In this document: positions 1 through 64,000 of the stretch, piece after piece
How the letters are laid out: each line of letters opens with the position of its first letter
Numbering within the stretch: the stretch's first letter is position 1
Source: an uncultured Gemmatimonadota bacterium
Lineage (GTDB): Bacteria > Gemmatimonadota > Gemmatimonadetes > Gemmatimonadales > Gemmatimonadaceae
NCBI GenBank assembly: GCA_903910555.1
Contig: CAIVZZ010000025.1
Span: 1-64,000 of the forward strand
Reading direction: 5' to 3'
Length of the DNA: 64,000 bases
Position numbers and translations under genes: made by a program
Notes under the pieces: model-generated
The model's input: only the letters and a program-made list of their open reading frames with translations
The model's database searches: none
What the model was told of the DNA's origin: nothing

Positions 1-51
1 CACCTTCGCCTTGAACTCGGGGGCATGGTTCCGGCGGGATCGTTTCGACAT
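1..51 (-). CDS. IS3-family transposase OrfA, N-terminal fragment
   Basis: Only the first 17 codons lie in the window; the gene runs off the left edge. Reading leftward from an ATG at 51 the peptide begins MSKRSRRNHAPEFKAKV, the typical start of the helix-turn-helix OrfA of IS3-family elements, which binds the element ends and is normally joined to the DDE catalytic OrfB by programmed frameshifting. A strong GGAGGAG ribosome site lies at about 58-64. OrfB and the far end of the element are outside the window, so intactness cannot be judged. Confidence 0.8.
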   Translation of the reverse strand, partial: MSKRSRRNHAPEFKAKV

Positions 52-145
52 CGGGGACTCCTCCAGTGGTGAGCAAACTTTCGCTCGGGGAGCCCGCTTG
101 TCCACCTATCTCAGCTGTTCAGAAAACCGGGGCCACTTCTCATCA
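1..145 (-). mobile_element. IS3-family insertion sequence, left-hand part only
   Basis: The OrfA start at 51 is preceded (at higher coordinates) by about 90 bp of leader. On the minus strand this leader holds TGAGAAGTGGCCCCGGTTTT, starting at 142, which looks like an IS3-type terminal inverted repeat (5' TG, then a GC-rich block). The outer end is probably 142 or 145. The partner repeat and target duplication are outside the window, so the boundary is an estimate. Confidence 0.55.
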
Positions 146-507
146 CAACGCGACCTCTCGCACAGGTTAGTTGCGCGAGAGTTGTCGGCCTGCGATTCCA
201 AAGCATTCATGTCACCGGCAATCGCGACCGAATGTGGAAATGGCCGCGAACGAAGAGTTTGTGACTCAATTGATGTCGATCGCACTCAAAAAAATCAGCT
301 AACTTGTGTCGCACTAATGCTTAATGGTCAAATAGACGAGGGGCCGCGAATATGCCAACGGGGCCCGCAAGCCGCAAGCGTTGTCACTTGGCTGTTGCAT
401 TAATGGGCGGCACGTTTTACGTGAGTTCTCGGCCTCGCCTAGTCGGGCTCGATGCGAGCTCGTGGCGGAGTGCTGCGGAGGGGACGGCGGGTGAAGCTAC
501 TTTGACC
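146..507. other. Intergenic spacer without a recognisable gene
   Basis: About 360 bp between the presumed IS end and the stop codon of the FtsK-like gene. Composition is less GC-rich than the flanking genes around 230-330. I see no convincing coding frame, tRNA or strong terminator. The open frames here lack ribosome sites and family resemblance. Confidence 0.5.
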
Positions 508-2043
508 TCAACGCGAGGCCGGTTGGACCTCCCTGGCTCGAAGTTGTTCGACGACATCTGCCTCGGAATTTGCCGCCGTTTCAAGCCACCCATTGGCTGC
601 ACCGCGCCTCGGATCGCTGAACCATCCGATCAAACGAGCCCGCTCGTCGTCGGACAGAAAGGTGCCCTGAATGCGTGCCGGATCGCTCTTTCCCGGTGCT
701 ACGAACAGCATATCTCCTTGCCCGATAAGCGATTCCGCGCCGATCCCGTCGAGAAGTCGGCGTGAATCGAGTGCGGAGGTAAGCCTTAGCGCGATCCGGC
801 TCGGAAAGTTGCCCTTCAAAAGCGATGTCACGACGTTCGCGTTCGGCCGCTCGGTTGTCAGAATGACGTGGATCCCAGCAGAGCGACCGCGCTGGGCGAG
901 CATCGCCAGGGGGCCTTCGACTCCTTCGTCAGAAAGCATCAGATCGGCAATCTCATCGATCGCCAAGACGATGTACGGCAATGCCTTATGCGGAACGCGC
1001 TCGTTGAAATCACGCACGTTCCTGGCGCCCGCTGTGACCAGCGCGCGGGCACGCTCCTCCATCTCGAGCGCGGCCCACTCGATCAGCGAGACGGCACGCG
1101 CGGTATCGTGCACCACCGGGTGCCGCATGTGCGGCAGGCCGTTCCACTGAGACAACCCGGACTCACCATGCTCGACCATCAGGAACCGGAGCGTGGCAGG
1201 TGAATGTCGATAGACAAGTGAAGCGACGAACGTATTGAGACACATCGACTTCCCGCTGTCAGCCGCGCCGGCAATCAGCAAATGCGGCATCTTCGCGAGG
1301 TCGGCAATGATAGGCCGTCCAGATAGATCGCGCCCCAACAACAGCGGCATTGTATGCGCGGCGCTCTCAAACGCGGCCAGCTCGGCCATCGCCTTAAACG
1401 CAACAGGTTCGGCGATCGGGTTCGGCACCTCGACGCCAACCGTCCCTTTGCCGGGGATTGGCGCGACGATTCTGACCGACGAGACCTTCATTGCGCCGGC
1501 GAGGTCGTTCCCAATATGGGCCAAGTCGCGCAGTTTGAGTCCCGGTGCCGGATCAACTTCGAAGCGGGTCACTGCCGGGCCGGTCGTGCGGCCGACGAGC
1601 AGGCCGTCGAACTTGAGCGAGCGGAGCGCGCCAGTCAGACGGTAACCGATCACGTCGAGCGGACCCGAGTCAGGCGGGGTCGGTGCGGGCGTTGCGGCCA
1701 GCAAGTCCAATGGGGGGAGTTCGGCGCGCGGCTTCGGCGGCTCGACAATCGGCGCCGGCAGCAGCGCTCCCGGATTTCGCCGCGGTTTCGCATAAGTGAC
1801 CGGACGCCACTTCCATCCGCCACGCGTAGCTGATCCCTCAGTGCTTTCTGCTGACGAATCATCGCTGGAAAACTGCCGCGCGCGCGCAAATGCCCACGCG
1901 AGGATTCCACCCGCCACCGAGCCAGCGAGAAAGATCGCCGAAAACATCACGCCAGCACCCATCAACTCGCGTTTCGGCTCGATCATGCGTTCGCTGGCGT
2001 TCCGTGAGTTTTCGTGAGCGTAGTCACCCGTGAAATGACTCAC
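508..2043 (-). CDS. FtsK/SpoIIIE-type DNA translocase, short form lacking the gamma domain
   Basis: A 511-residue protein with one hydrophobic segment (about residues 27-51), a Pro-rich linker (85-128), an FtsK alpha-like domain (130-225) and a RecA-like motor domain (230-460). Walker A is GAADSGKS (259-266) and Walker B is VLAIDEIADLM (359-369). GQGDMLF (441-447) is the conserved beta-domain motif. Housekeeping FtsK is usually 700-1300 residues with four membrane helices and a C-terminal winged-helix gamma domain that reads KOPS; this protein has one helix and ends soon after the motor. The usual DPKxVEL motif after Walker A reads EHGESGL (291-297). It is probably a divergent paralogue acting on DNA at the membrane, though it could be a reduced main FtsK. 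It lies downstream of the MATE gene on the same strand, near an IS. Confidence 0.75.
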   Translation of the reverse strand: MSHFTGDYAHENSRNASERMIEPKRELMGAGVMFSAIFLAGSVAGGILAWAFARARQFSSDDSSAESTEGSATRGGWKWRPVTYAKPRRNPGALLPAPIVEPPKPRAELPPLDLLAATPAPTPPDSGPLDVIGYRLTGALRSLKFDGLLVGRTTGPAVTRFEVDPAPGLKLRDLAHIGNDLAGAMKVSSVRIVAPIPGKGTVGVEVPNPIAEPVAFKAMAELAAFESAAHTMPLLLGRDLSGRPIIADLAKMPHLLIAGAADSGKSMCLNTFVASLVYRHSPATLRFLMVEHGESGLSQWNGLPHMRHPVVHDTARAVSLIEWAALEMEERARALVTAGARNVRDFNERVPHKALPYIVLAIDEIADLMLSDEGVEGPLAMLAQRGRSAGIHVILTTERPNANVVTSLLKGNFPSRIALRLTSALDSRRLLDGIGAESLIGQGDMLFVAPGKSDPARIQGTFLSDDERARLIGWFSDPRRGAANGWLETAANSEADVVEQLRAREVQPASR

Positions 2044-2069
2044 AGCCGCGGTCCGGCGTCACGCGGTGT

Positions 2070-3461
2070 TCAAGCCTCGCCGACCACGCTCCACTCAGCG
2101 GTTTCATCGATCTGCAGCCGCTGAATATCCTGCGTGAAACGCCAGCGCACTCGCAGCAGCTGCATTGCCGTGACGACGGCAAGCGCACCGACGTAGCCCC
2201 ACCAGATTCCCTGGGGGCCGAAGCCTGCCCGGAACGCGAGCCAGAGGGAAAGCGGTATGCCGACGCCCCAAAAACCGATTAAGTGCAGCAGCATCGGGAC
2301 GCGTGTGTCGCCTGTGCCGCGCAGGATTCCTGTCGCCACACACTGGAGGCCATCAAAGATCTGAAATATTCCCGCGATGAAAATCAGCGAGGCGGCTGTC
2401 GCGAGTGTTGCTGGATCTGAGATGAATATTCCGGCGAGCGCGCGCGGCACCGCCAAATAGAGCACGGTGAATACGGCCATGAACCCAGTGCCGATCACCA
2501 GGGATGCAATCGCGCCGCGCCGGGCGGCGCTGAGATCGCGGCTGCCGATCGCGCGGCCGACCATCGCTGCGGCGGCGGCCGCAACGCCCAGCGGAAACAT
2601 GAAAGAGATCGCCGCGAGGTTGATCGCGATCTCATGCGAAGCGAGTGGTACCGGTCCAAACCAGCCGAGCGCCACTGCACCGCCCGACCACACGGCGATT
2701 TCGAGCCAGCTCTGGAGTCCGACGGCAAAGCCGATGCGAAGCATCTTGAGCATGGGTGCCAGCTTGAACGATTCCGCGCGCCACGGCACGATCGTATCGC
2801 GCAGCTGCCTCCATCCAAGCGCCAGCAGCAGAGCGAACATCAGCCATCGGCTGATCGCCGTTGCAATCGCCGAGCCGTTCGTCCCGAGCGCGGGGAGACC
2901 GAAATGACCGTAGATCAGTGCGTAGTCGAGCGCGAAGTTCACGACGTTCGATACCACGATCGCGATGACGACCGGCTGTACGCGTGCCATCGCCTGAAGC
3001 GACTGCCGGAGCGCGAAAAAGAGATAAAAAGGCACCACGCCGATGATCGAGATGCGCGAGAAGGTCGCCGCGATCGGTGTGACATCAGCAGGCTGCCGCA
3101 GGAATCCGAAGAACAATTCGCCGGGAATCAGCAATAGCGCGGTGGGAACACTGAGCGCGAGTGCCATGAGTATCCCGCGCTGCACTCCGCGCGACACGCC
3201 GGCATGGTCGTTCGCACCGGTCGCCTGCGAGACGACGGGATCGAGCACCATCAGAATCCCGATACCGCAGATCGTGACGTTGACCCAGTAAATGTGGCCG
3301 AGTCCAACGGCGGCGACGGCGGACATTCCGACTCGTCCGACCATCGCGGTATCGACGACACCCATCAGCATGATGCCGACCTGGGCGAGCACGACGGGCC
3401 AGGCGAGCAGCATCATTTCACGCAGCTCGCCACGCGTCGGGCGGAGCTGCGTGAAGGTCAT
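2070..3461 (-). CDS. MATE-family multidrug/cation antiporter
   Basis: A 463-residue, very hydrophobic protein with about 12 membrane segments in two homologous halves, as expected for the MATE (NorM/DinF) fold that exports cationic drugs or metabolites using Na+ or H+ gradients. The N-terminal half carries the family-type sequence [21 protein letters not shown] chose the ATG at 3461 because it overlaps the guaA stop in an ATGA arrangement; the open frame continues upstream inside guaA but that part has no family similarity. It probably follows guaA in one transcript. The substrate cannot be told from sequence. Confidence 0.88.
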
Positions 3462-4999
3462 TCCCACTCGATAGTCGCGGGCGGCTTGGAACTGATGTCG
3501 TACACCACGCGATTCACACCCGCGACTTCGTTGATGATCCGGCTCGACATCTTCGAGAGCACTTCGTGCGGAAAGGCAAACCAATCCGCGGTCATGCCAT
3601 CCGTGCTCGTCACGGCACGCAGCGCGATCGCGTTCTCATAGGTGCGGAAGTCACCCATCACGCCGACAGAGCGAATCGGGAGAAACACCGCGAACGCCTG
3701 CCAGATCTCGTCGTACAACCCGGCATTGCGAATCTCCTCGAGATAAATCGCGTCGGCTTTGCGCAGAGTATCGAGCGATTTTTCATCGACGGCACCGAGC
3801 ACGCGAATCGCGAGGCCCGGTCCGGGGAACGGATGACGGCCGACCATTTCTTCAGGGAGTCCGAGCTCTCGCCCAACTTTGCGAACTTCGTCCTTGAACA
3901 GTTCGCGCAGCGGCTCGATCAACTTGAATTTCATGTCCGGCTTGAGGCCGCCGACGTTGTGATGCGTCTTGATTGTCGCGCTCGGACCGCCTTTCGCGCT
4001 CACGCTTTCGATCACGTCGGGGTACAGCGTGCCCTGCACGAGAAACGCCGCGTCCTTCCCCGCTGCGGCGGACGCATCTTCGAATACGTCGATAAACGTG
4101 TGGCCGATGAGTTTTCGTTTCTTCTCCGGCTCTGCTTCACCGGCGAGTGCATCCATGAACCGCTTCTCAGCGCGGACCGTGATGAGCTTAATGCCGAGGT
4201 GAGCCTTGAACGTTTTCTCGACCTGCTCGCGCTCGCCCAGACGAAGCAGACCGGTGTCGACGAAGATGCAGGTGAGCTGATCGCCAATCGCGCGATGCAC
4301 CAGCGCGGCGGCCACGGACGAATCGACGCCGCCGGAAAGTCCGCAGATCACATGTTTATCGCCGACGAGCTCGCGGATCTTCGCGATCTCGCGATCGACG
4401 AACGAGCCGGGCGTCCAGTCTGGTGTCGCCTTGCAAATGGCGAAGAGGAAATTCCCGATGATGTCGGCGCCGCGTGTGGTGTGCGCAACTTCAGCGTGAA
4501 ACTGTATGGCGTGAATCGGTTTCGTTGCATGCCGGAATCCCGCGAGCACGTTGCCGCTCGACGCCGTATTTACATATCCGGGCGGCGGCGTATCGACGTG
4601 ATCGCCATGACTCATCCAGACCTGAGTCTCTTCGCCCTTGTTGAATCCGGTGAACATTCCGGCTGGCTCGTGCACGGTGATCATCGCGCGGCCGTACTCG
4701 CGGCCACCGCCTGCGATGACCTTGCCGCCTTCGACATGCGCGATCCAATGAAAGCCGTAGCAGACGCCGAGGATCGGCGCGACATCGAGGATGCCCTTAT
4801 CGAAATTCGGCGCGCCCTCGTCGGTCACGGAGTTGGGGCCGCCGCTCAGAATTATTCCGGTGGGGTTCCAGTCTTTGATCCACTGCAGCGAACGTGTCGG
4901 GGGGTGGATTTCCGAGTACACGTTTGCTTCGCGCACGCGGCGAGCGATGAGCTGGGTGAACTGGGAGCCGCAGTCGAGGATCAGGATACGCGATGACAT
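3458..4999 (-). CDS. guaA: GMP synthase (glutamine-hydrolysing)
   Basis: Converts XMP to GMP with ATP and glutamine, the last step of guanine nucleotide synthesis. The 513 residues hold a class I glutamine amidotransferase domain (1-195) with catalytic Cys80 in GVCYG, His168 and Glu170. An ATP pyrophosphatase domain follows with the SGGVDSS PP-loop (222-228), then the C-terminal dimerisation domain ending in TIEWE. Two normally conserved spots differ: CYGMQ reads CYGFHW, and QFHPE reads QFHAE (the Pro is Ala). The catalytic triad itself is intact, so activity is expected. The start ATG lies 42 bases downstream of a long hairpin (5041-5130). The stop overlaps the MATE start. Confidence 0.96.
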
Positions 5000-5040
5000 G
5001 CTGAGCTATGCGTTGTGAGCTGTGAACTGATGAACTGCTA

Positions 5041-5130
5041 GTGAGCTGTTAACTACTAACTGTTGGTCGGTGTTCTGTTGACTAATTCGTAAACAGACAA
5101 CCGACCAACAGTTAGTGGTTAACAGTTCAC
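5041..5130. repeat. Long imperfect hairpin between the phosphoesterase gene and guaA
   Basis: Two 40-base arms (5041-5080 and 5091-5130) match at about 35 of 40 positions as inverted copies, with a 10-base loop. The shared core is ACTAACTGTTGGTCGG. Shorter copies of the GTGAACTG word lie just beside it at 5017-5035. It begins about 12 bases after the phosphoesterase stop codon. No T-run follows, so a classical intrinsic terminator is uncertain. Confidence 0.85.
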
Positions 5131-5141
5131 ATCATTTCCCG

Positions 5142-5651
5142 TCAGTATTGCCACTGCGGCTCGGATAACTTCAGAAACTCTACATGTTTCGTATCGAGGT
5201 CGAGCACCGCCGCAGTCGGCGATCCATTGATCCAGCCGCATGCCTCACCCGGATTGATGATCAGCGAATCGCCGCGCGTTTTCATTGACTGCTGATGCTC
5301 GCTGCCATGCACAATCACATGATGCGACTTCACCGATCGCGCGGTGACATCGCCGATGTCATGCACGAGCAGAATCTTGTGCTCGCCGATCGTGAGCGAG
5401 TGCGGCGACTCGAACAGTTCGTGCCCCATCCCCTGCTCCGCAAACGCCTTGAGCCCTTCCGGATCGCCGTCGTTACGGCCGAACACCCCGGCGAGCGCGA
5501 CATTCGCATCCTGAAACGGCTTCAAAGAAAACGGCGAGCAGAAATCTCCCGCGTGCAGCACCATCCCGACTCCGCGATCGTTCATGCGCTTGAGCAGTTC
5601 AGCAATGGCCGGGATCCGGTCGTGCGTGTCCGAGATCAGTCCTACGAGCAT
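5142..5651 (-). CDS. YfcE/MJ0936-type metallophosphoesterase
   Basis: A 169-residue calcineurin-like phosphoesterase of the small phosphodiesterase family. Metal ligands are visible in SDTHD (Asp8, His10), HAGDF (Asp36), GRNDGD (Asn60) and VHD (His97). The usual C-terminal HGHTH reads HGSEH (115-119), so the central His is Ser. I chose the ATG at 5651, which overlaps the lysA stop as TGATG and has a GGAGG site about 9 bases upstream, over a longer in-frame start at 5666. It is the last gene of the chain from mreB down through lysA. The physiological substrate is unknown. Confidence 0.85.
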   Translation of the reverse strand: MLVGLISDTHDRIPAIAELLKRMNDRGVGMVLHAGDFCSPFSLKPFQDANVALAGVFGRNDGDPEGLKAFAEQGMGHELFESPHSLTIGEHKILLVHDIGDVTARSVKSHHVIVHGSEHQQSMKTRGDSLIINPGEACGWINGSPTAAVLDLDTKHVEFLKLSEPQWQY

Positions 5652-6937
5652 CAGGCATCCCTCCATTCTGGGTCGGCCTGCTCGAGCCGCACGAGGTCGT
5701 CGTACGATTCGCGCGCCGTCACAATCGCAAAGCGCGCACCGTCCACCATGACTTCGGCGGCCTTCGGTCGCGCGTTGTAATTCGATGACATCACATAGCC
5801 GTATGCGCCCGTCGTGTGAATGACGAGCAGATCACCGGGCTCAACATCGTCCATCTCACGGTCCTGCGCGAGAAAGTCGCCGCTCTCACATACCGGGCCG
5901 ACCACATCGACCACAGTGCGATCCCGTCCGTTGGGCTTGGCCGATTCGATCAGATGATATGCATCGTAGTGCGAAGGGCGAAGAAGTTCTGTCATCCCCG
6001 CGTCCGCAATCACGTAGTCTTTTCCGCCGCTGCGCTTGCGATAGAGCACTCGCGCAAGCAACACGCCGCTCGCGGCAGAGAAGAATCGCCCCGGCTCCAC
6101 AATCAGCTCGGCGTTCATCTTCTTGATTGCCGGCGCGACAACCGTGGCGAACGCTTCCAGATCCGGCTCCGGATCACCGTTGTCGTACGCGACAGGCAAA
6201 CCTCCGCCGATATCGATGTACCGCAGATGAGCGCCGGCAACCGTAAGGCTGGCCGCGAGGTCGGAGAGACGATCGAGCCCGGCGCGATACGGCTCGAGCG
6301 TGGCGAGCTGCGAGCCGACGTGCATGTCGAGTCCGATCAGATCGATGTGCTCGAGCGAACGTGCCGATTTCGCCAACGCGAGCGCTTCGTCATGCGGAAT
6401 GCCGAACTTATGACCTTTCGACCCGGTCGCGATATAAGCGTGCGGGTTCTCCACGGTTACGTCGGGATTAATCCGAAAGCCGACGGGAGCGACGACGCCG
6501 AGTTCGCGCGCGACCGCTTCAAGAAGTTGAAGCTCTGCCTCTGATTCGACATTGATCAGCTTCACGCCAACCTTGAGCGCTTCACGCAGTTCCTGCCCCG
6601 TCTTCCCCACACCGCCGAAAATGATGTCGTGCCCTTTGAAGCCGGCGCGTTGCGCACGAAAGAGTTCGCCGCCACTCACGACATCAACACCGGAGCCCAG
6701 CGACCGCAGCAGTGAAAGAATCGCGCGATTGCCGTTCGCCTTCATCGCGTAGTGCACGCGGTGCTTCACGCCCGTGAGCGCGCATGACAGACGGCGATAC
6801 GAGTCGCGAATCACCGCGGCGCTGTACACAAACGTCGGCGTCCCTGCCGAACGCGCGATTGCGTCGGCCGGGACGTCCTCGCAGAAGAGCGCGCCGCCGC
6901 GGCGCGCGAACGCCGTCGCTAGTACGCTTTCGCCCAC
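5651..6937 (-). CDS. lysA: Diaminopimelate decarboxylase
   Basis: PLP enzyme that decarboxylates meso-diaminopimelate to L-lysine. The 428-residue protein has the fold-type III alanine-racemase-like barrel with PLP Lys66 in [13 protein letters not shown], the glycine-rich GGGLPVAY phosphate loop, EPGRFF and the CESGDFLA active-site Cys segment. The GTG start at 6937 overlaps the proS stop by 19 bases. It sits about 40 kb from the DAP operon at 44.7-50.6 kb, in the cell-shape/translation operon instead. Confidence 0.95.
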
Positions 6938-8388
6938 ACGACCTCGTACTTCGCGGGTTGACCGGTGACCATGCAGGTCTTCGGCGCATTTGGCGAGCGG
7001 AACTCCTCGTCCGGAATGCAGCGGATAGTTGCCTTGGTCTCTTCCTTCACCTGAGCTTCGACGGCGGGGTCGCCGTTCCAGCCGGCATACACAAAGCCGC
7101 CGGGACCTTCCATGATTTCCTTGAACCGATCGTACGTGATATCACCGCGATGCGTGGCGGCGTCCCTGCGCGCTTTCGCGGCGGTAAACAGATCGGCTTG
7201 GATTGACGCGAGCAGCTGCGCCACCGCGGGCGCGACGCCCTCCATCGGAATCGCAGCTTTCACGCGCGTGTCGCGGCGCGCCGAGAAGACCGACTGCTTC
7301 TCGAGATCTTTTGGACCGAGTTCCAGACGGAGGGGAATACCGCGCAGCTCCCACTCGTAGTATTTCGCGCCCGAGCGCATGCCATCGCGCGCGTCGACAT
7401 GTACGCGAAGACGATCCTCGCCGCGGCCACTCCACCCGGTGAGTTCGGCTTTGAGTTTGTTCGCGGCCTCGACCATCTTCGCGCGCTCGTCATCCGTTTT
7501 CCATATCGGCACGATCACGACTTCGATCGGCGCCAGTTTCGGCGGTGTGACGAGGCCGTTGTCGTCGCCATGCGTCATGATCAGACCGCCGACCATCCGC
7601 GTCGAGACACCCCAGCTCGTATTCCACGCGTGCTCGATCTCGCCGGACTCCGCCTGGAACTTCAGCTCAAAGGCTTTCGCAAAGTTCTGGCCGAGGTTGT
7701 GCGATGTGCCGGCCTGAAGTGCCTTGTTGTCCTGCATCATCGCTTCGAGGCAGTACGTGCGCAGCGCGCCGGCAAACTTCTCGCTCTCGGATTTCAACCC
7801 GGTGACCACCGGCATCGCCATCCAGTTTTCCATGAAGTCGCGATACTGGCCGAGAATCATCTTGGCTTCAGCTTCGGCTTCGTCGTGCGTGGCGTGCGCG
7901 GTGTGTCCCTCCTGCCACAGAAACTCCAGCGTGCGCAGAAAGAGTCGCGTGCGCATTTCCCAGCGCACGACGTTCGCCCACTGATTCATGAGAATCGGCA
8001 GATCGCGATAGCTCTGCACCCACTTCGCGAACATGTGGTAGATGATCGTTTCGCTCGTGGGGCGAATGTACAGCGGCTCCTCGAGCTTCTTTCCACCACC
8101 GTGCGTGACCACGGCGCACTCGGGCGCGAAGCCCTCGACGTGCTGCGCCTCTTTGTGCATGAAGCTCTCGGGAATCAACAGCGGGAAATACGCGTTGACG
8201 TGGCCCGTGGCCTTGAACTTGTCGTCGAGCGCGCGCTGCATCCGTTCCCAAATGCCGTAGCCGTTCGGGCGGATGACCATCGAGCCCTTCACCGGCGAGT
8301 AGTCGGCGAGTTCTGCGCGAAGGACAACTTCGTTGTACCACGCGCTGAAATCTTCGGCGCGGGTGGTGAGCTTCTTATCGTCTGCCAT
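6919..8388 (-). CDS. proS: Prolyl-tRNA synthetase, archaeal/eukaryotic type
   Basis: Charges tRNA-Pro with proline. The 489-residue protein lacks the large editing insertion of the E. coli-type enzyme. It has the class II motifs in the order seen in the shorter archaeal/eukaryote-like Pro[19 protein letters not shown] near the N terminus, RPTSET, and a motif-2 loop with [20 protein letters not shown] (that segment is diagnostic). It ends in the short KAY tail typical of this form. Its ATG overlaps the hisS stop as TGATG. Confidence 0.96.
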
Positions 8389-9764
8389 CAGTCGTTGCTT
8401 GGGTGTCTTGATGTGATCGATGCTGCGAACCAGTCCTTCAGAGCGGCAAAAGCAGTTTCGTCCGCTGCGAGAAGCGGCCGTGATGCAAAGGTGTGCGCCG
8501 GCGCTTCTTTCAGTTTTCCGGCGAGTCCATGCACGAGCACTTCAGTGCCGGACGAGAAACAGATGACCGCGCGCGCGCCAGATTTTTTTGCGCTGTCGAC
8601 CTGATTGCGCGTAGGCTGTGTTTGGTAGCGATCGGCGCTCAGCCCATAGTCCACGCTGAATCCCGCGGCACGCAACAAGTGCACCAGACGCAGCGCGTCG
8701 CCAATCGGGTGCTCGAGCGCGCCGTTGCCACCAACAAAAAATAGATCAGCACCGGTGCCCGAACTCTCCGGCATCAGATGACGTTCTTTGAGCAGCTCGC
8801 CAAGCACGACGTCACCCATGCCGAATCCCAGCGCGGGAAGATCGGCACCGCCGAGGTCGTTGAGCAGGTTGTCGTAGCGCCCGCCGCCGCAGATCGCGCG
8901 GAGTTCGCCCTTTGCGTCGAACAGCTCGAAAACGATTCCCGTGTAATACGCGAGGCCGCGGACGATCGAGAGATCGATATCAACCCATTCACTCACACCG
9001 AGCGAGTGGAGATGCGCGAAGTAAGTCGTGAGACGGTCGAGATGCGGCTTGACGGTCGCGGAGTTGCGAAGGTTCTCGCGCAGCGCGCTGATTTCTTTCA
9101 CGGTGGGCAGTTCGAGAACCGCCTCAACCATGTCCGCGGACAGCCCCGCTTCAGTCAGTTTCGTTATCGACACTTCGCGTGGCTGACGTGCGAACTTGTC
9201 GAGCACCGCGTACACCGCGCCCTGACGACTCTCCTCGATGCCGATTTCGGTGAGCAGCGCGTTGAGCAGGCGGCGGTCGGAGACACGCGCACGAACGTCG
9301 GCTGCGTCGAGCCCGAGTTCTTTCATGATCGAAATCGCGACCGAGAGCAGCTCGGCATCAGCAAGCTCACTCCCTTCGCCGACGATGTCGACGTTCAACT
9401 GATAGTGCTCGCGCAAACGCCCGCGCTGCGCACGCTCGTATCTGAACAGCTGTGGAATCGAGAACCAGCGCACGGGTTTCCGGAGCGCGTTGGCGCGTTC
9501 GGCAACCATGCGCGCGAACGTCGGCGTCATTTCAGGACGCAGCGCGACCTCGCGGCCGCCTTTGTCCGTGAAGTTGTACAACTGACCGGCGATCTCGTCG
9601 CCGCTCTTTTTTGTATAGAGATCGAGGGGTTCCAGCGGAGGTCCGTCGTATTCGACGAACGCATACTTCCGGGCGACCTCACGCCAGGCCCGAAAAATGT
9701 GGGCCCGTTGCGCGAACTCGTCTGGATAGAAGTCTCTGAACCCGGGAAGTGCTCCGCCTGCCAT
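8388..9764 (-). CDS. hisS: Histidyl-tRNA synthetase
   Basis: Class II synthetase for tRNA-His, 458 residues. Motif 2 is [15 protein letters not shown] (108-122). The histidine-binding loop reads RGLAYYTG rather than the common RGLDYYTG, a variant I associate with archaeal/eukaryote-like His[10 protein letters not shown] and a motif-3-like GFGMGD follow, then an anticodon-binding domain. It is full length, not the HisZ regulatory paralogue, because it keeps that C-terminal domain. It is 9 bases downstream of folC and overlaps proS. Confidence 0.93.
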
Positions 9765-9773
9765 CTGCTAAAG

Positions 9774-11042
9774 CTAGCCGCCGGTCGGACTTACCTCCAG
9801 ACGGGCCATGGCGTCGCCGACCGTGTGAAACGAGCCGGTTATGAGCACGGTCGCCCCTTCCGACGCCCCGCGAACGAGTGCCCGATCGAAATCCCGCAGG
9901 ACCTCGGCCTTCCAACCGCGCTCCAACGCATAGTGCAGCGGATCGGGGATGTTCCAGGTCCGGCTGGGGGGAGCGGTGGGCGCGTTCGTGAGGATGAACC
10001 GGTCGACTACCGGGGCAAGCGCGTCCATGATACCGCGCCAGTCTTTGTCCGAGAGAACACTCAAAATCGCCACAATCGGCTGCGACGGCGCGATAGCCGT
10101 TAGCGTCGTGGCCAGAACGGCCGCGCCCGCAGGATTATGGGCGACGTCGAACAGATATTTCCCGACACGCTGGAAGCGGCCGGGTAACCGTACCCGGGGC
10201 ATCCCGGCGTAGAGTTCGGCTTCGGTCGGGGCCAGCCCTGCCGGAAGCGATTCAAGCATCGCGATTGCGACAGCGGAGTTCGCGGCCTGATGCGCGCCGA
10301 GCAGCGGCGTCGTGAATGAACGGTCGCCAAGCGAGAACGACGTGCCCGAAGGGCCGACGCGAACGTTCGCCGGCGCGCCCGGCTCATCGTAGATCACACG
10401 AATCGGGCCGGCGCCGTGCGTGCGCGCATGCGAGGCGAGCAGCTCGCGAATCAGCGGATTGGGATCGCCGACAACCGCAGGCACACCGCGCTTGAAGATG
10501 CCCGCCTTTTCAAACGCGATTTCTTCGAGCGTGGCGCCGAGGTACTCGACGTGATCGATGCCAATCGTCGCGACGCCGGCGACGAGCGGCGTGATCACGT
10601 TGGTTGCGTCGAGTCGGCCGCCGAGCCCGGTCTCAATAATGGCGATGTCGACATTTGCGTTGGCGAAAAAATCGAACGCCATCGCGGTTGTTGCTTCGAA
10701 GAAGGTCGCGCCGAGCCGCTCGACTTCCGGCGTCCATTTGTCTACGAATGCAACGATCTGCTCTGGTGCGACAGCGGCGCCGTCGATAAGAAATCTCTCG
10801 CGAAAATCGACGAGATGCGGAGATGTGTATACGGCGGTCCGCAAACCCTTCGCGCGGAGCACGGCGTCAAGCGTGGCGCAGACGCTCCCCTTCCCATTCG
10901 TACCGGCAACGTGAAGTGTGCGCAGTTTGCGATGCGGATCGCCGAGCGAATGGAGAAATGCTTCGACCCGCTCGAGACCCAGCCGCCAGATTCCCGTCGT
11001 GCGCGCATAAAGAAAATCGAGCGCGTCACCGTAGGTTCTCAC
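9774..11042 (-). CDS. folC: Dihydrofolate synthase / folylpolyglutamate synthase
   Basis: Mur-ligase-type enzyme that adds glutamate to dihydropteroate and to folates. In 422 residues it shows the P-loop AGTNGKGS (46-53), the region TSPHLVDFRERF, TTAMAFDFF and ETGLGGRLDATN, all standard FolC blocks, and a C-terminal domain with VAHNPAGA. It lies 12 bases after accD, the common accD-folC pairing. Confidence 0.95.
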   Translation of the reverse strand: MRTYGDALDFLYARTTGIWRLGLERVEAFLHSLGDPHRKLRTLHVAGTNGKGSVCATLDAVLRAKGLRTAVYTSPHLVDFRERFLIDGAAVAPEQIVAFVDKWTPEVERLGATFFEATTAMAFDFFANANVDIAIIETGLGGRLDATNVITPLVAGVATIGIDHVEYLGATLEEIAFEKAGIFKRGVPAVVGDPNPLIRELLASHARTHGAGPIRVIYDEPGAPANVRVGPSGTSFSLGDRSFTTPLLGAHQAANSAVAIAMLESLPAGLAPTEAELYAGMPRVRLPGRFQRVGKYLFDVAHNPAGAAVLATTLTAIAPSQPIVAILSVLSDKDWRGIMDALAPVVDRFILTNAPTAPPSRTWNIPDPLHYALERGWKAEVLRDFDRALVRGASEGATVLITGSFHTVGDAMARLEVSPTGG

Positions 11043-11054
11043 GTTGTCACGTTC

Positions 11055-11918
11055 TCAGCTCGAGGCCCACCCGGTTGCAGCGGGCTTGCCGCTCATGTGG
11101 CGAAGGAGCTGTCCGACGGTCTGCTTGAGCTGCCCCCGATGCACGACGCTGTCGACCATGCCGTGGTCGAGAAGAAACTCAGCGGTCTGAAATCCTTCGG
11201 GGAGATCCTGGCCGAGTGTCTGCTTGATGACGCGGGGGCCGGCGAATCCGATCACCGCACCAGGCTCAGCGAGAATCGCATCGCCGAGCATCGCGTAACT
11301 CGCGCTCACGCCGCCGGTGGTCGGGTTGGTGAGGATTGAGACGTACGGAATGCGCCGTTCGGCGAGCTGCGAAAGCACCGCCGAAGTTTTTGCCATCTGC
11401 ATGAGGGAGAGCACGCCTTCCTGCATGCGCGCGCCGCCTGATGCGGAGATAATGATGAGCGGGAATTTCTTTTCGAGGGAGCGTTGCCCGAGTCTGGCAA
11501 TTTTTTCGCCCACGACGGAACCCATAGAGCCGCCCATGAACGCGAAGTCCATGACGCCGAGATTTACGGGCATTTTTTCCATCGTGCCGGACGCCGTGAT
11601 GATCGCGTCGGAATCACCGGCGTTGGTCAACGCTTTCTTGAGGCGGCCGGGATAGTCGGGAAAGCCGAGCGGATCGACCGATTTGAGATCGGATTCGGTT
11701 TCCTCGATCGAGCCATCGTCGAGGAGGATGTTGATGTAGTCGATTGCCCGGATCCGGCGATGGTAATCGCAGACGGGGCAGACGTTGTGGGTCTTATTGA
11801 AATTTTCGCGGATGTCTGTGTGGCCACAGGCCTCGCACTTTTCCCAGACGTCGGCTGGGATTTCTAGCCGAGGGCCTTTGGGCTGTCTGGGTTTCTTCTC
11901 TTTTCGGAACCATGCCAT
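11055..11918 (-). CDS. accD: Acetyl-CoA carboxylase, carboxyltransferase beta subunit
   Basis: Part of the carboxyltransferase that transfers CO2 from carboxybiotin to acetyl-CoA, giving malonyl-CoA for fatty-acid synthesis. The 287-residue protein starts with a four-Cys zinc finger (Cys28, Cys31, Cys47, Cys50). The crotonase-fold carboxyltransferase domain includes SGGARMQEG, LTNPTTGGV and GFAGPRVI. The alpha subunit gene is not in the window. Its upstream region is occupied by the GTGGGAG-rich repeat of the S23 cassette. Confidence 0.96.
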   Translation of the reverse strand: MAWFRKEKKPRQPKGPRLEIPADVWEKCEACGHTDIRENFNKTHNVCPVCDYHRRIRAIDYINILLDDGSIEETESDLKSVDPLGFPDYPGRLKKALTNAGDSDAIITASGTMEKMPVNLGVMDFAFMGGSMGSVVGEKIARLGQRSLEKKFPLIIISASGGARMQEGVLSLMQMAKTSAVLSQLAERRIPYVSILTNPTTGGVSASYAMLGDAILAEPGAVIGFAGPRVIKQTLGQDLPEGFQTAEFLLDHGMVDSVVHRGQLKQTVGQLLRHMSGKPAATGWASS

Positions 11919-11929
11919 GCGGGAAATCT

Positions 11930-12155
11930 AGCGGTGTGGGAGTGGGAGTGGCGAGTCTAGTGGGAGGGGTGAGTTGAGAATGAGAGGTGAGTCGAGAATG
12001 AGAGGTGAGTAAGAGAGGGAGGGATGAGGTTGAGTACGTTCAGTGGGAGTCTGAGGGATGAGAGTGAGGTTGAGTGGGAGTTGAGTGGGAGTTGAGTGGG
12101 AGTTGAGTGGGAGTAAAGTGGGAGTTGAGTGGGAGTAAAGTGGGAGTGGGAGATG
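11930..12155. repeat. Left inverted-repeat arm and minisatellite of the S23 cassette
   Basis: Purine-rich low-complexity DNA between accD and the S23-type gene. Bases about 11955-12092 match the reverse complement of about 12735-12838 at high identity, apart from one extra 18-base copy of GAATGAGAGGTGAGTCGA on this side. The shared core includes GTGAGTTGAGAATGAGAGG and GAGAGGGAGGGATGAG. The inner part (12069-12152) is a tandem 11-base repeat, GTTGAGTGGGA or GTAAAGTGGGA, about seven copies. Confidence 0.88.
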
Positions 12156-12200
12156 GATCGGTACTGACGGCAGGAAATAGGTGATGGTTTGAACGGGCAA

Positions 12201-12656
12201 ATGCGCCACACTATGCGCATGCCAATCATTCATGATGAAGAGTTTCGGGGCTGGGAGGCTTGTGTGCCCGTCAGCCTCAGTGGCGACCCGGTGTGGAAGT
12301 TTCACGCCTACCGCGTCGCGCTGTTTCTGCTGGATCGCGCTGGACGTGATGCGCACGATCTCCGCAATCGCCGCGCCTTTCCTTACCAAACGGACCAGCT
12401 GCTTCGGTCGGTTGCGTCGATCAGCGCGAACGTCGCCGAAGGCCTTGGCCGATCTTCTTCGGCGGAGCGATCTCGCTTCTTCGGCGTCGCTCTCGGCTCG
12501 CTGCGAGAAAGCCTCACATGGTATCGGGCGGTAGCGGACGAACTGTCACCCGAGATCTCAGAGCTTCGCGTCGAACAATTCACGGAACTCCGGAAAATCC
12601 TAATCGGCGCCCAAAAATGGCTAGCGTCAAAACCTCAACGCACACAACTCATGTAG
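12201..12656 (+). CDS. Four-helix-bundle protein of the S23/IVP family
   Basis: A 151-residue protein on the strand opposite to all neighbours within 6 kb on either side. The core (about residues 30-120) has the family pattern: VWKFHAYR in helix 1, FPYQTDQLLRS, the signature SISANVAEGLGR, then ERSRFFGVALGSLRES. Relatives are encoded inside intervening sequences of some bacterial 23S rRNAs, and the Avd protein of diversity-generating retroelements shares the fold. The biochemical role of free-standing copies is not established. I used the ATG at 12201; a TTG at 12189 or ATGs at 12213/12219 are possible. The gene sits in the loop of a ~105-bp inverted repeat, between rodA and accD. Confidence 0.88.
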   Translation: MRHTMRMPIIHDEEFRGWEACVPVSLSGDPVWKFHAYRVALFLLDRAGRDAHDLRNRRAFPYQTDQLLRSVASISANVAEGLGRSSSAERSRFFGVALGSLRESLTWYRAVADELSPEISELRVEQFTELRKILIGAQKWLASKPQRTQLM

Positions 12657-12659
12657 CCT

Positions 12660-12838
12660 CGCACTCCCACTACCCCCACTCCCACTACCCCCACTCCCTC
12701 TCCCACTACTCCCACTACTCCCCCTCCCACTACTCCCACTCACCCTCACTCTCGCCCCTCAAACTCCCACTGAGCGTTCTCAAACTCATCCCTCCCTCTC
12801 AAACTCACCTCTCATTCTCAACTCACCTCTCCCACTCA
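12660..12838. repeat. Right inverted-repeat arm and minisatellite of the S23 cassette
   Basis: Pyrimidine-rich on the plus strand, the mirror of the left arm. Inner part 12660-12735: reiterated ACTCCCACTACCCCC / ACTCCCACTACTCCC words. Outer part about 12735-12838: near-identical inverted copy of the left core, lacking the extra 18-base unit. The outer end coincides with the stop codon of rodA (12838-12836), whose TGA is the first part of the repeat. Confidence 0.88.
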
Positions 12839-14086
12839 TATAACGAGCGTATCCGCCTTCCCTCTCCCTTCCCCCGAAATCCGAATCTCAATTCCAACCG
12901 CAATCCAACACGCCAGCATAAACGACCCACCATACGAAAAGAACGGCAGCGGAATCCCCGTAATCGGCATCAAGTTCAGCGTCATCCCCACATTGATCAG
13001 CACATGAACAAACCAAGTACTCACCAACCCAAACGCCACCAAACTCGAGAACGAATCCGTCGCCCGCCCTGCCACCCGGACACACCTCAAGAACAAAACC
13101 AGAAACAACACCAGCGCCACCGTTACGCCGATAAACCCGAGCTCCTCACCTACCACCGGAAAAATGAAATCCGTGTGCTGCGCCGGCAGAAACGCGAGCC
13201 GCTTTTGCGTGCCCATCGTGAAGCCTTTCCCGAGCCAACCACCGGATCCAATTGCGACCTGCGACTGAATCACGTGATAGCCCGATCGCAGCGGATCTGA
13301 TCCCGGATCCAGAAATACCAGCAACCTTCGCTGCTGGTACGGGTTGAGTTTTTCCCACACCAGCGGCGCTACCACTCCCATCGCCACGTTCGCGACCACG
13401 ACGAACACTCCCTCGGCGATATACGGGCGATACCAGAGCACCAATCCAATCAGGAGCAGGAACCAGGCGCCCCAGATCGTGGTGTTCACCGCAAGCACCA
13501 GACTGATCCCCGGACTCGCCACGAGCATCAGCAGCTGCCACGAGCAGCCGCTCCAGAACAGCATCGCGAAGAAAATCCCGATGAACACGAGACCGGTGCC
13601 GAGGTCGGGCTGCAGCATGATGAAGAGCCACGGAATCCCGACGACCAGCGCGGGCTGCCACAGGTCGACCAGGGACTTGGGTGCGTCGCGCCGGGCAGCA
13701 AGAACCTTTGCGAGCATCAGCACGACGACAATTTTCGCGATCTCTGACGGCTGGCCGAGCCGGAAGCCGCCGATCGCAAGCCAACTCTTCGTGCTCGCGC
13801 CCGTGCCGAATCCTTTGCCGATGAACACGAGCAGGAGCAGGACAAAGCAGGTCGCGGCATACAGCGGCGGGGTCAGCCAGTCGAGCATTCTCACCGATGC
13901 ACGACTCGCGAGATACGCGGCGACGAGTCCCATCCCAAACCAGATCAGCTGGCGGTGCCAAAGCGACGTCACGCGCGTGAGCACATCGGTCTGGCCGGCA
14001 GAGTACACCATCGCGATGCCGAAAATCGACAGCAACAGTGCGAGGACAAGCAGCGTGAAGTCGGGGACGAGCCGCTGCTTCATCAA
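12836..14086 (-). CDS. rodA: Rod-shape peptidoglycan glycosyltransferase RodA
   Basis: SEDS-family polymerase that builds side-wall glycan strands from lipid II together with PBP2. The 416 residues contain about ten membrane segments and SEDS blocks: the loop with QPSEIAK, LQPDLGTG, the extracellular YQQRRLLVFLDP stretch, AQHTDFIF and the C-terminal GIPLPFFSYGGS. The gene overlaps mrdA by 4 bases. Its stop codon is part of the right arm of the S23 inverted repeat. Confidence 0.96.
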   Translation of the reverse strand: MMKQRLVPDFTLLVLALLLSIFGIAMVYSAGQTDVLTRVTSLWHRQLIWFGMGLVAAYLASRASVRMLDWLTPPLYAATCFVLLLLVFIGKGFGTGASTKSWLAIGGFRLGQPSEIAKIVVVLMLAKVLAARRDAPKSLVDLWQPALVVGIPWLFIMLQPDLGTGLVFIGIFFAMLFWSGCSWQLLMLVASPGISLVLAVNTTIWGAWFLLLIGLVLWYRPYIAEGVFVVVANVAMGVVAPLVWEKLNPYQQRRLLVFLDPGSDPLRSGYHVIQSQVAIGSGGWLGKGFTMGTQKRLAFLPAQHTDFIFPVVGEELGFIGVTVALVLFLVLFLRCVRVAGRATDSFSSLVAFGLVSTWFVHVLINVGMTLNLMPITGIPLPFFSYGGSFMLACWIAVGIEIRISGEGRGKADTLVI

Positions 14087-15870
14087 TAGCCTTCAGTATT
14101 CAGCAACTGCTTCGGCACTGCCTTCAGGTAGTGCTGAATGATCGTTGCGGCGATATGCGCGGAGCGCGCGCCCCATCCCCCGTTTTCAATCATCACAGCG
14201 ACGACGACCTTTGGATTGTCGGCTGGCGCGAATCCGACGAACCACGCATGATCGGCTTTGTGCTCCTCGGGGCGGCCATTCTGCGCGGTGCCGGTCTTGC
14301 CGGCGAGCATGAGTCCCTCGATGCGCGACGCCGCCGCGGTGCCGCGAAGCACGACGCCGGCGAGTGCAGCGCGGATGCCGGCCATGTTCGCACTGTCGAG
14401 TTCGAACAGACGCTCCTTCTCGGACGAGCCGCGTACAATCTGCGGATGTGCGGCCTGACCATCCGTGGCGATCGCCGTGTAGAATCGCGCGATGTTGACG
14501 ACGGTCTGGGAATTTTCTCCCTGGCCGATCGCCAAGTTCAGCGAAACTGCGGGACTCCAGCCACGCACGCCATACCGCTTGTTGTAGTACGCCGTGGCGG
14601 GCGCGGTCGGGAAACTCGGGGTCATCTCACCCGGCAGATCGATGCCTGACTTCTCCGCGGATCCAATCGATATTCCGCCGGCGACGAGTCGCGTGATGCC
14701 AAGCTTCAAACCGAGCTGATAGAAGTACGCATCGCACGATTGCTCGATAGCCTGCGCAAGCGTGAGCGATCCGTGATGGCCTTTCCCGCCATCGCATTTG
14801 AACCAGCGATTGAAATACTGATAGCCGCCGGTGCACGGCACCGGCATGTGGTCTTCCAGCTTGACGACGCTGTCCTGAAGTGCGGTGATTGCACTCGCCA
14901 GCTTCCACGTGGAGCCCGGCGGATACGTGCCCTGAATCGCCTTGTTGTACATCGGTCGGCGCTTGTCCGCCATGAGCGAATCGAAGTACCCCGATTTCAC
15001 TCCGCCCACGAAACGATTCGGATCGAACGACGGCGCACTGTACAGCGCGAGCACCTCACCGGACTTGGGCTCGATCGCGACCGCCGCACCCTGCAGGGAA
15101 TCGCCGAACACGCTCACGATGAACTTCTGCAGATCGAGATCGATGTTCGTGTAGAGCGGCGGCGCAGCCTCGGCGCTGAGGTCATCTCGCGCGCCGGCCT
15201 CGCGCACGACACGACCGCGAACATCGACCTCGACAAATCGCACACCTTCTTGCCCGCGCAGTCTCGTCTCGTACTGCTTCTCGATGCCCGCCTTCCCCAC
15301 CTGCTGCCCGGACTTGTAGCCCGAAAAAGTTTTCTGGCCGAGTTCAGCTTCTGATATTTCGCCTGTGTAACCGACTAACGCCGCGACCGCCGGGCCATCG
15401 GGGTAATAGCGCTTTGGTGAGGCCTGGATGATCAGTCCCGGAAATTCGACGCGGTGTTCTTCGAGAACCGATACGAGATCGAACGACGCATCGCCAAAAA
15501 TCACGGCAGGTCTGTTCGGACTCCGGCGATACCGCTTCACAACGGTCTCAATGCCGGCATCACTCAGCTGAATCGTCCCACCGAGTCGCACGAGCGCCGC
15601 ACGCAGTGAGTCTTCTCCCGGCGCCAGCAGTGAAACCGTGTAGCCCGGAATGTTCTCGGCGATGATCGCGCCCGTGCGATCGTAGATCTGTCCGCGCGGC
15701 GCGGGAATTGGCACTTCGCGCAAACGGTTTTTTTCAGACGCGAGCGCGTACTGCGAATGCTGAAGCACCTGCGCGCGGAAGAACGAGCCCGTCAGGAAAA
15801 CGATCGTGAGAAAGAGCAGCCCCGACGCGACGCGCGCTCTGCGCTGTACATCGTTCGGGTGGAAGTTCAC
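14083..15870 (-). CDS. mrdA: Penicillin-binding protein 2
   Basis: Class B transpeptidase that crosslinks side-wall peptidoglycan with RodA. It has 595 residues: one N-terminal membrane anchor (about 16-34), the dimerisation/pedestal region starting PIPAPRGQIYDR, and a transpeptidase domain with catalytic Ser320 in STWK, SCD (378-380) and KTGTAQN near the C terminus. Gene order mreB-mreC-mreD-mrdA-rodA is the classical elongasome operon; spacing to mreD is 7 bases. Confidence 0.96.
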   Translation of the reverse strand: MNFHPNDVQRRARVASGLLFLTIVFLTGSFFRAQVLQHSQYALASEKNRLREVPIPAPRGQIYDRTGAIIAENIPGYTVSLLAPGEDSLRAALVRLGGTIQLSDAGIETVVKRYRRSPNRPAVIFGDASFDLVSVLEEHRVEFPGLIIQASPKRYYPDGPAVAALVGYTGEISEAELGQKTFSGYKSGQQVGKAGIEKQYETRLRGQEGVRFVEVDVRGRVVREAGARDDLSAEAAPPLYTNIDLDLQKFIVSVFGDSLQGAAVAIEPKSGEVLALYSAPSFDPNRFVGGVKSGYFDSLMADKRRPMYNKAIQGTYPPGSTWKLASAITALQDSVVKLEDHMPVPCTGGYQYFNRWFKCDGGKGHHGSLTLAQAIEQSCDAYFYQLGLKLGITRLVAGGISIGSAEKSGIDLPGEMTPSFPTAPATAYYNKRYGVRGWSPAVSLNLAIGQGENSQTVVNIARFYTAIATDGQAAHPQIVRGSSEKERLFELDSANMAGIRAALAGVVLRGTAAASRIEGLMLAGKTGTAQNGRPEEHKADHAWFVGFAPADNPKVVVAVMIENGGWGARSAHIAATIIQHYLKAVPKQLLNTEGY

Positions 15871-15877
15871 CGCGCCC

Positions 15878-16366
15878 TCACGAGCGGGGTGCGCCGAGCA
15901 CCGGGCGAACCGTCAGCAGCACGACGAGCCCCGCAATAGCCGTCGCGGCCGCGGCGAGCGGCGACCAGAGGAGCAGCTGTACGAGCAGATCCGTTCCCTG
16001 AAGCCGCCGTTCGGCGACCAGAAAGATTGCATCGAACGCCCACTTGCCGGCGAATATAAAAATTCCGTTCAGCGCGATGTTATCTGCGAAGAACGCCGCC
16101 TTCAGCCAGCTCGCACCGAATCCGACGATCGTCATCGCGAGCGCGCCGGCGCCGAAAGATTCCGGTGTGAGCGAGTCCACGAGAAGGCCGAGTGCAAACC
16201 CGGCGAGCGCCGCGGTGCCCGGCCGTGTTCGCACCGCTACGAGCAGCAGCGCGATCACGAGAAAGTCGATCGGCGCGCGCCACGCGAGCACGGGGCGCAG
16301 CGTGAAATGGAGCACCACGAGCAGCACGAACACCAGGCCGAGCCAGAATGTGCGCGCGAAGCTCAT
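15878..16366 (-). CDS. mreD: Rod-shape-determining membrane protein MreD
   Basis: A 162-residue polytopic membrane protein with five or six hydrophobic segments, poorly conserved as is usual for MreD. Assignment rests on hydropathy, size and position between mreC and mrdA. The family connects MreC and the cytoskeletal MreB filament to the wall synthases. The ATG overlaps the mreC stop by 4 bases. Confidence 0.88.
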   Translation of the reverse strand: MSFARTFWLGLVFVLLVVLHFTLRPVLAWRAPIDFLVIALLLVAVRTRPGTAALAGFALGLLVDSLTPESFGAGALAMTIVGFGASWLKAAFFADNIALNGIFIFAGKWAFDAIFLVAERRLQGTDLLVQLLLWSPLAAAATAIAGLVVLLTVRPVLGAPRS

Positions 16367-17319
16367 GGTGCCTTTTTCGGCGCCGGTGCCGGCGGCAGCG
16401 CGGGCAGCTTCACTGTCGAATCACGCCGCGCGCGCGTCGAATCACCCGCCGCGACGATCACCTTCCGCACCGAATCCGCGTTCACACCGGTGTTCCAAAC
16501 ATTGTCGATCCCGGCGCGGCCGCGTTCAGGCGTGAGGATGAAAACCGACGTGATGTTCGGCAGGCTCACCATCGGCCGCATGAGATAGCTCTTGGCGAAT
16601 CCTTCCGCGGTCTTCATTTCGGAGACAACGACACCGACGGGAATCCCGCGCGGGTATACCCCGCCCAGACCGGAACTCACGATGAGCGTTCCCGCTTTGA
16701 GAATCGATCGGAGCGGCACGCTATGCAGTTCGAGGAAATATTTCGCGGCGCCCTCGGCGCGGTGTCCGGTTACGATCCCGAACGCACTCCCGTCAGCCGC
16801 CATCGCGCTCACACGGAAATCCGGATGCCCCCAAAACATCGCGATCGAGAGCGAGTTGTCTGCGCGCTCCACCATCCCGACCAAACCCTCGGTGGTGACG
16901 ACCGGAGACAGCGCCTCGACTCCGGCGTTCTTCCCCGCCGAAAGCGTAATCGTGAAGTCGTCGCCCAGCCCGCGGCCCTGCAGCGCCTCGGCGGGGATGA
17001 ATCCCCATTTGAGTGCGGAAGCGAGTCCGAGCAGTTTACGCAGCCGGTCGTTCTCTTCTTCCACTCCCGTCAAGCGCAGCGAGCGCAGCGTGACGCTGTC
17101 GGCCACGCGAAGCGCGGTATCGTGCGAGAGAAAAGCGCGGCGCGAAAGTTCGGCGCTCGACTGCATCGACGCGAGCGGCGCGACGAGCGTGGTACGGAGC
17201 GCGGCTGCAGCACCGCTGCGCGCCGGAGTCGGTAGGATCAGGCAGACGAAGGCGGTGATGCCACACGCCGCCGCCAGCACCAGGTCGACTGTTGGGTTGG
17301 TCCGCGCGGGTCGCCGCAC
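16363..17319 (-). CDS. mreC: Rod-shape-determining protein MreC
   Basis: A 318-residue periplasmic protein anchored by one N-terminal helix (about residues 11-30). A heptad-rich segment follows (about 60-100), then the beta-rich MreC core with TTEGLVGMVER and VSSGLGGVYPRGIPVG-like blocks. MreC scaffolds PBP2 in the elongasome. The C terminus carries a Pro/Ala/Lys tail. It lies 26 bases downstream of mreB. Confidence 0.93.
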   Translation of the reverse strand: MRRPARTNPTVDLVLAAACGITAFVCLILPTPARSGAAAALRTTLVAPLASMQSSAELSRRAFLSHDTALRVADSVTLRSLRLTGVEEENDRLRKLLGLASALKWGFIPAEALQGRGLGDDFTITLSAGKNAGVEALSPVVTTEGLVGMVERADNSLSIAMFWGHPDFRVSAMAADGSAFGIVTGHRAEGAAKYFLELHSVPLRSILKAGTLIVSSGLGGVYPRGIPVGVVVSEMKTAEGFAKSYLMRPMVSLPNITSVFILTPERGRAGIDNVWNTGVNADSVRKVIVAAGDSTRARRDSTVKLPALPPAPAPKKAP

Positions 17320-17345
17320 GTGGTCGCTGTTGCCTTACGAGTGGA

Positions 17346-18383
17346 TCAAGTGCTCAGCACCGACCAGTACTTCTCTTCGTCGTCAAGAATGCGTCCGCAC
17401 CCGCGCACGACGCAGGTCAGCGGATCTTCATCGACATGGATCGGCAGGCCGGTCTCCTGCGTGAGGAGCACGTCGAGCCCGCGAATCAGCGCACCGCCGC
17501 CGGTCATGACGATGCCGCGATCGACGATGTCGCTGGCAAGTTCCGGCGGAGTGATCTCGAGCGCGCGACGGACGGCATCGACGATCTGCTGCACGGGCTC
17601 CTGACACGCCTCGCGAATCTCGGCGGAGTGCACGCGCACGGTTTTCGGAATTCCCGAAACGAGATCGCGTCCCTTCACTTCCATCTCGCGCTCTTCGCCG
17701 AGCGGCGCGGCGGAGCCGATCTGAATCTTGATCTGCTCGGCGGTGGGCTCGCCGATGAGGAGGTTGTAGCTCTTTCTCATGAACTGCACGATGGCCATGT
17801 CGAGTTCATCGCCGCCGATGCGAATCGAAGTGTCGCTGACGATTCCCGAGAGCGCGATAACGGCGATCTCCGTTGTGCCGCCGCCGATGTCGATCACCAT
17901 GTTGCCCGTCGGCGTTTCAACCGGCAGACCAACACCGATCGCGGCAGCCATCGGTTCAGCAACCATGAAAACTTCTTTCGCTCCCGCACCGAGCGCGGAG
18001 TCGCGCACTGCGCGCTTTTCAACTTCAGTGATTCCCGACGGCACGCACACGATCACACGCGGCTTCACCTTGAACACGTGGTTCTCGATGATCAGCGTGA
18101 GAAAGTAGCGGAGCATTTTCTCGGTGACGTCGAAGTCGGCGATGACGCCGTCCTTCATCGGACGTACCGCGATGATCCCTTCGGGAGTGCGGCCGAGCAT
18201 GCGCTTCGCTTCGAGGCCGACGCCTTTAATCTTTTTCGTTTCGCGATCCATCGCGACAACGGAGGGCTCGTTGAGCACGATGCCCTCGCCTTTCACATAC
18301 ACGAGTGTGTTGGCCGTGCCGAGATCAACGGCGATGGCGTTGGCTGGAAAAAACGAGCCGGACTTGAAGAAGGGCCAACGCAT
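17346..18383 (-). CDS. mreB: Rod-shape actin homologue MreB
   Basis: Forms membrane-bound filaments that orient side-wall synthesis. The 345-residue protein has the actin-fold phosphate-1 motif [12 protein letters not shown], the connecting [29 protein letters not shown], the phosphate-2 [14 protein letters not shown] and the adenosine motif [12 protein letters not shown] chose the ATG at 18383 (MRWPFFKSG); the frame stays open upstream to 18596 but that part lies in repeat DNA. It is the first gene of the elongasome operon. Confidence 0.96.
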
Positions 18384-18449
18384 TGTGTATGGATTCGCTG
18401 AGCGAGCGGATCGAAGGTGACTTGCTCTTATGTATGTCAGTACGACTGA

Positions 18450-18478
18450 AATGTAGGCCGGGTCACAGTCCCCAGCAA
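18450..18478 (-). promoter_or_regulatory. Possible sigma70-type promoter for mreB
   Basis: On the minus strand TTGCTG (18478-18473) and TACATT (18455-18450) are separated by 17 bases, about 65 bases upstream of the mreB ATG. Both hexamers match the consensus only partly. Confidence 0.35.
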
Positions 18479-18488
18479 CGGCAACTAC

Positions 18489-18650
18489 GGTGAGGGGTGA
18501 GGAGGATGATCGGTGAGGAGTGAGGGGGAAAATCAGTGAGGTGTTATGGGGGAAAGCGGCGAGGACTCGTTGCGCCTCACTGATCGTGCCCCTCACCCGT
18601 TACTGATCCTCCCCCTCACCCGTTACCGATCTTCCCCCTCACTCCTCACT
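18489..18650. repeat. GTGAGGGGGAAGATCGGT-type repeat forming an inverted pair
   Basis: Left arm 18489-18540 is purine-rich (GTGAGGAGTGAGGGGGAA and variants). Right arm about 18576-18650 holds the complementary words several times, CCGATCTTCCCCCTCACTCC among them. It fills the 307-base gap between ald and mreB together with the mreB leader. The word ACCGATCTTCCCCCTCAC recurs at 59513-59530. Confidence 0.82.
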
Positions 18651-18690
18651 AAAACCCCTCAGTCGTGACCGACTCGCCGCTCCCCTCTCT

Positions 18691-19806
18691 CTACTTGAGG
18701 AAGTCAGCAGGCTCGTGGAATTCCATCCCAAACGCCTCCGCCACTCCGCGGTAGGTGACCTTTCCGTCGACGACGTTCAAGCCTTTGAGCAGCGCCGGCG
18801 ATTCCGCCAGCGCCTTCTTCCATCCCTTGTTCGCCAGCGTCAGCGCGTAAGGGAACGTCGCGTTCGTGAGTGCGAGCGTCGACGTGCGCGGTACGCCGCC
18901 CGGCATGTTCGCGACGCCGTAGTGAATCACTTCATCGACCACATAGGTCGGATTCTCGTGCGTGGTCGCGTGGATCGTCTCGACGCAGCCGCCCTGGTCG
19001 ATCGCAACGTCCACGATCACCGAACCCGGGCGCATCGTCTTGAGATCGCCCTTCCGGATCAGCTTCGGCGCGACCGCACCGGGGATCAGCACGCCGCCGA
19101 CAACCAGGTCAGCCGTGGCGATCTGCTCGAGAATGTTGTGCCGGTTCGAGAAGATGAGCTGCACGTTCGCGGGCATGACATCGCTCAGGTAGCGCAGACG
19201 CTCGAGGTTCGTATCGAGGATCGTGACCTTCGCGCCGAGCCCGGCGGCCATCTTCGCGGCGTTGATGCCGACGATACCGCCGCCAAGGATTACGACCTTT
19301 GCGGGCGGAACGCCGGGGACGCCGCCAAGCAGCACGCCGCGACCGCCGTAGAGCTTCTCGAGGTATTTCGCGCCTTCCTGCACGGCCATGCGGCCGGCGA
19401 CTTCGGACATCGGGACGAGCAGCGGCAGCTCACGGTTCGCCGTCTCTACCGTCTCGTACGCGATGCACACCGCACCCGAGGCCATATGCGCCTTGGTCAG
19501 CTTCTCATCCGCTGCAAAATGGAAATAGGTGAAGATCGCCTGCCCCTTCTTCATGCGCTTCCACTCGGGCTCGATCGGCTCCTTCACCTTCATGATCATG
19601 TCGGCGTCGGCCCAGGTCGCGTCCGCGTTCGGGGCGATCTTGGCGCCGACGGCCGTGTACTGCTCGTCCGTGAAACCGCTGCCGATTCCGGCGCCGGTCT
19701 CGACGAGAACTGAATGGCCGGCCGCGACCAAAGCTTCGGCGCCTGCGGGGACGAGGCTGACGCGATTTTCGTTGGTCTTAATTTCCTTCGGGATTCCGAT
19801 CTTCAT
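18691..19806 (-). CDS. ald: Alanine dehydrogenase
   Basis: NAD-dependent enzyme for reversible oxidative deamination of L-alanine to pyruvate and ammonia. The 371-residue protein starts with the signature KIGIPKEIKTNENRVSLVP. It carries YFHFAADEKLT, the Rossmann GGGIVGINAAKMAAGLGA, and the C-terminal block GVPRTSTLALTNATFPYAL. Full length. It precedes mreB on the same strand but is separated by the 307-base repeat gap, so probably a separate transcript. Confidence 0.96.
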   Translation of the reverse strand: MKIGIPKEIKTNENRVSLVPAGAEALVAAGHSVLVETGAGIGSGFTDEQYTAVGAKIAPNADATWADADMIMKVKEPIEPEWKRMKKGQAIFTYFHFAADEKLTKAHMASGAVCIAYETVETANRELPLLVPMSEVAGRMAVQEGAKYLEKLYGGRGVLLGGVPGVPPAKVVILGGGIVGINAAKMAAGLGAKVTILDTNLERLRYLSDVMPANVQLIFSNRHNILEQIATADLVVGGVLIPGAVAPKLIRKGDLKTMRPGSVIVDVAIDQGGCVETIHATTHENPTYVVDEVIHYGVANMPGGVPRTSTLALTNATFPYALTLANKGWKKALAESPALLKGLNVVDGKVTYRGVAEAFGMEFHEPADFLK

Positions 19807-19810
19807 TTTA

Positions 19811-21094
19811 TTAGCCCTGATTCTGAGGACCTAGACTCACGAGCGTCTGCCGCTCGGGGGGAAAGAACTCTGCACAAACTGCCATCGTATCATCGACCGT
19901 AATTGCGTCGATCTTCGCCAAGATTTCATCGACTGGAACATACGGCTCGCCGAACAGCTCGATGCCGGCCGCGCGATACATGCGGCTCGAGACGCTTTCC
20001 ATCGACAGCGTGACCTGCCCCTTCAGCTGCTGCTTGCCCAGCTGAAGTTCCGCGTCGGCGATTCCTTCGCGTGCCACGCGCGCGAGCTCCTCACGCACGG
20101 CGGCAATCGCCTGCTCCGCCGTTTCCGGCGCGGTGGCGACGTACACACCGTGCGTGCCGGCGTTCACATGAAAGCTTTGGAACGTGTACACCGAGTACGC
20201 CAGGCCGAGCTCTTCACGAATCCGTTGAAAGAGTCGCGAGCTCATGCCGCCGCCAAGCAGCGTGTCGATCAGCATCAACGGATAGCGACGCGGATCGGCG
20301 TGCGCGACCGTCGGCGACCCAAACACAAGATGGGTCTGCTGCGAATCGCGTTCGATCCGTTTCTCGTTCGGCGCCGCAGCTACCGGCGGCGGTACGACGA
20401 GGCGCGTCTCGTTGCCCCGTGGGATGTCATTCCAGCCGGTGCGCTCGAGCTCGGCGAGCAAATCGGCGTGCTCGATATTTCCGCTCGCTGCAACAACGAT
20501 CTGCGATGGATGGTAGGCACGCGAATGCAGCGCGCGCACCGTCTCGACTTTCATCGATCCGACCGTATCACGCGTACCGAGGATCGAATAGCCGTACGGA
20601 TGCGATCCCCACAGCGCTTCGTTGTGCAGCTCGAAGACGATATCGTCCGGCGAATCCTCGACCATCGCGATTTCTTCGAGCACAACTTTCCGTTCGAGAT
20701 TCAAATCTTCGGCGCGCATGGCGGGCCGGAAAATCAGATCGGCGATGACATCCGCCGCCTGCGGCAAATGCTCGTCGAGCACTCGCGCCTGGAAGCAGGT
20801 GTGCTCGCGCGCGGTGTATGCGTCGAGCGAGCCGCCAAGCGCTTCGAGCGAGGACGCGATCTCTTTTGCACTCCGGTTCTTCGTTCCTTTGAAGACCAGG
20901 TGCTCGAGCATGTGCGAGACGCCCATTTCTTCGCGCTGCTCGTGCATTGAAGCCGCACGCACCCATGCGCCGATAGCGATCGACCGCACTCCCGGATAAG
21001 GCTCCGAGAGTACGGTCAATCCATTCGGCAGAACTGTGCGTTCGACTCCCTTCTCCGCCATGTGAGGCGCGAGGAGGGCGCTGCTATCGGTCAC
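19811..21094 (-). CDS. M16-family zinc peptidase
   Basis: A 427-residue pitrilysin/processing-peptidase-like protein. It has the inverted zinc motif HMLEH (61-65) followed by the third ligand Glu in VVLEE (about 140). The second half keeps the inactive partner domain with GGGMSSRLFQRIREELGLAYS, reported here in pieces because it is long. Bacterial relatives next to pnp and rpsO are common. The GTG start at 21094 leaves 15 bases after pnp; an ATG at 21061 is an alternative. The substrate is unknown. Confidence 0.92.
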   Translation of the reverse strand: MTDSSALLAPHMAEKGVERTVLPNGLTVLSEPYPGVRSIAIGAWVRAASMHEQREEMGVSHMLEHLVFKGTKNRSAKEIASSLEALGGSLDAYTAREHTCFQARVLDEHLPQAADVIADLIFRPAMRAEDLNLERKVVLEEIAMVEDSPDDIVFELHNEALWGSHPYGYSILGTRDTVGSMKVETVRALHSRAYHPSQIVVAASGNIEHADLLAELERTGWNDIPRGNETRLVVPPPVAAAPNEKRIERDSQQTHLVFGSPTVAHADPRRYPLMLIDTLLGGGMSSRLFQRIREELGLAYSVYTFQSFHVNAGTHGVYVATAPETAEQAIAAVREELARVAREGIADAELQLGKQQLKGQVTLSMESVSSRMYRAAGIELFGEPYVPVDEILAKIDAITVDDTMAVCAEFFPPERQTLVSLGPQNQG

Positions 21095-21109
21095 CGCGAT
21101 ACAACCGGG

Positions 21110-23371
21110 TTACCGACCGCGTCCGCCACGACCACCACCGCGACCGCCGCGATCTCCGCCTTCACGGCGCGGGCGCTCTTCACGCGGGGCCGTTGCATCG
21201 CCGTCGGCTGCAGGCGCAGCACCTTCACCTTCCGAATACGCCGCGGCCGGAGCCGACGCATCTGCGCCCGGCTTCGGAATCAGCGCCTTCATCGAGAGAC
21301 GCAGACGTCCGCGCTCGTCACGCTCGATCACCTTCACGCGTACGCGATCGCCCTTCTTGACGACGTCTTCGGTCTTCTCGGTGCGGCCGTGCTGCAGCTC
21401 GGAGATGTGCACGAGTCCTTCCGAACCCGGCATGATTTCGACGAACGCGCCGAACGCGGTCGTGCTCTTCACCGGACCCTCGTAGATCGCGCCGACTTCC
21501 GGCTCAACCGTGATGGCCTGCACCATCTGCTTCGCGCGCTGCATCGAATCCTGCCCGACTGCTGCGATCGTAACGAGACCCGTATCGTCGACCGTGATTT
21601 CCGCGCCGCTCTCTTCCTGAATGCCGCGGATATTCTTTCCCTTCGGTCCGATGAGCTCGCCGATTTTCTCGGGGTTGATCTGCACCGTGATGATACGCGG
21701 CGCGTACGGCGACATCTCTGGACGAACGGCCGGGAGCGCCTTGTCCATCTCGCCGAGAATGTGCAGGCGGCCTTCCTTGGCCTGATCGAGCGCCTCGGTC
21801 ATGATCTTGAGATCGAGTCCGTCGATCTTGATGTCCATCTGGATCGAGGTGATGCCGGCTCGCGTGCCGGCAACCTTGAAGTCCATATCACCCAAGTGAT
21901 CCTCGGTGCCGAGAATGTCGGTGAGGATCGCGTACTTCTTCCCTTCCTTGATCAAGCCCATCGCCACACCGGCGACCGCGCCCTTCAATGGGATACCAGC
22001 ATCGAAGCACGACAACGAGCCACCGCAAACCGACGCCATCGAGCTCGAACCGTTCGACTCGAGCACATCGGACACGATGCGAATCGTGTACGGGAACTCC
22101 GCGAACGGCGGCAGCACGGCCTGAATCGCGCGCTCCGCGAGATTGCCATGACCGATTTCGCGGCGGCTGGTGCCGCGCATCGGACGAACTTCGCCCGTCG
22201 AGAACGGCGGGAAGTTGTAGTGCAGCATGAACGATTTTGTGGTCTCGCCCTTTTCATCGATCGAGTCCATGCGCTGCACATCGTTCGCGGTGCCGAGCGT
22301 CGCGGCGACAAGCGCCTGCGTCTGGCCGCGCGTGAAGAGCACCGAGCCGTGCGCGCGCGGGAGAACCGACGTGTCGATCGAGATGGCGCGCACTTCATTC
22401 GGCTTGCGGCCGTCGACGCGGAGGCCGCTGTCGAGAACCTGCGCGCGGAGCGTGCTGTATTCGATGTCGCCGAGCACGGAGCCAATGTGGCCATGCTGCT
22501 CGGGCGGAAGCTCCGCCTTGAGCTTCGTCTTTACTTCTTCCTTCACGCGCTCCACTGCCTGCACGCGCGTCTGCTTGTCCTTCTGGTTGATCGCAGCGAG
22601 GATCAGATCCTTCGCTTCTGCGTTGACGCGGTCGACGATCTCTTTCGGCGTCTCGGCCTTCTTCCATTCCATTTTGTCCGCGCGGCCTTTCGCGAGCAGC
22701 TCTTCCTGCATCGCGATGAGTTCCTTGATGCCGCGCTGCGCGATTCCAAGAGCTTCGACGACGTCGCCCTCGGAGATTTCATTTGCGCCGCCCTCGACCA
22801 TCATGATTGAATCCGTTGATCCAGCAACGACGAGATCCATATCCGAGAACTCGAGCGCCTGGAACGTCGGGTTGAGGACCCACGCCGGCTTCGAGCCTTC
22901 CTCTGCTGTCACGCGGCCGACGCGAACACCTGCGATCGGCGCGGCGAACGGAATGCGCGAGACGTTCAGCGCGAACGAGGTGGCGACGAGCGCGAGCACG
23001 TCGGCCTTGTTCTCCTGGTCGGCCGAGATGACGTAGATGAAGACCTGAACTTCGTTCTTGAATCCTTCCGGAAAGAGCGGACGGATCGAGCGGTCGATGA
23101 TGCGGCAGGAGAGGATTTCTTCATCGCGCGGACGGCCTTCGCGCTTGATGAAACCGCCGGGGATTTTACCGGCAGCGTAAGTCTTCTCTTTGTACTCGAC
23201 CGTGAGCGGGAAAAACGGGAGCGTCGATTCTTTGTCGCTGACCGTGACGGCGGCGAGCACCATCGTATCGCCAAACTGCACGAGGCAGGAACCGGCGGCC
23301 TGCTTGGCCATGCGGCCCGTCTCGATGATCAGCGGGCGGCCCGCGAATGTACGCTCGATGCGATGCATCAT
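21110..23371 (-). CDS. pnp: Polyribonucleotide nucleotidyltransferase (PNPase)
   Basis: 3'-5' phosphorolytic exoribonuclease of mRNA turnover. The 753 residues comprise two RNase PH domains with the helical linker between them, a KH domain (GELIGPKGKNIRGIQEE) and an S1 domain (TAFGAFVEIMPGSEGLVHI). The tail is rich in Arg and Gly, GGDRGGRGGGRGGRGR, and extends beyond the usual ~700 residues; RGG tails often bind RNA or proteins. The classical rpsO-pnp arrangement is present, with a GC-rich hairpin in between. Confidence 0.97.
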   Translation of the reverse strand: MMHRIERTFAGRPLIIETGRMAKQAAGSCLVQFGDTMVLAAVTVSDKESTLPFFPLTVEYKEKTYAAGKIPGGFIKREGRPRDEEILSCRIIDRSIRPLFPEGFKNEVQVFIYVISADQENKADVLALVATSFALNVSRIPFAAPIAGVRVGRVTAEEGSKPAWVLNPTFQALEFSDMDLVVAGSTDSIMMVEGGANEISEGDVVEALGIAQRGIKELIAMQEELLAKGRADKMEWKKAETPKEIVDRVNAEAKDLILAAINQKDKQTRVQAVERVKEEVKTKLKAELPPEQHGHIGSVLGDIEYSTLRAQVLDSGLRVDGRKPNEVRAISIDTSVLPRAHGSVLFTRGQTQALVAATLGTANDVQRMDSIDEKGETTKSFMLHYNFPPFSTGEVRPMRGTSRREIGHGNLAERAIQAVLPPFAEFPYTIRIVSDVLESNGSSSMASVCGGSLSCFDAGIPLKGAVAGVAMGLIKEGKKYAILTDILGTEDHLGDMDFKVAGTRAGITSIQMDIKIDGLDLKIMTEALDQAKEGRLHILGEMDKALPAVRPEMSPYAPRIITVQINPEKIGELIGPKGKNIRGIQEESGAEITVDDTGLVTIAAVGQDSMQRAKQMVQAITVEPEVGAIYEGPVKSTTAFGAFVEIMPGSEGLVHISELQHGRTEKTEDVVKKGDRVRVKVIERDERGRLRLSMKALIPKPGADASAPAAAYSEGEGAAPAADGDATAPREERPRREGGDRGGRGGGRGGRGR

Positions 23372-23400
23372 ACTGGAAATAGCCTCAGAGTTTCGTCAGG

Positions 23401-23438
23401 AAACACAAAACGCGCGGGCCGCATTGTGCGTCCGCGCG
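23401..23438 (-). terminator. GC-rich hairpin plus T-run between rpsO and pnp
   Basis: On the minus strand CGCGCGG (23438-23432) pairs with CCGCGCG (about 23417-23411) and the hairpin is followed by TTTTGTGTTT. It has intrinsic-terminator form. In E. coli the equivalent spacer holds a terminator and an RNase III site controlling pnp; a similar role here is inferred from position. Confidence 0.65.
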
Positions 23439-23461
23439 AATCGTGAAATACGTTGCGTGAT

Positions 23462-23722
23462 TTAGTAGCGCAGGCCAAGATCGGAGATGATCTTCCGATA
23501 GCTCTCAACGTCAGTGCGCTTCAGGTAGTCCAGATGACGGCGGCGTCTGCCCACCATCTTGAGGAGACCGCGGCGGCCGTGATGGTCCTTGGCATGCTGC
23601 CGGAAGTGATCGTTCAGAAAATTGATGCGTTCCGTCAATACGGCGATCTGCACTTCCGATGAGCCGGTGTCGGTTGCGTGCTTGCGATGCTTTTCGATCG
23701 AGGGTGTCTTTACGAAAGCCAT
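23462..23722 (-). CDS. rpsO: 30S ribosomal protein S15
   Basis: Primary 16S rRNA-binding protein of the small-subunit platform. The 86 residues (usually about 89) contain [38 protein letters not shown] and [13 protein letters not shown], all conserved S15 blocks. Start ATG at 23722. It is followed by pnp. Confidence 0.97.
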
Positions 23723-23770
23723 TGTTTGGAAGACTGTAAGTTCTTTTGGGTCAGTTTGTTATAGACTAGC

Positions 23771-23799
23771 AAAATAGGCCGGCCACACACCGAAATCAA
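23771..23799 (-). promoter_or_regulatory. Possible promoter for rpsO-pnp
   Basis: TTGATT (23799-23794) and TATTTT (23776-23771) on the minus strand are spaced by 17 bases, about 50 bases upstream of the rpsO ATG, in a locally AT-richer stretch. Confidence 0.42.
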
Positions 23800-23811
23800 C
23801 CCTTAGACTCG

Positions 23812-23935
23812 AGATGGGAGGGGGGAGATCAGACACCAGATGGCAGGGGAGACACGAGGGGCAAGTACAAGCGGTGAGCGGGGAGAGCTAGGGGCCTAGG
23901 GGCGAGCACGAGGGGCATACTTTCACATCTCGCCT
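23812..23935. repeat. Purine-rich low-complexity spacer between rseP and rpsO
   Basis: The spacer repeats the words CACGAGGGGCA (twice) and contains the palindrome-like CTAGGGGCCTAGG. The GAGGGGC word is shared with the hairpins at 40.6 kb and 54.1 kb. No open frame or RNA gene is apparent. Confidence 0.55.
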
Positions 23936-23940
23936 CTACA

Positions 23941-25149
23941 TCAGCCGAATATCGAGGTAGCCAGCCCTTTTAGGTCATTGAACATGACGATGAGGAACAA
24001 CGCCCCCACCGCCACCAGCCCCACCTTCATAAAACTCTCCCGAGCCCGATCACTAAACGAACTCCCCTTCACTCCCTCTGCGATCGTGATCAGGACCTGA
24101 CCACCATCCAGAATCGGGACCGGCAGCAGGTTCAGCACCGCCAGATTGATGCTCAGGAACGCGATCAGCGTAAAGAGCGATTCCAGCCCGGTCTTGGCTG
24201 CGGCAACCGAAGTCCGGGCGATCGCGATCGGTCCGCCGAGCGTCTTCACGCTGACCGTACCGCGAAAGAGGCCGCCGAGGACTCCCAAGACTGATCCGCC
24301 CATTTGCCTCGTCGCGTACAAACCGGACGAGAACGATTCCCCGATCGACATCGAACTTCGCACGCCGCGATTCCCCATGTTCTCGGGGGAGAGCGACCCT
24401 GCCCCGATTTTACCAACGCGGATCGGCGCACCCGTGAGCGGGTCCGATGCGTCGACGACTTCGGGCGTGATCGTAAAGGTCAGCCGCTGCGTGCCGCGGG
24501 AAACTTCGAAGCGCGATGCCCCGCCGGTATCCGCTCCGACTCGCGCGACGAGTTCCGTCCACGTCCGCACCGGCACTCCGTCAATCGAGATGACGCTATC
24601 ACCGCGCTGCAAACCTGCGAGCTGCGCCGGTTTCCCCGCGACGAGCGTATCGATCACGGTCGGCACATCGCGGCGGCCGTACACGGCAAAGATTCCGGTC
24701 GCGACGCTGATCGTGAGCAGCGCATTCATCGTCACGCCCGCGAGCAGAATTACCACCCGCGCGTACGTGGGCTTCGACTCAAACCACCGATCCGCAGGCA
24801 CCGGCTTCGGACCGTTCGGCACCATCGCCTCAGGATCCCAGTGCGGATCGAGCTCCGCGCCTTCCTTCAGCGTCTCGTTCCCGCCTTCGAGCATCGACGA
24901 TGTTTCGTCGTTGCGGGAGGCCATGCGCACATAGCCGCCGATCGGCAGCATCGAGATCACGTACTCGGTCTCGCCGCCCTTCCGGCGCCAACGCAAAAGC
25001 GGCTTCCCCCAGCCGAGCGAAAAGCGCGGCGCGTAGACGCCAAACATTTTTGCCGCGAGAAAGTGTCCGAGCTCGTGGACGAACACCACGATGCCGAGGA
25101 CGACAAGCGGTGCGAGCAGCGAGAGCAGCGAGAGCAGTGTCTTGGTCAT
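23941..25149 (-). CDS. rseP: RIP zinc metalloprotease RseP (site-2 protease)
   Basis: Intramembrane protease that typically cleaves anti-sigma factors and leftover signal peptides. The 402-residue protein has the HELGH active site in its first membrane helix (25-29), one PDZ domain (about 170-250, containing LAGLQRGDSVISIDG) and the second active-site helix with LPVPILDGG. The ATG begins immediately after the dxr stop. RseP downstream of cdsA-dxr is a widespread arrangement. Confidence 0.95.
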   Translation of the reverse strand: MTKTLLSLLSLLAPLVVLGIVVFVHELGHFLAAKMFGVYAPRFSLGWGKPLLRWRRKGGETEYVISMLPIGGYVRMASRNDETSSMLEGGNETLKEGAELDPHWDPEAMVPNGPKPVPADRWFESKPTYARVVILLAGVTMNALLTISVATGIFAVYGRRDVPTVIDTLVAGKPAQLAGLQRGDSVISIDGVPVRTWTELVARVGADTGGASRFEVSRGTQRLTFTITPEVVDASDPLTGAPIRVGKIGAGSLSPENMGNRGVRSSMSIGESFSSGLYATRQMGGSVLGVLGGLFRGTVSVKTLGGPIAIARTSVAAAKTGLESLFTLIAFLSINLAVLNLLPVPILDGGQVLITIAEGVKGSSFSDRARESFMKVGLVAVGALFLIVMFNDLKGLATSIFG

Positions 25150-26325
25150 TTAGTTTCGCCCCGCGCGAGCTGCGACATGCGCGCGCGCCGCCGCATCAGC
25201 GGCCAGCAACGACGCCTTGTCCGTAGCCTGCATTGTACCGAGCGCCGCGAGCGCCGCGTCGATGCTCGTCGCGATTGCAGCAAATTGCATTTTCCCCTCA
25301 AGAAAGAGCGCGACCGCCTGCTCGTTCGCTGCATTGAATACGGCTGGAGCCGCCCCGCCGTTTCGCGCCGCCTCGAGTCCGAGCCGGAGTGCCGGAAAAT
25401 CAGCAAGCCGCACCGGCTCGAAGGTCAGCGGTGAATGCGCGACCGGATCAAACCGTGGTACCCCGTCATCATGCACACGTTCGGGATGCGTCAGCGCGTA
25501 GAGCACCGGCAGTTCCATCGACGGAACACCCATCTGCGCGAGCACGCTGCCATCGACAAACTCGACCATCGAGTGCACCACGCTCTGCGGATGCACGACG
25601 ACCTCGATCTGATCGTATGGAATCCCGAACAAGAAATGCGCTTCAATCACTTCGAGCGCCTTGTTCGCGAGTGTCGCGCTGTCGACCGTAATCTTCCGTC
25701 CCATCGACCAGGTCGGATGACGGAGCGCATCGGCAAGAGTCGCCGCGCCAATCGCCTCTGGAGTCCAGGTGCGAAACGGGCCGCCGCTCGCCGTAATGAT
25801 CAACCGGCGAACATCGCTCCGATTGCGGCGGCCGAGGCACTGAAGAATCGCAGAGTGTTCGCTGTCGACCGGGACGATCTCGCCGCCGCTGCGCGCGCAT
25901 GCAGCGGCCGCGAGTTCGCCGGCAACAACCAGCGTCTCCTTATTCGCGAGCGCTACACGCTTCCCCGCTTCGAGCGCGGCAAGCGTCGCGTCCAATCCAG
26001 CCGCGCCGACCACTGCGTTCAATACGATATCGACGTCATCGCGCGTGGCCGCTTCAACGAGCGATGCCGCACCGACGCGCCAGCCTGCAGGCGGCTTCGT
26101 GCCGTTCGGGCTCACCAATCCGACATACGACGGACTCGTGGCGCGCTCCTGACTCGCGAGCAGCTCGGCGTTGCCAAACGCGGTCAGCGCGGCGACATGA
26201 AAGCGCTCGGTCTGCCGCGCGATCACGCGCAGCGCAGTCGTGCCGATCGAGCCCGTGGAGCCGAGCACCGCCACACCGCGGCCGCGCCTTCCCGCCGCCG
26301 TCATCGCTGTTTCACCAGGCTTCAC
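25150..26325 (-). CDS. dxr: 1-deoxy-D-xylulose 5-phosphate reductoisomerase
   Basis: Second step of the MEP isoprenoid pathway: DXP to MEP with NADPH. The 391 residues show VLGSTGSIGTTAL for NADPH binding, ALANKETLVVAGEL, PVDSEHSAI and TASGGPFR, with the flexible loop and metal ligands in place. The GTG at 26325 overlaps the cdsA stop in GTGA form; an ATG at 26304 is the alternative start. dxs at 60.4 kb provides its substrate. Confidence 0.96.
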   Translation of the reverse strand: MKPGETAMTAAGRRGRGVAVLGSTGSIGTTALRVIARQTERFHVAALTAFGNAELLASQERATSPSYVGLVSPNGTKPPAGWRVGAASLVEAATRDDVDIVLNAVVGAAGLDATLAALEAGKRVALANKETLVVAGELAAAACARSGGEIVPVDSEHSAILQCLGRRNRSDVRRLIITASGGPFRTWTPEAIGAATLADALRHPTWSMGRKITVDSATLANKALEVIEAHFLFGIPYDQIEVVVHPQSVVHSMVEFVDGSVLAQMGVPSMELPVLYALTHPERVHDDGVPRFDPVAHSPLTFEPVRLADFPALRLGLEAARNGGAAPAVFNAANEQAVALFLEGKMQFAAIATSIDAALAALGTMQATDKASLLAADAAARAHVAARAGRN

Positions 26326-27179
26326 CTGGGTACCGGAATCAGCAGCCAGCTGAGCAGCACATACGACACCGGAAGCGTGAACAACAACGAGTCAATGCGA
26401 TCGAGCATCCCGCCATGGCCGGGAATCAAATGCGAACTGTCCTTCACGCCGGCCTGCCTCTTGAGCATCGACTCGACCAAATCGCCGATCTGCCCTGACA
26501 CGCTCACGACCACGCCAAACAGAATCGCGCCCTGCAGCAGCATCCCGAGCTGTGCCGCCGGACGCAGCACGAACTGTTCGTACAGCACGACGCCCACGAC
26601 CGCGAGAACGAATCCACCGACCGCGCCCGCGACAGTCTTGCCCGGGCTGATCGACGGCATGAGTTTCCGGCCGCCGATCATGCGTCCAAACGTATAGCCG
26701 CCGATGTCCGTCACCCACGTGAGAATGAATGGCAGCATCACGAGCGCGGTGCCTGCAGCGGCGCCAATCACGTACGGGTGGTAGCGCAGCGCGAACGTGA
26801 ACGACATCATGCCGCCGGTGTACAGCGCGCCGAACAGCGTAATGGAAACCGCTTCGAGGGGTTTCCGCGACGATCCGCGAAACCACAATGAAACGGTCAG
26901 GAGCTCGAGCACGACGAGCATCAGCACGCTCACACTGGGAACCCAAAAGCCGAGCACGCGCGCATACATGAACAGCGGGATCAGCGCACTGAGACTCACG
27001 CCGTGCACGACCAGCGGTGTGTTCCCCGCGGCAATCGCGAGCTTATAGAACTCGTGCGCCGCGATCGCACTCGCGACAGAAATCAGAATCGCGAGCGGCG
27101 CAGCACCGTACCAAATGCAGGCGATGACCACAGGAATGGCCACGACGGCGAACGCGGCGCGCTTCGCAAGTTCTGACAC
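26322..27179 (-). CDS. cdsA: Phosphatidate cytidylyltransferase
   Basis: Makes CDP-diacylglycerol from phosphatidic acid and CTP for phospholipid synthesis. It is a 285-residue polytopic membrane protein. The C-terminal signature is split between TDIGGYTFGRMIGGRKLMP and SPGKTVAGAVGG, then GQIGDLVESMLKRQAGVKD and LIPGHGGMLDRIDSL. It lies 29 bases downstream of uppS. Confidence 0.95.
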   Translation of the reverse strand: MSELAKRAAFAVVAIPVVIACIWYGAAPLAILISVASAIAAHEFYKLAIAAGNTPLVVHGVSLSALIPLFMYARVLGFWVPSVSVLMLVVLELLTVSLWFRGSSRKPLEAVSITLFGALYTGGMMSFTFALRYHPYVIGAAAGTALVMLPFILTWVTDIGGYTFGRMIGGRKLMPSISPGKTVAGAVGGFVLAVVGVVLYEQFVLRPAAQLGMLLQGAILFGVVVSVSGQIGDLVESMLKRQAGVKDSSHLIPGHGGMLDRIDSLLFTLPVSYVLLSWLLIPVPR

Positions 27180-27208
27180 GTGAGACTCGGCGGAGAGTTG
27201 AGTCGACG

Positions 27209-27964
27209 TCAGGCCGAGACGCGGCCGAAGCGGCGGTCACGGTCTTGATAGTCGAGAATCGCGCCGTACAACTCGCGCCGGCTGAAATCAGGCCAGAGCA
27301 CGCTCGAGATGTACAACTCGGTGTAGGCGAGCTGCCAGAGGAGAAAATTCGAAATGCGCTGCTCACCCGACGTACGAATCAGCAAATCCGGATCCGGGCA
27401 GCCCGCGGTGAAGAGCTTCTCCGAAAACGCCGCGTCGTCGATCGCGTCGACACTTCGCGTTCCGGCGGCGACTTCAGCGGCGAGCGCTTTTGTGGCGCGC
27501 ACAATCTCCGCACGCGCGCCGTACGAGATAAATAAATTCAGTCGCAGTTTTGTATTGTGTTCCGTCTGCTTCATCACGCGGTCAACCGCAGCGCGAGCGG
27601 CGGGCGTGAGGCGATCGAGCTCGCCGAGCATCCGGACCTGCACACCCTGCGCGTCGAGCTCATCGGCTTCGCGCTGGATGTACTCCTCGAGCAGTGACAT
27701 CAGCGCCGCCACTTCGAGTTCGGGCCGCTGCCAGTTCTCCTGCGAGAACGCGAACAGCGAGAGCACTTCGAGTCCGACTTCGATCGCTCCCTCGACAACT
27801 TCGCGAACCGATTTCATTCCGCTGCGGTGACCGAGCGGACGCGGCAGCATGCGCTCGCGCGCCCAGCGACCGTTCCCGTCCATGATAATTGCTACATGGC
27901 GCGGGACTTCGCCGTTGACGCGGATCTGCGAGAGGAGGTCGGCCGGAGCGGGGGCGGCCGACAT
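27209..27964 (-). CDS. uppS: Undecaprenyl diphosphate synthase
   Basis: cis-prenyltransferase producing the C55 carrier lipid for wall synthesis. Of 251 residues, diagnostic blocks are AIIMDGNGRWA near the N terminus, HRSGMKSVREVV, FAFSQENWQRP and PDLLIRTSGEQRISNFLLWQ. I used the ATG at 27964, overlapping the frr stop as TGATG and preceded by GGAGG; a GTG one codon upstream is also possible. Confidence 0.96.
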   Translation of the reverse strand: MSAAPAPADLLSQIRVNGEVPRHVAIIMDGNGRWARERMLPRPLGHRSGMKSVREVVEGAIEVGLEVLSLFAFSQENWQRPELEVAALMSLLEEYIQREADELDAQGVQVRMLGELDRLTPAARAAVDRVMKQTEHNTKLRLNLFISYGARAEIVRATKALAAEVAAGTRSVDAIDDAAFSEKLFTAGCPDPDLLIRTSGEQRISNFLLWQLAYTELYISSVLWPDFSRRELYGAILDYQDRDRRFGRVSA

Positions 27965-28515
27965 CACACCTCCATGATCTCTGCTTCTTTGGCCTTGCTC
28001 AGTGCGTCGATCTTGCCGATGAACTCGTCGTGGGCCTTCTGGAGATCCTTCTCGGCGTGTTTCACATCGTCCTCTGATGTGCCGTCCATCTTCTTCAGCG
28101 CTTCACGTGCATGCGTACGCGCGTGACGGACCGCGATGTGACCGTCCTCAGCGTGCTTGTGCACCTGCTTCGCGAGCTCCTTGCGGCGCTGCTCGTTCAT
28201 CGACGGCAGCGGAACGCGAATCAACGCGCCCTGCACCGCCGGATCGAGTCCGAGGCCGGATTCGCGAATCGCCTTTTCGACCGCTTTGATCTGCGTCTTG
28301 TCGAACGGCGTCACGACCAGCAGACGCGGCTCAGGCGCTGAGACGTTCGCGACCTGATTGAACGCCATCATGGATCCGTACATCTCGACCTTTACACCGT
28401 CGAGCATACTCGGCGACGCTTTGCCCGAGCGCACAGATCCAAAATCGCGCTTCACGGCCTCAACGGCCTTTTCCATCTGTGTGCGGCAGTCCTTCAGGAT
28501 ATTCGGAATGCTCAT
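27964..28515 (-). CDS. frr: Ribosome recycling factor
   Basis: Splits post-termination ribosomes together with EF-G. It has 183 residues, the usual length, and carries [56 protein letters not shown] and the closing [16 protein letters not shown]. The ATG at 28515 overlaps the pyrH stop (ATGA); the frame extends further upstream, but only within pyrH. Confidence 0.97.
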
Positions 28516-29249
28516 GAGACGAGGGTCCCCACCCGTTCGCCGCGGATCGCTTTGATGACAGCGCCCGGCGTATTGATGTTCAAGACGATCAGTGGCAGTG
28601 AGTTTTCCTTGCACAGCGTGATCGCGGTCTGGTCCATCACGCCGAGTTCTTCGAGCATCACATCGCGGTAGCTGATGCGGTCATACAATTTCGCGTCGGC
28701 ATTCTTTTTGGGATCGGCGGAGTACACGCCGTCGACGCTCGTCGCCTTGATGATCAGGTCCGCTTTCATCTGAATGCCGCGCAGCACCGCTGCGGTATCC
28801 GTGCTGAAGTACGGGTTGCCGGTGCCGGCCGCGAAAATCACGACGCGCGCCTTTTCCAAATGGCGCATGGCACGGCGGCGGATGTACGGCTCGGCGAGTT
28901 CTTCCATCCGAATGGCCGTCATCACGCGGGTGTCGACGCCCTCGCGCTCCAGGATATCCTGGAACGCGAGAGCATTGATGACCGTGCCGAGCATGCCCAT
29001 GTAATCGGCACTCACGCGGTCGAGCCCCATTTTCGAGAGCTGCGACCCGCGGACGATATTGCCACCACCAATTACCATGCCGACCTGCGCACCGGTCTCG
29101 GTGATTTTCTTAATTTCTTTCGCGTACTTCGTGATCGAATCGAAATCGAAACCGTGGCGATGATCGCCGGCAAGCGCCTCACCGGAGAGCTTTAGCAGCA
29201 CCCGGGGATACTTGAGTGGCTTCGTTGCGGATCCCTTCGATCCGGGCAT
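28512..29249 (-). CDS. pyrH: UMP kinase
   Basis: Amino-acid-kinase-fold enzyme phosphorylating UMP to UDP. The 245-residue protein includes [43 protein letters not shown], and [19 protein letters not shown]. It lies between tsf and frr in the usual order. Confidence 0.97.
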
Positions 29250-29260
29250 GAGTGATTGGC

Positions 29261-30145
29261 TCAGGCTTCGCCCATCTGGAAGCGCACGAAACGACGAACA
29301 TCAGCGCCCGCCGTTTCCTTCACGAGCTGACCGATCGACTTCGAATCGTCACGCACCCACGGCTGCTCGAGCAGCGTGATTTCCTTGAAGTACTTGTCGA
29401 TACGGCCCGCGACCATCTTCTCGACGATTGCGTCAGGCTTCCCGCTCTCCTTGGCCTGCGCCACGAAGATCGCCTTCTCACGAGCGACGAGCTCAGGATT
29501 CACTTCTTCCTTGCGCACGGCAACGGCGATCGTCGGCACGCCGGCGGCAATGTGCTCCGCCACCGAGTTGCCAAGCGCGGCCGCAGCCGGACCCGTTGCG
29601 CCGGAAATCTCCACGAGCACGGCGACTTTTCCGTTGTGGTGCAAGTACGAACCGATCGTTCCAGTCGTGGTGAAACGCGCGACGCGACGAAGCGTGACAT
29701 TCTCGCCCGTCTTCGCCGCCGCGGCCTTCACTACTTCGGCCAGCGTCAGCGACTTGTCGTGCGACCACTGCTTGGCGAGCAGCGCATGATCTGCGCCGAT
29801 CTCCGCGACGCCATCGAGCGTCGTGTCCGTTCCAATGTGTGCGGCGACGAGCTTCGCGATCGCAACGAACTCTTCGTTGCGCGCGACGAAATCCGTCTCG
29901 GAATTCAGTTCGATCATGACGCCGAGCGTACGATCGTCACTCACCCACGCGACGATCTGACCCTCGGAGGCAGCGCGGTCCGCGCGCTTCTCGGCCTTCA
30001 TCATCCCCTTCGTGCGTAGGAGGTCGATGGCCTTCTCTTGATCTCCGCCCGCCTCTTCCAATGCCTTCTTGCAATCGCCCATCCCGGCGCCTGTGCGGGC
30101 GCGAAGGGCGGCGACGTCTTTAGCTGTGATCATTGTTGCACTCAT
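29261..30145 (-). CDS. tsf: Elongation factor Ts
   Basis: Nucleotide exchange factor for EF-Tu. The 294-residue protein begins with an N-terminal UBA-like domain ([19 protein letters not shown]). The core follows, with [14 protein letters not shown]. The C-terminal [15 protein letters not shown] resembles the usual EF-Ts end. The first ATG is at 30145; a second at 30133 (MITAKDV) matches the family start better. Six bases after rpsB. Confidence 0.96.
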
Positions 30146-30151
30146 AAAAAG

Positions 30152-31072
30152 TTATTCAGCGACCTCGCCCTCTGAGACTTCTTCGGTCGCTGCACCCTCT
30201 GTTGCCGATCCTTCCTTCATACGGGCGGCAATCGCCTCGGGCCGTGCCTTGCGGCGACGTGCTCCACCCGCTCCACCCGGCGCGCCGCGCTTCTTGTTGC
30301 GATCATCGCGGCTTGCGGGTTCAGCGCCACGGTCAGACGAATACGTGTAGCTGCCCTCGCCCTCTTCGCCCTCTTCGCGCACGGGCGCTTCGCGACGCGC
30401 CTCGACGATCGTATCAGCAATCGCTGCGGTGATCAGTTCCACCGAGCGGATTGCGTCATCGTTACCCGCGATCGGAACGGTGATCAGATCCGGATCGGAG
30501 TTCGTGTCGCAAATGGCGATCATCGGGATGCCGAGCTTGTTGCCCTCGTCCACCGCGATCTTTTCCTTCTTCGCGTCGACGACAAAGATCAGGCCGGGCA
30601 CGCGCGACATTCCCTTGATGCCCGACAAGTTCTTGGCAAGCTTGTCGCGCTGACGCGCCATGAGCAGCTGCTCTTTCTTCGTATAGTTCTCAAAGTCGCC
30701 GCCTGCTTCCGAGCCGGCCTCGAGTTCCTTCAAGCGGCGGATCTGCTTCTTGGCCGTGTTGAAGTTCGTGAGGAGACCGCCGAGCCAGCGCTCCGTGACG
30801 TAGAGCGCGCCGCAGCGTTCGGCTTCCTGCAGAACGATCTGCGAGAGCTGACGCTTGGTGCAGACGAAAAGAACATTCTCACCGCGCGCGATGACATCGC
30901 GGGCGAGCTTCTGTGCGATTTCGATCTGCCGAAGGGTCTTCTGCAGGTCGATGATATGGATGCCATTGCGTTCCGCGAAGATGAAACGGCGCATCTTCGG
31001 GTTCCAGCGGCGGGTCTGGTGGCCGAAGTGGACACCGGCCTTGAGGAGATCGTCGATCGTGGGCTGCGACAT
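30152..31072 (-). CDS. rpsB: 30S ribosomal protein S2 with a long charged C-terminal tail
   Basis: Ribosomal S2, 306 residues, against about 240 in most bacteria. The core has LLKAGVHFGHQTRRWNPKM at the start, RWLGGLLTNF, and AICDTNSDPDLI. From about residue 236 a low-complexity Glu/Gly/Arg/Ala tail follows, with RDDRNKKRGAPGG and alternating EE/AE at the end. Such tails occur in several phyla; their role is unclear. It is followed by tsf. Confidence 0.96.
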   Translation of the reverse strand: MSQPTIDDLLKAGVHFGHQTRRWNPKMRRFIFAERNGIHIIDLQKTLRQIEIAQKLARDVIARGENVLFVCTKRQLSQIVLQEAERCGALYVTERWLGGLLTNFNTAKKQIRRLKELEAGSEAGGDFENYTKKEQLLMARQRDKLAKNLSGIKGMSRVPGLIFVVDAKKEKIAVDEGNKLGIPMIAICDTNSDPDLITVPIAGNDDAIRSVELITAAIADTIVEARREAPVREEGEEGEGSYTYSSDRGAEPASRDDRNKKRGAPGGAGGARRRKARPEAIAARMKEGSATEGAATEEVSEGEVAE

Positions 31073-31127
31073 TTTCTAACGTTTCCTTGTGTGGTTAGGC
31101 GGCGGCGATCGTCATCGTCTCGCACGA

Positions 31128-31146
31128 CCGCCCCGATCTGGGGCGG
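31128..31146 (-). terminator. Perfect 7-bp GC hairpin between rpsI and rpsB
   Basis: CCGCCCC (31128-31134) and GGGGCGG (31140-31146) flank a 5-base loop. No T-run follows on either strand, so it may be a processing site or part of an S2 leader rather than a terminator. It is the only strong structure in the 116-base gap. Confidence 0.45.
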
Positions 31147-31188
31147 CACCCGCTTGAGACTCGGAAGGCCTGATTGATGAACGGCGGT

Positions 31189-31581
31189 CTAGCGCTTGCT
31201 GAACTGGAAGCGTTTGCGTGCTTTCGGACGGCCCGGCTTTTTGCGCTCGACGGCGCGTGAATCGCGCGTGAGCAAGCCGAGATCGCGCAACTTCGGGCGA
31301 TGCGCTTCGTCCATCTTGACGAGTGCGCGTGCGACCGCGAGACGGAGCGCACCGGCCTGTCCGGTGGATCCACCGCCGTCGATATTCGCCTTCACGTCAA
31401 AGCGGCCGAGTGTGTCGGTCGCCGTGAACGGCTGCTGAATCGCGGAGACGAGCGACGGGCGCGGGAAATAATCTCCGAGCGTGCGTCCGTTGACGTCCCA
31501 CTTTCCTGAACCCGCCGAGACGTACACGCGGCAGACGGCTTCCTTGCGGCGGCCGATGGTGTGAATCGTTGCGTCGGCCAT
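31189..31581 (-). CDS. rpsI: 30S ribosomal protein S9
   Basis: A 130-residue S9. It has TIGRRKEAVCRVYVSAGSGK at the start, the internal GGGSTGQAGALRLAVARAL, and the basic C-terminal tail ending QFSKR, which reaches the P-site tRNA. One base after rplM. Confidence 0.97.
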   Translation of the reverse strand: MADATIHTIGRRKEAVCRVYVSAGSGKWDVNGRTLGDYFPRPSLVSAIQQPFTATDTLGRFDVKANIDGGGSTGQAGALRLAVARALVKMDEAHRPKLRDLGLLTRDSRAVERKKPGRPKARKRFQFSKR

Positions 31582-31582
31582 G

Positions 31583-32032
31583 TTACTTCACCTCTCTCTT
31601 CTTGAAGGTCAGCACGGTCGGCTTCTGCGCGACGTGCGGATGTTCGGCACCCGGATAGACACGCAGCTTCAACCGCAGCGTACCGCGGCCAAGTGCGTTC
31701 TTCGGGAGCATGCCGAACACGGCCTTCTCGATGATGCGCTCGGGATGTTTTGCGAGCACAGTGGCGAAAGGAATCTGACGATCGTGGCCCATGTAGCCGG
31801 TGTGAACGAAGTAGGTCTTCTGTTCAGACTTGCGGCCCGTCACACGCACTTTCGATGCGTTGATGACGATGACGCTGTCGCCGGTATCCATGTGGGGTGT
31901 GAAGGTGGGCTTGTGCTTGCCGCGAATGATTTTTGCGACTTCTGTAGCAAGTCGGCCGAGCACCATTCCGTCCGCATCCACAATGAACCACTTGTGTTCG
32001 ATGTCGGAGGGTTTTGCAGAAAACGTGGACAT
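31583..32032 (-). CDS. rplM: 50S ribosomal protein L13
   Basis: A 149-residue L13 with [19 protein letters not shown], the [13 protein letters not shown] block, [11 protein letters not shown], and [21 protein letters not shown] chose the ATG at 32032 (MSTFSAKPS); the frame continues 17 codons upstream without similarity. It heads the rplM-rpsI pair. Confidence 0.97.
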
Positions 32033-32127
32033 TCGAGTAACAGGACTAATGCGAGTACATCGCCTCACCGGTGCGGATTGCAACCCGGGTCTTGGCCGCC
32101 AGTTAAGGCGTTTTGGGATAGTCTCGC

Positions 32128-32156
32128 AAGGTAGTCTGGTGAGGGGCGAGAGTCAA
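32128..32156 (-). promoter_or_regulatory. Probable promoter for rplM-rpsI
   Basis: TTGACT (32156-32151, five of six to the -35 consensus) and TACCTT (32133-32128) on the minus strand are spaced 17 bases apart, about 95 bases before the rplM ATG. Confidence 0.48.
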
Positions 32157-32195
32157 TCGTGCCAACATGTTATGTGTTTGCGCCGCCCTCTCCCG

Positions 32196-33620
32196 TCAAA
32201 GCGCTTTCAGCAGCCGATAGGTGAACTCGATTTGATCGTAGAACCCCTTCACGGAAATGCGCTCGTTCAGCCCGTGCGCCCGGTTGTCATCCGGCTTGTT
32301 GGGATCGGCGAAATAGCCGCTCACGCCGTAGACCGGGAGCCCGGCGTTGCGCAAAAAGAGACCATCTGTTGCGCCAGTCTCCATGTCGGGAACCACGGGG
32401 AGAGCTCCCCAGATCGACGCGGTGACCGACCGGATCACGCTATCTACAGCCGTCGGCAGGATCGACGGCGGGCTCGCGACCGCGGTGTCCGCCAGGGTGA
32501 TTTTCACCGCAGTGTCGGCTACGACCGACCGAAGCGTTCGCTCGACCGTGACAGCTTCAACGCCCGGCAGGATCCGGCAGTTTACCGTGGCCGTGACACG
32601 TTGCGGGAGCGCGTTGACCGCATGGCCGCCGTCGATCATCGTGGCCACGCACGTCGTGCGGAGCTGCGCGTTGTAATACGGTGACCGCGCGGCGAGCCGG
32701 CCGGCGAGAACAGTGTCAGGCGAATCGCCAACGCTCATCGCGCGCATCTCCGCGGCCAGCGCGCCCGTGTTCAACTCGGCGCTCCGGGCGAAGTACTGGC
32801 GCGTGACGCCGTTCAGTTGATAGGGAAACTCATACGCGCCCAACCGTCCGAGGGCGGCGGAAAGGCGATAAATCGCGTTGTCTTTTTCCGGCTGCGAACT
32901 GTGCCCGCCTTTGTTGGTCACCGTGAGGTGGTACGTCTGAAAAACTTTCTCGGCGGCCTGCACATCCATCGAGACCGGCTTGTCATCACGCAGTTCACCG
33001 CCGCCGGCATCGGCGTTCAGAACGTACCCGACATCCTTTGCGATCAGGTCGCGGTGGTGCGCCACGAGCCAATCCATGCCGACATAACCGTCCCCACCTC
33101 CCTCTTCACCTGCGGTCAGCGCAAGGATGTAGTCGCCGGCGGGAACGAAATGCTCTTCTTTCATTCGCAGGAATGCAGCGACCCACGACGCGACGCCGTT
33201 CTTCATGTCGAGAGTGCCGCGGCCGTAGAAGTGCCCGTCTTTCTCGTTCAGCGTGAAGGGATCGAGCACCCAGTCCGCGCGGCGCGCTTCGACGACGTCG
33301 AGATGGCCGATCAACAGAATCGCTTTGCGTGCACCGCGCCCGCGGAAGCGAACGATGAGATTCTTGTTCTTCGCGTCTTTGCCCGTATCGGGTCCGACGA
33401 TCGAGATGTCAGCCGCCGGAAAGCCCGCAGCGCGGAACCGGGCCGCGAGCAGCGCTGCGGCTTTGGTCGTGCTGCCGTTCGAGAACTCAGTGTTCGTTTC
33501 TACGAGTTCGCGCAGCAGGTCGCGGCCAAGTTTCTGATACGGCGTGAGCGATTGGGCGCCCGCGGGCGACGTAACGAGGGCGACGAGGGCCGCCGAGAGC
33601 AATTGAGTGCGTATGCGCAT
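32196..33620 (-). CDS. Secreted M20-family metallopeptidase
   Basis: A 474-residue protein with a Sec signal peptide (residues 1-22, ending AGAQS). The two-zinc M20 site is visible: His106 and Asp108 in GHLDVV, bridging Asp138 in GTLDMKNG, Glu172/Glu173 in AGEEGGG, and a downstream MDVQAAEK/dimerisation region with GGHSSQP. The role is likely cleavage of peptides or N-acyl amino acids in the periplasm or outside; the precise substrate is unknown. It follows the BCCP gene after 51 bases and may belong to that transcript. Confidence 0.9.
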   Translation of the reverse strand: MRIRTQLLSAALVALVTSPAGAQSLTPYQKLGRDLLRELVETNTEFSNGSTTKAAALLAARFRAAGFPAADISIVGPDTGKDAKNKNLIVRFRGRGARKAILLIGHLDVVEARRADWVLDPFTLNEKDGHFYGRGTLDMKNGVASWVAAFLRMKEEHFVPAGDYILALTAGEEGGGDGYVGMDWLVAHHRDLIAKDVGYVLNADAGGGELRDDKPVSMDVQAAEKVFQTYHLTVTNKGGHSSQPEKDNAIYRLSAALGRLGAYEFPYQLNGVTRQYFARSAELNTGALAAEMRAMSVGDSPDTVLAGRLAARSPYYNAQLRTTCVATMIDGGHAVNALPQRVTATVNCRILPGVEAVTVERTLRSVVADTAVKITLADTAVASPPSILPTAVDSVIRSVTASIWGALPVVPDMETGATDGLFLRNAGLPVYGVSGYFADPNKPDDNRAHGLNERISVKGFYDQIEFTYRLLKAL

Positions 33621-33671
33621 GAGGCCAAAGTATGGTGCGACCCGAGCATTGCCAGCGCGGCCTTTGGTGCC

Positions 33672-34175
33672 TTATTCGAACTCCACAAGCAGCGCGCCTT
33701 TCTCGACCGCCTGACCCACGGCGACGTGCACCGCCTTCACCCGGCCGGCAGCCGGTGCGCGAAGTTCATTTTCCATCTTCATCGCCTCCATCGCGGCAAC
33801 TCCCTGCCCCGCAACCACTTCGTCGCCAGCCTTCACGTCGATTCTAACCATCAGGCCCGGCATTGGCGCCCTCACCGGTTGCGGGCCAGACGGGCCGGCA
33901 GCCGCGGCCGAGAGATCGCGAATCGCGCGGGTGCGCTCGTCCAACGCCTGAACAGCGTAGCGGCGCCCATCGATCCGGAGCGCATAAGATCCACGCTCTC
34001 CATCCCGCCGGCCCATGACCCGGTGAACGGCATCGCCGATGGTGACGAGCTTCACCGGAGTACCCTCCAGTTCGCTGAGCAGGGCGCGCTCAACCGGGCC
34101 GCCGTCAATCGAGACCTGATCGCCGTCGACAGTGACCTCGATCCGTTTGCCTGCGATGTCGACGATGTATTTCAT
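33672..34175 (-). CDS. Biotin carboxyl carrier protein-like subunit of an acyl-CoA carboxylase
   Basis: A 167-residue protein. The last 75 residues form a biotinyl domain with the biotin-accepting lysine in EAMKMEN (Lys133), preceded by the RAPMPGLM entry strand. The N-terminal part (1-85) looks like the BT/linker domain of propionyl- or acyl-CoA carboxylase alpha chains, here as a separate protein. I used the ATG at 34175, which overlaps the methyltransferase stop (ATGA); the longer open frame upstream is an antisense-type shadow in the methyltransferase gene. It works with the carboxylase genes at 35.4 and 37.0 kb. Confidence 0.9.
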   Translation of the reverse strand: MKYIVDIAGKRIEVTVDGDQVSIDGGPVERALLSELEGTPVKLVTIGDAVHRVMGRRDGERGSYALRIDGRRYAVQALDERTRAIRDLSAAAAGPSGPQPVRAPMPGLMVRIDVKAGDEVVAGQGVAAMEAMKMENELRAPAAGRVKAVHVAVGQAVEKGALLVEFE

Positions 34176-35422
34176 GGCGTCACCGAAGAAACCGGAATCA
34201 GTTCGCACACCGTCTCCACGTGCGCAGTCTGCGGAAACATGTCGAACGCGGTCACGCGCGAAATCTTCCACTCGGGCAAGCGCGAGAGATCGCGAGCGAG
34301 CGTTGCGGGATCGCAGCTCACGTAGATGATCGCGCGCGGCGCCGGGTTCGCTTTCGCGAGGACAGTTGTCACTCGGGCGTCCACTCCGGTGCGCGGTGGA
34401 TTCAGAATGACGACGTCGGCTGGGAGCGTATTGCGGATCGCATCTTCGACGCGCGCAGTAACGGCGCGCGATCCCGCCGGCAGACGAGAAGCGGCCCACG
34501 CACTCGCCTCCGAATCGAGTTCGATCGCCACCACCTTCACTCCACGCCCGGCGAGCGCCACGGCGATATCGCCGGCGCCGGAGTAACCATCCACGACTGT
34601 CGCCGGCGCATACGCCATCACCGCGTCGATCACGAACGCTTCGAGTTTCGCAGCGACTTCCGGATTGACCTGCGTAAACGACGCACCCGGTTCGCCTTTC
34701 TCCCGGTGATCGCCAAGGAGGCGACGAGATCCATTCTCCGGCACCCACCAGAGCGCAGCGAGTGACGGAACCGCATCGAAGAACGACTCGGCGGCGCTCC
34801 AGTCCTTGCCGCCCTCGAGCAGGAACGCGGCGCGATTCGTCGTATCGCCGAGGAGGCGCACGGCGCCGCGCAGCTGAAACGCGGCTGGAAAATGCGCTTG
34901 AGCGTTCAAGATTTCGCGCCACACGGTCATGAGGCGCTCGTCGGAAATCTTGCAATCCTTCAGCGGAAAAACGTGGGCGGGATTGTCGTGCGCATGCAGT
35001 CCGGCGATCCACGACTCACCTTTCTTCCGCAGCGCGAGCGTGAGTTTGCGACGATACCGCCAGGCGTTTGCACCCGAGCGAATCTCCGGCGGCTCGATCT
35101 CGCGTTTGCCAATGCGTCGAAACGAATCGGAAATGATTTTGCGCTTCGATCCGCGCTGCGCATCCAGCGAGATATGCTGCAACTGACAGCCGCCGCACTT
35201 GTCGCCGTCGTAGTGAGCGCATTCGGGCGCGACGCGATCGGCGCCGGCGTGCACGATGCTCTGCATCGTTCCTCGCGCGAGACGTCCCTTCACCGCGACG
35301 CTCGCAACGATGCGATCGCCAACGGCGACGCGCGGCGTGAACACGACCAGTCCGTCGCTGCGCGCGACGCCGTCACCGCCCGCGGCGATGGACTCGATGT
35401 CGAGCGTGAGATTATCGGTCAC
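34172..35422 (-). CDS. TrmA/RlmD-family RNA uracil-5-methyltransferase
   Basis: A 416-residue SAM-dependent methyltransferase acting on a uridine in 23S rRNA or tRNA. It begins with a TRAM-like RNA-binding domain, then the 4Fe-4S cysteines C-x5-7-C-GG-C in CAHYDGDKCGGCQ plus a later KDCKI. The SAM site is VVDGYSGAGDIAVALA, then NPPRTG, and the catalytic Cys lies in YVSCDPATLARDL. It starts with GTG at 35422 inside the end of the biotin carboxylase gene (11-base overlap) and overlaps the BCCP gene, so it is translationally embedded in the carboxylase operon. Which nucleotide it modifies cannot be told. Confidence 0.9.
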   Translation of the reverse strand: MTDNLTLDIESIAAGGDGVARSDGLVVFTPRVAVGDRIVASVAVKGRLARGTMQSIVHAGADRVAPECAHYDGDKCGGCQLQHISLDAQRGSKRKIISDSFRRIGKREIEPPEIRSGANAWRYRRKLTLALRKKGESWIAGLHAHDNPAHVFPLKDCKISDERLMTVWREILNAQAHFPAAFQLRGAVRLLGDTTNRAAFLLEGGKDWSAAESFFDAVPSLAALWWVPENGSRRLLGDHREKGEPGASFTQVNPEVAAKLEAFVIDAVMAYAPATVVDGYSGAGDIAVALAGRGVKVVAIELDSEASAWAASRLPAGSRAVTARVEDAIRNTLPADVVILNPPRTGVDARVTTVLAKANPAPRAIIYVSCDPATLARDLSRLPEWKISRVTAFDMFPQTAHVETVCELIPVSSVTP

Positions 35423-36953
35423 GAAGGCCTTCAGTTCGCGCGAGCTGCGCCCATGCGGAACTCTGAGGGGCGGGCTCGGCCGCAGTGCGTTTCACTGCGC
35501 CGCCAGTGGCCCCCGTCCAAACGGCTGACCTTCCGCGCCGTTCTGCATCTGCGATCAACGCTGATGCGATTGCCGCGGTGCGCAGCTCATCGGGCGTAGC
35601 GTCGACACTCAGCAGCGACGGCAGCCTTCGCTCGAGCCACTGAATGTCGATAGCGCCGGCACGAAACTCCGAATCTTCCATCACGCGCAGATGGAACTCG
35701 CGGCTCGTTTCAATCCCGTCGACGGTGAGCTCGAGCAGCGCGCGATGCATCCGCTCAACCGCCTGCTCCCGTGTCGCGGCCCAGACGATGAGCTTCGCCA
35801 GCATCGGATCGTAGAATAGCCCAACCTCACTCCCAGCCTCGACACCGGCATCCCAGCGCACACCGGGACCGCCGGGCACGTGCAAATAGTTGATGCGCCC
35901 TGTCGACGGGAGAAAACCGTTGGCGGCGTCTTCGCTCGTGATGCGGCACTCGATGGCCCAGCCGTTCGGCACGATGTGCGCGGGCACGGTGAGCTTCTCG
36001 CCAGATGCAATTCGAATTTGCCACTGCACCAAGTCGACGCCGGTCACGTACTCGGTGACAGGATGTTCAACCTGAATGCGCGTGTTCATTTCGAGGAAGT
36101 AGAAACTTCCGTCGCGCGCGAGAAGAAATTCGCAGGTGCCTGCGTTTGTGTACCCCGCGGCCTTCGCGAAACGCACGGCAGCCTCGCCCATTTGTTTTCG
36201 CAACTCTGGCGACACCGCGGGACTCGGCGCCTCTTCGATCATCTTCTGATGTCGGCGCTGCACGGAGCACTCACGCTCGCCGAGAGAAATCATCGTGCCG
36301 TGCTGGTCGCCGAGCACTTGGATCTCGACGTGCCGCGGACCTTCGATGTACTTCTCCACATAAACCGCGTCGTCGCCGAACGCATTCTTCGCTTCGCGTT
36401 TCGCAGCATCGAGCGCGCCCGCGATTTCATTCTCAGCGCGGACAACCCGCATCCCCTTCCCGCCCCCGCCCGCCGCAGCTTTGAGCAGCACAGGATAGCC
36501 GAACTTCTTCGCGATAGCGGTGGCTTCGGTTGCATCGCGCAGCGCTTCAGTCGTGCCAGGGACGACGGGCACATCATGCGCAACGGCAAGTGTGCGGGCG
36601 GCGGTCTTTGATCCCACCGCGGCAATTGCCTCGGCCGGTGGTCCGATCCAGATGAGACCTGCTTCGCGCACGGCGCGCGCGAACCAGTCGCGCTCGGAGA
36701 GAAATCCGTAGCCCGGATGAATGGCATCTGCGCCGACGCGCTTTGCTGCATCGATGATCAGGTTGCCGAGCAAATAGCTCTCGCTCGACGGCGGCGGCCC
36801 GATGCGAACCGCTTCATCAGCCTCGCGCACATGCGGCGCGTGCGCGTCCGCATCTGAGTACACGGCGACGGAAAGCACGCCGAGCTCTTTGCACGCGCGG
36901 ACAACGCGCAGGGCGATCTCGCCGCGATTTGCGATCAGGACTTTCTTCAACAT
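35412..36953 (-). CDS. accC: Biotin carboxylase subunit of acyl-CoA carboxylase
   Basis: Carboxylates the biotin on the BCCP subunit using ATP and bicarbonate. The 513 residues start LKKVLIANRGEIALRVVRA, and show HPGYGFLSE, the Gly-rich ATP loop AAAGGGGKGMRVV, QRRHQKMIEEAPSPAV and EMNTRIQVEHPVTE. The ATG at 36953 has AAAGAG just upstream and gives the family start. It ends without a biotinyl domain, which is encoded separately at 33.7-34.2 kb. It follows the pccB-like gene by 46 bases. Both acetyl- and propionyl-CoA systems use this type, so the substrate is open. Confidence 0.93.
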   Translation of the reverse strand: MLKKVLIANRGEIALRVVRACKELGVLSVAVYSDADAHAPHVREADEAVRIGPPPSSESYLLGNLIIDAAKRVGADAIHPGYGFLSERDWFARAVREAGLIWIGPPAEAIAAVGSKTAARTLAVAHDVPVVPGTTEALRDATEATAIAKKFGYPVLLKAAAGGGGKGMRVVRAENEIAGALDAAKREAKNAFGDDAVYVEKYIEGPRHVEIQVLGDQHGTMISLGERECSVQRRHQKMIEEAPSPAVSPELRKQMGEAAVRFAKAAGYTNAGTCEFLLARDGSFYFLEMNTRIQVEHPVTEYVTGVDLVQWQIRIASGEKLTVPAHIVPNGWAIECRITSEDAANGFLPSTGRINYLHVPGGPGVRWDAGVEAGSEVGLFYDPMLAKLIVWAATREQAVERMHRALLELTVDGIETSREFHLRVMEDSEFRAGAIDIQWLERRLPSLLSVDATPDELRTAAIASALIADAERRGRSAVWTGATGGAVKRTAAEPAPQSSAWAQLARTEGLRDR

Positions 36954-36999
36954 CTCTTTACCGGCCTCCTCAACTGGAGGCCTCGGCGAATGCTCATCA

Positions 37000-38550
37000 T
37001 CACAGCGGGATGTTGCCGTGTTTCTTCGGCGGATTCTTCGCGCGCTTCCCTCGCAACGATTCGAGTGCGGCAATCAAACGGGGGCGCGTATCGCGCGGAT
37101 CAATGATGTCGTCCACGTAGCCATGCGCGGCTGCGACGTACGGATTCGCAAACTTCTCGGTGTACTCGGCAACGCGTGCGTCTGTGGCTTTTGCGGGATC
37201 CTTGCTCTCGGAAATTTCCTTCTTGAAGAGAATCTCGACCGCGCCTTTCGGTCCCATCACGGCGATCTCGGCTGTGGGCCACGCAACATTGAAGTCGCCA
37301 CGAATGTGCTTGGAGCTCATGACGTCGTACGCACCGCCGTACGCTTTGCGAGTAATCACCGTGAGTTTCGGCACGGTCGCTTCGCAGTACGCATAGAGCA
37401 GCTTCGCGCCGTGCTTAATAATGCCGCCATGTTCCTGCGCGAGGCCGGGCAAGAATCCGGGGACATCTTCAAAAGTCACAATCGGAATATTGAACGCGTC
37501 GCAGAAACGGATGAAGCGCGCGACTTTCACGCTCGCGCTGATATCGAGAACGCCGGCGAGCACCGCCGGCTGGTTCGCTACGATGCCGACGCTGTTTCCG
37601 CCGAGATGTGCGAAGCCGACGATGATGTTCGCCGCAAAATCTTTCTGCACTTCGTAGAATTCGCCGTCGTCGATCACGCGCTTGAGCACATCGTGCATGT
37701 CGTACGGCTTGTTCGCGCTGTCCGGCACAATATCCAGCAGCGCTTCGTCGCGTCTTTCATGTGGATCGCTGCTCGTGCCGCGCGGCGGAGCGTCCACATT
37801 GTTCGACGGCACAAAACGAAAGAGCGCGCGGATGGCACCGAGGCATTCGAGTTCGCTCGCGCAGGTGAAGTGCGAGACACCGCTCGTCTCGCCGTGCGTT
37901 TCGGCGCCGCCGAGCTGCTCCATCGTGACGTCTTCGTGCGTGACGGTCTTCACGACGTTCGGGCCGGTCACGAACATGAACGACGTGCCGCGTACCATGT
38001 AGGTGAAATCGGTGATCGCGGGCGAGTACACTGCACCGCCGGCGCAGGGGCCGAGGATCGCCGAGATTTGCGGAACAACGCCGGACGCGAGCGTGTTGCG
38101 CAGGAAAATGTCTGCGTACCCGCCGAGCGAGACGACGCCTTCCTGAATGCGCGCGCCGCCCGAATCATTCAGGCCGATCACCGGTGCGCCGTTTTCGAGG
38201 GCGAGATCCATGATCTTGCAGATCTTTGCCGCGTGGGTCTCGCTGAGCGAGCCGCCGAACACGGTGAAGTCTTGCGAGAAGACGTAGACGAGGCGGCCGT
38301 CGATACGACCAAAGCCGGTGACCACGCCGTCGCCGTAGGGGCGCTCTTTGTCGAGACCGAAATCGCTCGAGCGGTGCGTGACGAAGCGGTCGAGCTCGGT
38401 GAAGCTCCCTTCATCTAGAAGAACGTCGAGCCGTTCGCGCGCGGAGAGTTTCCCTTTCGCGTGCTGCGCTTCGAGACGTTTCGCACCGCCGCCGAGTTCA
38501 GATTCGGCGCGGCGCTTTTCCAAGAGTTCAAGTTTTTCGCGCATCGACAT
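37000..38550 (-). CDS. pccB: Acyl-CoA carboxylase carboxyltransferase (propionyl-CoA carboxylase beta type)
   Basis: A 516-residue two-domain carboxyltransferase that transfers CO2 from carboxybiotin to an acyl-CoA. Visible blocks: [70 protein letters not shown], then in the second half [20 protein letters not shown] and a C-terminal [17 protein letters not shown]. The C terminus is typical of propionyl/methylmalonyl-type chains. It starts the acyl-CoA carboxylase cluster. Confidence 0.93.
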
Positions 38551-38595
38551 GGGTGGAAGCTATATGGGTTTGCGCGGCGGCGGGAGAACAGCCTT

Positions 38596-38711
38596 CCCAC
38601 GGATTTCACGGATTTCGCGGATTTAAAACCTTTTGGGGGAACTGCAACTGCTTGGCTGTTGCTGTTCCCCCAAATGTTGTAATCGCCGTTTAAATCCGCG
38701 TGATCCGTGGG
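38596..38711. repeat. Large hairpin of ATCCGTGGG-type repeat words
   Basis: Left arm 38596-38650 begins CCCACGGATTTCACGGATTT and continues through TTTTGGGGGAACTGCAAC. The right arm 38656-38711 is its inverted copy, ending AATCCGCGTGATCCGTGGG. Several internal bulges. The arms start 8 bases after the hydrolase stop. Words of the ACGGATTTCACGGATTT kind are known as scattered repeats in many bacterial intergenic regions. Confidence 0.85.
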
Positions 38712-38719
38712 AAAATCAG

Positions 38720-40738
38720 TTACGGCGCCGTCCCTAAATCAAATCCAACGTCATCGAGCAGAATCGTCCCAGCCGGCCCGCGATCGAATCTGAATCGGAT
38801 CGCGCGAACAGACGCCGGATCGAACCCAGGCAGCGCTTTGGCGAACGCCGCAAACGGAATCGTGTAGTGCGAAAGAATGTCATCGTGATCTTTCGCCGGC
38901 GGATTCAGGCGTTTCTCGAAATAGTCGTACTTCCAGATGCGCGATGTGAGCGGCGGACGGATCGGCGCGATATCAGACAGCGGCAGCGATGCAACCCGCC
39001 CGTCGGCCAGCACCAACTGGATCGTGAGATCGAGCGGAAGTGAATCGGCCTGAGCCTGAGCCTTCTTTGCCGAGTCGCTGAGTGCGGGCGGCTTGGGCGG
39101 GGTCGGCGCCTTCTTCTTGGCCGTTGTGTCCTCGTGCTCCGGCGGCGTCGCCGTATCGGCGGCCGCGAGCGGCCTGGGCTTCGCGCCACCGTAGTTCGCG
39201 AGATCGAACACGAGCGCCGAACCCGCCGAGAGATTCCACGATTTCGCGAGCGTGTCCGGCAGTGAGATCGTATAGCTCGCGCGCGCCGTATCTGTTGGCG
39301 TGCGTCCGGCGGTCCAGCCGAGCATCGCGACATTGTTGTCGAACGACGCCATCCCGCGGCTGCGCATTTTCACGGCGACTTCCTTCCACGTCGCGAGGCG
39401 CGCGCCGGAGATCTTCACGCCGTGCGCAGATCCGCTCGTGACGTCGATATCCTCTTCGTAATCGGCGAGGATGCGCTCGGACGGCGCTTCGTAGCGCGAG
39501 AGATAGACCGTCTTCGGCAGCCACGTTCCCACCGCGCGATGATCCTTGAACATCGGCAAATATTCTTTTTTATCGCGGATCGTGAGATCGAGGAATCCGG
39601 TAATGAAAACCTTCGCGATCTGCCGCTGCTCTTCGCCTTTCAACAGGAGATCCTTCGCCAGCAGCCAGCCCGAATCACCGACGTCGTTGTTGCCCCACAC
39701 CGTGTTGAACTGCCCGTGATTCGCACGATAGATGTAGAGCGCGGCTTTCACGAACGGAGAACCCTCCGTGAACTTCACGCGCTCGTACGCGCGCATCCCC
39801 ATCATCGTCTGCACATCGCCGTCGTGCGCGCCGTGCAGCACGAAATAATTCACATTTGAAATCGGGTTCAGCCGGTCCGTCGGCATGTACTGGCCATCCA
39901 CCGGCGCGATCGCAATCAGCGTCCGGATATTGAACCCAAAGTTCATCGTGACGCGCGCATCGTCGGGATAGCGCGACAGCCGGTTGAACGACGCCGCCAT
40001 CGTGATCGCTTCACCGCCCCGCGAATGGCCCATGAGCGCGATGCGAGACATGTCGACTTTGCCAAAGAACGGATTGCCGCTCTCGGTATTCCACTGCTTC
40101 CACGCCGTGAGATGCTCCAGCAGCAACCACCCGCGCAGATCGTTCTCATTGCGAATGTTGCCATTGATAAAGTTCTCATCGACCGACGCGAGGATATAAC
40201 CGCGGCTCGCGAGGTGCTCACCGAGATAGGCATAGCCCGGGTCGGAGAACTTCTTCATGTCGTGATTGCCGTGCACGATCAGCACGAGTGGGAACGGCCC
40301 CGGTCCCTCGGGATACCAGACGCGCGCATTGATCGGGAGGCGCTTCAGATCGAAGCCCCAGTACTTCCAGCGATCGGCGAGCAGCTTTTTATCGCCGCCG
40401 CGCAGAAACGCGGTGCCGTTCACCGGGCGCGTTTTGATCGTGACGGAATCGCGGTACTCGGCGCGGTTTTTATCGTTGCCGCTGCCGTAGTAGAGGAACT
40501 TTACGTTGTAAGGGCCGCGCTCGGCGGTGCTGGGGCCGGCGATGGAGCTGTGAGTTAGCTGCGTATCTGAGTCATCGTGCACCAGCAATGATGGTGGGCG
40601 GCACGAAGCCACGAGAGCGAAGAGAACTACGGGGACGAGCGAAGCATGAGGGGCGAACTGGCGAAGAGCGATGAACGAGGAGCGAAGAGAAAGTCTCTTT
40701 GCCCCGCGCGCATCGCTCTTCGCCAAGTCGCCCCTCAT
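38720..40738 (-). CDS. Large alpha/beta-hydrolase-fold lipoprotein or secreted protein
   Basis: A 672-residue protein. Residues 31-46 look like a lipoprotein signal, hydrophobic SLVPVVLFALVAS followed by Cys46. A central alpha/beta hydrolase domain (about 130-400) has LVLIVHGNHD as the oxyanion region and the nucleophile elbow GHSRGG with Ser239; a likely catalytic His is in RANHGQF. The C-terminal third (about 440-672) has a beta-rich character with an inserted low-complexity Thr/Lys/Pro stretch (around 565-585). It resembles PAF-acetylhydrolase or dienelactone-hydrolase-like enzymes; the substrate is unknown. The first about 35 codons lie inside a repeat hairpin, so the start is uncertain. 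Confidence 0.8.
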   Translation of the reverse strand: MRGDLAKSDARGAKRLSLRSSFIALRQFAPHASLVPVVLFALVASCRPPSLLVHDDSDTQLTHSSIAGPSTAERGPYNVKFLYYGSGNDKNRAEYRDSVTIKTRPVNGTAFLRGGDKKLLADRWKYWGFDLKRLPINARVWYPEGPGPFPLVLIVHGNHDMKKFSDPGYAYLGEHLASRGYILASVDENFINGNIRNENDLRGWLLLEHLTAWKQWNTESGNPFFGKVDMSRIALMGHSRGGEAITMAASFNRLSRYPDDARVTMNFGFNIRTLIAIAPVDGQYMPTDRLNPISNVNYFVLHGAHDGDVQTMMGMRAYERVKFTEGSPFVKAALYIYRANHGQFNTVWGNNDVGDSGWLLAKDLLLKGEEQRQIAKVFITGFLDLTIRDKKEYLPMFKDHRAVGTWLPKTVYLSRYEAPSERILADYEEDIDVTSGSAHGVKISGARLATWKEVAVKMRSRGMASFDNNVAMLGWTAGRTPTDTARASYTISLPDTLAKSWNLSAGSALVFDLANYGGAKPRPLAAADTATPPEHEDTTAKKKAPTPPKPPALSDSAKKAQAQADSLPLDLTIQLVLADGRVASLPLSDIAPIRPPLTSRIWKYDYFEKRLNPPAKDHDDILSHYTIPFAAFAKALPGFDPASVRAIRFRFDRGPAGTILLDDVGFDLGTAP

Positions 40739-40749
40739 GCTTCGCCCGT
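40635..40749. repeat. GCGAAGCATGAGGGGCGA-type palindromic repeat, copy 1
   Basis: Arms 40635-40673 and 40711-40749 are inverted copies matching at 36 of 39 positions, with a 37-base centre that itself holds a small hairpin. It begins 13 bases after the rpsA stop and covers the N-terminal codons of the hydrolase gene. The 26-base word starting GCGAAGCATGAGGGGCGACT is identical in the repeat at 54.2 kb. Confidence 0.9.
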
Positions 40750-40761
40750 ACCTAGTGGTTA

Positions 40762-42597
40762 TCAGCCTTCGGTGGATTCTGCCTCGTCCAAGGCCGCAGC
40801 GATCACCTCAGGCGGAACATCAGCCGCAGTCGTCTCACCATCTTCCGTGAACACCTTCGACGGTGTCTCCGGACGCGGCGGCTGCTCCTCAGGAATGCCC
40901 GTCACCGCGAGCACGATACGGCGATGGATAGGATCAACCTCGAGCACGCGCACGTCGAGATTCATCGTCTCCCACGCCACATCGGCCGGGCTCTGGATCG
41001 GCTTGCCGCTCACGTTGAGCTGCGAGATCGGAACGAAGCCTTCGATATCATTGCCGAAATCCACCACGACGCCCTTGTCCATCAGGCGAACAACTTTCCC
41101 CCGCAACTCAGTTCCGACCGGATAATTTTCGCCGATCTTGAGCCACGGATCTTCCTCGGCCTGCTTCAGTCCGAGTGAAATGCGCTTGTTGTCGCTGTCG
41201 ATATTCAGGATCACCACATCGACGTCGTCACCCTTCTTGACGACTTCCGACGGGTGCTGCACACGCTTGGTCCAGCTCATGTCGGAGATGTGAATCAGGC
41301 CGTCGATCCCCGGCTCGATTTCGACAAATGCGCCGAACGAGGTCAGGTTGCGAACCTTGCCGTTGATGCGCGTGCCGACCGGGTACTTGAGCGGCAGCAC
41401 CATCCACGGATCCTGCTCGGTCTGCTTCATGCCGAGCGAGATCTTCTCTTCCGTCGGATCAACCTTCAGCACCACCGCCTCGATCGCCTCGCCGATGCTG
41501 ACAAGCTTCGACGGGTGACGGACGTTGCGCGTCCAGCTCATCTCGCTGATGTGCACGAGCCCTTCGATGCCCGGCTCGAGCTCGATGAATGCGCCGTAGT
41601 TGGTGATCGAGACGACCTTACCCGAGACGCGCGTGCCGACCGGGTACTTCGCCGCGACGTCCTTCCACGGATAGCTCTGGAGTTGCTTGAGGCCGAGCGA
41701 AATGCGCTCGCGCTCCCAATCGATGTCGAGAACCTTCACTTCCAGCTCGGCACCGATCGCGACCATCTCGCTCGGGTGCTGAATGCGGCCCCACGACATG
41801 TCGGTGATATGGAGCAGGCCGTCGACACCGCCGAGATCGATGAATGCACCGAAGTCGGTGATGTTCTTGACGACGCCCTTACGAACCTGATCCTTCTCGA
41901 GCTCCTTCATCAACTTCTCACGCTTGCCGGCGCGCTCGGTCTCGAGGATCACGCGGCGCGACACAACGATGTTGCGGCGACGCTTGTTGAGCTTGATGAT
42001 TTTGAATTCGTACTTCTGGCCGAGCAGTTCGTCGATGTTCGGAACGCGACGGAGCGCGATCTGCGAACCCGGCAGGAATGCGTCGACGCCCATGAGGTCG
42101 ACGACCACTCCGCCCTTGATCTTCTTGACGAGCGTGCCTTCGACCGGCTGGTCGGACTCGTACGCGACGCGGATGCGTTCCCACACGCGCATGAAGTCGG
42201 CTTTCTTCTTCGAAAGAACGACCGAGCCTTCCTGGTCTTCGAGGTGCTCGAGGAGCACTTCGACTTCGTCACCCCGCTTCAGGTCCGGAAGATCTTTGAA
42301 CTCTTCGAGCGGGATCGTGCCTTCGGACTTGAAGCCGATGTCGAGCACGACGAGGTTGTCGCGGATCTCGAGCACCTTCGACTTCACAATCTCGCCTTCT
42401 TCGATCGAGGCGAGAGTGCCGTTGTACATATCCATCATTTGCTCGTACTCGTCGGACGTGTACTCGTCCTCCTCGTAGAGCTCGGGGCGTCTATTGGAAA
42501 GCGGGCGCAGCTGCGCCTTCTGCAGGTCGCGCTTCTCGCGCTGCGAGAGCGGCGAAATGCCGTTGAGATCGGGGACTTCGAGTGTGTCGGGGGTCAT
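40762..42597 (-). CDS. rpsA: 30S ribosomal protein S1
   Basis: A 611-residue mRNA-binding protein with six S1 domains starting at about residues 67, 152, 240, 324, 411 and 498. The best preserved are the third to fifth, each with a DFGAF/NYGAF/SFGAF and HISDMSW-like pattern. Acidic stretches flank the core (YEEDEYTSDEYEQ near the start, an acidic Ala/Glu tail at the end). I chose the ATG at 42597, preceded by GGAG; a longer frame to 42672 has no similarity. It follows cmk on the same strand (cmk-rpsA order is common) but a hairpin separates them. Confidence 0.96.
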   Translation of the reverse strand: MTPDTLEVPDLNGISPLSQREKRDLQKAQLRPLSNRRPELYEEDEYTSDEYEQMMDMYNGTLASIEEGEIVKSKVLEIRDNLVVLDIGFKSEGTIPLEEFKDLPDLKRGDEVEVLLEHLEDQEGSVVLSKKKADFMRVWERIRVAYESDQPVEGTLVKKIKGGVVVDLMGVDAFLPGSQIALRRVPNIDELLGQKYEFKIIKLNKRRRNIVVSRRVILETERAGKREKLMKELEKDQVRKGVVKNITDFGAFIDLGGVDGLLHITDMSWGRIQHPSEMVAIGAELEVKVLDIDWERERISLGLKQLQSYPWKDVAAKYPVGTRVSGKVVSITNYGAFIELEPGIEGLVHISEMSWTRNVRHPSKLVSIGEAIEAVVLKVDPTEEKISLGMKQTEQDPWMVLPLKYPVGTRINGKVRNLTSFGAFVEIEPGIDGLIHISDMSWTKRVQHPSEVVKKGDDVDVVILNIDSDNKRISLGLKQAEEDPWLKIGENYPVGTELRGKVVRLMDKGVVVDFGNDIEGFVPISQLNVSGKPIQSPADVAWETMNLDVRVLEVDPIHRRIVLAVTGIPEEQPPRPETPSKVFTEDGETTAADVPPEVIAAALDEAESTEG

Positions 42598-42728
42598 TAA
42601 ATGCTGCTCCTGAATCGCGAGTGGGATCGGCTCGACGCGACGGCGAGGATTCGGGTGAAGAAACGAAGGCACCGGCTGAATTGCCGGAGCCCCCCAAATT
42701 AGCCCCTAAAATGCACTTAGTCAATCTT

Positions 42729-42840
42729 CAGTCTAGGATCTTCCAGTCTAGCGTCTGACAACCCGCAGTACGCCGTTCACAGCTCTGAACCGCAAACAGC
42801 GGGTTTTCAGACGTTAGACAAAAGACCTAGACGTCAGACT
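42729..42840. repeat. Large hairpin overlapping the cmk stop codon
   Basis: Left arm 42729-42766 (GTCTAGCGTCTGACAACCCGC at its inner end) pairs with right arm 42799-42840, with about a 32-base loop. The stop codon and last two codons of cmk (42841-42827) fall in the right arm. The word GTCTGACGTC also occurs in the 62.3-kb spacer. Confidence 0.82.
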
Positions 42841-43507
42841 TTACCTGGCGGGCCAAATCGACGATCCGATCAACCTGCTCGTCCTGCGTCAGGTGGGTCG
42901 TGTCAATCACGACGGCGTCATCGGCCTGTCTCGTCTGCTCCGCGTCCTTCACATCGCGCTGGCGCAGCGCGTGGGTCTCCGCGTCGATCTCCGCTTCCAT
43001 CGGCATGCGTCCAAGCCGCTGCAGCAACCGGCGCCGCGCGCGCTCCTCGGCCTTCGCAATCAGGAAGATTTTCAGCTGCGCTTTCGGAAAAACCGCCGTG
43101 CCCATATCACGGCCATCCACGACGATCGGACCGTCTGCCGCGCACTCCCACATCCGGTCATTCACCCACGCGCGAACCGGCTCCATCTTGGCGACCATGC
43201 TCACCAGCGCCGTGATCGCGGGCTCGTGCAGCTCCTCGCTCACCGGCTTGCCGCTCAGCGTGATCTCGAAACTCGTCCCGCTCCGCACGAGCGCGATTCG
43301 TCTCGCTTCGTGCACGATCGATCCGGCGTTCCACGACTCGGGCACGCCCGAACGTCCAGTCCGCGCCAGCGTAGCCGCGCGATACAGCGCGCCGGAGTCC
43401 GCGTGGTGAATCCCGAGTCGCTCTGCCACAAGCTTCGCGGTCGACGACTTCCCTGACGCCGCCGGCCCGTCAATCGCGATGACGAAGTGATGATCAGCGT
43501 GCGACAC
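42827..43507 (-). CDS. cmk: Cytidylate kinase
   Basis: Phosphorylates CMP and dCMP. The 226-residue protein has the P-loop GPAASGKSS close to the N terminus, DSGALYRAATLA, the lid-type VVDGRDMGTAVFPKA and the final block with RDxxD-type RQRDVKDAEQT. I used the GTG at 43507 (MSHADHHFVIAIDG) because it leaves the P-loop 14 residues from the start and overlaps the aroA end by 14 bases; the longer frame to 43585 is unlikely. Confidence 0.93.
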   Translation of the reverse strand: MSHADHHFVIAIDGPAASGKSSTAKLVAERLGIHHADSGALYRAATLARTGRSGVPESWNAGSIVHEARRIALVRSGTSFEITLSGKPVSEELHEPAITALVSMVAKMEPVRAWVNDRMWECAADGPIVVDGRDMGTAVFPKAQLKIFLIAKAEERARRRLLQRLGRMPMEAEIDAETHALRQRDVKDAEQTRQADDAVVIDTTHLTQDEQVDRIVDLARQVKSDV

Positions 43508-44753
43508 GCGCGAGATCGCTCCAGAAGCCGGGGTACGAAACGCTGACACAATCCCGATCATCGATCTCGATCTCATTCCCGTCAACCGCGCCGAGCACGC
43601 CGAACGCCATCGCGATGCGATGGTCGCCGTACGTCGTCACTTTGCCTTTCAGCGGCCGGTCGCTGCCATGAATCACGAATCCATCAGGAAGTTCACTGGC
43701 GTCCGCGCCAATCGCCTTCAGGTTCTGAACCACGGCCGCGATGCGGTCGCTTTCTTTGACGCGCAGTTCGGCGGCTCCCGTGACGCGCGTCTCGCCATGC
43801 GCGCGCGACGCGACGCAGGCGATGATCGGGAGTTCGTCGATGAGCGACGGCACCATCGTCGGATCGATCGTGATGCCGCGCAGCTGTCGCGCGCTCACGA
43901 CAAGACGCGCGACGGGCTCGCCACCGTCGTCGTGGATGTCCTCGTACGCAATCAGCGCCCCCATGTCGGCGAGCATCTCGAATCCGCCGGTACGAGACGA
44001 GTTCACGCACACGTGATCGATCACGAGCGATCCGCCGGTCGACATCGCCGCGAGCGCGACGAAAAACGCCGCAGACGACGGATCGCCTGGGACGTCGGTG
44101 TCTGCCGTGTTGAGCGTGGCATTCGGGAGCAGCGTCACCACGTTGCCGTCTGAGCGAACGTCGACGCCGCGCGCGCGCAGCATCCGCTCGGTGTGATCGC
44201 GCGTCGAGGCGGGCTCGTGCACTTCGACGGGAACATCTGCGACAAGGCCGGCGAGCAGCACCGCGCTCTTCACCTGCGCGCTCGCCGTCTCGCTGAACCA
44301 GGTCGTGCCGGTGAGGAGACCGCCATGGACGGTCATCGGAAGCCCGTCGCCGGTTGCAAATGCGAACTTCGCGCCCATCGCCTCGAGCGGTTTCGCGACG
44401 CGCTTCATTGGACGCTTGCTCAGGCTGGCATCGCCGGTGACGCGCGAATCAAATGGAATCGCCGCGAGGATTCCGGACATCAGCCGCGCGGTGGTGCCGC
44501 TGTTGCCGCAGTCGAGATCGGTCGCGCTCTCGCGCAAACCGCGGAGGCCACCGCCTCGCACGGTGAACTCCGTTGCAACCACGCCGGGAATCGTCGCGCC
44601 AAGCGCGCGGAGAACGCCGGCGGTGGACTTCACATCTTCCGAACAGAGCAGACCGCGCACGCGCGATTCGCCTTTCCCAAGCGCGGCGAACATGAGCGCG
44701 CGATGCGAAATCGATTTGTCACCAGGCACGCGCAGCGAACCGTCAACGCGCAT
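43494..44753 (-). CDS. aroA: 3-phosphoshikimate 1-carboxyvinyltransferase (EPSP synthase)
   Basis: Sixth step of the shikimate pathway. Over 419 residues the standard motifs are GDKSISHRALMFAALG, LDCGNSGTTARLMSGILA, GDPSSAAFFVALAA, and near the end VTTYGDHRIAMAFGVLG. Its ATG overlaps the dapD stop (TGATG) and its end overlaps cmk. Confidence 0.96.
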   Translation of the reverse strand: MRVDGSLRVPGDKSISHRALMFAALGKGESRVRGLLCSEDVKSTAGVLRALGATIPGVVATEFTVRGGGLRGLRESATDLDCGNSGTTARLMSGILAAIPFDSRVTGDASLSKRPMKRVAKPLEAMGAKFAFATGDGLPMTVHGGLLTGTTWFSETASAQVKSAVLLAGLVADVPVEVHEPASTRDHTERMLRARGVDVRSDGNVVTLLPNATLNTADTDVPGDPSSAAFFVALAAMSTGGSLVIDHVCVNSSRTGGFEMLADMGALIAYEDIHDDGGEPVARLVVSARQLRGITIDPTMVPSLIDELPIIACVASRAHGETRVTGAAELRVKESDRIAAVVQNLKAIGADASELPDGFVIHGSDRPLKGKVTTYGDHRIAMAFGVLGAVDGNEIEIDDRDCVSVSYPGFWSDLARVAR

Positions 44754-45616
44754 TATCGAAGCCAGCTTTCGAGAGCAGTCGCGAGATCTGTTTTCTCATC
44801 GCGGTACTTCACGATGACCGGAGTCTGGAGCGAGAGTCCTTCATCCGACGCCCATCCGCTCTTCACCGCGCGCGCACCCGGAACGACAACAGCGCCTGCC
44901 GGAATCTCCAGCGGTGAATCAGCGCCGGCGCGATACACTTTCTCGCGCACCAGATCATACACGGGCGTACCGCGTGTGAGTACGACGCCCGCGGCGAGTA
45001 CAGCCTTCGCGCGAACCACCGTCCCTTCATACACACCGCAGTTCCCGCCGACGATCACATCGTCTTCAATAATCACGGGCGATGCGTTCACCGGCTCAAG
45101 CACTCCGCCGATCTGCGCCGCGGCACTGATATGACAGCGCGCGCCGATCTGCGCGCACGATCCCACCAGCGCGTGCGAATCGATCATCGTCCCTGCGCCG
45201 ATGTACGACCCGACGTTCACGAACATCGGCGGCATGCAGACGACTCCGGGCGCGACATACGCGCCGCGGCGAATCGTCGATCCGCCCGGCACGATGCGCA
45301 CGCCGCGATCCAATCCGAACCGCTGCGGCGGGATCGTGTCTTTATCGACAAACGAAAAACCGTCGCCGCCCGGCGAGAGATCGGCGAGCTTACCGAAACG
45401 AAACGCGACAAGAATCCCGCGCTTCACCCACGGCACCGCGTGCCAGGCGCCGTCTGCGCCGAGAACTCCCGAGCGGACCGTTCCGGCCTCGAGTGCTTCG
45501 AGCAGCTGATTTACGACGCGCGAGGTATCACGGGGCGTCTCCGAACCCGACGGCAGCGCGAAGATTTCGTCGACGCGTGCTTCGAGCGCCGCAACGCCAA
45601 TTCCGGTCACGCTCAT
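44753..45616 (-). CDS. dapD: Tetrahydrodipicolinate N-succinyltransferase
   Basis: Adds succinyl from succinyl-CoA to tetrahydrodipicolinate in the succinylase branch of DAP synthesis. The 287 residues form an N-terminal helical domain and a left-handed beta helix of hexapeptide repeats (about 115-235), with MPPMFVNVGSYIGAGTMIDS and the active-site-type GGNCGVYEGTVV. Overlaps dapA by 4 bases. Confidence 0.94.
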   Translation of the reverse strand: MSVTGIGVAALEARVDEIFALPSGSETPRDTSRVVNQLLEALEAGTVRSGVLGADGAWHAVPWVKRGILVAFRFGKLADLSPGGDGFSFVDKDTIPPQRFGLDRGVRIVPGGSTIRRGAYVAPGVVCMPPMFVNVGSYIGAGTMIDSHALVGSCAQIGARCHISAAAQIGGVLEPVNASPVIIEDDVIVGGNCGVYEGTVVRAKAVLAAGVVLTRGTPVYDLVREKVYRAGADSPLEIPAGAVVVPGARAVKSGWASDEGLSLQTPVIVKYRDEKTDLATALESWLR

Positions 45617-46515
45617 TTCGCGAGCGCTCCGGCTTCCACCAGACTCGCGCGCAGTTTCGCGTCGTGCTTTGAGTCCATCGGCACGAGCGGCAGACGCAGT
45701 TGGTTCTTCACGCGGCCCATCATCGCGAGCGCTGCCTTCACCGGAATCGGGTTCGATTCGCAGAACGCCGTGCCCATCAGAGCGTGCAGCTGCAAATGCA
45801 GCGCACGTGCCGCTTCCATGTTCCCCTCAAGCGCGCGACGGCACAGATCGGCCATCGGGCGCGGCGCAACGTTCGACACAACGGATACGACGCCCTGCCC
45901 GCCCGCCGCAATCACGCCGAGCGTGATCGCGTCGTCGCCGGAAAGGACGCTAAAATCCTTCGGCGCGTGACGGATGATCTCTGAAATCTGCGCAGGATTT
46001 CCAGACGCCTCTTTCACCGCGACGATATTTTTGTGCTCGGCCAACGCCAGCGTCGTTTCGGCTTCGATGTTGCTCGCCGTACGACCGGGCACGTTGTAGA
46101 CCACAATCGGCAACGGTGATGCATCGGCCACCGCGCGGAAATGCGCGAGAATGCCGCGCTGCGGCGGCTTGCTGTACATCGGTGAGACGTGCAACAGATG
46201 TGTCGCACCGGTTGAACCCATCGCCTTCGACGTCTCGATCGCCACGCGCGTGTCGTTCCCGCCCGCGCCCGCAATCACCGGCACTCGGCCGCCCGCGCGC
46301 TCCACGCACAACTTCACCACCGTCAGCCGCTCCTCGAGCGACATCGTCGCCGCTTCGCCCGTGGAGCCCACTGGAACGAGTCCGTGGATTCCCTCGGCAA
46401 TCTGCCACTCAACCAATTTTGCAAACGCGTCGGTATCGATCGCGCCTGTCGTGTCGAACGGTGTGGCGAGCGCCGTGAAGCAGCCTGTGAGCATGGAGTT
46501 TGTCGCCTGTGTCAT
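45613..46515 (-). CDS. dapA: 4-hydroxy-tetrahydrodipicolinate synthase
   Basis: Condenses pyruvate with aspartate semialdehyde. The 300-residue (beta/alpha)8 aldolase has GSTGEAATMSLEER, GAGGNDTRVAIETSKAM, the Tyr of YNVPGRT and the Schiff-base Lys in IVAVKEASGN. I chose the ATG at 46515 since it overlaps the dapB stop as ATGA; an inner Met at 46494 is possible, and the frame running upstream to 46581 is not supported. Confidence 0.96.
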   Translation of the reverse strand: MTQATNSMLTGCFTALATPFDTTGAIDTDAFAKLVEWQIAEGIHGLVPVGSTGEAATMSLEERLTVVKLCVERAGGRVPVIAGAGGNDTRVAIETSKAMGSTGATHLLHVSPMYSKPPQRGILAHFRAVADASPLPIVVYNVPGRTASNIEAETTLALAEHKNIVAVKEASGNPAQISEIIRHAPKDFSVLSGDDAITLGVIAAGGQGVVSVVSNVAPRPMADLCRRALEGNMEAARALHLQLHALMGTAFCESNPIPVKAALAMMGRVKNQLRLPLVPMDSKHDAKLRASLVEAGALAK

Positions 46516-47231
46516 TCGGAAGTTCCAGTAGTACCAAGCATGTGGTCGAACGTGAACACACCCTGTCTGCCGACAATCCAACGCGCTGCGGTCAGCGCAC
46601 CCGTTGCGAACACACGGCGATCGCGCGCGACATGTTCCAGCGCGATCTGCTCGAATGCGCCGTCGAAAATCACCTTGTGCGTGCCTGGGACATTCCCAAC
46701 ACGGACACTCGTGATTGGCACCGGTTTTCCCGCGGCCTTTTCAGCGACATCGGCGAGCGCACGAGCCGTTCCCGACGGCGCGTCGACCTTCTGATTGTGA
46801 TGCGTCTCGATGAGGTGCGCGTCAAAGCCGGCGTTCGCTTCCGCAACCAGGCGCGCCGCATTCGCAACGATCCGCGAGAACAGATGCACACCGATCGAAA
46901 AGTTCGGCGCCCAGAGCAGCGCTCCCTTCCTCGTGCGGATTTCTTCTTCCACTTCCGCGCGCGAGTTATCCCAGCCTGTGGTACCGCACACCACAGGGCA
47001 TCCGGCGGCGAGACAACCGCGCACGTTGGCCGCCGCGAATTGCGGCGTGGTGAATTCGACGGCGACTTCGGCACCATCGAGCAGCGGCTTGGTGATCCCC
47101 TGCGGGAGAACCTGCTGCTCACCGAGGAGCGCGACGACTTCAAAACCGTACTGCGAGGCGAGCGATGCGATCGCCTGCCCCATCTTGCCGTCGCCGATCA
47201 CGGCGAGTCGAAGCGTTTTTGAATTTGTCAT
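46512..47231 (-). CDS. dapB: 4-hydroxy-tetrahydrodipicolinate reductase
   Basis: Second reaction of the DAP branch, reducing the dapA product with NAD(P)H. The 239-residue protein starts with the Rossmann motif VIGDGKMGQAIA (a short variant of GxxGxxG), and has GTTGWD, APNFSIGVHLF and the catalytic ETHHNQKVDAPSGTA segment. Overlaps lysC by 4 bases. Confidence 0.95.
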   Translation of the reverse strand: MTNSKTLRLAVIGDGKMGQAIASLASQYGFEVVALLGEQQVLPQGITKPLLDGAEVAVEFTTPQFAAANVRGCLAAGCPVVCGTTGWDNSRAEVEEEIRTRKGALLWAPNFSIGVHLFSRIVANAARLVAEANAGFDAHLIETHHNQKVDAPSGTARALADVAEKAAGKPVPITSVRVGNVPGTHKVIFDGAFEQIALEHVARDRRVFATGALTAARWIVGRQGVFTFDHMLGTTGTSE

Positions 47232-48586
47232 TTCGCCGGCGCTCCGAAAAACGAGGCGTGAAGGCGGCGCATGACAGGCTTCAGCTCATCGCCATCGACA
47301 ATCAGCGTGAGGTTGATGCCGCTCGCGCTCAGCGAGACCATATGCAGGCGAACATCGCCAAGCGCGACGAGCGCCTGCGCCATCGTTGGGCTGCTCTCGC
47401 CGAGTCCGGCGCCGACGATCGCGACAATCGCACGACCACGTTCAACGCCAACATCGCCGAACTCGCGCAGCTGTCCAACGACAGAATCGAGATGCTGATC
47501 GTCATCCACCGTCAGCGACACCGAAACTTCAGAAGTCGCCACGACGTCCACCGACGTGCGATTGCGCTCGAACACTTCAAAAATCGCCCGCAGCGCACCC
47601 GGTGTTGCGAGCATGCGCGGGCTGCGCACTTTCACAATCACGACGTTTGCCTTGCCCGCAATCGCGCGCACCGGAAGCCGCGGCGCATCGAAGGTGATGC
47701 GCGTTCCTTTGCCCGACGGGTTCAGCGAGTTGAACACGAACACGGGAATCCCGCGCCGCACCGCCGGTGCGATCGTATTCGGGTGCAGCACCTTCGCGCC
47801 GAAACTCGCGAGTTCCGCGGCTTCGTCGAATCGAATGTGCTCGATGAGCTTCGCACCATCTACAACGCGCGGATCGGCGGTCAGCATGCCATCGACGTCG
47901 GTCCAGATTTCGATCGCGTCGGCTTCGAGCGCCGCGCCGAGCAGCGATGCGCTGTAGTCGGACCCGCCACGGCCAAGCGTCGTCGTCACGCCGGTTGTCG
48001 TCTGGCCATAGTAGCCGCCAAGCACCGGCACCTTGCCGTCGCGCACGATCGGCGCGAGATGGTCGCGGCACGCCGCGGCGATCGAATCCGGCAGCGGCTC
48101 CGCGCGACCGAACGTTGCATCGGTGATCATCACGAGACGCGAATCGACGAACACGGCGTCGATCCCCGCGCGAACAAATGCGGCGGTAATAATCGGCGCC
48201 GAGAGCTGCTCGCCCATCGATGAGATTGCGTCGAGCGACCGTTCGGTCACATGACCGAGCACTGAGAGCGCTTCAGCAAGATGGGCGAGTTCGTCGAACA
48301 TCACGCTCGTGTCAGCGGCTATCTCAAGCGCGGCAGCATCGTCGCCGAGCAGATCGGCAATGACCGCCATGTGCCGGTTGCGCAGTGCTTCGATCGCGGT
48401 GATAGCTGCGACGAGATGCCCAGTGGCGGCCTGTTCGGCGGCACCGAGCAGCGCATTCGTCGCGCCCGCGAGCGCGGAGACGACAACAACGGGCTGCTTG
48501 TCGACGCGGCCGCGGATGATGTCCGCAGTGCGACGAATCGCAGCCGCGTCCGCGACGGACGTTCCGCCGAACTTGCAGACGATCAT
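47228..48586 (-). CDS. lysC: Aspartate kinase
   Basis: Phosphorylates aspartate, the first step to lysine, threonine and methionine. The 452-residue monofunctional form begins VCKFGGTSVADA. It has GRGGSDYSASLLGAAL for nucleotide binding, EIWTDVDGM, and two C-terminal ACT domains (about 300-450) that usually bind lysine for feedback control. No homoserine dehydrogenase domain is fused. Overlaps asd by 4 bases. Confidence 0.96.
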   Translation of the reverse strand: MIVCKFGGTSVADAAAIRRTADIIRGRVDKQPVVVVSALAGATNALLGAAEQAATGHLVAAITAIEALRNRHMAVIADLLGDDAAALEIAADTSVMFDELAHLAEALSVLGHVTERSLDAISSMGEQLSAPIITAAFVRAGIDAVFVDSRLVMITDATFGRAEPLPDSIAAACRDHLAPIVRDGKVPVLGGYYGQTTTGVTTTLGRGGSDYSASLLGAALEADAIEIWTDVDGMLTADPRVVDGAKLIEHIRFDEAAELASFGAKVLHPNTIAPAVRRGIPVFVFNSLNPSGKGTRITFDAPRLPVRAIAGKANVVIVKVRSPRMLATPGALRAIFEVFERNRTSVDVVATSEVSVSLTVDDDQHLDSVVGQLREFGDVGVERGRAIVAIVGAGLGESSPTMAQALVALGDVRLHMVSLSASGINLTLIVDGDELKPVMRRLHASFFGAPAK

Positions 48587-49647
48587 CTGGAGATCACGCC
48601 GGTCTTCACGAGTACTTCTGCGTTGAGAATCGAACCGCCCGCCGCACCACGAATCGTATTGTGTCCCATCGCCACCATACGCAGCTGCATGATCGGGTCC
48701 TCGCGCACGCGGCCGACAGACACGGTCATGCCGCGGCCATCGTTCACATCGCGGCGCGGCTGCGGGCGGTCCTGTTCATCGCGGTAGCGCAGCGGAAGAT
48801 CAGGCGCAGACGGCAGTCCGCGCACGGAAGCATCACCGCGCCATTCGCGAATCGCGGAGATCGCGGCGTCGACCGTTGGTTTCGTATTGAACGTCATCGA
48901 GAGACACACCGTGTGCCCATTCTCCACGGCAACGCGATTCGCGTGCGCGCTCACGACAAACGGTGCATCGTCGATTTTCGAGCCGGAAAGTTTGCCGAGC
49001 ATCTTCTGCATTTCGCGCTCGATCTTCTGCTCTTCCTCGCCGCCGATGTACGGAATCACATTGCCGAGGATGTCCAGCGACGGCACGCCGGGGTAACCGG
49101 CCCCGGAAATCGCCTGCATCGTCGCGACGATCACCTGCTTGAGTCCGAACTTCTCGTGCAGCGGCGCCATCGCGAGCGCGGCGACAGTCGCGGCGCAGTT
49201 CGCATTCGTCACGATCGCGCCTGACCATCCACGGGCCGCGCGCTGCGCAGTGATCAATCCCAAGTGCGACGCGTTCACTTCTGGAATCACGAGCGGAACG
49301 TCCGCGGCCATGCGGAAGTTCTTTGCATTGCTGAGCACCACGCGACCCGCCTTCGCGAATGCGGGCTCGAGATCACCCGCTGCGGCGGCGTCGAGCGCGG
49401 AGAACACCACCGGCGACGTGACCTGCGCGGAGTCGCACGCTTTCACCGTGAGCGCGGCGACATCGGCGGGCATATTCCCTTCGATCCACCGTGTTGCTTC
49501 GGCATAACTCTTCCCCGCCGAACGCTCGCTCGCCGCAACTTCGGCCACATAAAACCAGGGATGCCCGTCGAGCAGGCGAATGAACGTCTGGCCGACGGCA
49601 CCGGTGGCGCCGAGGATCGCTACGGGAATGCGTTCTGAACTTGTCAT
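48583..49647 (-). CDS. asd: Aspartate-semialdehyde dehydrogenase
   Basis: Reduces aspartyl phosphate to the semialdehyde. The 354 residues start IPVAILGATGAVGQTFIRLL, continue with SNAKNFRMAADVPLVIPEVN, and carry the catalytic Cys in TNANCAATVAALAMAPLHE. This is the archaeal/fungal-like long ASD variant rather than the E. coli type, judged from the TNANC site and the VSAHANRVAVENGHT block. Overlaps dapE by 4 bases. Confidence 0.94.
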   Translation of the reverse strand: MTSSERIPVAILGATGAVGQTFIRLLDGHPWFYVAEVAASERSAGKSYAEATRWIEGNMPADVAALTVKACDSAQVTSPVVFSALDAAAAGDLEPAFAKAGRVVLSNAKNFRMAADVPLVIPEVNASHLGLITAQRAARGWSGAIVTNANCAATVAALAMAPLHEKFGLKQVIVATMQAISGAGYPGVPSLDILGNVIPYIGGEEEQKIEREMQKMLGKLSGSKIDDAPFVVSAHANRVAVENGHTVCLSMTFNTKPTVDAAISAIREWRGDASVRGLPSAPDLPLRYRDEQDRPQPRRDVNDGRGMTVSVGRVREDPIMQLRMVAMGHNTIRGAAGGSILNAEVLVKTGVISR

Positions 49648-50642
49648 ACGGGGAGTAGAGAGCGAACGAGCCGCTCGTAGTGATCGACACTGGCGCGAAG
49701 TTCGTCGACCGCAACGAACTCATCGGGCGTGTGTGCAACGTGAATGGATCCAGGTCCAAAGAGCAGCGGCGTGCCCCAATTGGTGAGCAGCGGAACGTCG
49801 GTCGCGAACGCGACTGGTTTCTGGTCGAACCCCGGCACGGTGTGAAAATGCATCGCAGGCGTGTACGCGCCGTATTCGACCTCGGCGCGACCATCGGCCC
49901 ATTTGTCGATAACAGTTTTCACGGGCGCCGGATCGCCAACGAGACGAATCATCATTTCTGCTTCGGCGAGACCGGGAATGATGTTCGCTTCCGTGCCGCC
50001 GCGAATGAGGCCGATGTTGATTGTTGTCTCGCCGAGGATTTCGTCGCTCGGCATTTTCAGTGCCTGCAATTCCGGGAGCAGGCGGAGCATCGGCTCGATC
50101 GCTGATTCGCCGAGGTGCGGATATGCAGAGTGCGCTTCGCGGCCGCGGGTGCGCGCGATGAATCGCAGCGCGCCTTTGCTGCCGGAGGCGAGAATGCTTT
50201 CAGTCGGTTCGCCGTTGATCAGGAACTTGCTGGTGGCCGGGAGCTGATTTGCGATGCGCGCACCATCGGAGCCGCGCTCTTCGCCAACGACAAAAAGCAG
50301 ATCGACTCTTTCTTCACCGGCCGTCGCGAGACGATCAGCGGCAACGAGCATCGCCGCGGCGATTCCTTTTGCATCGCACGCACCGCGTCCGAAAAGTTTG
50401 CCGGCTTCAGAGCGTGGCGCGACGTACGGTGGCACCGTATCGAGATGCGTCGAGAGCGTGACGCCCCCGCCCTTTCGCGAGGCCCAAACATTGCCACGGC
50501 CGGGCGTGACTTCTTGTACGGTGACATTCCAGCCGCGCGCGACGAGCCAACGCGCGACAAAGTCCACAGCGCGCCCTTCTTCGCGGGTGGTGGACGGGAT
50601 GGCGAGGAGTTCAGCGGCGAGCGCTACGACGTCGACGGACAT
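49644..50642 (-). CDS. dapE: M20-family deacylase, probably succinyl-diaminopimelate desuccinylase
   Basis: A 332-residue cytoplasmic M20 enzyme with His66 and Asp68 in STHLDTV, Asp90 in GRGACDAKG, and Glu121/Glu122 in VVGEERG. Family members remove acyl groups from amino acids or peptides (ArgE, DapE, CPG2). As first gene of an operon with asd, lysC, dapB, dapA and dapD, and since DapD makes the N-succinyl intermediate, desuccinylation of succinyl-DAP is the most economical role. The name is inferred from context; N-acetylornithine or lysine-carrier deacylases look similar. Confidence 0.8.
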   Translation of the reverse strand: MSVDVVALAAELLAIPSTTREEGRAVDFVARWLVARGWNVTVQEVTPGRGNVWASRKGGGVTLSTHLDTVPPYVAPRSEAGKLFGRGACDAKGIAAAMLVAADRLATAGEERVDLLFVVGEERGSDGARIANQLPATSKFLINGEPTESILASGSKGALRFIARTRGREAHSAYPHLGESAIEPMLRLLPELQALKMPSDEILGETTINIGLIRGGTEANIIPGLAEAEMMIRLVGDPAPVKTVIDKWADGRAEVEYGAYTPAMHFHTVPGFDQKPVAFATDVPLLTNWGTPLLFGPGSIHVAHTPDEFVAVDELRASVDHYERLVRSLLPV

Positions 50643-50714
50643 ACGACAAAACTAGCCTACAGACGGCAAACTACGAAGCGGCAGCTTTGCGGCAACCGAG
50701 TGCCGCGTGGGGCT

Positions 50715-51089
50715 TTACGGGTTGAGCGGGCGCCCCATAGCATACCCCGCGGCGGTCGCCGCTACGCACACCAGGCAGCTGAGCACGACGTACAGCGTTG
50801 CCTTCCCCCATTCACCGCCGCGCATGAGGCCGAGGGTGTCGAGCGAGAATGAGGAGAACGTAGTGAACCCGCCGCAGAACCCGATCATCAGGGTGGCGCG
50901 TAGCGGCACTTCGGTCTGGCTGTTCATGAAGAACTTGGCGAGCACGCCGATCACGAGGCAGCCGACGACGTTTACGACGAAGGTGCCGATCGGGAACTCG
51001 AGGTGCAGCGCGCCCTGAACGGCGCGGCCGAGGAGGTAGCGCGCGATGCTGCCGATTGCGCCGCCGATGCCGATCAAGAGGATGATCAT
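50715..51089 (-). CDS. crcB: Fluoride efflux channel CrcB/Fluc
   Basis: A 124-residue four-helix membrane protein that exports fluoride as a dual-topology dimer. It has GGAIGSIARYLLGRAVQ at the start, FPIGTFVVNVVGCLVIG and the GFCGGFTTFSSFSLDT block with the Na+ site and Phe-box residues. I looked for a fluoride riboswitch in its leader and did not find one. Located 72 bases before dapE on the same strand. Confidence 0.94.
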   Translation of the reverse strand: MIILLIGIGGAIGSIARYLLGRAVQGALHLEFPIGTFVVNVVGCLVIGVLAKFFMNSQTEVPLRATLMIGFCGGFTTFSSFSLDTLGLMRGGEWGKATLYVVLSCLVCVAATAAGYAMGRPLNP

Positions 51090-51136
51090 GCTGAGGTATC
51101 TAGCCGGGCCGCGCCGTCGCCGCCAGCTTTCGCGTC

Positions 51137-52366
51137 ATGCCAAACCATCGAACCATGCGCTCAGTTATTGCAGCGGTCGCCGCCGCGACGATCATCGCGA
51201 TTCCTGCATTCGCCCAGCAGGACACAACGATCACCATCCACGCCGCGCGCGCTCTCGACGGGCGCGGCGCCACGATCAACAACGCACTGATCACCGTCCG
51301 CGACGGCAAGATCGTCAGCATCGCACCCGCGAAAGCCGGCGCGCCGCGGGCGACCTACGAACTCGGCTCCGCCACCATCATGCCCGGGATGATCGACGCG
51401 CACGTCCATCCCGGCTGGTACGTCGATCGCACGGGCACCGTGCAGCACAGCCGCGTCACCGCGCACCTGACTGAAAGCGCGCTCGCTATGGAGGGGAATC
51501 TCTACGCCACGCTCATGGCAGGCGTGACCACCATCCAGAGCGTCGGCGGCCCGGAAGACTTCGATCTGCGCGACGCGACCGAACGGCACGTCGTTCCTGG
51601 TCCGCGCATTCTCACGTCGATGGGACAGATCAACAATCCGAAACTGACGCCGGATTCGCTGCGCGCTGTTGTGCGTGGCTACAAAGCCCAGGGGGCGGAC
51701 CTGATCAAGCTGTTCGCATCGGCCGGACTCGGCAGCGGCGGCGCGCAGACACTCTCGGACGAGCAGATCCAGGCGATCTGCAGTGAAGCCACATCGCTCG
51801 GACTTCGCACTGTGGTTCACGCGATCAGCGCCGCGAGCGTGCGGGCATCGACGCTCGCCGGCTGCACCGAAATCGAACACGGGATGTTCGCCACACAGGC
51901 AGAACTCACGCTGATGGCGGAGCACGGCACGATCTACGATCCGCAGATCGGACTGGTGCTGCAGAACTACGCCGAGCACAACGACACGTACAAATTCACC
52001 GACGCTGCGATCAAGACACTCACCGATGCGATTCCCGTTGGCAACGCGATGTTCAAACTCGCGATCGCGACGCCCGGACTGAAAATCATTTTCGGTACGG
52101 ACGCCGTCGCGCTCGCGCACGGACACAATGTGGAAGAGCTCGTGCACCGGGTTCACGATGGCGGACAGAAACCGATGGACGCGATTATATCAGCGACATC
52201 CGCGTGCGCGAACGCACTGAAACTCGGCGACCGGCTCGGATCGCTGACGCCGGGACTCGACGCGGATATCATCGCTGTTGCGGGCGATCCATCAAAGCAG
52301 ATCGAAGCGCTCCGTAACGTCACGTTCGTGATGCGCACGGGCGTCGTGTACAAGGGGAGCAAATGA
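51137..52366 (+). CDS. Secreted amidohydrolase (imidazolonepropionase/prolidase-like)
   Basis: A 409-residue amidohydrolase-superfamily enzyme with a signal peptide (hydrophobic residues about 8-26, ending AFAQQ). Metal ligands are in MIDAHVHPG (His89, His91), a carboxylated-Lys-type DLIKLFAS, VVHAISA, IEHGM and FGTDAVA. Such enzymes hydrolyse cyclic amides or Xaa-Pro dipeptides; the substrate is open. An ATG at 51155 is a second plausible start. It overlaps the next gene by 4 bases (ATGA), forming a rightward two-gene unit. Confidence 0.87.
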   Translation: MPNHRTMRSVIAAVAAATIIAIPAFAQQDTTITIHAARALDGRGATINNALITVRDGKIVSIAPAKAGAPRATYELGSATIMPGMIDAHVHPGWYVDRTGTVQHSRVTAHLTESALAMEGNLYATLMAGVTTIQSVGGPEDFDLRDATERHVVPGPRILTSMGQINNPKLTPDSLRAVVRGYKAQGADLIKLFASAGLGSGGAQTLSDEQIQAICSEATSLGLRTVVHAISAASVRASTLAGCTEIEHGMFATQAELTLMAEHGTIYDPQIGLVLQNYAEHNDTYKFTDAAIKTLTDAIPVGNAMFKLAIATPGLKIIFGTDAVALAHGHNVEELVHRVHDGGQKPMDAIISATSACANALKLGDRLGSLTPGLDADIIAVAGDPSKQIEALRNVTFVMRTGVVYKGSK

Positions 52367-53040
52367 GCACGAAGCGTCGCGATTTTCTGAGCCTGCTTGG
52401 CGGCTCGTCGTTGCTTGCGGTCACTGGAACGTCGCTCGTTCCGCGCGCGGCGCTCGCGGCCGAGTCAGCGCACCCTGCCCCGCTCGACACCACGTTCGAC
52501 ATGAAGTGGGCCGAGCGCGTGACCGGAAAATTCCGCGCGGTGTTCGATTCGCCGGAACTCTCCGAGGGCGCGGGACTTTTCCGCGCGGTGCTCTGGTGCG
52601 ACGAATACAAATCCGTCTACGGCACCGCGCGCACGGAGATGTCGCCCGTGCTCGTCGTTCGTCACGAGGGAATCGTGCTCGCGATGAACGACGAATATTG
52701 GAAGCGCTTCAAGGTTGGCAAAGAAGCGAAAATCAAAACGCCCGAGGGGAAGAAATGGGCGGAGGCGAATCCGGTCGGCGTCCCGACGCCCGGGACACCA
52801 GAAAAAATGGCGCGCTACAACATCGTGAACTTCATTGAAGACGGCGGAACCGTGCTCGCGTGCAATCTTGCGTTTGGCGAAGTCGTCGGCCGCTTCATGA
52901 AAGAGGACAAGCTCGACAACGCGGCTGCGCGGCAGCGCGCGATCGAGCATTTGATCCCGGGCGTGGTGCTGCAGCCGTCAGGCGTGTTCGCCGTGCTCCG
53001 CGCGCAGGAAGCCGGCTGCCGCTACATCATCGCGAGCTGA
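52363..53040 (+). CDS. Tat-exported DsrE-like protein
   Basis: A 225-residue protein with a twin-arginine signal, STKRRDFLSLLGGSS, and a processing site near ALAAE. The mature part (about 35-225) has the profile of the DsrE/DsrF-like fold; the closing GVFAVLRAQEAGCRYI resembles Tat-exported DsrE relatives. One Cys at AVLWCDEYK, one in LACNL and one near the end could be relevant, but no catalytic set is evident. Its overlap with the amidohydrolase suggests co-translation. The function is unknown. Confidence 0.7.
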   Translation: MSTKRRDFLSLLGGSSLLAVTGTSLVPRAALAAESAHPAPLDTTFDMKWAERVTGKFRAVFDSPELSEGAGLFRAVLWCDEYKSVYGTARTEMSPVLVVRHEGIVLAMNDEYWKRFKVGKEAKIKTPEGKKWAEANPVGVPTPGTPEKMARYNIVNFIEDGGTVLACNLAFGEVVGRFMKEDKLDNAAARQRAIEHLIPGVVLQPSGVFAVLRAQEAGCRYIIAS

Positions 53041-53047
53041 GCGCGTC

Positions 53048-53656
53048 CTATTGCAAATGCACCGCTACGGTGAATTTGAGATTCCGGAGGACGGGAAAAT
53101 CAAAATCGAAACGTTCAATCGTACCGAATCGCTTCCATCCGGTCTTGTTCACCAATGACAATGCAGGGGCGTTCAGCTCGTTGATGTGAGCAAAGAGCGT
53201 GGTGATCCCGGCCTGGCGCGCCTCGTCAAACATCGCGAATGCAAAACGCGAGGCAACCCCTTTCATTCGCGCCGATGAAAATGTCCACATTTTCTCTTGA
53301 TACGCCATAGAGGGCGCGAGCGGCGGGTACATGTTGCCCCATAGCGATCGGGCGCGCAGCGCCATCGTGTCCGTCGCGCTCAGCTGCCACTGAAAGGCGC
53401 GAGGCTGGCCATCTTCGAGCCAGACGAAACCGTTGCGCACGCCGAAGTCCCAAAATTCGATTCCGCTGGCGAACGCCTCTTCGGCGTAGTCCGGATGTGT
53501 ACGCAGCGCGGCAAGGACGGGCTCGCTGACGGCAGTCAGTCGAATCTCCGCGTCCGGAAGCGGGGCATCTGCGGGGTTGAGCCGGAACCGTACCCAGCGC
53601 TGTAAGCTGACTCGCGGCGTGATCTGGCTGAGCCACGTGAGCATCCGGTACAGCAT
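53048..53656 (-). CDS. GNAT-type acyltransferase-like protein
   Basis: About 202 residues (from the ATG at 53656). The C-terminal half has the GNAT closing motif, AHINELNAPALSLVNKTGWK, in which Asn/Leu-Val-x-K-x-G-W resembles the acetyl-CoA domain end; the acetyl-CoA pyrophosphate loop is less clear (RMKGVASRFAFAMF). The open frame continues upstream to 53755, so the start is uncertain. The substrate cannot be predicted. Convergent with the Tat-protein gene. Confidence 0.6.
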   Translation of the reverse strand: MLYRMLTWLSQITPRVSLQRWVRFRLNPADAPLPDAEIRLTAVSEPVLAALRTHPDYAEEAFASGIEFWDFGVRNGFVWLEDGQPRAFQWQLSATDTMALRARSLWGNMYPPLAPSMAYQEKMWTFSSARMKGVASRFAFAMFDEARQAGITTLFAHINELNAPALSLVNKTGWKRFGTIERFDFDFPVLRNLKFTVAVHLQ

Positions 53657-53818
53657 CGCCCACCAGAAAGCATCGCCGCGCCAACAGTTGCGCCGCACGC
53701 ACACCCATTCGATAGCTGCGCACGGACGGGCATCCGCGCGCGGGTTCTGCTCCATCCGGCCGCACCTCGATCCCTGACTGTGACCTCAATCAAACCACGT
53801 ATCAGTCTAGACGTCGAA

Positions 53819-53903
53819 TGCCGGGACCGGGAGTCGAACCCGGATGGGGTTGCCCCCGAGGGATTTTAAGTCCCTTGCGTCTAGCCACTTTCGCCATCCC
53901 GGC
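53819..53903 (-). tRNA. tRNA-Leu (anticodon UAA)
   Basis: Eighty-five bases on the minus strand starting GCCGGGATGGCGAAAGT. The acceptor stem pairs GCCGGGA with TCCCGGC, discriminator A. The anticodon arm is GGGACTTAAAATCCC with anticodon TAA. It has a long variable arm as in class II tRNAs, and a GGTTCGACTCC T-arm. CCA is not encoded. Confidence 0.95.
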
Positions 53904-53917
53904 GTCTGGAAGCTAAG

Positions 53918-54015
53918 GACAGCGGATGGCAGTCGGCAGACGGCGGCTGGGAAAAAGAAGACGGCGGACGGCAGATTCAACATCTGTCGCCCGCCGTCCA
54001 CCGTCTGTCATCTCT
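53918..54015. repeat. Hairpin-forming GACGGCGGACGG repeat between the two tRNA genes
   Basis: The spacer between tRNA-Leu and tRNA-Gly contains GACGGCGGACGGCAGAT (53960-53976), an inverted partner ATCTGTCGCCCGCCGTC (53981-53997) and further CGGCAGACGGCGG copies on the left. It is another large palindromic intergenic unit. Confidence 0.75.
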
Positions 54016-54022
54016 AAACACG

Positions 54023-54095
54023 AGCGGGAAACGGGACTCGAACCCGCGACCCCAACCTTGGCAAGGTTGTGCTCTACCAACTGAGCTATTCCCGC
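54023..54095 (-). tRNA. tRNA-Gly (anticodon GCC)
   Basis: Seventy-three bases on the minus strand starting GCGGGAATAGCTCAGTTGGT. The anticodon arm is CAACCTTGCCAAGGTTG with GCC. The T-arm is GCGGGTTCGAGTCCCGT, and the acceptor stem is GCGGGAA / TTCCCGC. The CCA end is not encoded. Confidence 0.95.
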
Positions 54096-54138
54096 AACAC
54101 CCCAAAGATAGAAAGCTGGTACGGTTCCTACAACTGCT

Positions 54139-54241
54139 AGGGACGAGCGAAGCATGAGGGGCAATTGGGGATGGAGCGAAGAGCGAGGGCCCGTGCCGCC
54201 TCGCCCCTCGCCAAGTCGCCCCTCATGCTTCGCTCGTCCCT
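54139..54241. repeat. GCGAAGCATGAGGGGCGA-type palindromic repeat, copy 2
   Basis: Twenty-four identical bases in inverted orientation at 54139-54162 and 54218-54241 (AGGGACGAGCGAAGCATGAG plus GGGC). Weaker pairing continues inward. The right arm shares a 26-base identical stretch with copy 1 at 40.7 kb. It lies between tRNA-Gly and the glycosidase-like gene stop. Confidence 0.9.
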
Positions 54242-54264
54242 GTAGCTCCCATCGCCCCTCGCTG

Positions 54265-56076
54265 TTACGGCCGAAGTCCGTGAGCGTGGACCGTGTACCA
54301 CGCCACATACGCCACCAGCCCCGATAGCGCCGCATCCCCTCCATTCCCGGTCGCCCTGCCGTCCGCATCCACGAACTCGGCGGCCAATCCATGATCCAAT
54401 GGCGCCCGCCGCAGCCACTCGAGAACCGCCGACGCATCGGGCCCAAAGAGCCGCGCGAGCTGCGCAGTTAGATAATGCGGCTCGCCGGAGGCCTTCTTAG
54501 CCGTGCGACGGTAGACCGAGTCAATCCGCTCCACGGTTTCATAGAGCGGCAGCCAGAGCGCGGACGCGACGGGGTCGTCTTCTCGTGAGACACCGCCGGC
54601 GAGATCGGTCGCCGCAACGAAGACACTCTTGCCTGCTTCATCGGTCGTGAAGTGGCGGCGAATCGCGGCACGAACCGCCTCGGGATCGGGGAGCTCCTTC
54701 GCCTCTTCTTCGTCGATCGTCCGTTTCAGACAATCGAGCGCATACGCTACCACCGCGTTCCCGTGCAGCGTGAACGGATACGCCACCGGCGTGCCCGACA
54801 GCGTGACCTCGGTGTGATACAGCGGATGCGTTTTATCACGCCGCGCGTTGAGATCGTCGGACGACAGGTACAGCGTGTCCGCGAGAATCGCTTCTTCAAC
54901 GATTTGATCGTCGCCCGTATCACGGATGTACCGGTCAGTTGCGATCGCATACGCCGACGCGCCCTCGAGCGTGAAGCCCGGCTCGAATAGCGTGCCGTCG
55001 AAGTAGTGCACGCCGCGCCCCGGCGCGTATCCATGAATTTCGCACATGCGCAGGATGAGCTCGCGCGCGAGCGGCGGATCGGCGAGCTGCACGGCGGGAA
55101 TCGTCCACGCCAGCGCGTCCCAATCGCGAATCGTCACGCCGCGTGCGCACCAGGGCGCGCGACTGCGCACGAGATAGTAGTGCGCGTCATCGAGCGCGCG
55201 GGCGACACCATAGAAATACGCAAAGAGCAGATGACGGTTGATCAGCCCGTCGAGCGACTCCATTCCTGTGGTCTGCTCGAGCGAACGAATCGCATCGCGA
55301 GTGGCGGTGAGCAGCGCGCGCCATCCGCGGCGGCGCAGCACGCCAACGGTCGCAACTGCGCCATCACGCTCGGGCCCCGCGCCGATATAAAACGCGGTTT
55401 CAATGCGCCCCTTGGCGGGGACCGTAAAGCGGCACCGCACCGCGTACGACGGCGCACGATGGTTCGCCGCGTCGCCGTCCAATACGGTGACCTCACTCTC
55501 GCCGTCCGCCGCGATCGCGAGTGCGACATGACCCGGCGGCTCGGCGCCGTCCAAAACCACCACGTCGCCAACCTTCGACACGCGATGCACATCAGACGCA
55601 GGGCGCGGTGTGCGCACACGCAGCTGCCGGTGCCCAAGCGTCCCCTCCAGCGCGAGCACGATCTCCTTCGGCTCCGTACCGCGATTCTCGACCGTGAGCG
55701 CGTACACCGCGCCGGCGATATCAGCATCGCGACCAAAGGGCGCGAACACAGTGCCCCGCACCACCAGCGCGCCCGGGTTCGCCGTGAAGGTCGGCAACCA
55801 GTGGAGCGCGCGCTCCCAAACCATCCCTTCAACCGCGAGGGCGACCGGGCGACCGTCGATTTCAATCGTCGGCCGCGCGAGCGCCGCGTGGGTCCCGCCC
55901 AGAAAATCTTCGTGCCCCGCGAACTCCACCGCCGAGCGCGCTCCGCGGTGCAAAACGCCGAGCGCGTGGATCGCGGCGTCGGCGGGGTGCACGCAGGGGA
56001 TCGAAAGCCAGTGGTTCCCGGTGATCTGCCAGGGAACCGCGGGGAGGGCGTCGTGTGTCAGGGAGTGGGATTCCAC
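54265..56076 (-). CDS. Six-hairpin glycosidase-like protein
   Basis: A 603-residue cytoplasmic protein without signal peptide. The N-terminal ~250 residues are beta-rich and the C-terminal part (270-600) looks like an alpha-helical (alpha/alpha)6 barrel, as in amylo-alpha-1,6-glucosidase, GH15 or GH63 enzymes. Suggestive pieces are CARGVTIRDWDALAWTIPA and TLFEPGFTLEGASAYAI, where the DWD could hold an acid residue, but I could not identify a complete catalytic pair. Treat the class as tentative. Its ATG is 19 bases from the oppositely oriented outer-membrane gene. Confidence 0.55.
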   Translation of the reverse strand: MESHSLTHDALPAVPWQITGNHWLSIPCVHPADAAIHALGVLHRGARSAVEFAGHEDFLGGTHAALARPTIEIDGRPVALAVEGMVWERALHWLPTFTANPGALVVRGTVFAPFGRDADIAGAVYALTVENRGTEPKEIVLALEGTLGHRQLRVRTPRPASDVHRVSKVGDVVVLDGAEPPGHVALAIAADGESEVTVLDGDAANHRAPSYAVRCRFTVPAKGRIETAFYIGAGPERDGAVATVGVLRRRGWRALLTATRDAIRSLEQTTGMESLDGLINRHLLFAYFYGVARALDDAHYYLVRSRAPWCARGVTIRDWDALAWTIPAVQLADPPLARELILRMCEIHGYAPGRGVHYFDGTLFEPGFTLEGASAYAIATDRYIRDTGDDQIVEEAILADTLYLSSDDLNARRDKTHPLYHTEVTLSGTPVAYPFTLHGNAVVAYALDCLKRTIDEEEAKELPDPEAVRAAIRRHFTTDEAGKSVFVAATDLAGGVSREDDPVASALWLPLYETVERIDSVYRRTAKKASGEPHYLTAQLARLFGPDASAVLEWLRRAPLDHGLAAEFVDADGRATGNGGDAALSGLVAYVAWYTVHAHGLRP

Positions 56077-56095
56077 GTTATCTTGCCGCGTGTCG

Positions 56096-57805
56096 ATGCA
56101 AACTCAAAGTAAAAATAGCCGACTGCGTGCGGCCCTGCTCGTTCCAGCATTTCTGGTGGCGGGCGCGCTCCTGCTTCCTTGCGCGCTCCGCGCCCAGGCC
56201 GTCACCGGCGTGGGCGACGATGCGACCATGCCGAAACGCGGCGAGCTCCGCTTCACGCTCGGCTCGATCTGGAACAGCTGGTACGAGCGTTACGGCCAGG
56301 GGACGCCGGGCCGCGCGAACGGAACGCTCGAGCCTCTCGGGATCAACTTCAATTTCGACACGATCGGCGTCGCGCAGCTTGAAAACCTCGGCGCGGTTCA
56401 GACGAGCATCCGCTCGCTGGCGGGGTTGCCGGGATTCACGGCATCGCTCGGCGCGTCGAAGTTACAGCTGCATGACGACGTGCAGACAACGCCGCTCGCG
56501 TTTGAGGTTGGCGTAGCAAAGCGCGTGTCGCTGAGCGTGATGGTGCCGTTCGTGACGGCGACTTCGCATGTGAACTTTTTAATGAACCCGACAGGCTTGG
56601 AGCCGACGCTCGGGTTCAACCCGACGCTGTTCGCATCGGCGGTCGTTGGGACAGACGCGGCATTTCTCGCGCAGTTCGACAGCGCGTCGGCGCAGCTGAC
56701 TCGCTCGATCGCGGCGTGCGCGGCGAGCCCGTCGACGCCGGGGTGCGCGTCGATCAATGCGAATCCGACTGCAGCGCGCGCGCTGATCACGAACGCGAAC
56801 GGATTCGCGTCCGGTCTCGCCAAGGTGTACGGCGGACGCAACGGCGCGACGGGAATGTTGTTCGTGCCGATTGAAGGAACCAACGCGCAGACCGCGATTG
56901 AAGCCCGGGTCGCCGCGTACAAGGCGCAGTACGCCGCGTATGGAACTACTGCGATCACGGGCGCGGGACCGATTGGCGCGCAGGCGCCGCTCACTGCGGC
57001 CGGGTTCAACACGGTGCTCACCGACTCGACGTTTGGAATCAACGCGAAGCCGCTCGCGACTTCGGTGATGCACGGGATCGGAAATATCGAACTCGGTGCG
57101 AAGGTCAATCTGTTCGATTCATTCCACGGGAACGACAGCGCGCGTTTTGCGCCCAAGGGATTCAACTGGCGTCAGTCGTTCGGCGGGGTTTTCCGGCTCG
57201 GCACGAGCACGATTCCAGGAGCGGGAGACCTTACAGGGATCGGCACGGGCGACCATCAGAGCAGCATTGAGTTCCGCACGTTCACCGATCTCTTGTATGG
57301 GCGACACTTTTGGCTGTCGATCGTCGCGGGATATACATCGCAGCTGGCGGATCAGATCGCGGTACGGCTTCCGGATACGCCGACCCAGACAATTCTCGCG
57401 TCGTACCGGCAGGACACGGTGCAGCGGAAGATGGGCGACATCGTGGATATCCAGATCAATCCGCGCTGGACGGTCAATGATTACCTGCTGATCTCAGGCC
57501 AGTATTATTACCGCCACAAAGCGGCGGATTCGTATACGGGGTTTCTGAGTACGGCAGATTTGAATCAGAACATCGACCGGATCGATGCATCGGTGCTCGG
57601 ACTGTATACAGAGATGAGCGAGAGCCGGATGGGGATTGGCGCGACGTACTCAACTGTTGCGACTGTCGCGCGGCTCAAGGCGGGGCTTCCGTTTGATATC
57701 TCGTATTTCCATTACGAGACGACGCTGGGGTCGCTTGGTCGGGTGCCGAAGATTTCCGTCGATCAGGTTACCGTGCGGGTGTACCGGCGCTTGTTCGGAC
57801 GGTGA
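56096..57805 (+). CDS. Outer-membrane beta-barrel protein of unknown function
   Basis: A 569-residue secreted protein with a signal peptide (hydrophobic about residues 13-33, then LRAQA). The mature part alternates short amphipathic strands and turns and ends with a typical outer-membrane C-terminal strand, VTVRVYRRLFGR (the last residue is Arg rather than Phe). I expect a porin-like or transporter barrel; I cannot name a family. Start ATG at 56096 with an in-frame GTG two codons upstream. The 3' end overlaps recN by 43 bases in convergent orientation. Divergent neighbour 19 bases away. Confidence 0.75.
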   Translation: MQTQSKNSRLRAALLVPAFLVAGALLLPCALRAQAVTGVGDDATMPKRGELRFTLGSIWNSWYERYGQGTPGRANGTLEPLGINFNFDTIGVAQLENLGAVQTSIRSLAGLPGFTASLGASKLQLHDDVQTTPLAFEVGVAKRVSLSVMVPFVTATSHVNFLMNPTGLEPTLGFNPTLFASAVVGTDAAFLAQFDSASAQLTRSIAACAASPSTPGCASINANPTAARALITNANGFASGLAKVYGGRNGATGMLFVPIEGTNAQTAIEARVAAYKAQYAAYGTTAITGAGPIGAQAPLTAAGFNTVLTDSTFGINAKPLATSVMHGIGNIELGAKVNLFDSFHGNDSARFAPKGFNWRQSFGGVFRLGTSTIPGAGDLTGIGTGDHQSSIEFRTFTDLLYGRHFWLSIVAGYTSQLADQIAVRLPDTPTQTILASYRQDTVQRKMGDIVDIQINPRWTVNDYLLISGQYYYRHKAADSYTGFLSTADLNQNIDRIDASVLGLYTEMSESRMGIGATYSTVATVARLKAGLPFDISYFHYETTLGSLGRVPKISVDQVTVRVYRRLFGR

Positions 57806-59466
57806 CCCGCTGCGAGCAGTTCGGCGGCATGTTCCCGCGAAACTTTGCTCTCTGAATCGCCGCCGAGCATCCGCGCGATCTCGCGGACTCGCGGATCGTT
57901 CTCGACCAAGCTGATATCCGCAGTGGTTACCCCGCCCTTCGCGCCTTTGCTCACGACAATGTGATGGTGAGCGCGCGCTGCGATCTGCGGGAGATGGGTG
58001 ATCGCAAAAACCTGATGGTGCTCCGCCACGCGGCGCATGGAATCGCCAACCATCAGGCCGACCTTCCCGCCGATGCCGGCGTCGACTTCATCGAATATCA
58101 AAGTTGGGACATGATCCAGGCGCGCGAGAATTGTTTTCAGCGCGAGCATCACACGCGCGAGTTCACCGCCTGAAGCAACGCGGGACAGCGCACGCGCATC
58201 GTGCCCAACATTCAGCGCGACCCGATACTCAACATCTTCGGCGCCACTCGCAGCGATCTCCACGCGCGGCACGAGCGCGACGAGAAACTTTCCGTCGGGC
58301 ATTCCCAGTTCGGGGAGCAGCGCCTCTACCGCTTTCGCGAGTTTCGTCGCGGCGGAGCGGCGCTTGGCGGTGAGCTTCGCTGCGGCGGCGTTCAACGCAC
58401 TCTCCGCTGCCGCCACGCGCTCGTCGAGTCCGCGCAGATCGAGCGCTGCCGTGTCGAGCAGATCGAGTTCAGCGCGCGCAGTCCGGCCGGTTTCAATCGC
58501 AGCGGCAATCGACCCGCCGTATTTCTTGACCAACCGAAAAATCAGATCGCGCCGCCGCTCGACCACCTCCAGCCGCGCGGGATCGTTCTCAACACTCCGC
58601 GCATACGCGTCAGTCTCACGCGCGAGTTCTTCGAGCGCGTAGTAGGCTGCGTCGTACAGTGCCTGAAGCCGCTCGGTAGACGGATCGATCTTCTGGAGCG
58701 CCGAGAGCGCGCGCTGCAAATGGCCAACGCGCCGCACGACCGACTCGTCACCCGAATCGAGCGCATCGTTGATCTCGCCGGCGAGTGCACGCAGTTCCTC
58801 GCCGTGCGTCAGGCGGCGCGATTCATCGTCGAGCTTGGCGTCCTCGCCGTCTATCAACTTCGCCGCGCTGATTTCCTTCGCAACGTGCTGGAGATAATCG
58901 GCGCGTTGCTGCGCCTCGTCGCGTCGCGCGCGCAACGCCTTTACCGCACCGCGCGCAGCAGAAAGCTCACCGTGCGCGGCATCCACGCGCGCAGCCTCAG
59001 CCGCGCACTCACCGAACAGATCAAGAATCGCCCGCTGCGAGGCCTCATCCAGCAGCGCCTGCGCCTCGTGCTGTCCGTGCACGTTCACAAGCAGCCTGCC
59101 GACCTCCGCAAGCACCGTCGTAGTCACCGGCGAGCCGTTGATCCACGCCCGCGCCCGCGTACCCGCGGCCGCGACCTCGCGCTTCAGCACGAGCGTCCCA
59201 CCGTCTGTATCGATCCCGCGCGCATCGAGCGCCGCGGAAAGTTCACGCGAATCGCTCACATCAAACACGCCCTCGACCGTCGCACGATCCGCACCGGTCC
59301 GCACGAGATCAGTCGCCGCCCGATCCCCCACGAGCAGCCCAAGCGCGCCAACGATGATCGACTTCCCCGCCCCAGTCTCACCGGTGAGCACATTAAATCC
59401 CGGCGCCAACGGCAACGTGACCGATTCGATAATCGCAAAATTTTTGATTCGCAGTTCGGTCAACAC
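57763..59466 (-). CDS. recN: DNA repair ATPase RecN
   Basis: SMC-like ATPase acting on double-strand breaks. The 567-residue protein has Walker A GETGAGKSIIVGAL close to the N terminus, the coiled-coil arms (about 150-350), the signature LSRVASGGELARVMLALK and Walker B TLIFDEVDAGIGG, then AITHLPQIAARAHHH. The start is GTG at 59466; an in-frame TTG one codon later is possible. It follows nadK after a 66-base repeat spacer. Confidence 0.95.
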   Translation of the reverse strand: MLTELRIKNFAIIESVTLPLAPGFNVLTGETGAGKSIIVGALGLLVGDRAATDLVRTGADRATVEGVFDVSDSRELSAALDARGIDTDGGTLVLKREVAAAGTRARAWINGSPVTTTVLAEVGRLLVNVHGQHEAQALLDEASQRAILDLFGECAAEAARVDAAHGELSAARGAVKALRARRDEAQQRADYLQHVAKEISAAKLIDGEDAKLDDESRRLTHGEELRALAGEINDALDSGDESVVRRVGHLQRALSALQKIDPSTERLQALYDAAYYALEELARETDAYARSVENDPARLEVVERRRDLIFRLVKKYGGSIAAAIETGRTARAELDLLDTAALDLRGLDERVAAAESALNAAAAKLTAKRRSAATKLAKAVEALLPELGMPDGKFLVALVPRVEIAASGAEDVEYRVALNVGHDARALSRVASGGELARVMLALKTILARLDHVPTLIFDEVDAGIGGKVGLMVGDSMRRVAEHHQVFAITHLPQIAARAHHHIVVSKGAKGGVTTADISLVENDPRVREIARMLGGDSESKVSREHAAELLAAGHRPNKRRYTRTVT

Positions 59467-59475
59467 GGTAGGAAA

Positions 59476-59549
59476 CCCCTCACCCCTAACTGATCTTCCC
59501 CCTCACCCCTCACCGATCTTCCCCCTCACCCCTCACTCGTCCCTCTCAG
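59476..59549. repeat. CCCCTCACCGATCTTCCCCC-type tandem repeat between nadK and recN
   Basis: About 2.5 copies of a 24-base unit, CTCACCGATCTTCCCCCTCA plus CCCC, shared with the 18.6-kb repeat. It reaches into the last codons of nadK: the stop codon and the final Arg-Asp-Glu are encoded by GAGAGGGACGAGTGA on the minus strand. Confidence 0.85.
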
Positions 59550-60390
59550 CCAACCCTCCCCACCCCAACTTCCGCCGCATCCGCCCAAAAAACGTAGTCC
59601 CCGTAAACCGAACGATTTTCGCCCTAAAATCCGAGCACCTGATCGTCAGCCCCTGATCTGTCCCCAAACTAGTGCCAACCTGCCCGTCGACCGTCACCAA
59701 AACCTCCTGCGGCGCATCAACCGGTTGCACGGTGATCACGGCGTCCGGCGGCAGGAGGATCGGCCGCACAGCGAGCGTGTGCGGCGAGACCGACGTGATG
59801 AGAATCGACTCGACCGTTGGTGCGACGATCGGTCCGCCGGCGGAAAGCGAATACGCCGTTGACCCGGTCGGCGTCGAAATCACGATGCCGTCGGCCGCGA
59901 GCGTGCCGAGTTCTTCGCGATTCACCGACACACGCAACCGGAGCACACGCGCAAACCCGCCCTTGTGCAGCACAAAATCATTCAGCGCGCGCATGCGGAC
60001 CGGCGTGCTCCCCGCGCCAGTCGGACTCGCCTCGAGCATCATGCGCGAATCGTTCTGATACTGCCCCTTCGCGAGGCGCGGGAGCATCTTCGCGAAATCC
60101 TTTCCGCGGCAGCTCGTAAGAAATCCGAGCTTGCCGAGGTTCACGCCCATAATCGGTACGTCAGCGCCGTCTAGGAATCGCGCGGCGCGCAGCAGCGTGC
60201 CGTCGCCGCCGAGTGAGATCAGCGCGTCGAGTCCACCAGCATTGACCAGCGTGCTGCAGCCGGTCGCGCTCTGCTGAAGGTTCGGTTCACAGGAGAGCTC
60301 GAGCCCAAGGCGCGGTGCCTCGCTCGCGAGCATGGCAAGAATTTCCGGCAGTCCCTGGTAGCCCTGATGACCAATGACGCCGATTCGCAT
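59533..60390 (-). CDS. nadK: NAD kinase
   Basis: Phosphorylates NAD to NADP. The 285-residue protein has the GGDGT motif in ISLGGDGTLLRAAR, GVNLGKLGFLT, LNDFVLHKGG, and the substrate-binding STPTGSTAYSLSAGGPIV. It sits between dxs and recN. The C-terminal tail reads into the repeat and differs from the usual family end. Confidence 0.96.
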   Translation of the reverse strand: MRIGVIGHQGYQGLPEILAMLASEAPRLGLELSCEPNLQQSATGCSTLVNAGGLDALISLGGDGTLLRAARFLDGADVPIMGVNLGKLGFLTSCRGKDFAKMLPRLAKGQYQNDSRMMLEASPTGAGSTPVRMRALNDFVLHKGGFARVLRLRVSVNREELGTLAADGIVISTPTGSTAYSLSAGGPIVAPTVESILITSVSPHTLAVRPILLPPDAVITVQPVDAPQEVLVTVDGQVGTSLGTDQGLTIRCSDFRAKIVRFTGTTFFGRMRRKLGWGGLAERDE

Positions 60391-62285
60391 CAGCCCGCGA
60401 CCGCTTCCGACTCATGCAGCGCGCGCACACGCTCGGCGATTCCCGCCGCGTCGAGCCCGCACGCCGCCAGCTGCCGCGCGCGCGACGCTGCGTAAATAAT
60501 CCGATCGGGAACTCCGTGTGCGATCACGCGCACACCGGGATCCATCGTCGCGACGACGCTCGCCATGTACGCGCCGAATCCATTCACCACGGTGCCCTCT
60601 TCAACCACGAGCAGCTGACGATGATCGGCGACCACCGCAGCGAGCGTGAGCTCGTCGTAGGGCTTGAGATAGCGGCAGTTCACCACGGTGATCGAAAGCC
60701 CCTCTGCCGCGAGCATTTCTGCCGCGGCCATCGCCGGCAGCACCATCGTGCCCACCGCGAGAATGGCGACTTCTCCTGGCGTCCCCTGACGCAACACTTC
60801 CCACGTGCGATACGGCGTCGCGGCGATCTCGCTCATTGCCGGCGGCAGGTCGGGCGCGGCATCACGCGGATAGCGGAATGCGAACGGCCCGCTCTCATGC
60901 TCGACCGCAGCGCGCAGCAGCCCGAGCATTTCGCGGCCGTCCTTCGGCGCGGCAACAGTCATGTTCGGAATCGCGAGCATGTAGGCGATGTCATAGAGAC
61001 CGGCGTGCGTCTCGCCATCTTCGCCCACCAATCCAGCGCGGTCCATGCAGAAAATCACAGGGAGCTGCTGGATCGCAACGTCGTGGATGATGCTGTCGTA
61101 TGCGCGCTGCAAGAACGTCGAGTAGATCGCCGCAACGGGACGTATACCACGGGTCGCCATACCCGCGGCCATCGTAATCGCGTGCGCCTCAGCGATGCCA
61201 ACGTCGAAGAACCGCGTCGGATGCGCCTTCGCCACCACCGATGTTCCCGTGCCGCTTGGCATCGCCGCGGTGAGCGCGACGACATCTTTCCGCTCGGTCA
61301 TCAGCTCGGACAGGCCTTTGCCGAATACCGACGTGTAGTTCGCGTTCGCCGTCGACGTCTTGAGCTGCTTCCCTGTTGCGGGATCGTGCCCCGGCGGAAG
61401 CGCGTGCCACTTCTCGATGTGCTCGCCGGCGGGAAATCCTTTTCCCTTCTGCGTGATCACATGGACCAGGCGAGGGCCTTTGAACTCGCGAACGGCTTTG
61501 AACGTTTCGTTCAGCGTCTTGATGTCGTGGCCGTCGATCGGGCCGAAGTAACGGAAGCCGAGCTCTTCGAAGAGCACACCGGGCGTGAGGAATGCCTTCA
61601 CGCTCTCTTCCCACTTTTTCAGAATCTTCGACGCGTTCAGCATTTCCGGCGCGTGACTCGCGACATCACCCACGGCGCTGCGGATGCGATTGTAGATCGG
61701 ATTGCGCTGAACCGACGTGAGATATTTGTGCATCGCGCCCACGTTCGGTGCGATCGACATCTCGTTGTCGTTGAGCACGACAATAAAATCACGGCCTGAT
61801 GCGCCGGCGTTGTTCAGCCCTTCATACGCAAGGCCACTGCCGAGCGAACCATCGCCGATCACGGCGACGACGCTGAAGCTTTCGCCGTTGAGATCGCGAG
61901 CGACCGCCATACCGTATGCGGCGGAAATAGATGTGGCGGCGTGACCCGCACCAAACGTGTCGTACTCGCTTTCAGAGCGCTTCAGAAAACCGGAGAGCCC
62001 GTCTTCCTGCCGCAGCGTGTTCATGCGCGCCGCGCGGCCGGTGAGAACTTTGTGTGGATACCCCTGATGGCCGACATCCCACACGAGCTGATCGCGCGGC
62101 GTATCGAAGCAGTTGTGCAGTGCAATCGTGAGTTCAACGACGCCGAGTCCGGCGCCGATATGGCCGCCGGTCTTGGAGCATGAGTCGATCAGAAAGGCAC
62201 GGACGTCCTCGGCGAGCACGCGCATCTCGTCGTTCGAGAGCGCGCGGATATCGGCCGGGGACTGGATGCGATCGAGAATGGTCAT
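60390..62285 (-). CDS. dxs: 1-deoxy-D-xylulose-5-phosphate synthase
   Basis: TPP enzyme that condenses pyruvate and glyceraldehyde 3-phosphate, the first MEP-pathway step. The 631 residues include WDVGHQGYPHKVLTGR, the TPP motif GDGSLGSGLAYEGLNNAG (with the NDNEMSI end), the middle domain VGIAEAHAITMAAGMA and CMDRAGLVGEDGETHAG. Stop overlaps the nadK start (TGATG). Confidence 0.97.
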   Translation of the reverse strand: MTILDRIQSPADIRALSNDEMRVLAEDVRAFLIDSCSKTGGHIGAGLGVVELTIALHNCFDTPRDQLVWDVGHQGYPHKVLTGRAARMNTLRQEDGLSGFLKRSESEYDTFGAGHAATSISAAYGMAVARDLNGESFSVVAVIGDGSLGSGLAYEGLNNAGASGRDFIVVLNDNEMSIAPNVGAMHKYLTSVQRNPIYNRIRSAVGDVASHAPEMLNASKILKKWEESVKAFLTPGVLFEELGFRYFGPIDGHDIKTLNETFKAVREFKGPRLVHVITQKGKGFPAGEHIEKWHALPPGHDPATGKQLKTSTANANYTSVFGKGLSELMTERKDVVALTAAMPSGTGTSVVAKAHPTRFFDVGIAEAHAITMAAGMATRGIRPVAAIYSTFLQRAYDSIIHDVAIQQLPVIFCMDRAGLVGEDGETHAGLYDIAYMLAIPNMTVAAPKDGREMLGLLRAAVEHESGPFAFRYPRDAAPDLPPAMSEIAATPYRTWEVLRQGTPGEVAILAVGTMVLPAMAAAEMLAAEGLSITVVNCRYLKPYDELTLAAVVADHRQLLVVEEGTVVNGFGAYMASVVATMDPGVRVIAHGVPDRIIYAASRARQLAACGLDAAGIAERVRALHESEAVAG

Positions 62286-62289
62286 CTGC

Positions 62290-62396
62290 TTGGGGAAAAC
62301 AAGGGCAATTACACCTAAAAAACTAGAGCTATGGGAAGGCGCGACGTCAGACGACAGCTCTAAGTGGGAAGCTGACAGACAATTGCTTCATTACCG
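62290..62396. other. Spacer between ispA and dxs with weak inverted repeat
   Basis: The 107-base gap contains short inverted words (AGAGCT / AGCTCT at 62325-62362), GTCTGTCAGC and GTCGTCTGACGTC; the last is shared with the cmk-rpsA hairpin. No strong terminator. Confidence 0.5.
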
Positions 62397-63311
62397 TCAG
62401 GAGCGGCGGTCGACGACGAATCTTGCCAGGGATTCCAGTTGCGGCGAGGCGATTCCGGCTTCGCGAAGAGCGAGACATGCATCGTCGCAGAGTTTCTCGG
62501 CGCGTGCCCGGGCCCCTGCTAGGCCCAACAGGGCCGGATAGGTGCTCTTCTTGAGCTCGGCATCCCGCCCGGCCGTCTTGCCGAGTTCATCCGTGGTCGA
62601 TGTGACGTCGAGCACATCGTCGGCAATCTGAAAGGCGAGGCCGACTGCGGAGCCATACCGCTCGAACGCTCCCAAGGTTTCGTCGCTCGCGCGGGCAGCG
62701 AGGCCGCCAATCCGCACGGAGGCGCTGATTAGTGCGCCCGTTTTCATTCGGTGGACACGTTCGAGCTGCGGCAGCGTCAGTGGCGCGCCCTCGCCTTCGA
62801 GATCGAGCAACTGGCCGCCGATCATCCCGCCGGCGCCCGAGGCGCGCATCAGCTCGCGAACGATCGCGCCGGTTTGGCGATCGTCGAGTCCGAGCGCGCG
62901 CGCCGCGTCTGTCGCTGCGCGCGCGGCAAGCGGGACCATCGCCAGTCCCGCAGCAGTCGCCGCGGAAATTCCGTGCGCGCGATGCACCGTTGGCCTGCCG
63001 CGGCGCGTATCGTCGTCGTCCATGCAGGGGAGATCGTCGTGCACGAGCGAATAGGCGTGGACGACTTCCACCGCTGCGCCGAGCGCGCTCGCGTCACCCG
63101 TGCCACCGGCTGCGCGGTATGCGGCGAGCAGAAGGATCGCGCGCAGGCGCTTCCCTTCTCCGAGCATCGAGTAGCTCACCGCGTCGGCCACCGGCCCGTT
63201 CATCGAGCACAGATATGTCGACGCGAACGTCGCGAGTGCGGCGTCGACTACGGCGCGCTCAGCCGAGAACGTCAGCTTGGGCGCGCTGGCGCCATCGTCA
63301 GCCGCGATCAT
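62397..63311 (-). CDS. ispA: Polyprenyl diphosphate synthase (FPP/GGPP type)
   Basis: Elongates isoprenyl diphosphates. The 304-residue protein has the first aspartate-rich motif DDLPCMDDDDTRRG, then QTGAIVRELMRASGAGGMIG, and the second motif FQIADDVLDVTST. Chain length cannot be read with certainty; neighbours (exo VII, dxs) fit the common ispA position. It overlaps xseB by 14 bases. Confidence 0.92.
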   Translation of the reverse strand: MIAADDGASAPKLTFSAERAVVDAALATFASTYLCSMNGPVADAVSYSMLGEGKRLRAILLLAAYRAAGGTGDASALGAAVEVVHAYSLVHDDLPCMDDDDTRRGRPTVHRAHGISAATAAGLAMVPLAARAATDAARALGLDDRQTGAIVRELMRASGAGGMIGGQLLDLEGEGAPLTLPQLERVHRMKTGALISASVRIGGLAARASDETLGAFERYGSAVGLAFQIADDVLDVTSTTDELGKTAGRDAELKKSTYPALLGLAGARARAEKLCDDACLALREAGIASPQLESLARFVVDRRS

Positions 63312-63516
63312 CCGTGTCTACGGTCTCGAATACGCCATCGGCCTTCTCGACCAGCTTGGCGACGCGCCCTTCGGCTTTCGTGAGCTCCGCGCTCGCCGCC
63401 TTGAGCTTCGCGATCCCTTCCTCAAACAGCGTCAGCGCCTGTTCGAGCGAGAGATCGTCGCGAACGAGGCTCGTCGCGATCTGCTCGAGGCGCTCGAGAT
63501 TTTCTTCGAATGTCAT
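63298..63516 (-). CDS. xseB: Exodeoxyribonuclease VII small subunit
   Basis: The 72-residue protein has the family pattern [35 protein letters not shown] and a charged C-terminal end. It binds the large subunit. Overlaps xseA by 4 bases. Confidence 0.93.
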
Positions 63517-64000
63517 GCGGCACCTTTGCGGGCAGGTTTTGCTGCGGGCCTGACAATCACATCATCTGCAGTGGCGTGGACACGACCGTCACGCATCTCC
63601 ATCGCGAAGTGCATTCCAGGCTTGAACTGTGCGGCGCTCGGCAGCGCGCCGCCTTTTTCGTTCAGCGCCACGGCATAGCCTCGCGCGAGCGTCGCGAGCG
63701 GGCTCAACGTTTCGAGGCGCGCTGCAAGCTGCTGCACACGCGAGCGGCGGCGTTCGACGCTTCGCAGCGAGCGGACGCCGAGATCGCGCGAAATCTGCCG
63801 CAGCGTAAAACCCGCATCACGCACGCGCAGTTCGGCAGCAGCACGGATGGAATCACCGAGCCCGCGAATCCCGGCGACAATATCGTCGAGGACCGGAACC
63901 GCAGCCTCAGCGGCCGCGCTCGGCGTGGCCGCGCGAAAGTCTGCGACGAGATCGGCGATGGTAAAATCCACTTCGTGCCCAACGGCGCTAATCGTTGGAA
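63513..64000 (-). CDS. xseA: Exodeoxyribonuclease VII large subunit, C-terminal part
   Basis: Only the C-terminal ~162 residues lie in the window; the start is beyond 64000. Reading in frame from the edge gives [20 protein letters not shown], a typical XseA motif, then [10 protein letters not shown] and the coiled-coil-like tail with LARGYAV and an Ala/Lys-rich C terminus. Its apparent GTG start at 63971 is internal to the real gene. Confidence 0.93.

Follow-up and report, generated by a model that had tools for sequence, protein, structure and literature searches.

The rodA-accD locus

In the window, by which we mean the whole stretch of 64,000 nucleotides of Gemmatimonadota DNA that was analysed, rodA and accD are separated by a unit of about 900 bp. 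It consists of a left arm, an S23/IVP gene and a right arm:

11055..11918, minus strand: accD, the downstream neighbour in the split operon
11936..12150, plus strand: left hairpin arm, built of degenerate repeats rich in purines (GTGGGAG / GTTGAGTGGGA), including an 18-nt duplication
12219..12656, plus strand: S23/IVP gene (four-helix bundle) in the loop, 145 aa, with PF05635 and TIGR02436 matches
12658..12838, plus strand: right hairpin arm, the complement of the left one, extending to the rodA stop codon
12836..14086, minus strand: rodA, the upstream neighbour, whose stop codon adjoins the right arm

The unit is a hairpin element, in which one S23 gene stands between long, mutually complementary arms of degenerate tandem repeats; it was inserted immediately after the stop codon of rodA. 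Without gaps, 11975-12081 matches 12732-12838 over 107 nt (88%), and 11959-11992 matches 12803-12836 (97%). The gapped match of 11982-12150 to 12675-12831 (156 aligned, 92% identity) scores 198, against at most 39 in shuffles and at most 90 in 4-mer block shuffles. The 18-nt duplication of the left arm is the sequence GAGAATGAGAGGTGAGT, present twice, and tandem repeats of 11 nt and 15 nt lie in the inner parts of the arms. The right arm meets the stop codon of rodA (12836-12838), and about 18 nt separate the accD start from the left arm. RNA of the rodA-accD strand is predicted to fold into a single very long stem (MFE -492.6 kcal/mol, z -20.8). Rfam gave no match within 11-14 kb of the window.

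An earlier note on this DNA had described much of this layout, and its account of a gene antiparallel to both neighbours (S23 on the plus strand, accD and rodA on the minus strand), of the 18-base duplication and of arms lying beside the rodA stop and near the accD start agrees with ours. Its inverted arms of about 105 bases are real, and longer than it claimed. It had placed the gene at 12201-12656; the end stands, and the start is moved to 12219, the one conserved among orthologues.

From this start the protein begins MPIIHDE and has 145 residues. It scores 49.9 bits against PF05635 (cut-off 33.8) and 59.5 bits against TIGR02436 (cut-off 24). Its AF2 model (pLDDT 92) has the four-helix bundle fold of the S23 structures 2gsc (Z 17.5) and 2rld (Z 16.5), and resembles more weakly (Z about 13) the Avd protein of diversity-generating retroelements. 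PF05635 is the only domain found in the gene enclosed by the arms, with no transposase and no Y1/HUH domain, and we know of no catalytic domain in S23. Neither the Y1 (REP-type) transposase family PF01797 nor the reverse transcriptase family PF00078, the latter expected of a diversity-generating retroelement, retron or group II intron, had a match in this genome or any of 12 congeners. The idea of such an enzyme, whether REP-type transposase or reverse transcriptase, acting in trans was considered and rejected, none having been found in the genus.

S23 genes and their arms

We examined the flanks of other S23 genes, and found that their placement within a hairpin is the rule, not an accident. 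Each of the 11 S23 genes of this genome is enclosed by inverted arms whose sequence is peculiar to that locus (44-156 aligned nt, scores 58-198). Together with four congeners the count is 36 of 39 at a score of at least 40, so that the earlier note's proposal to look for inverted repeats around the S23 genes of relatives is answered in the affirmative. Among S23 loci in relatives, 19 of 28 reach this score, as do two of 123 positions along the window, one of these being the window cassette itself. The search was widened to 80 loci from many phyla (query XCC0516 plus relatives), of which 78 were usable; 44 of these reach an inverted-repeat score of 36, compared with two of 400 control positions from the same loci. 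For 44 of 49 arms a period of 7 or 14 fits best, and periodicity is strong in 47 of the 49 (controls, 20 of 490). Nearly all the S23 reading frames are intact.

Some individual loci deserve mention. In an Acidobacteriota MAG (G026, locus L303) the S23 arms are perfect AGTTCTC repeats, about 155 nt per side, apparently a very recent expansion. A Saprospiraceae MAG (G029, contigs C71 and C40) has eight S23 genes, several of them clustered a few hundred to 3500 nt apart; at L306 of the same MAG, CTCTCTA-type repeats stand in tandem beside another S23 gene.

Arms accompany their S23 protein to new sites and the two are inherited jointly. Among 36 cassettes there were ten whose most similar arms belonged to a unit at a different chromosomal site, and in all ten the protein of that unit ranked 1-5 of 35. 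Arms remain recognisable at dS >1.2 (for example L004/C37 and L006/C24), and the S23 genes are under purifying selection (dN/dS 0.06-0.25). Pairing of a unit's own arms was not stronger than pairing between family copies, so this measure does not demonstrate arm co-evolution inside single elements.

Gene-less hairpins

Hairpins of the same family as the window unit but without a gene are dispersed over this genome, and the window unit is the family member that carries the gene. Its arms recur elsewhere as seven inverted pairs with short loops and no gene, and as three single arms. The arm of another cassette, L005, has many copies, each a palindrome. Within 269 kb of this genome we counted 17 gene-less hairpins, of which 12 fall in arm families of its 11 cassettes, and the sole gene seen between arms of these hairpin families is S23. 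Four such hairpins lie in the window, none assigned a strand:

5032..5138: gene-less hairpin, L004 S23-cassette family; arms of another cassette, empty in most other congeners
40600..40783: gene-less hairpin, L018 S23-cassette family; arm family match
42725..42840: gene-less palindrome, L005 S23-cassette family; arm family match
54139..54270: gene-less hairpin, L018 S23-cassette family; arm family match, adjoining a tRNA-like sequence

About two thirds of 22 gene-less hairpins lie no more than 10 nt from a stop codon, often occupying the gap between convergent genes, as half of the examined copies do. Arms of this genome were seen dispersed only in G002, G010 and G012, congeners with 7 to 10 S23 genes. 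Long hairpins numbered 26 in 400 kb from five S23-rich genomes (one N-run artefact left out) and none in 400 kb from five S23-poor relatives. The S23-rich stretches were partly picked from contigs with known arm or S23 hits, so their hairpin density is biased upwards and the contrast somewhat inflated; genome-wide counts rest on searches and sampled stretches.

Several hairpins were noted individually. The tRNA-like sequence (glycine-type by eye) at about 53.9-54.3 kb of the window, adjoining the L018-family hairpin, has more GACGGCGG-type repeats close by. Hairpins with no cassette match in this genome lie at 38594-38713 of the window, at 2337-2431 and 8517-8630 of L011, and at 8477-8586 of L203; three carry motifs like TTTTGCCAC.GGTC..CGCGG and one carries CACGGATTT repeats, and they possibly represent orphan families. 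A hairpin of GTGAGGGGTGAGGAG repeats upstream of a mreB-like gene (window 18490-18649) likewise has no matching cassette in this genome. At L207 (18128-18277) the hairpin loop contains a smaller terminator-like hairpin (GGGCCGCGGCAC...GTGCGCGGCCC), and this site in sister genomes has the same outer stem with different inner stems. At two contig ends of this genome (L064 1-140 on C26, L065 1-200 on C6), ends of an IS3-like element abut window-family hairpins, as if the element used these as targets.

Empty and refilled sites

The S23 unit between rodA and accD is present in this genome (G000) and in G002, G007, G010 and G012. In seven congeners the insert is absent, leaving spacers of roughly 16-60 nt, which settles the earlier note's question of whether relatives have rodA-accD empty. 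Of the gene-less sites, numbers 1 and 8 are occupied in G010 and G012 but empty in most other congeners. Filled and empty sites are too diverged to define the ends of the unit, and target-site duplications could not be resolved. With flanking arms in relatives and empty rodA-accD sites, the note's idea of a cassette is upheld.

The S23 genes at rodA-accD are orthologous (70-79% identity between G000, G002 and G010/G012). The arms around them are wholly different between these lineages, yet still complementary. Relative to the operon the gene is antisense in G000 and G007; in G002, G010 and G012 it is inverted and reads in the sense direction. In G010/G012 one arm family occupies rodA-accD and two gene-less sites, and a different one occupies these three sites in G000; concerted change and repeated independent insertion at the same spots cannot be separated here. 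Sites 5 and 6 also hold different hairpin families in different genomes. A CACGGATTT-type hairpin occupies site 5 in G012, and an element similar in appearance to the window 18490-18649 hairpin is at site 6 in G002 (L264).

Xanthomonas

We found S23 in 23 of 25 Xanthomonas species. It lies either at the accB-accC junction, where its arms are GGGAATC, or at the carA-carB junction, where they are GGGGACC; the neighbour genes were named from their own sequence. The GGGAATC heptamer has been reported as highly enriched in Xanthomonas, often as inverted pairs behind genes, with S23 unmentioned (PMC4692102). These known repeats are the arms of the accB-accC S23 gene. The pattern GGGAATCGGGAATC (GGGAATC pairs) occurs 12 to 280 times per S23-bearing species, and the reversed control pattern not at all; the two species without detected S23 have none (G054) and 25 (G037). 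The pattern GGGACCGGGGACCG (GGGACCG repeats) reaches its highest counts, 25 and 37, in the two species that carry a second S23 gene with GGGACC arms; G037 has 19 and all others at most five. G037, with both GGGACCG and GGGAATC repeats and no detected S23, contradicts the pattern unless a gap in its assembly hides the gene.

Interpretation

The observations show how the unit is built, that its site is empty in some congeners, that gene-less copies are specific to families, that arm and protein are inherited together, and that the protein is under selection. We infer from them, with somewhat better than even confidence, a REPIN-like family of mobile hairpin elements in which S23 stands in place of a transposase and drives the movement. 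The pattern is like that of REPINs, no Y1 transposase or reverse transcriptase is found, and only S23 lies between the arms; S23 is therefore inferred to recognise and spread the hairpin. An oligomeric S23 helical bundle would recognise the arm of its own family as a single-stranded hairpin, in RNA or in lagging-strand DNA, and would help this hairpin to be copied, or to insert after stop codons, acting in cis on the cassette and in trans on the copies that lack a gene. The chemistry would fall to host enzymes, invoked because neither a reverse transcriptase nor an HUH transposase is present. Recombination between arms may flip the S23 gene, and arm-to-arm correction may keep the arms complementary as they drift. 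The S23-bearing intervening sequences of 23S rRNA would be copies of the same element, landed in rRNA helices. The earlier note had offered a mobile unit, a protein that binds its own hairpin, and an RNA element excised from the transcript; the mobile unit is the best supported of the three, and binding of S23 to its own hairpin is plausible, with no binding data.

That the same gene-in-hairpin unit is found in many phyla, with many gene-less hairpin copies, suggests a kind of mobile element that has not been recognised. In its general form the claim is that a class of mobile elements owes its mobility to S23 proteins, each element being a gene in a hairpin of 7-nt repeats with large gene-less populations and no known transposase or reverse transcriptase, with rRNA intervening sequences and at least some of the familiar bacterial heptamer repeats among the products. 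We put this forward tentatively, as a claim that falls a little short of an even prospect. No movement has been observed, and we have no data on S23 binding or moving nucleic acid. Having one S23 gene per family, often at a site that different species share, also fits a fixed host gene. For five of the 17 gene-less hairpins the genome has no S23 cassette with matching arms, which counts against mobility through S23, as does the apparent absence of the Coxiella S23 protein in vivo (PMC4990558).

The strongest rival, unlikely in our estimation, makes S23 a host regulator: each paralogue would bind a separate group of hairpins at the 3′ ends of transcripts, the hairpin at its own gene serving autoregulation, with RNA protection, blocking of RNase III or an effect on termination as proposed modes. 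Purifying selection, single copies of S23 and one hairpin family per S23 gene all suit a regulator, as do hairpins placed just behind stop codons, a position shared by the Xanthomonas repeats (PMC4692102). Left unexplained are S23 genes between arms of their own in many phyla, the S23 units present in rRNA genes (PMC4990558, PMC11270868), and unrelated families at the same site in sister genomes. S23 might instead be a passenger, kept through hairpin carriage while the hairpins spread by an unidentified transposase, or by replication slippage and template switching at quasi-palindromes. The lack of a catalytic domain in S23 is compatible with this, as are the slippage-like expansion of repeat units inside arms (AGTTCTC in L303, GTTGAGTGGGA in the window) and the IS3-like end adjoining two hairpins. 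We nonetheless find it doubtful: the same protein family would have to recur as passenger across many phyla, arms and protein co-vary, S23 is under purifying selection, and no hairpins were found in the 400 kb from S23-poor relatives.

A further reading has RNase III excise the hairpin from the rodA-accD transcript, as happens with rRNA intervening sequences, so as to split or control the operon. In its favour are the very long stem predicted for the transcript strand (z -20.8) and the cutting of the Coxiella intervening sequence by RNase III (PMC4990558). Against this, the gene is antisense to the operon in G000/G007 and sense in G010/G012/G002, and half of the examined gene-less copies lie between convergent genes; a common processing role in operons is on both grounds unlikely, and we give the reading very little weight. 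Low-complexity arms do inflate similarity, but that chance, or simple low-complexity DNA beside an unrelated gene, accounts for the arms is scarcely credible given the score of 198, where 4-mer block shuffles reach no more than 90, the 11 of 11 genes in the genome and the strong enrichment relative to matched controls. The shuffles (at most 39, at most 90) and the controls (2/400) rule out chance similarity of low-complexity flanks.

The preferred reading, movement through S23, touches three open questions, namely the role of S23, the entry of intervening sequences into rRNA genes and the origin of bacterial heptamer repeats, and the pattern joins them in one element. If S23 is indeed a mobility factor, DNA would be spreading with none of the known recombinases. 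Direct tests are possible because each S23 protein has a defined family of putative target hairpins.

Comparison with known systems

Intervening sequences bearing S23/IVP genes occur in the rRNA of Coxiella and Leptospira, and also in 16S and 23S genes of CPR bacteria; it is chiefly from such unusual rRNA inserts that this gene for a small protein is known. The parallel with these that the earlier note drew holds in form: in both, an S23 gene lies in a hairpin loop, enclosed in the window by a terminal inverted repeat able to form a stem. The window unit differs in standing between the protein genes rodA and accD, with no rRNA helix involved, and units of its type have much longer arms and gene-less satellites across the genome. 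In the Coxiella 23S intervening sequence heptamer repeats lie by the start codon of the S23 gene in the loop, and its distribution is patchy; a mobile origin was proposed long ago (PMC4990558). A role in mobility for the rRNA intervening-sequence ORF was proposed by Ralph and McClelland in 1993, as cited in PMC4990558.

Unlike an insertion sequence with MITEs, the window unit has no transposase between its terminal inverted repeats, only PF05635. The Avd protein of diversity-generating retroelements is predicted from the model to share the S23 fold (Z about 13), and the two families are remotely related (PMC10053308), but no reverse transcriptase was found in the window genus. The GGGAATC / GGGGAYT heptamers of Xanthomonas and Nostoc (PMC4692102) are, like our hairpins, intergenic, near the 3′ end of the upstream gene and often in inverted pairs, and the Xanthomonas repeat unit is the arm sequence of a Xanthomonas S23 gene. 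They were not linked there to S23 genes, and the link made here comes from Xanthomonas only. A literature search found no connection of non-rRNA S23 genes to hairpins or heptamers; most subscription papers lay outside it.

In the REPIN/RAYT system each palindrome family has a single-copy gene flanked by its own palindromes, with many gene-less intergenic copies and co-evolution of the two (PMC3116915). S23 units differ in encoding a four-helix bundle without a Y1/HUH domain, and in arms of about 25-190 nt of degenerate repeats as against the short tagged palindromes of REPINs. The likenesses are that dispersed intergenic palindromes match those beside an S23 gene, and that each family has one single-copy gene, the 11 S23 genes having distinct arms.
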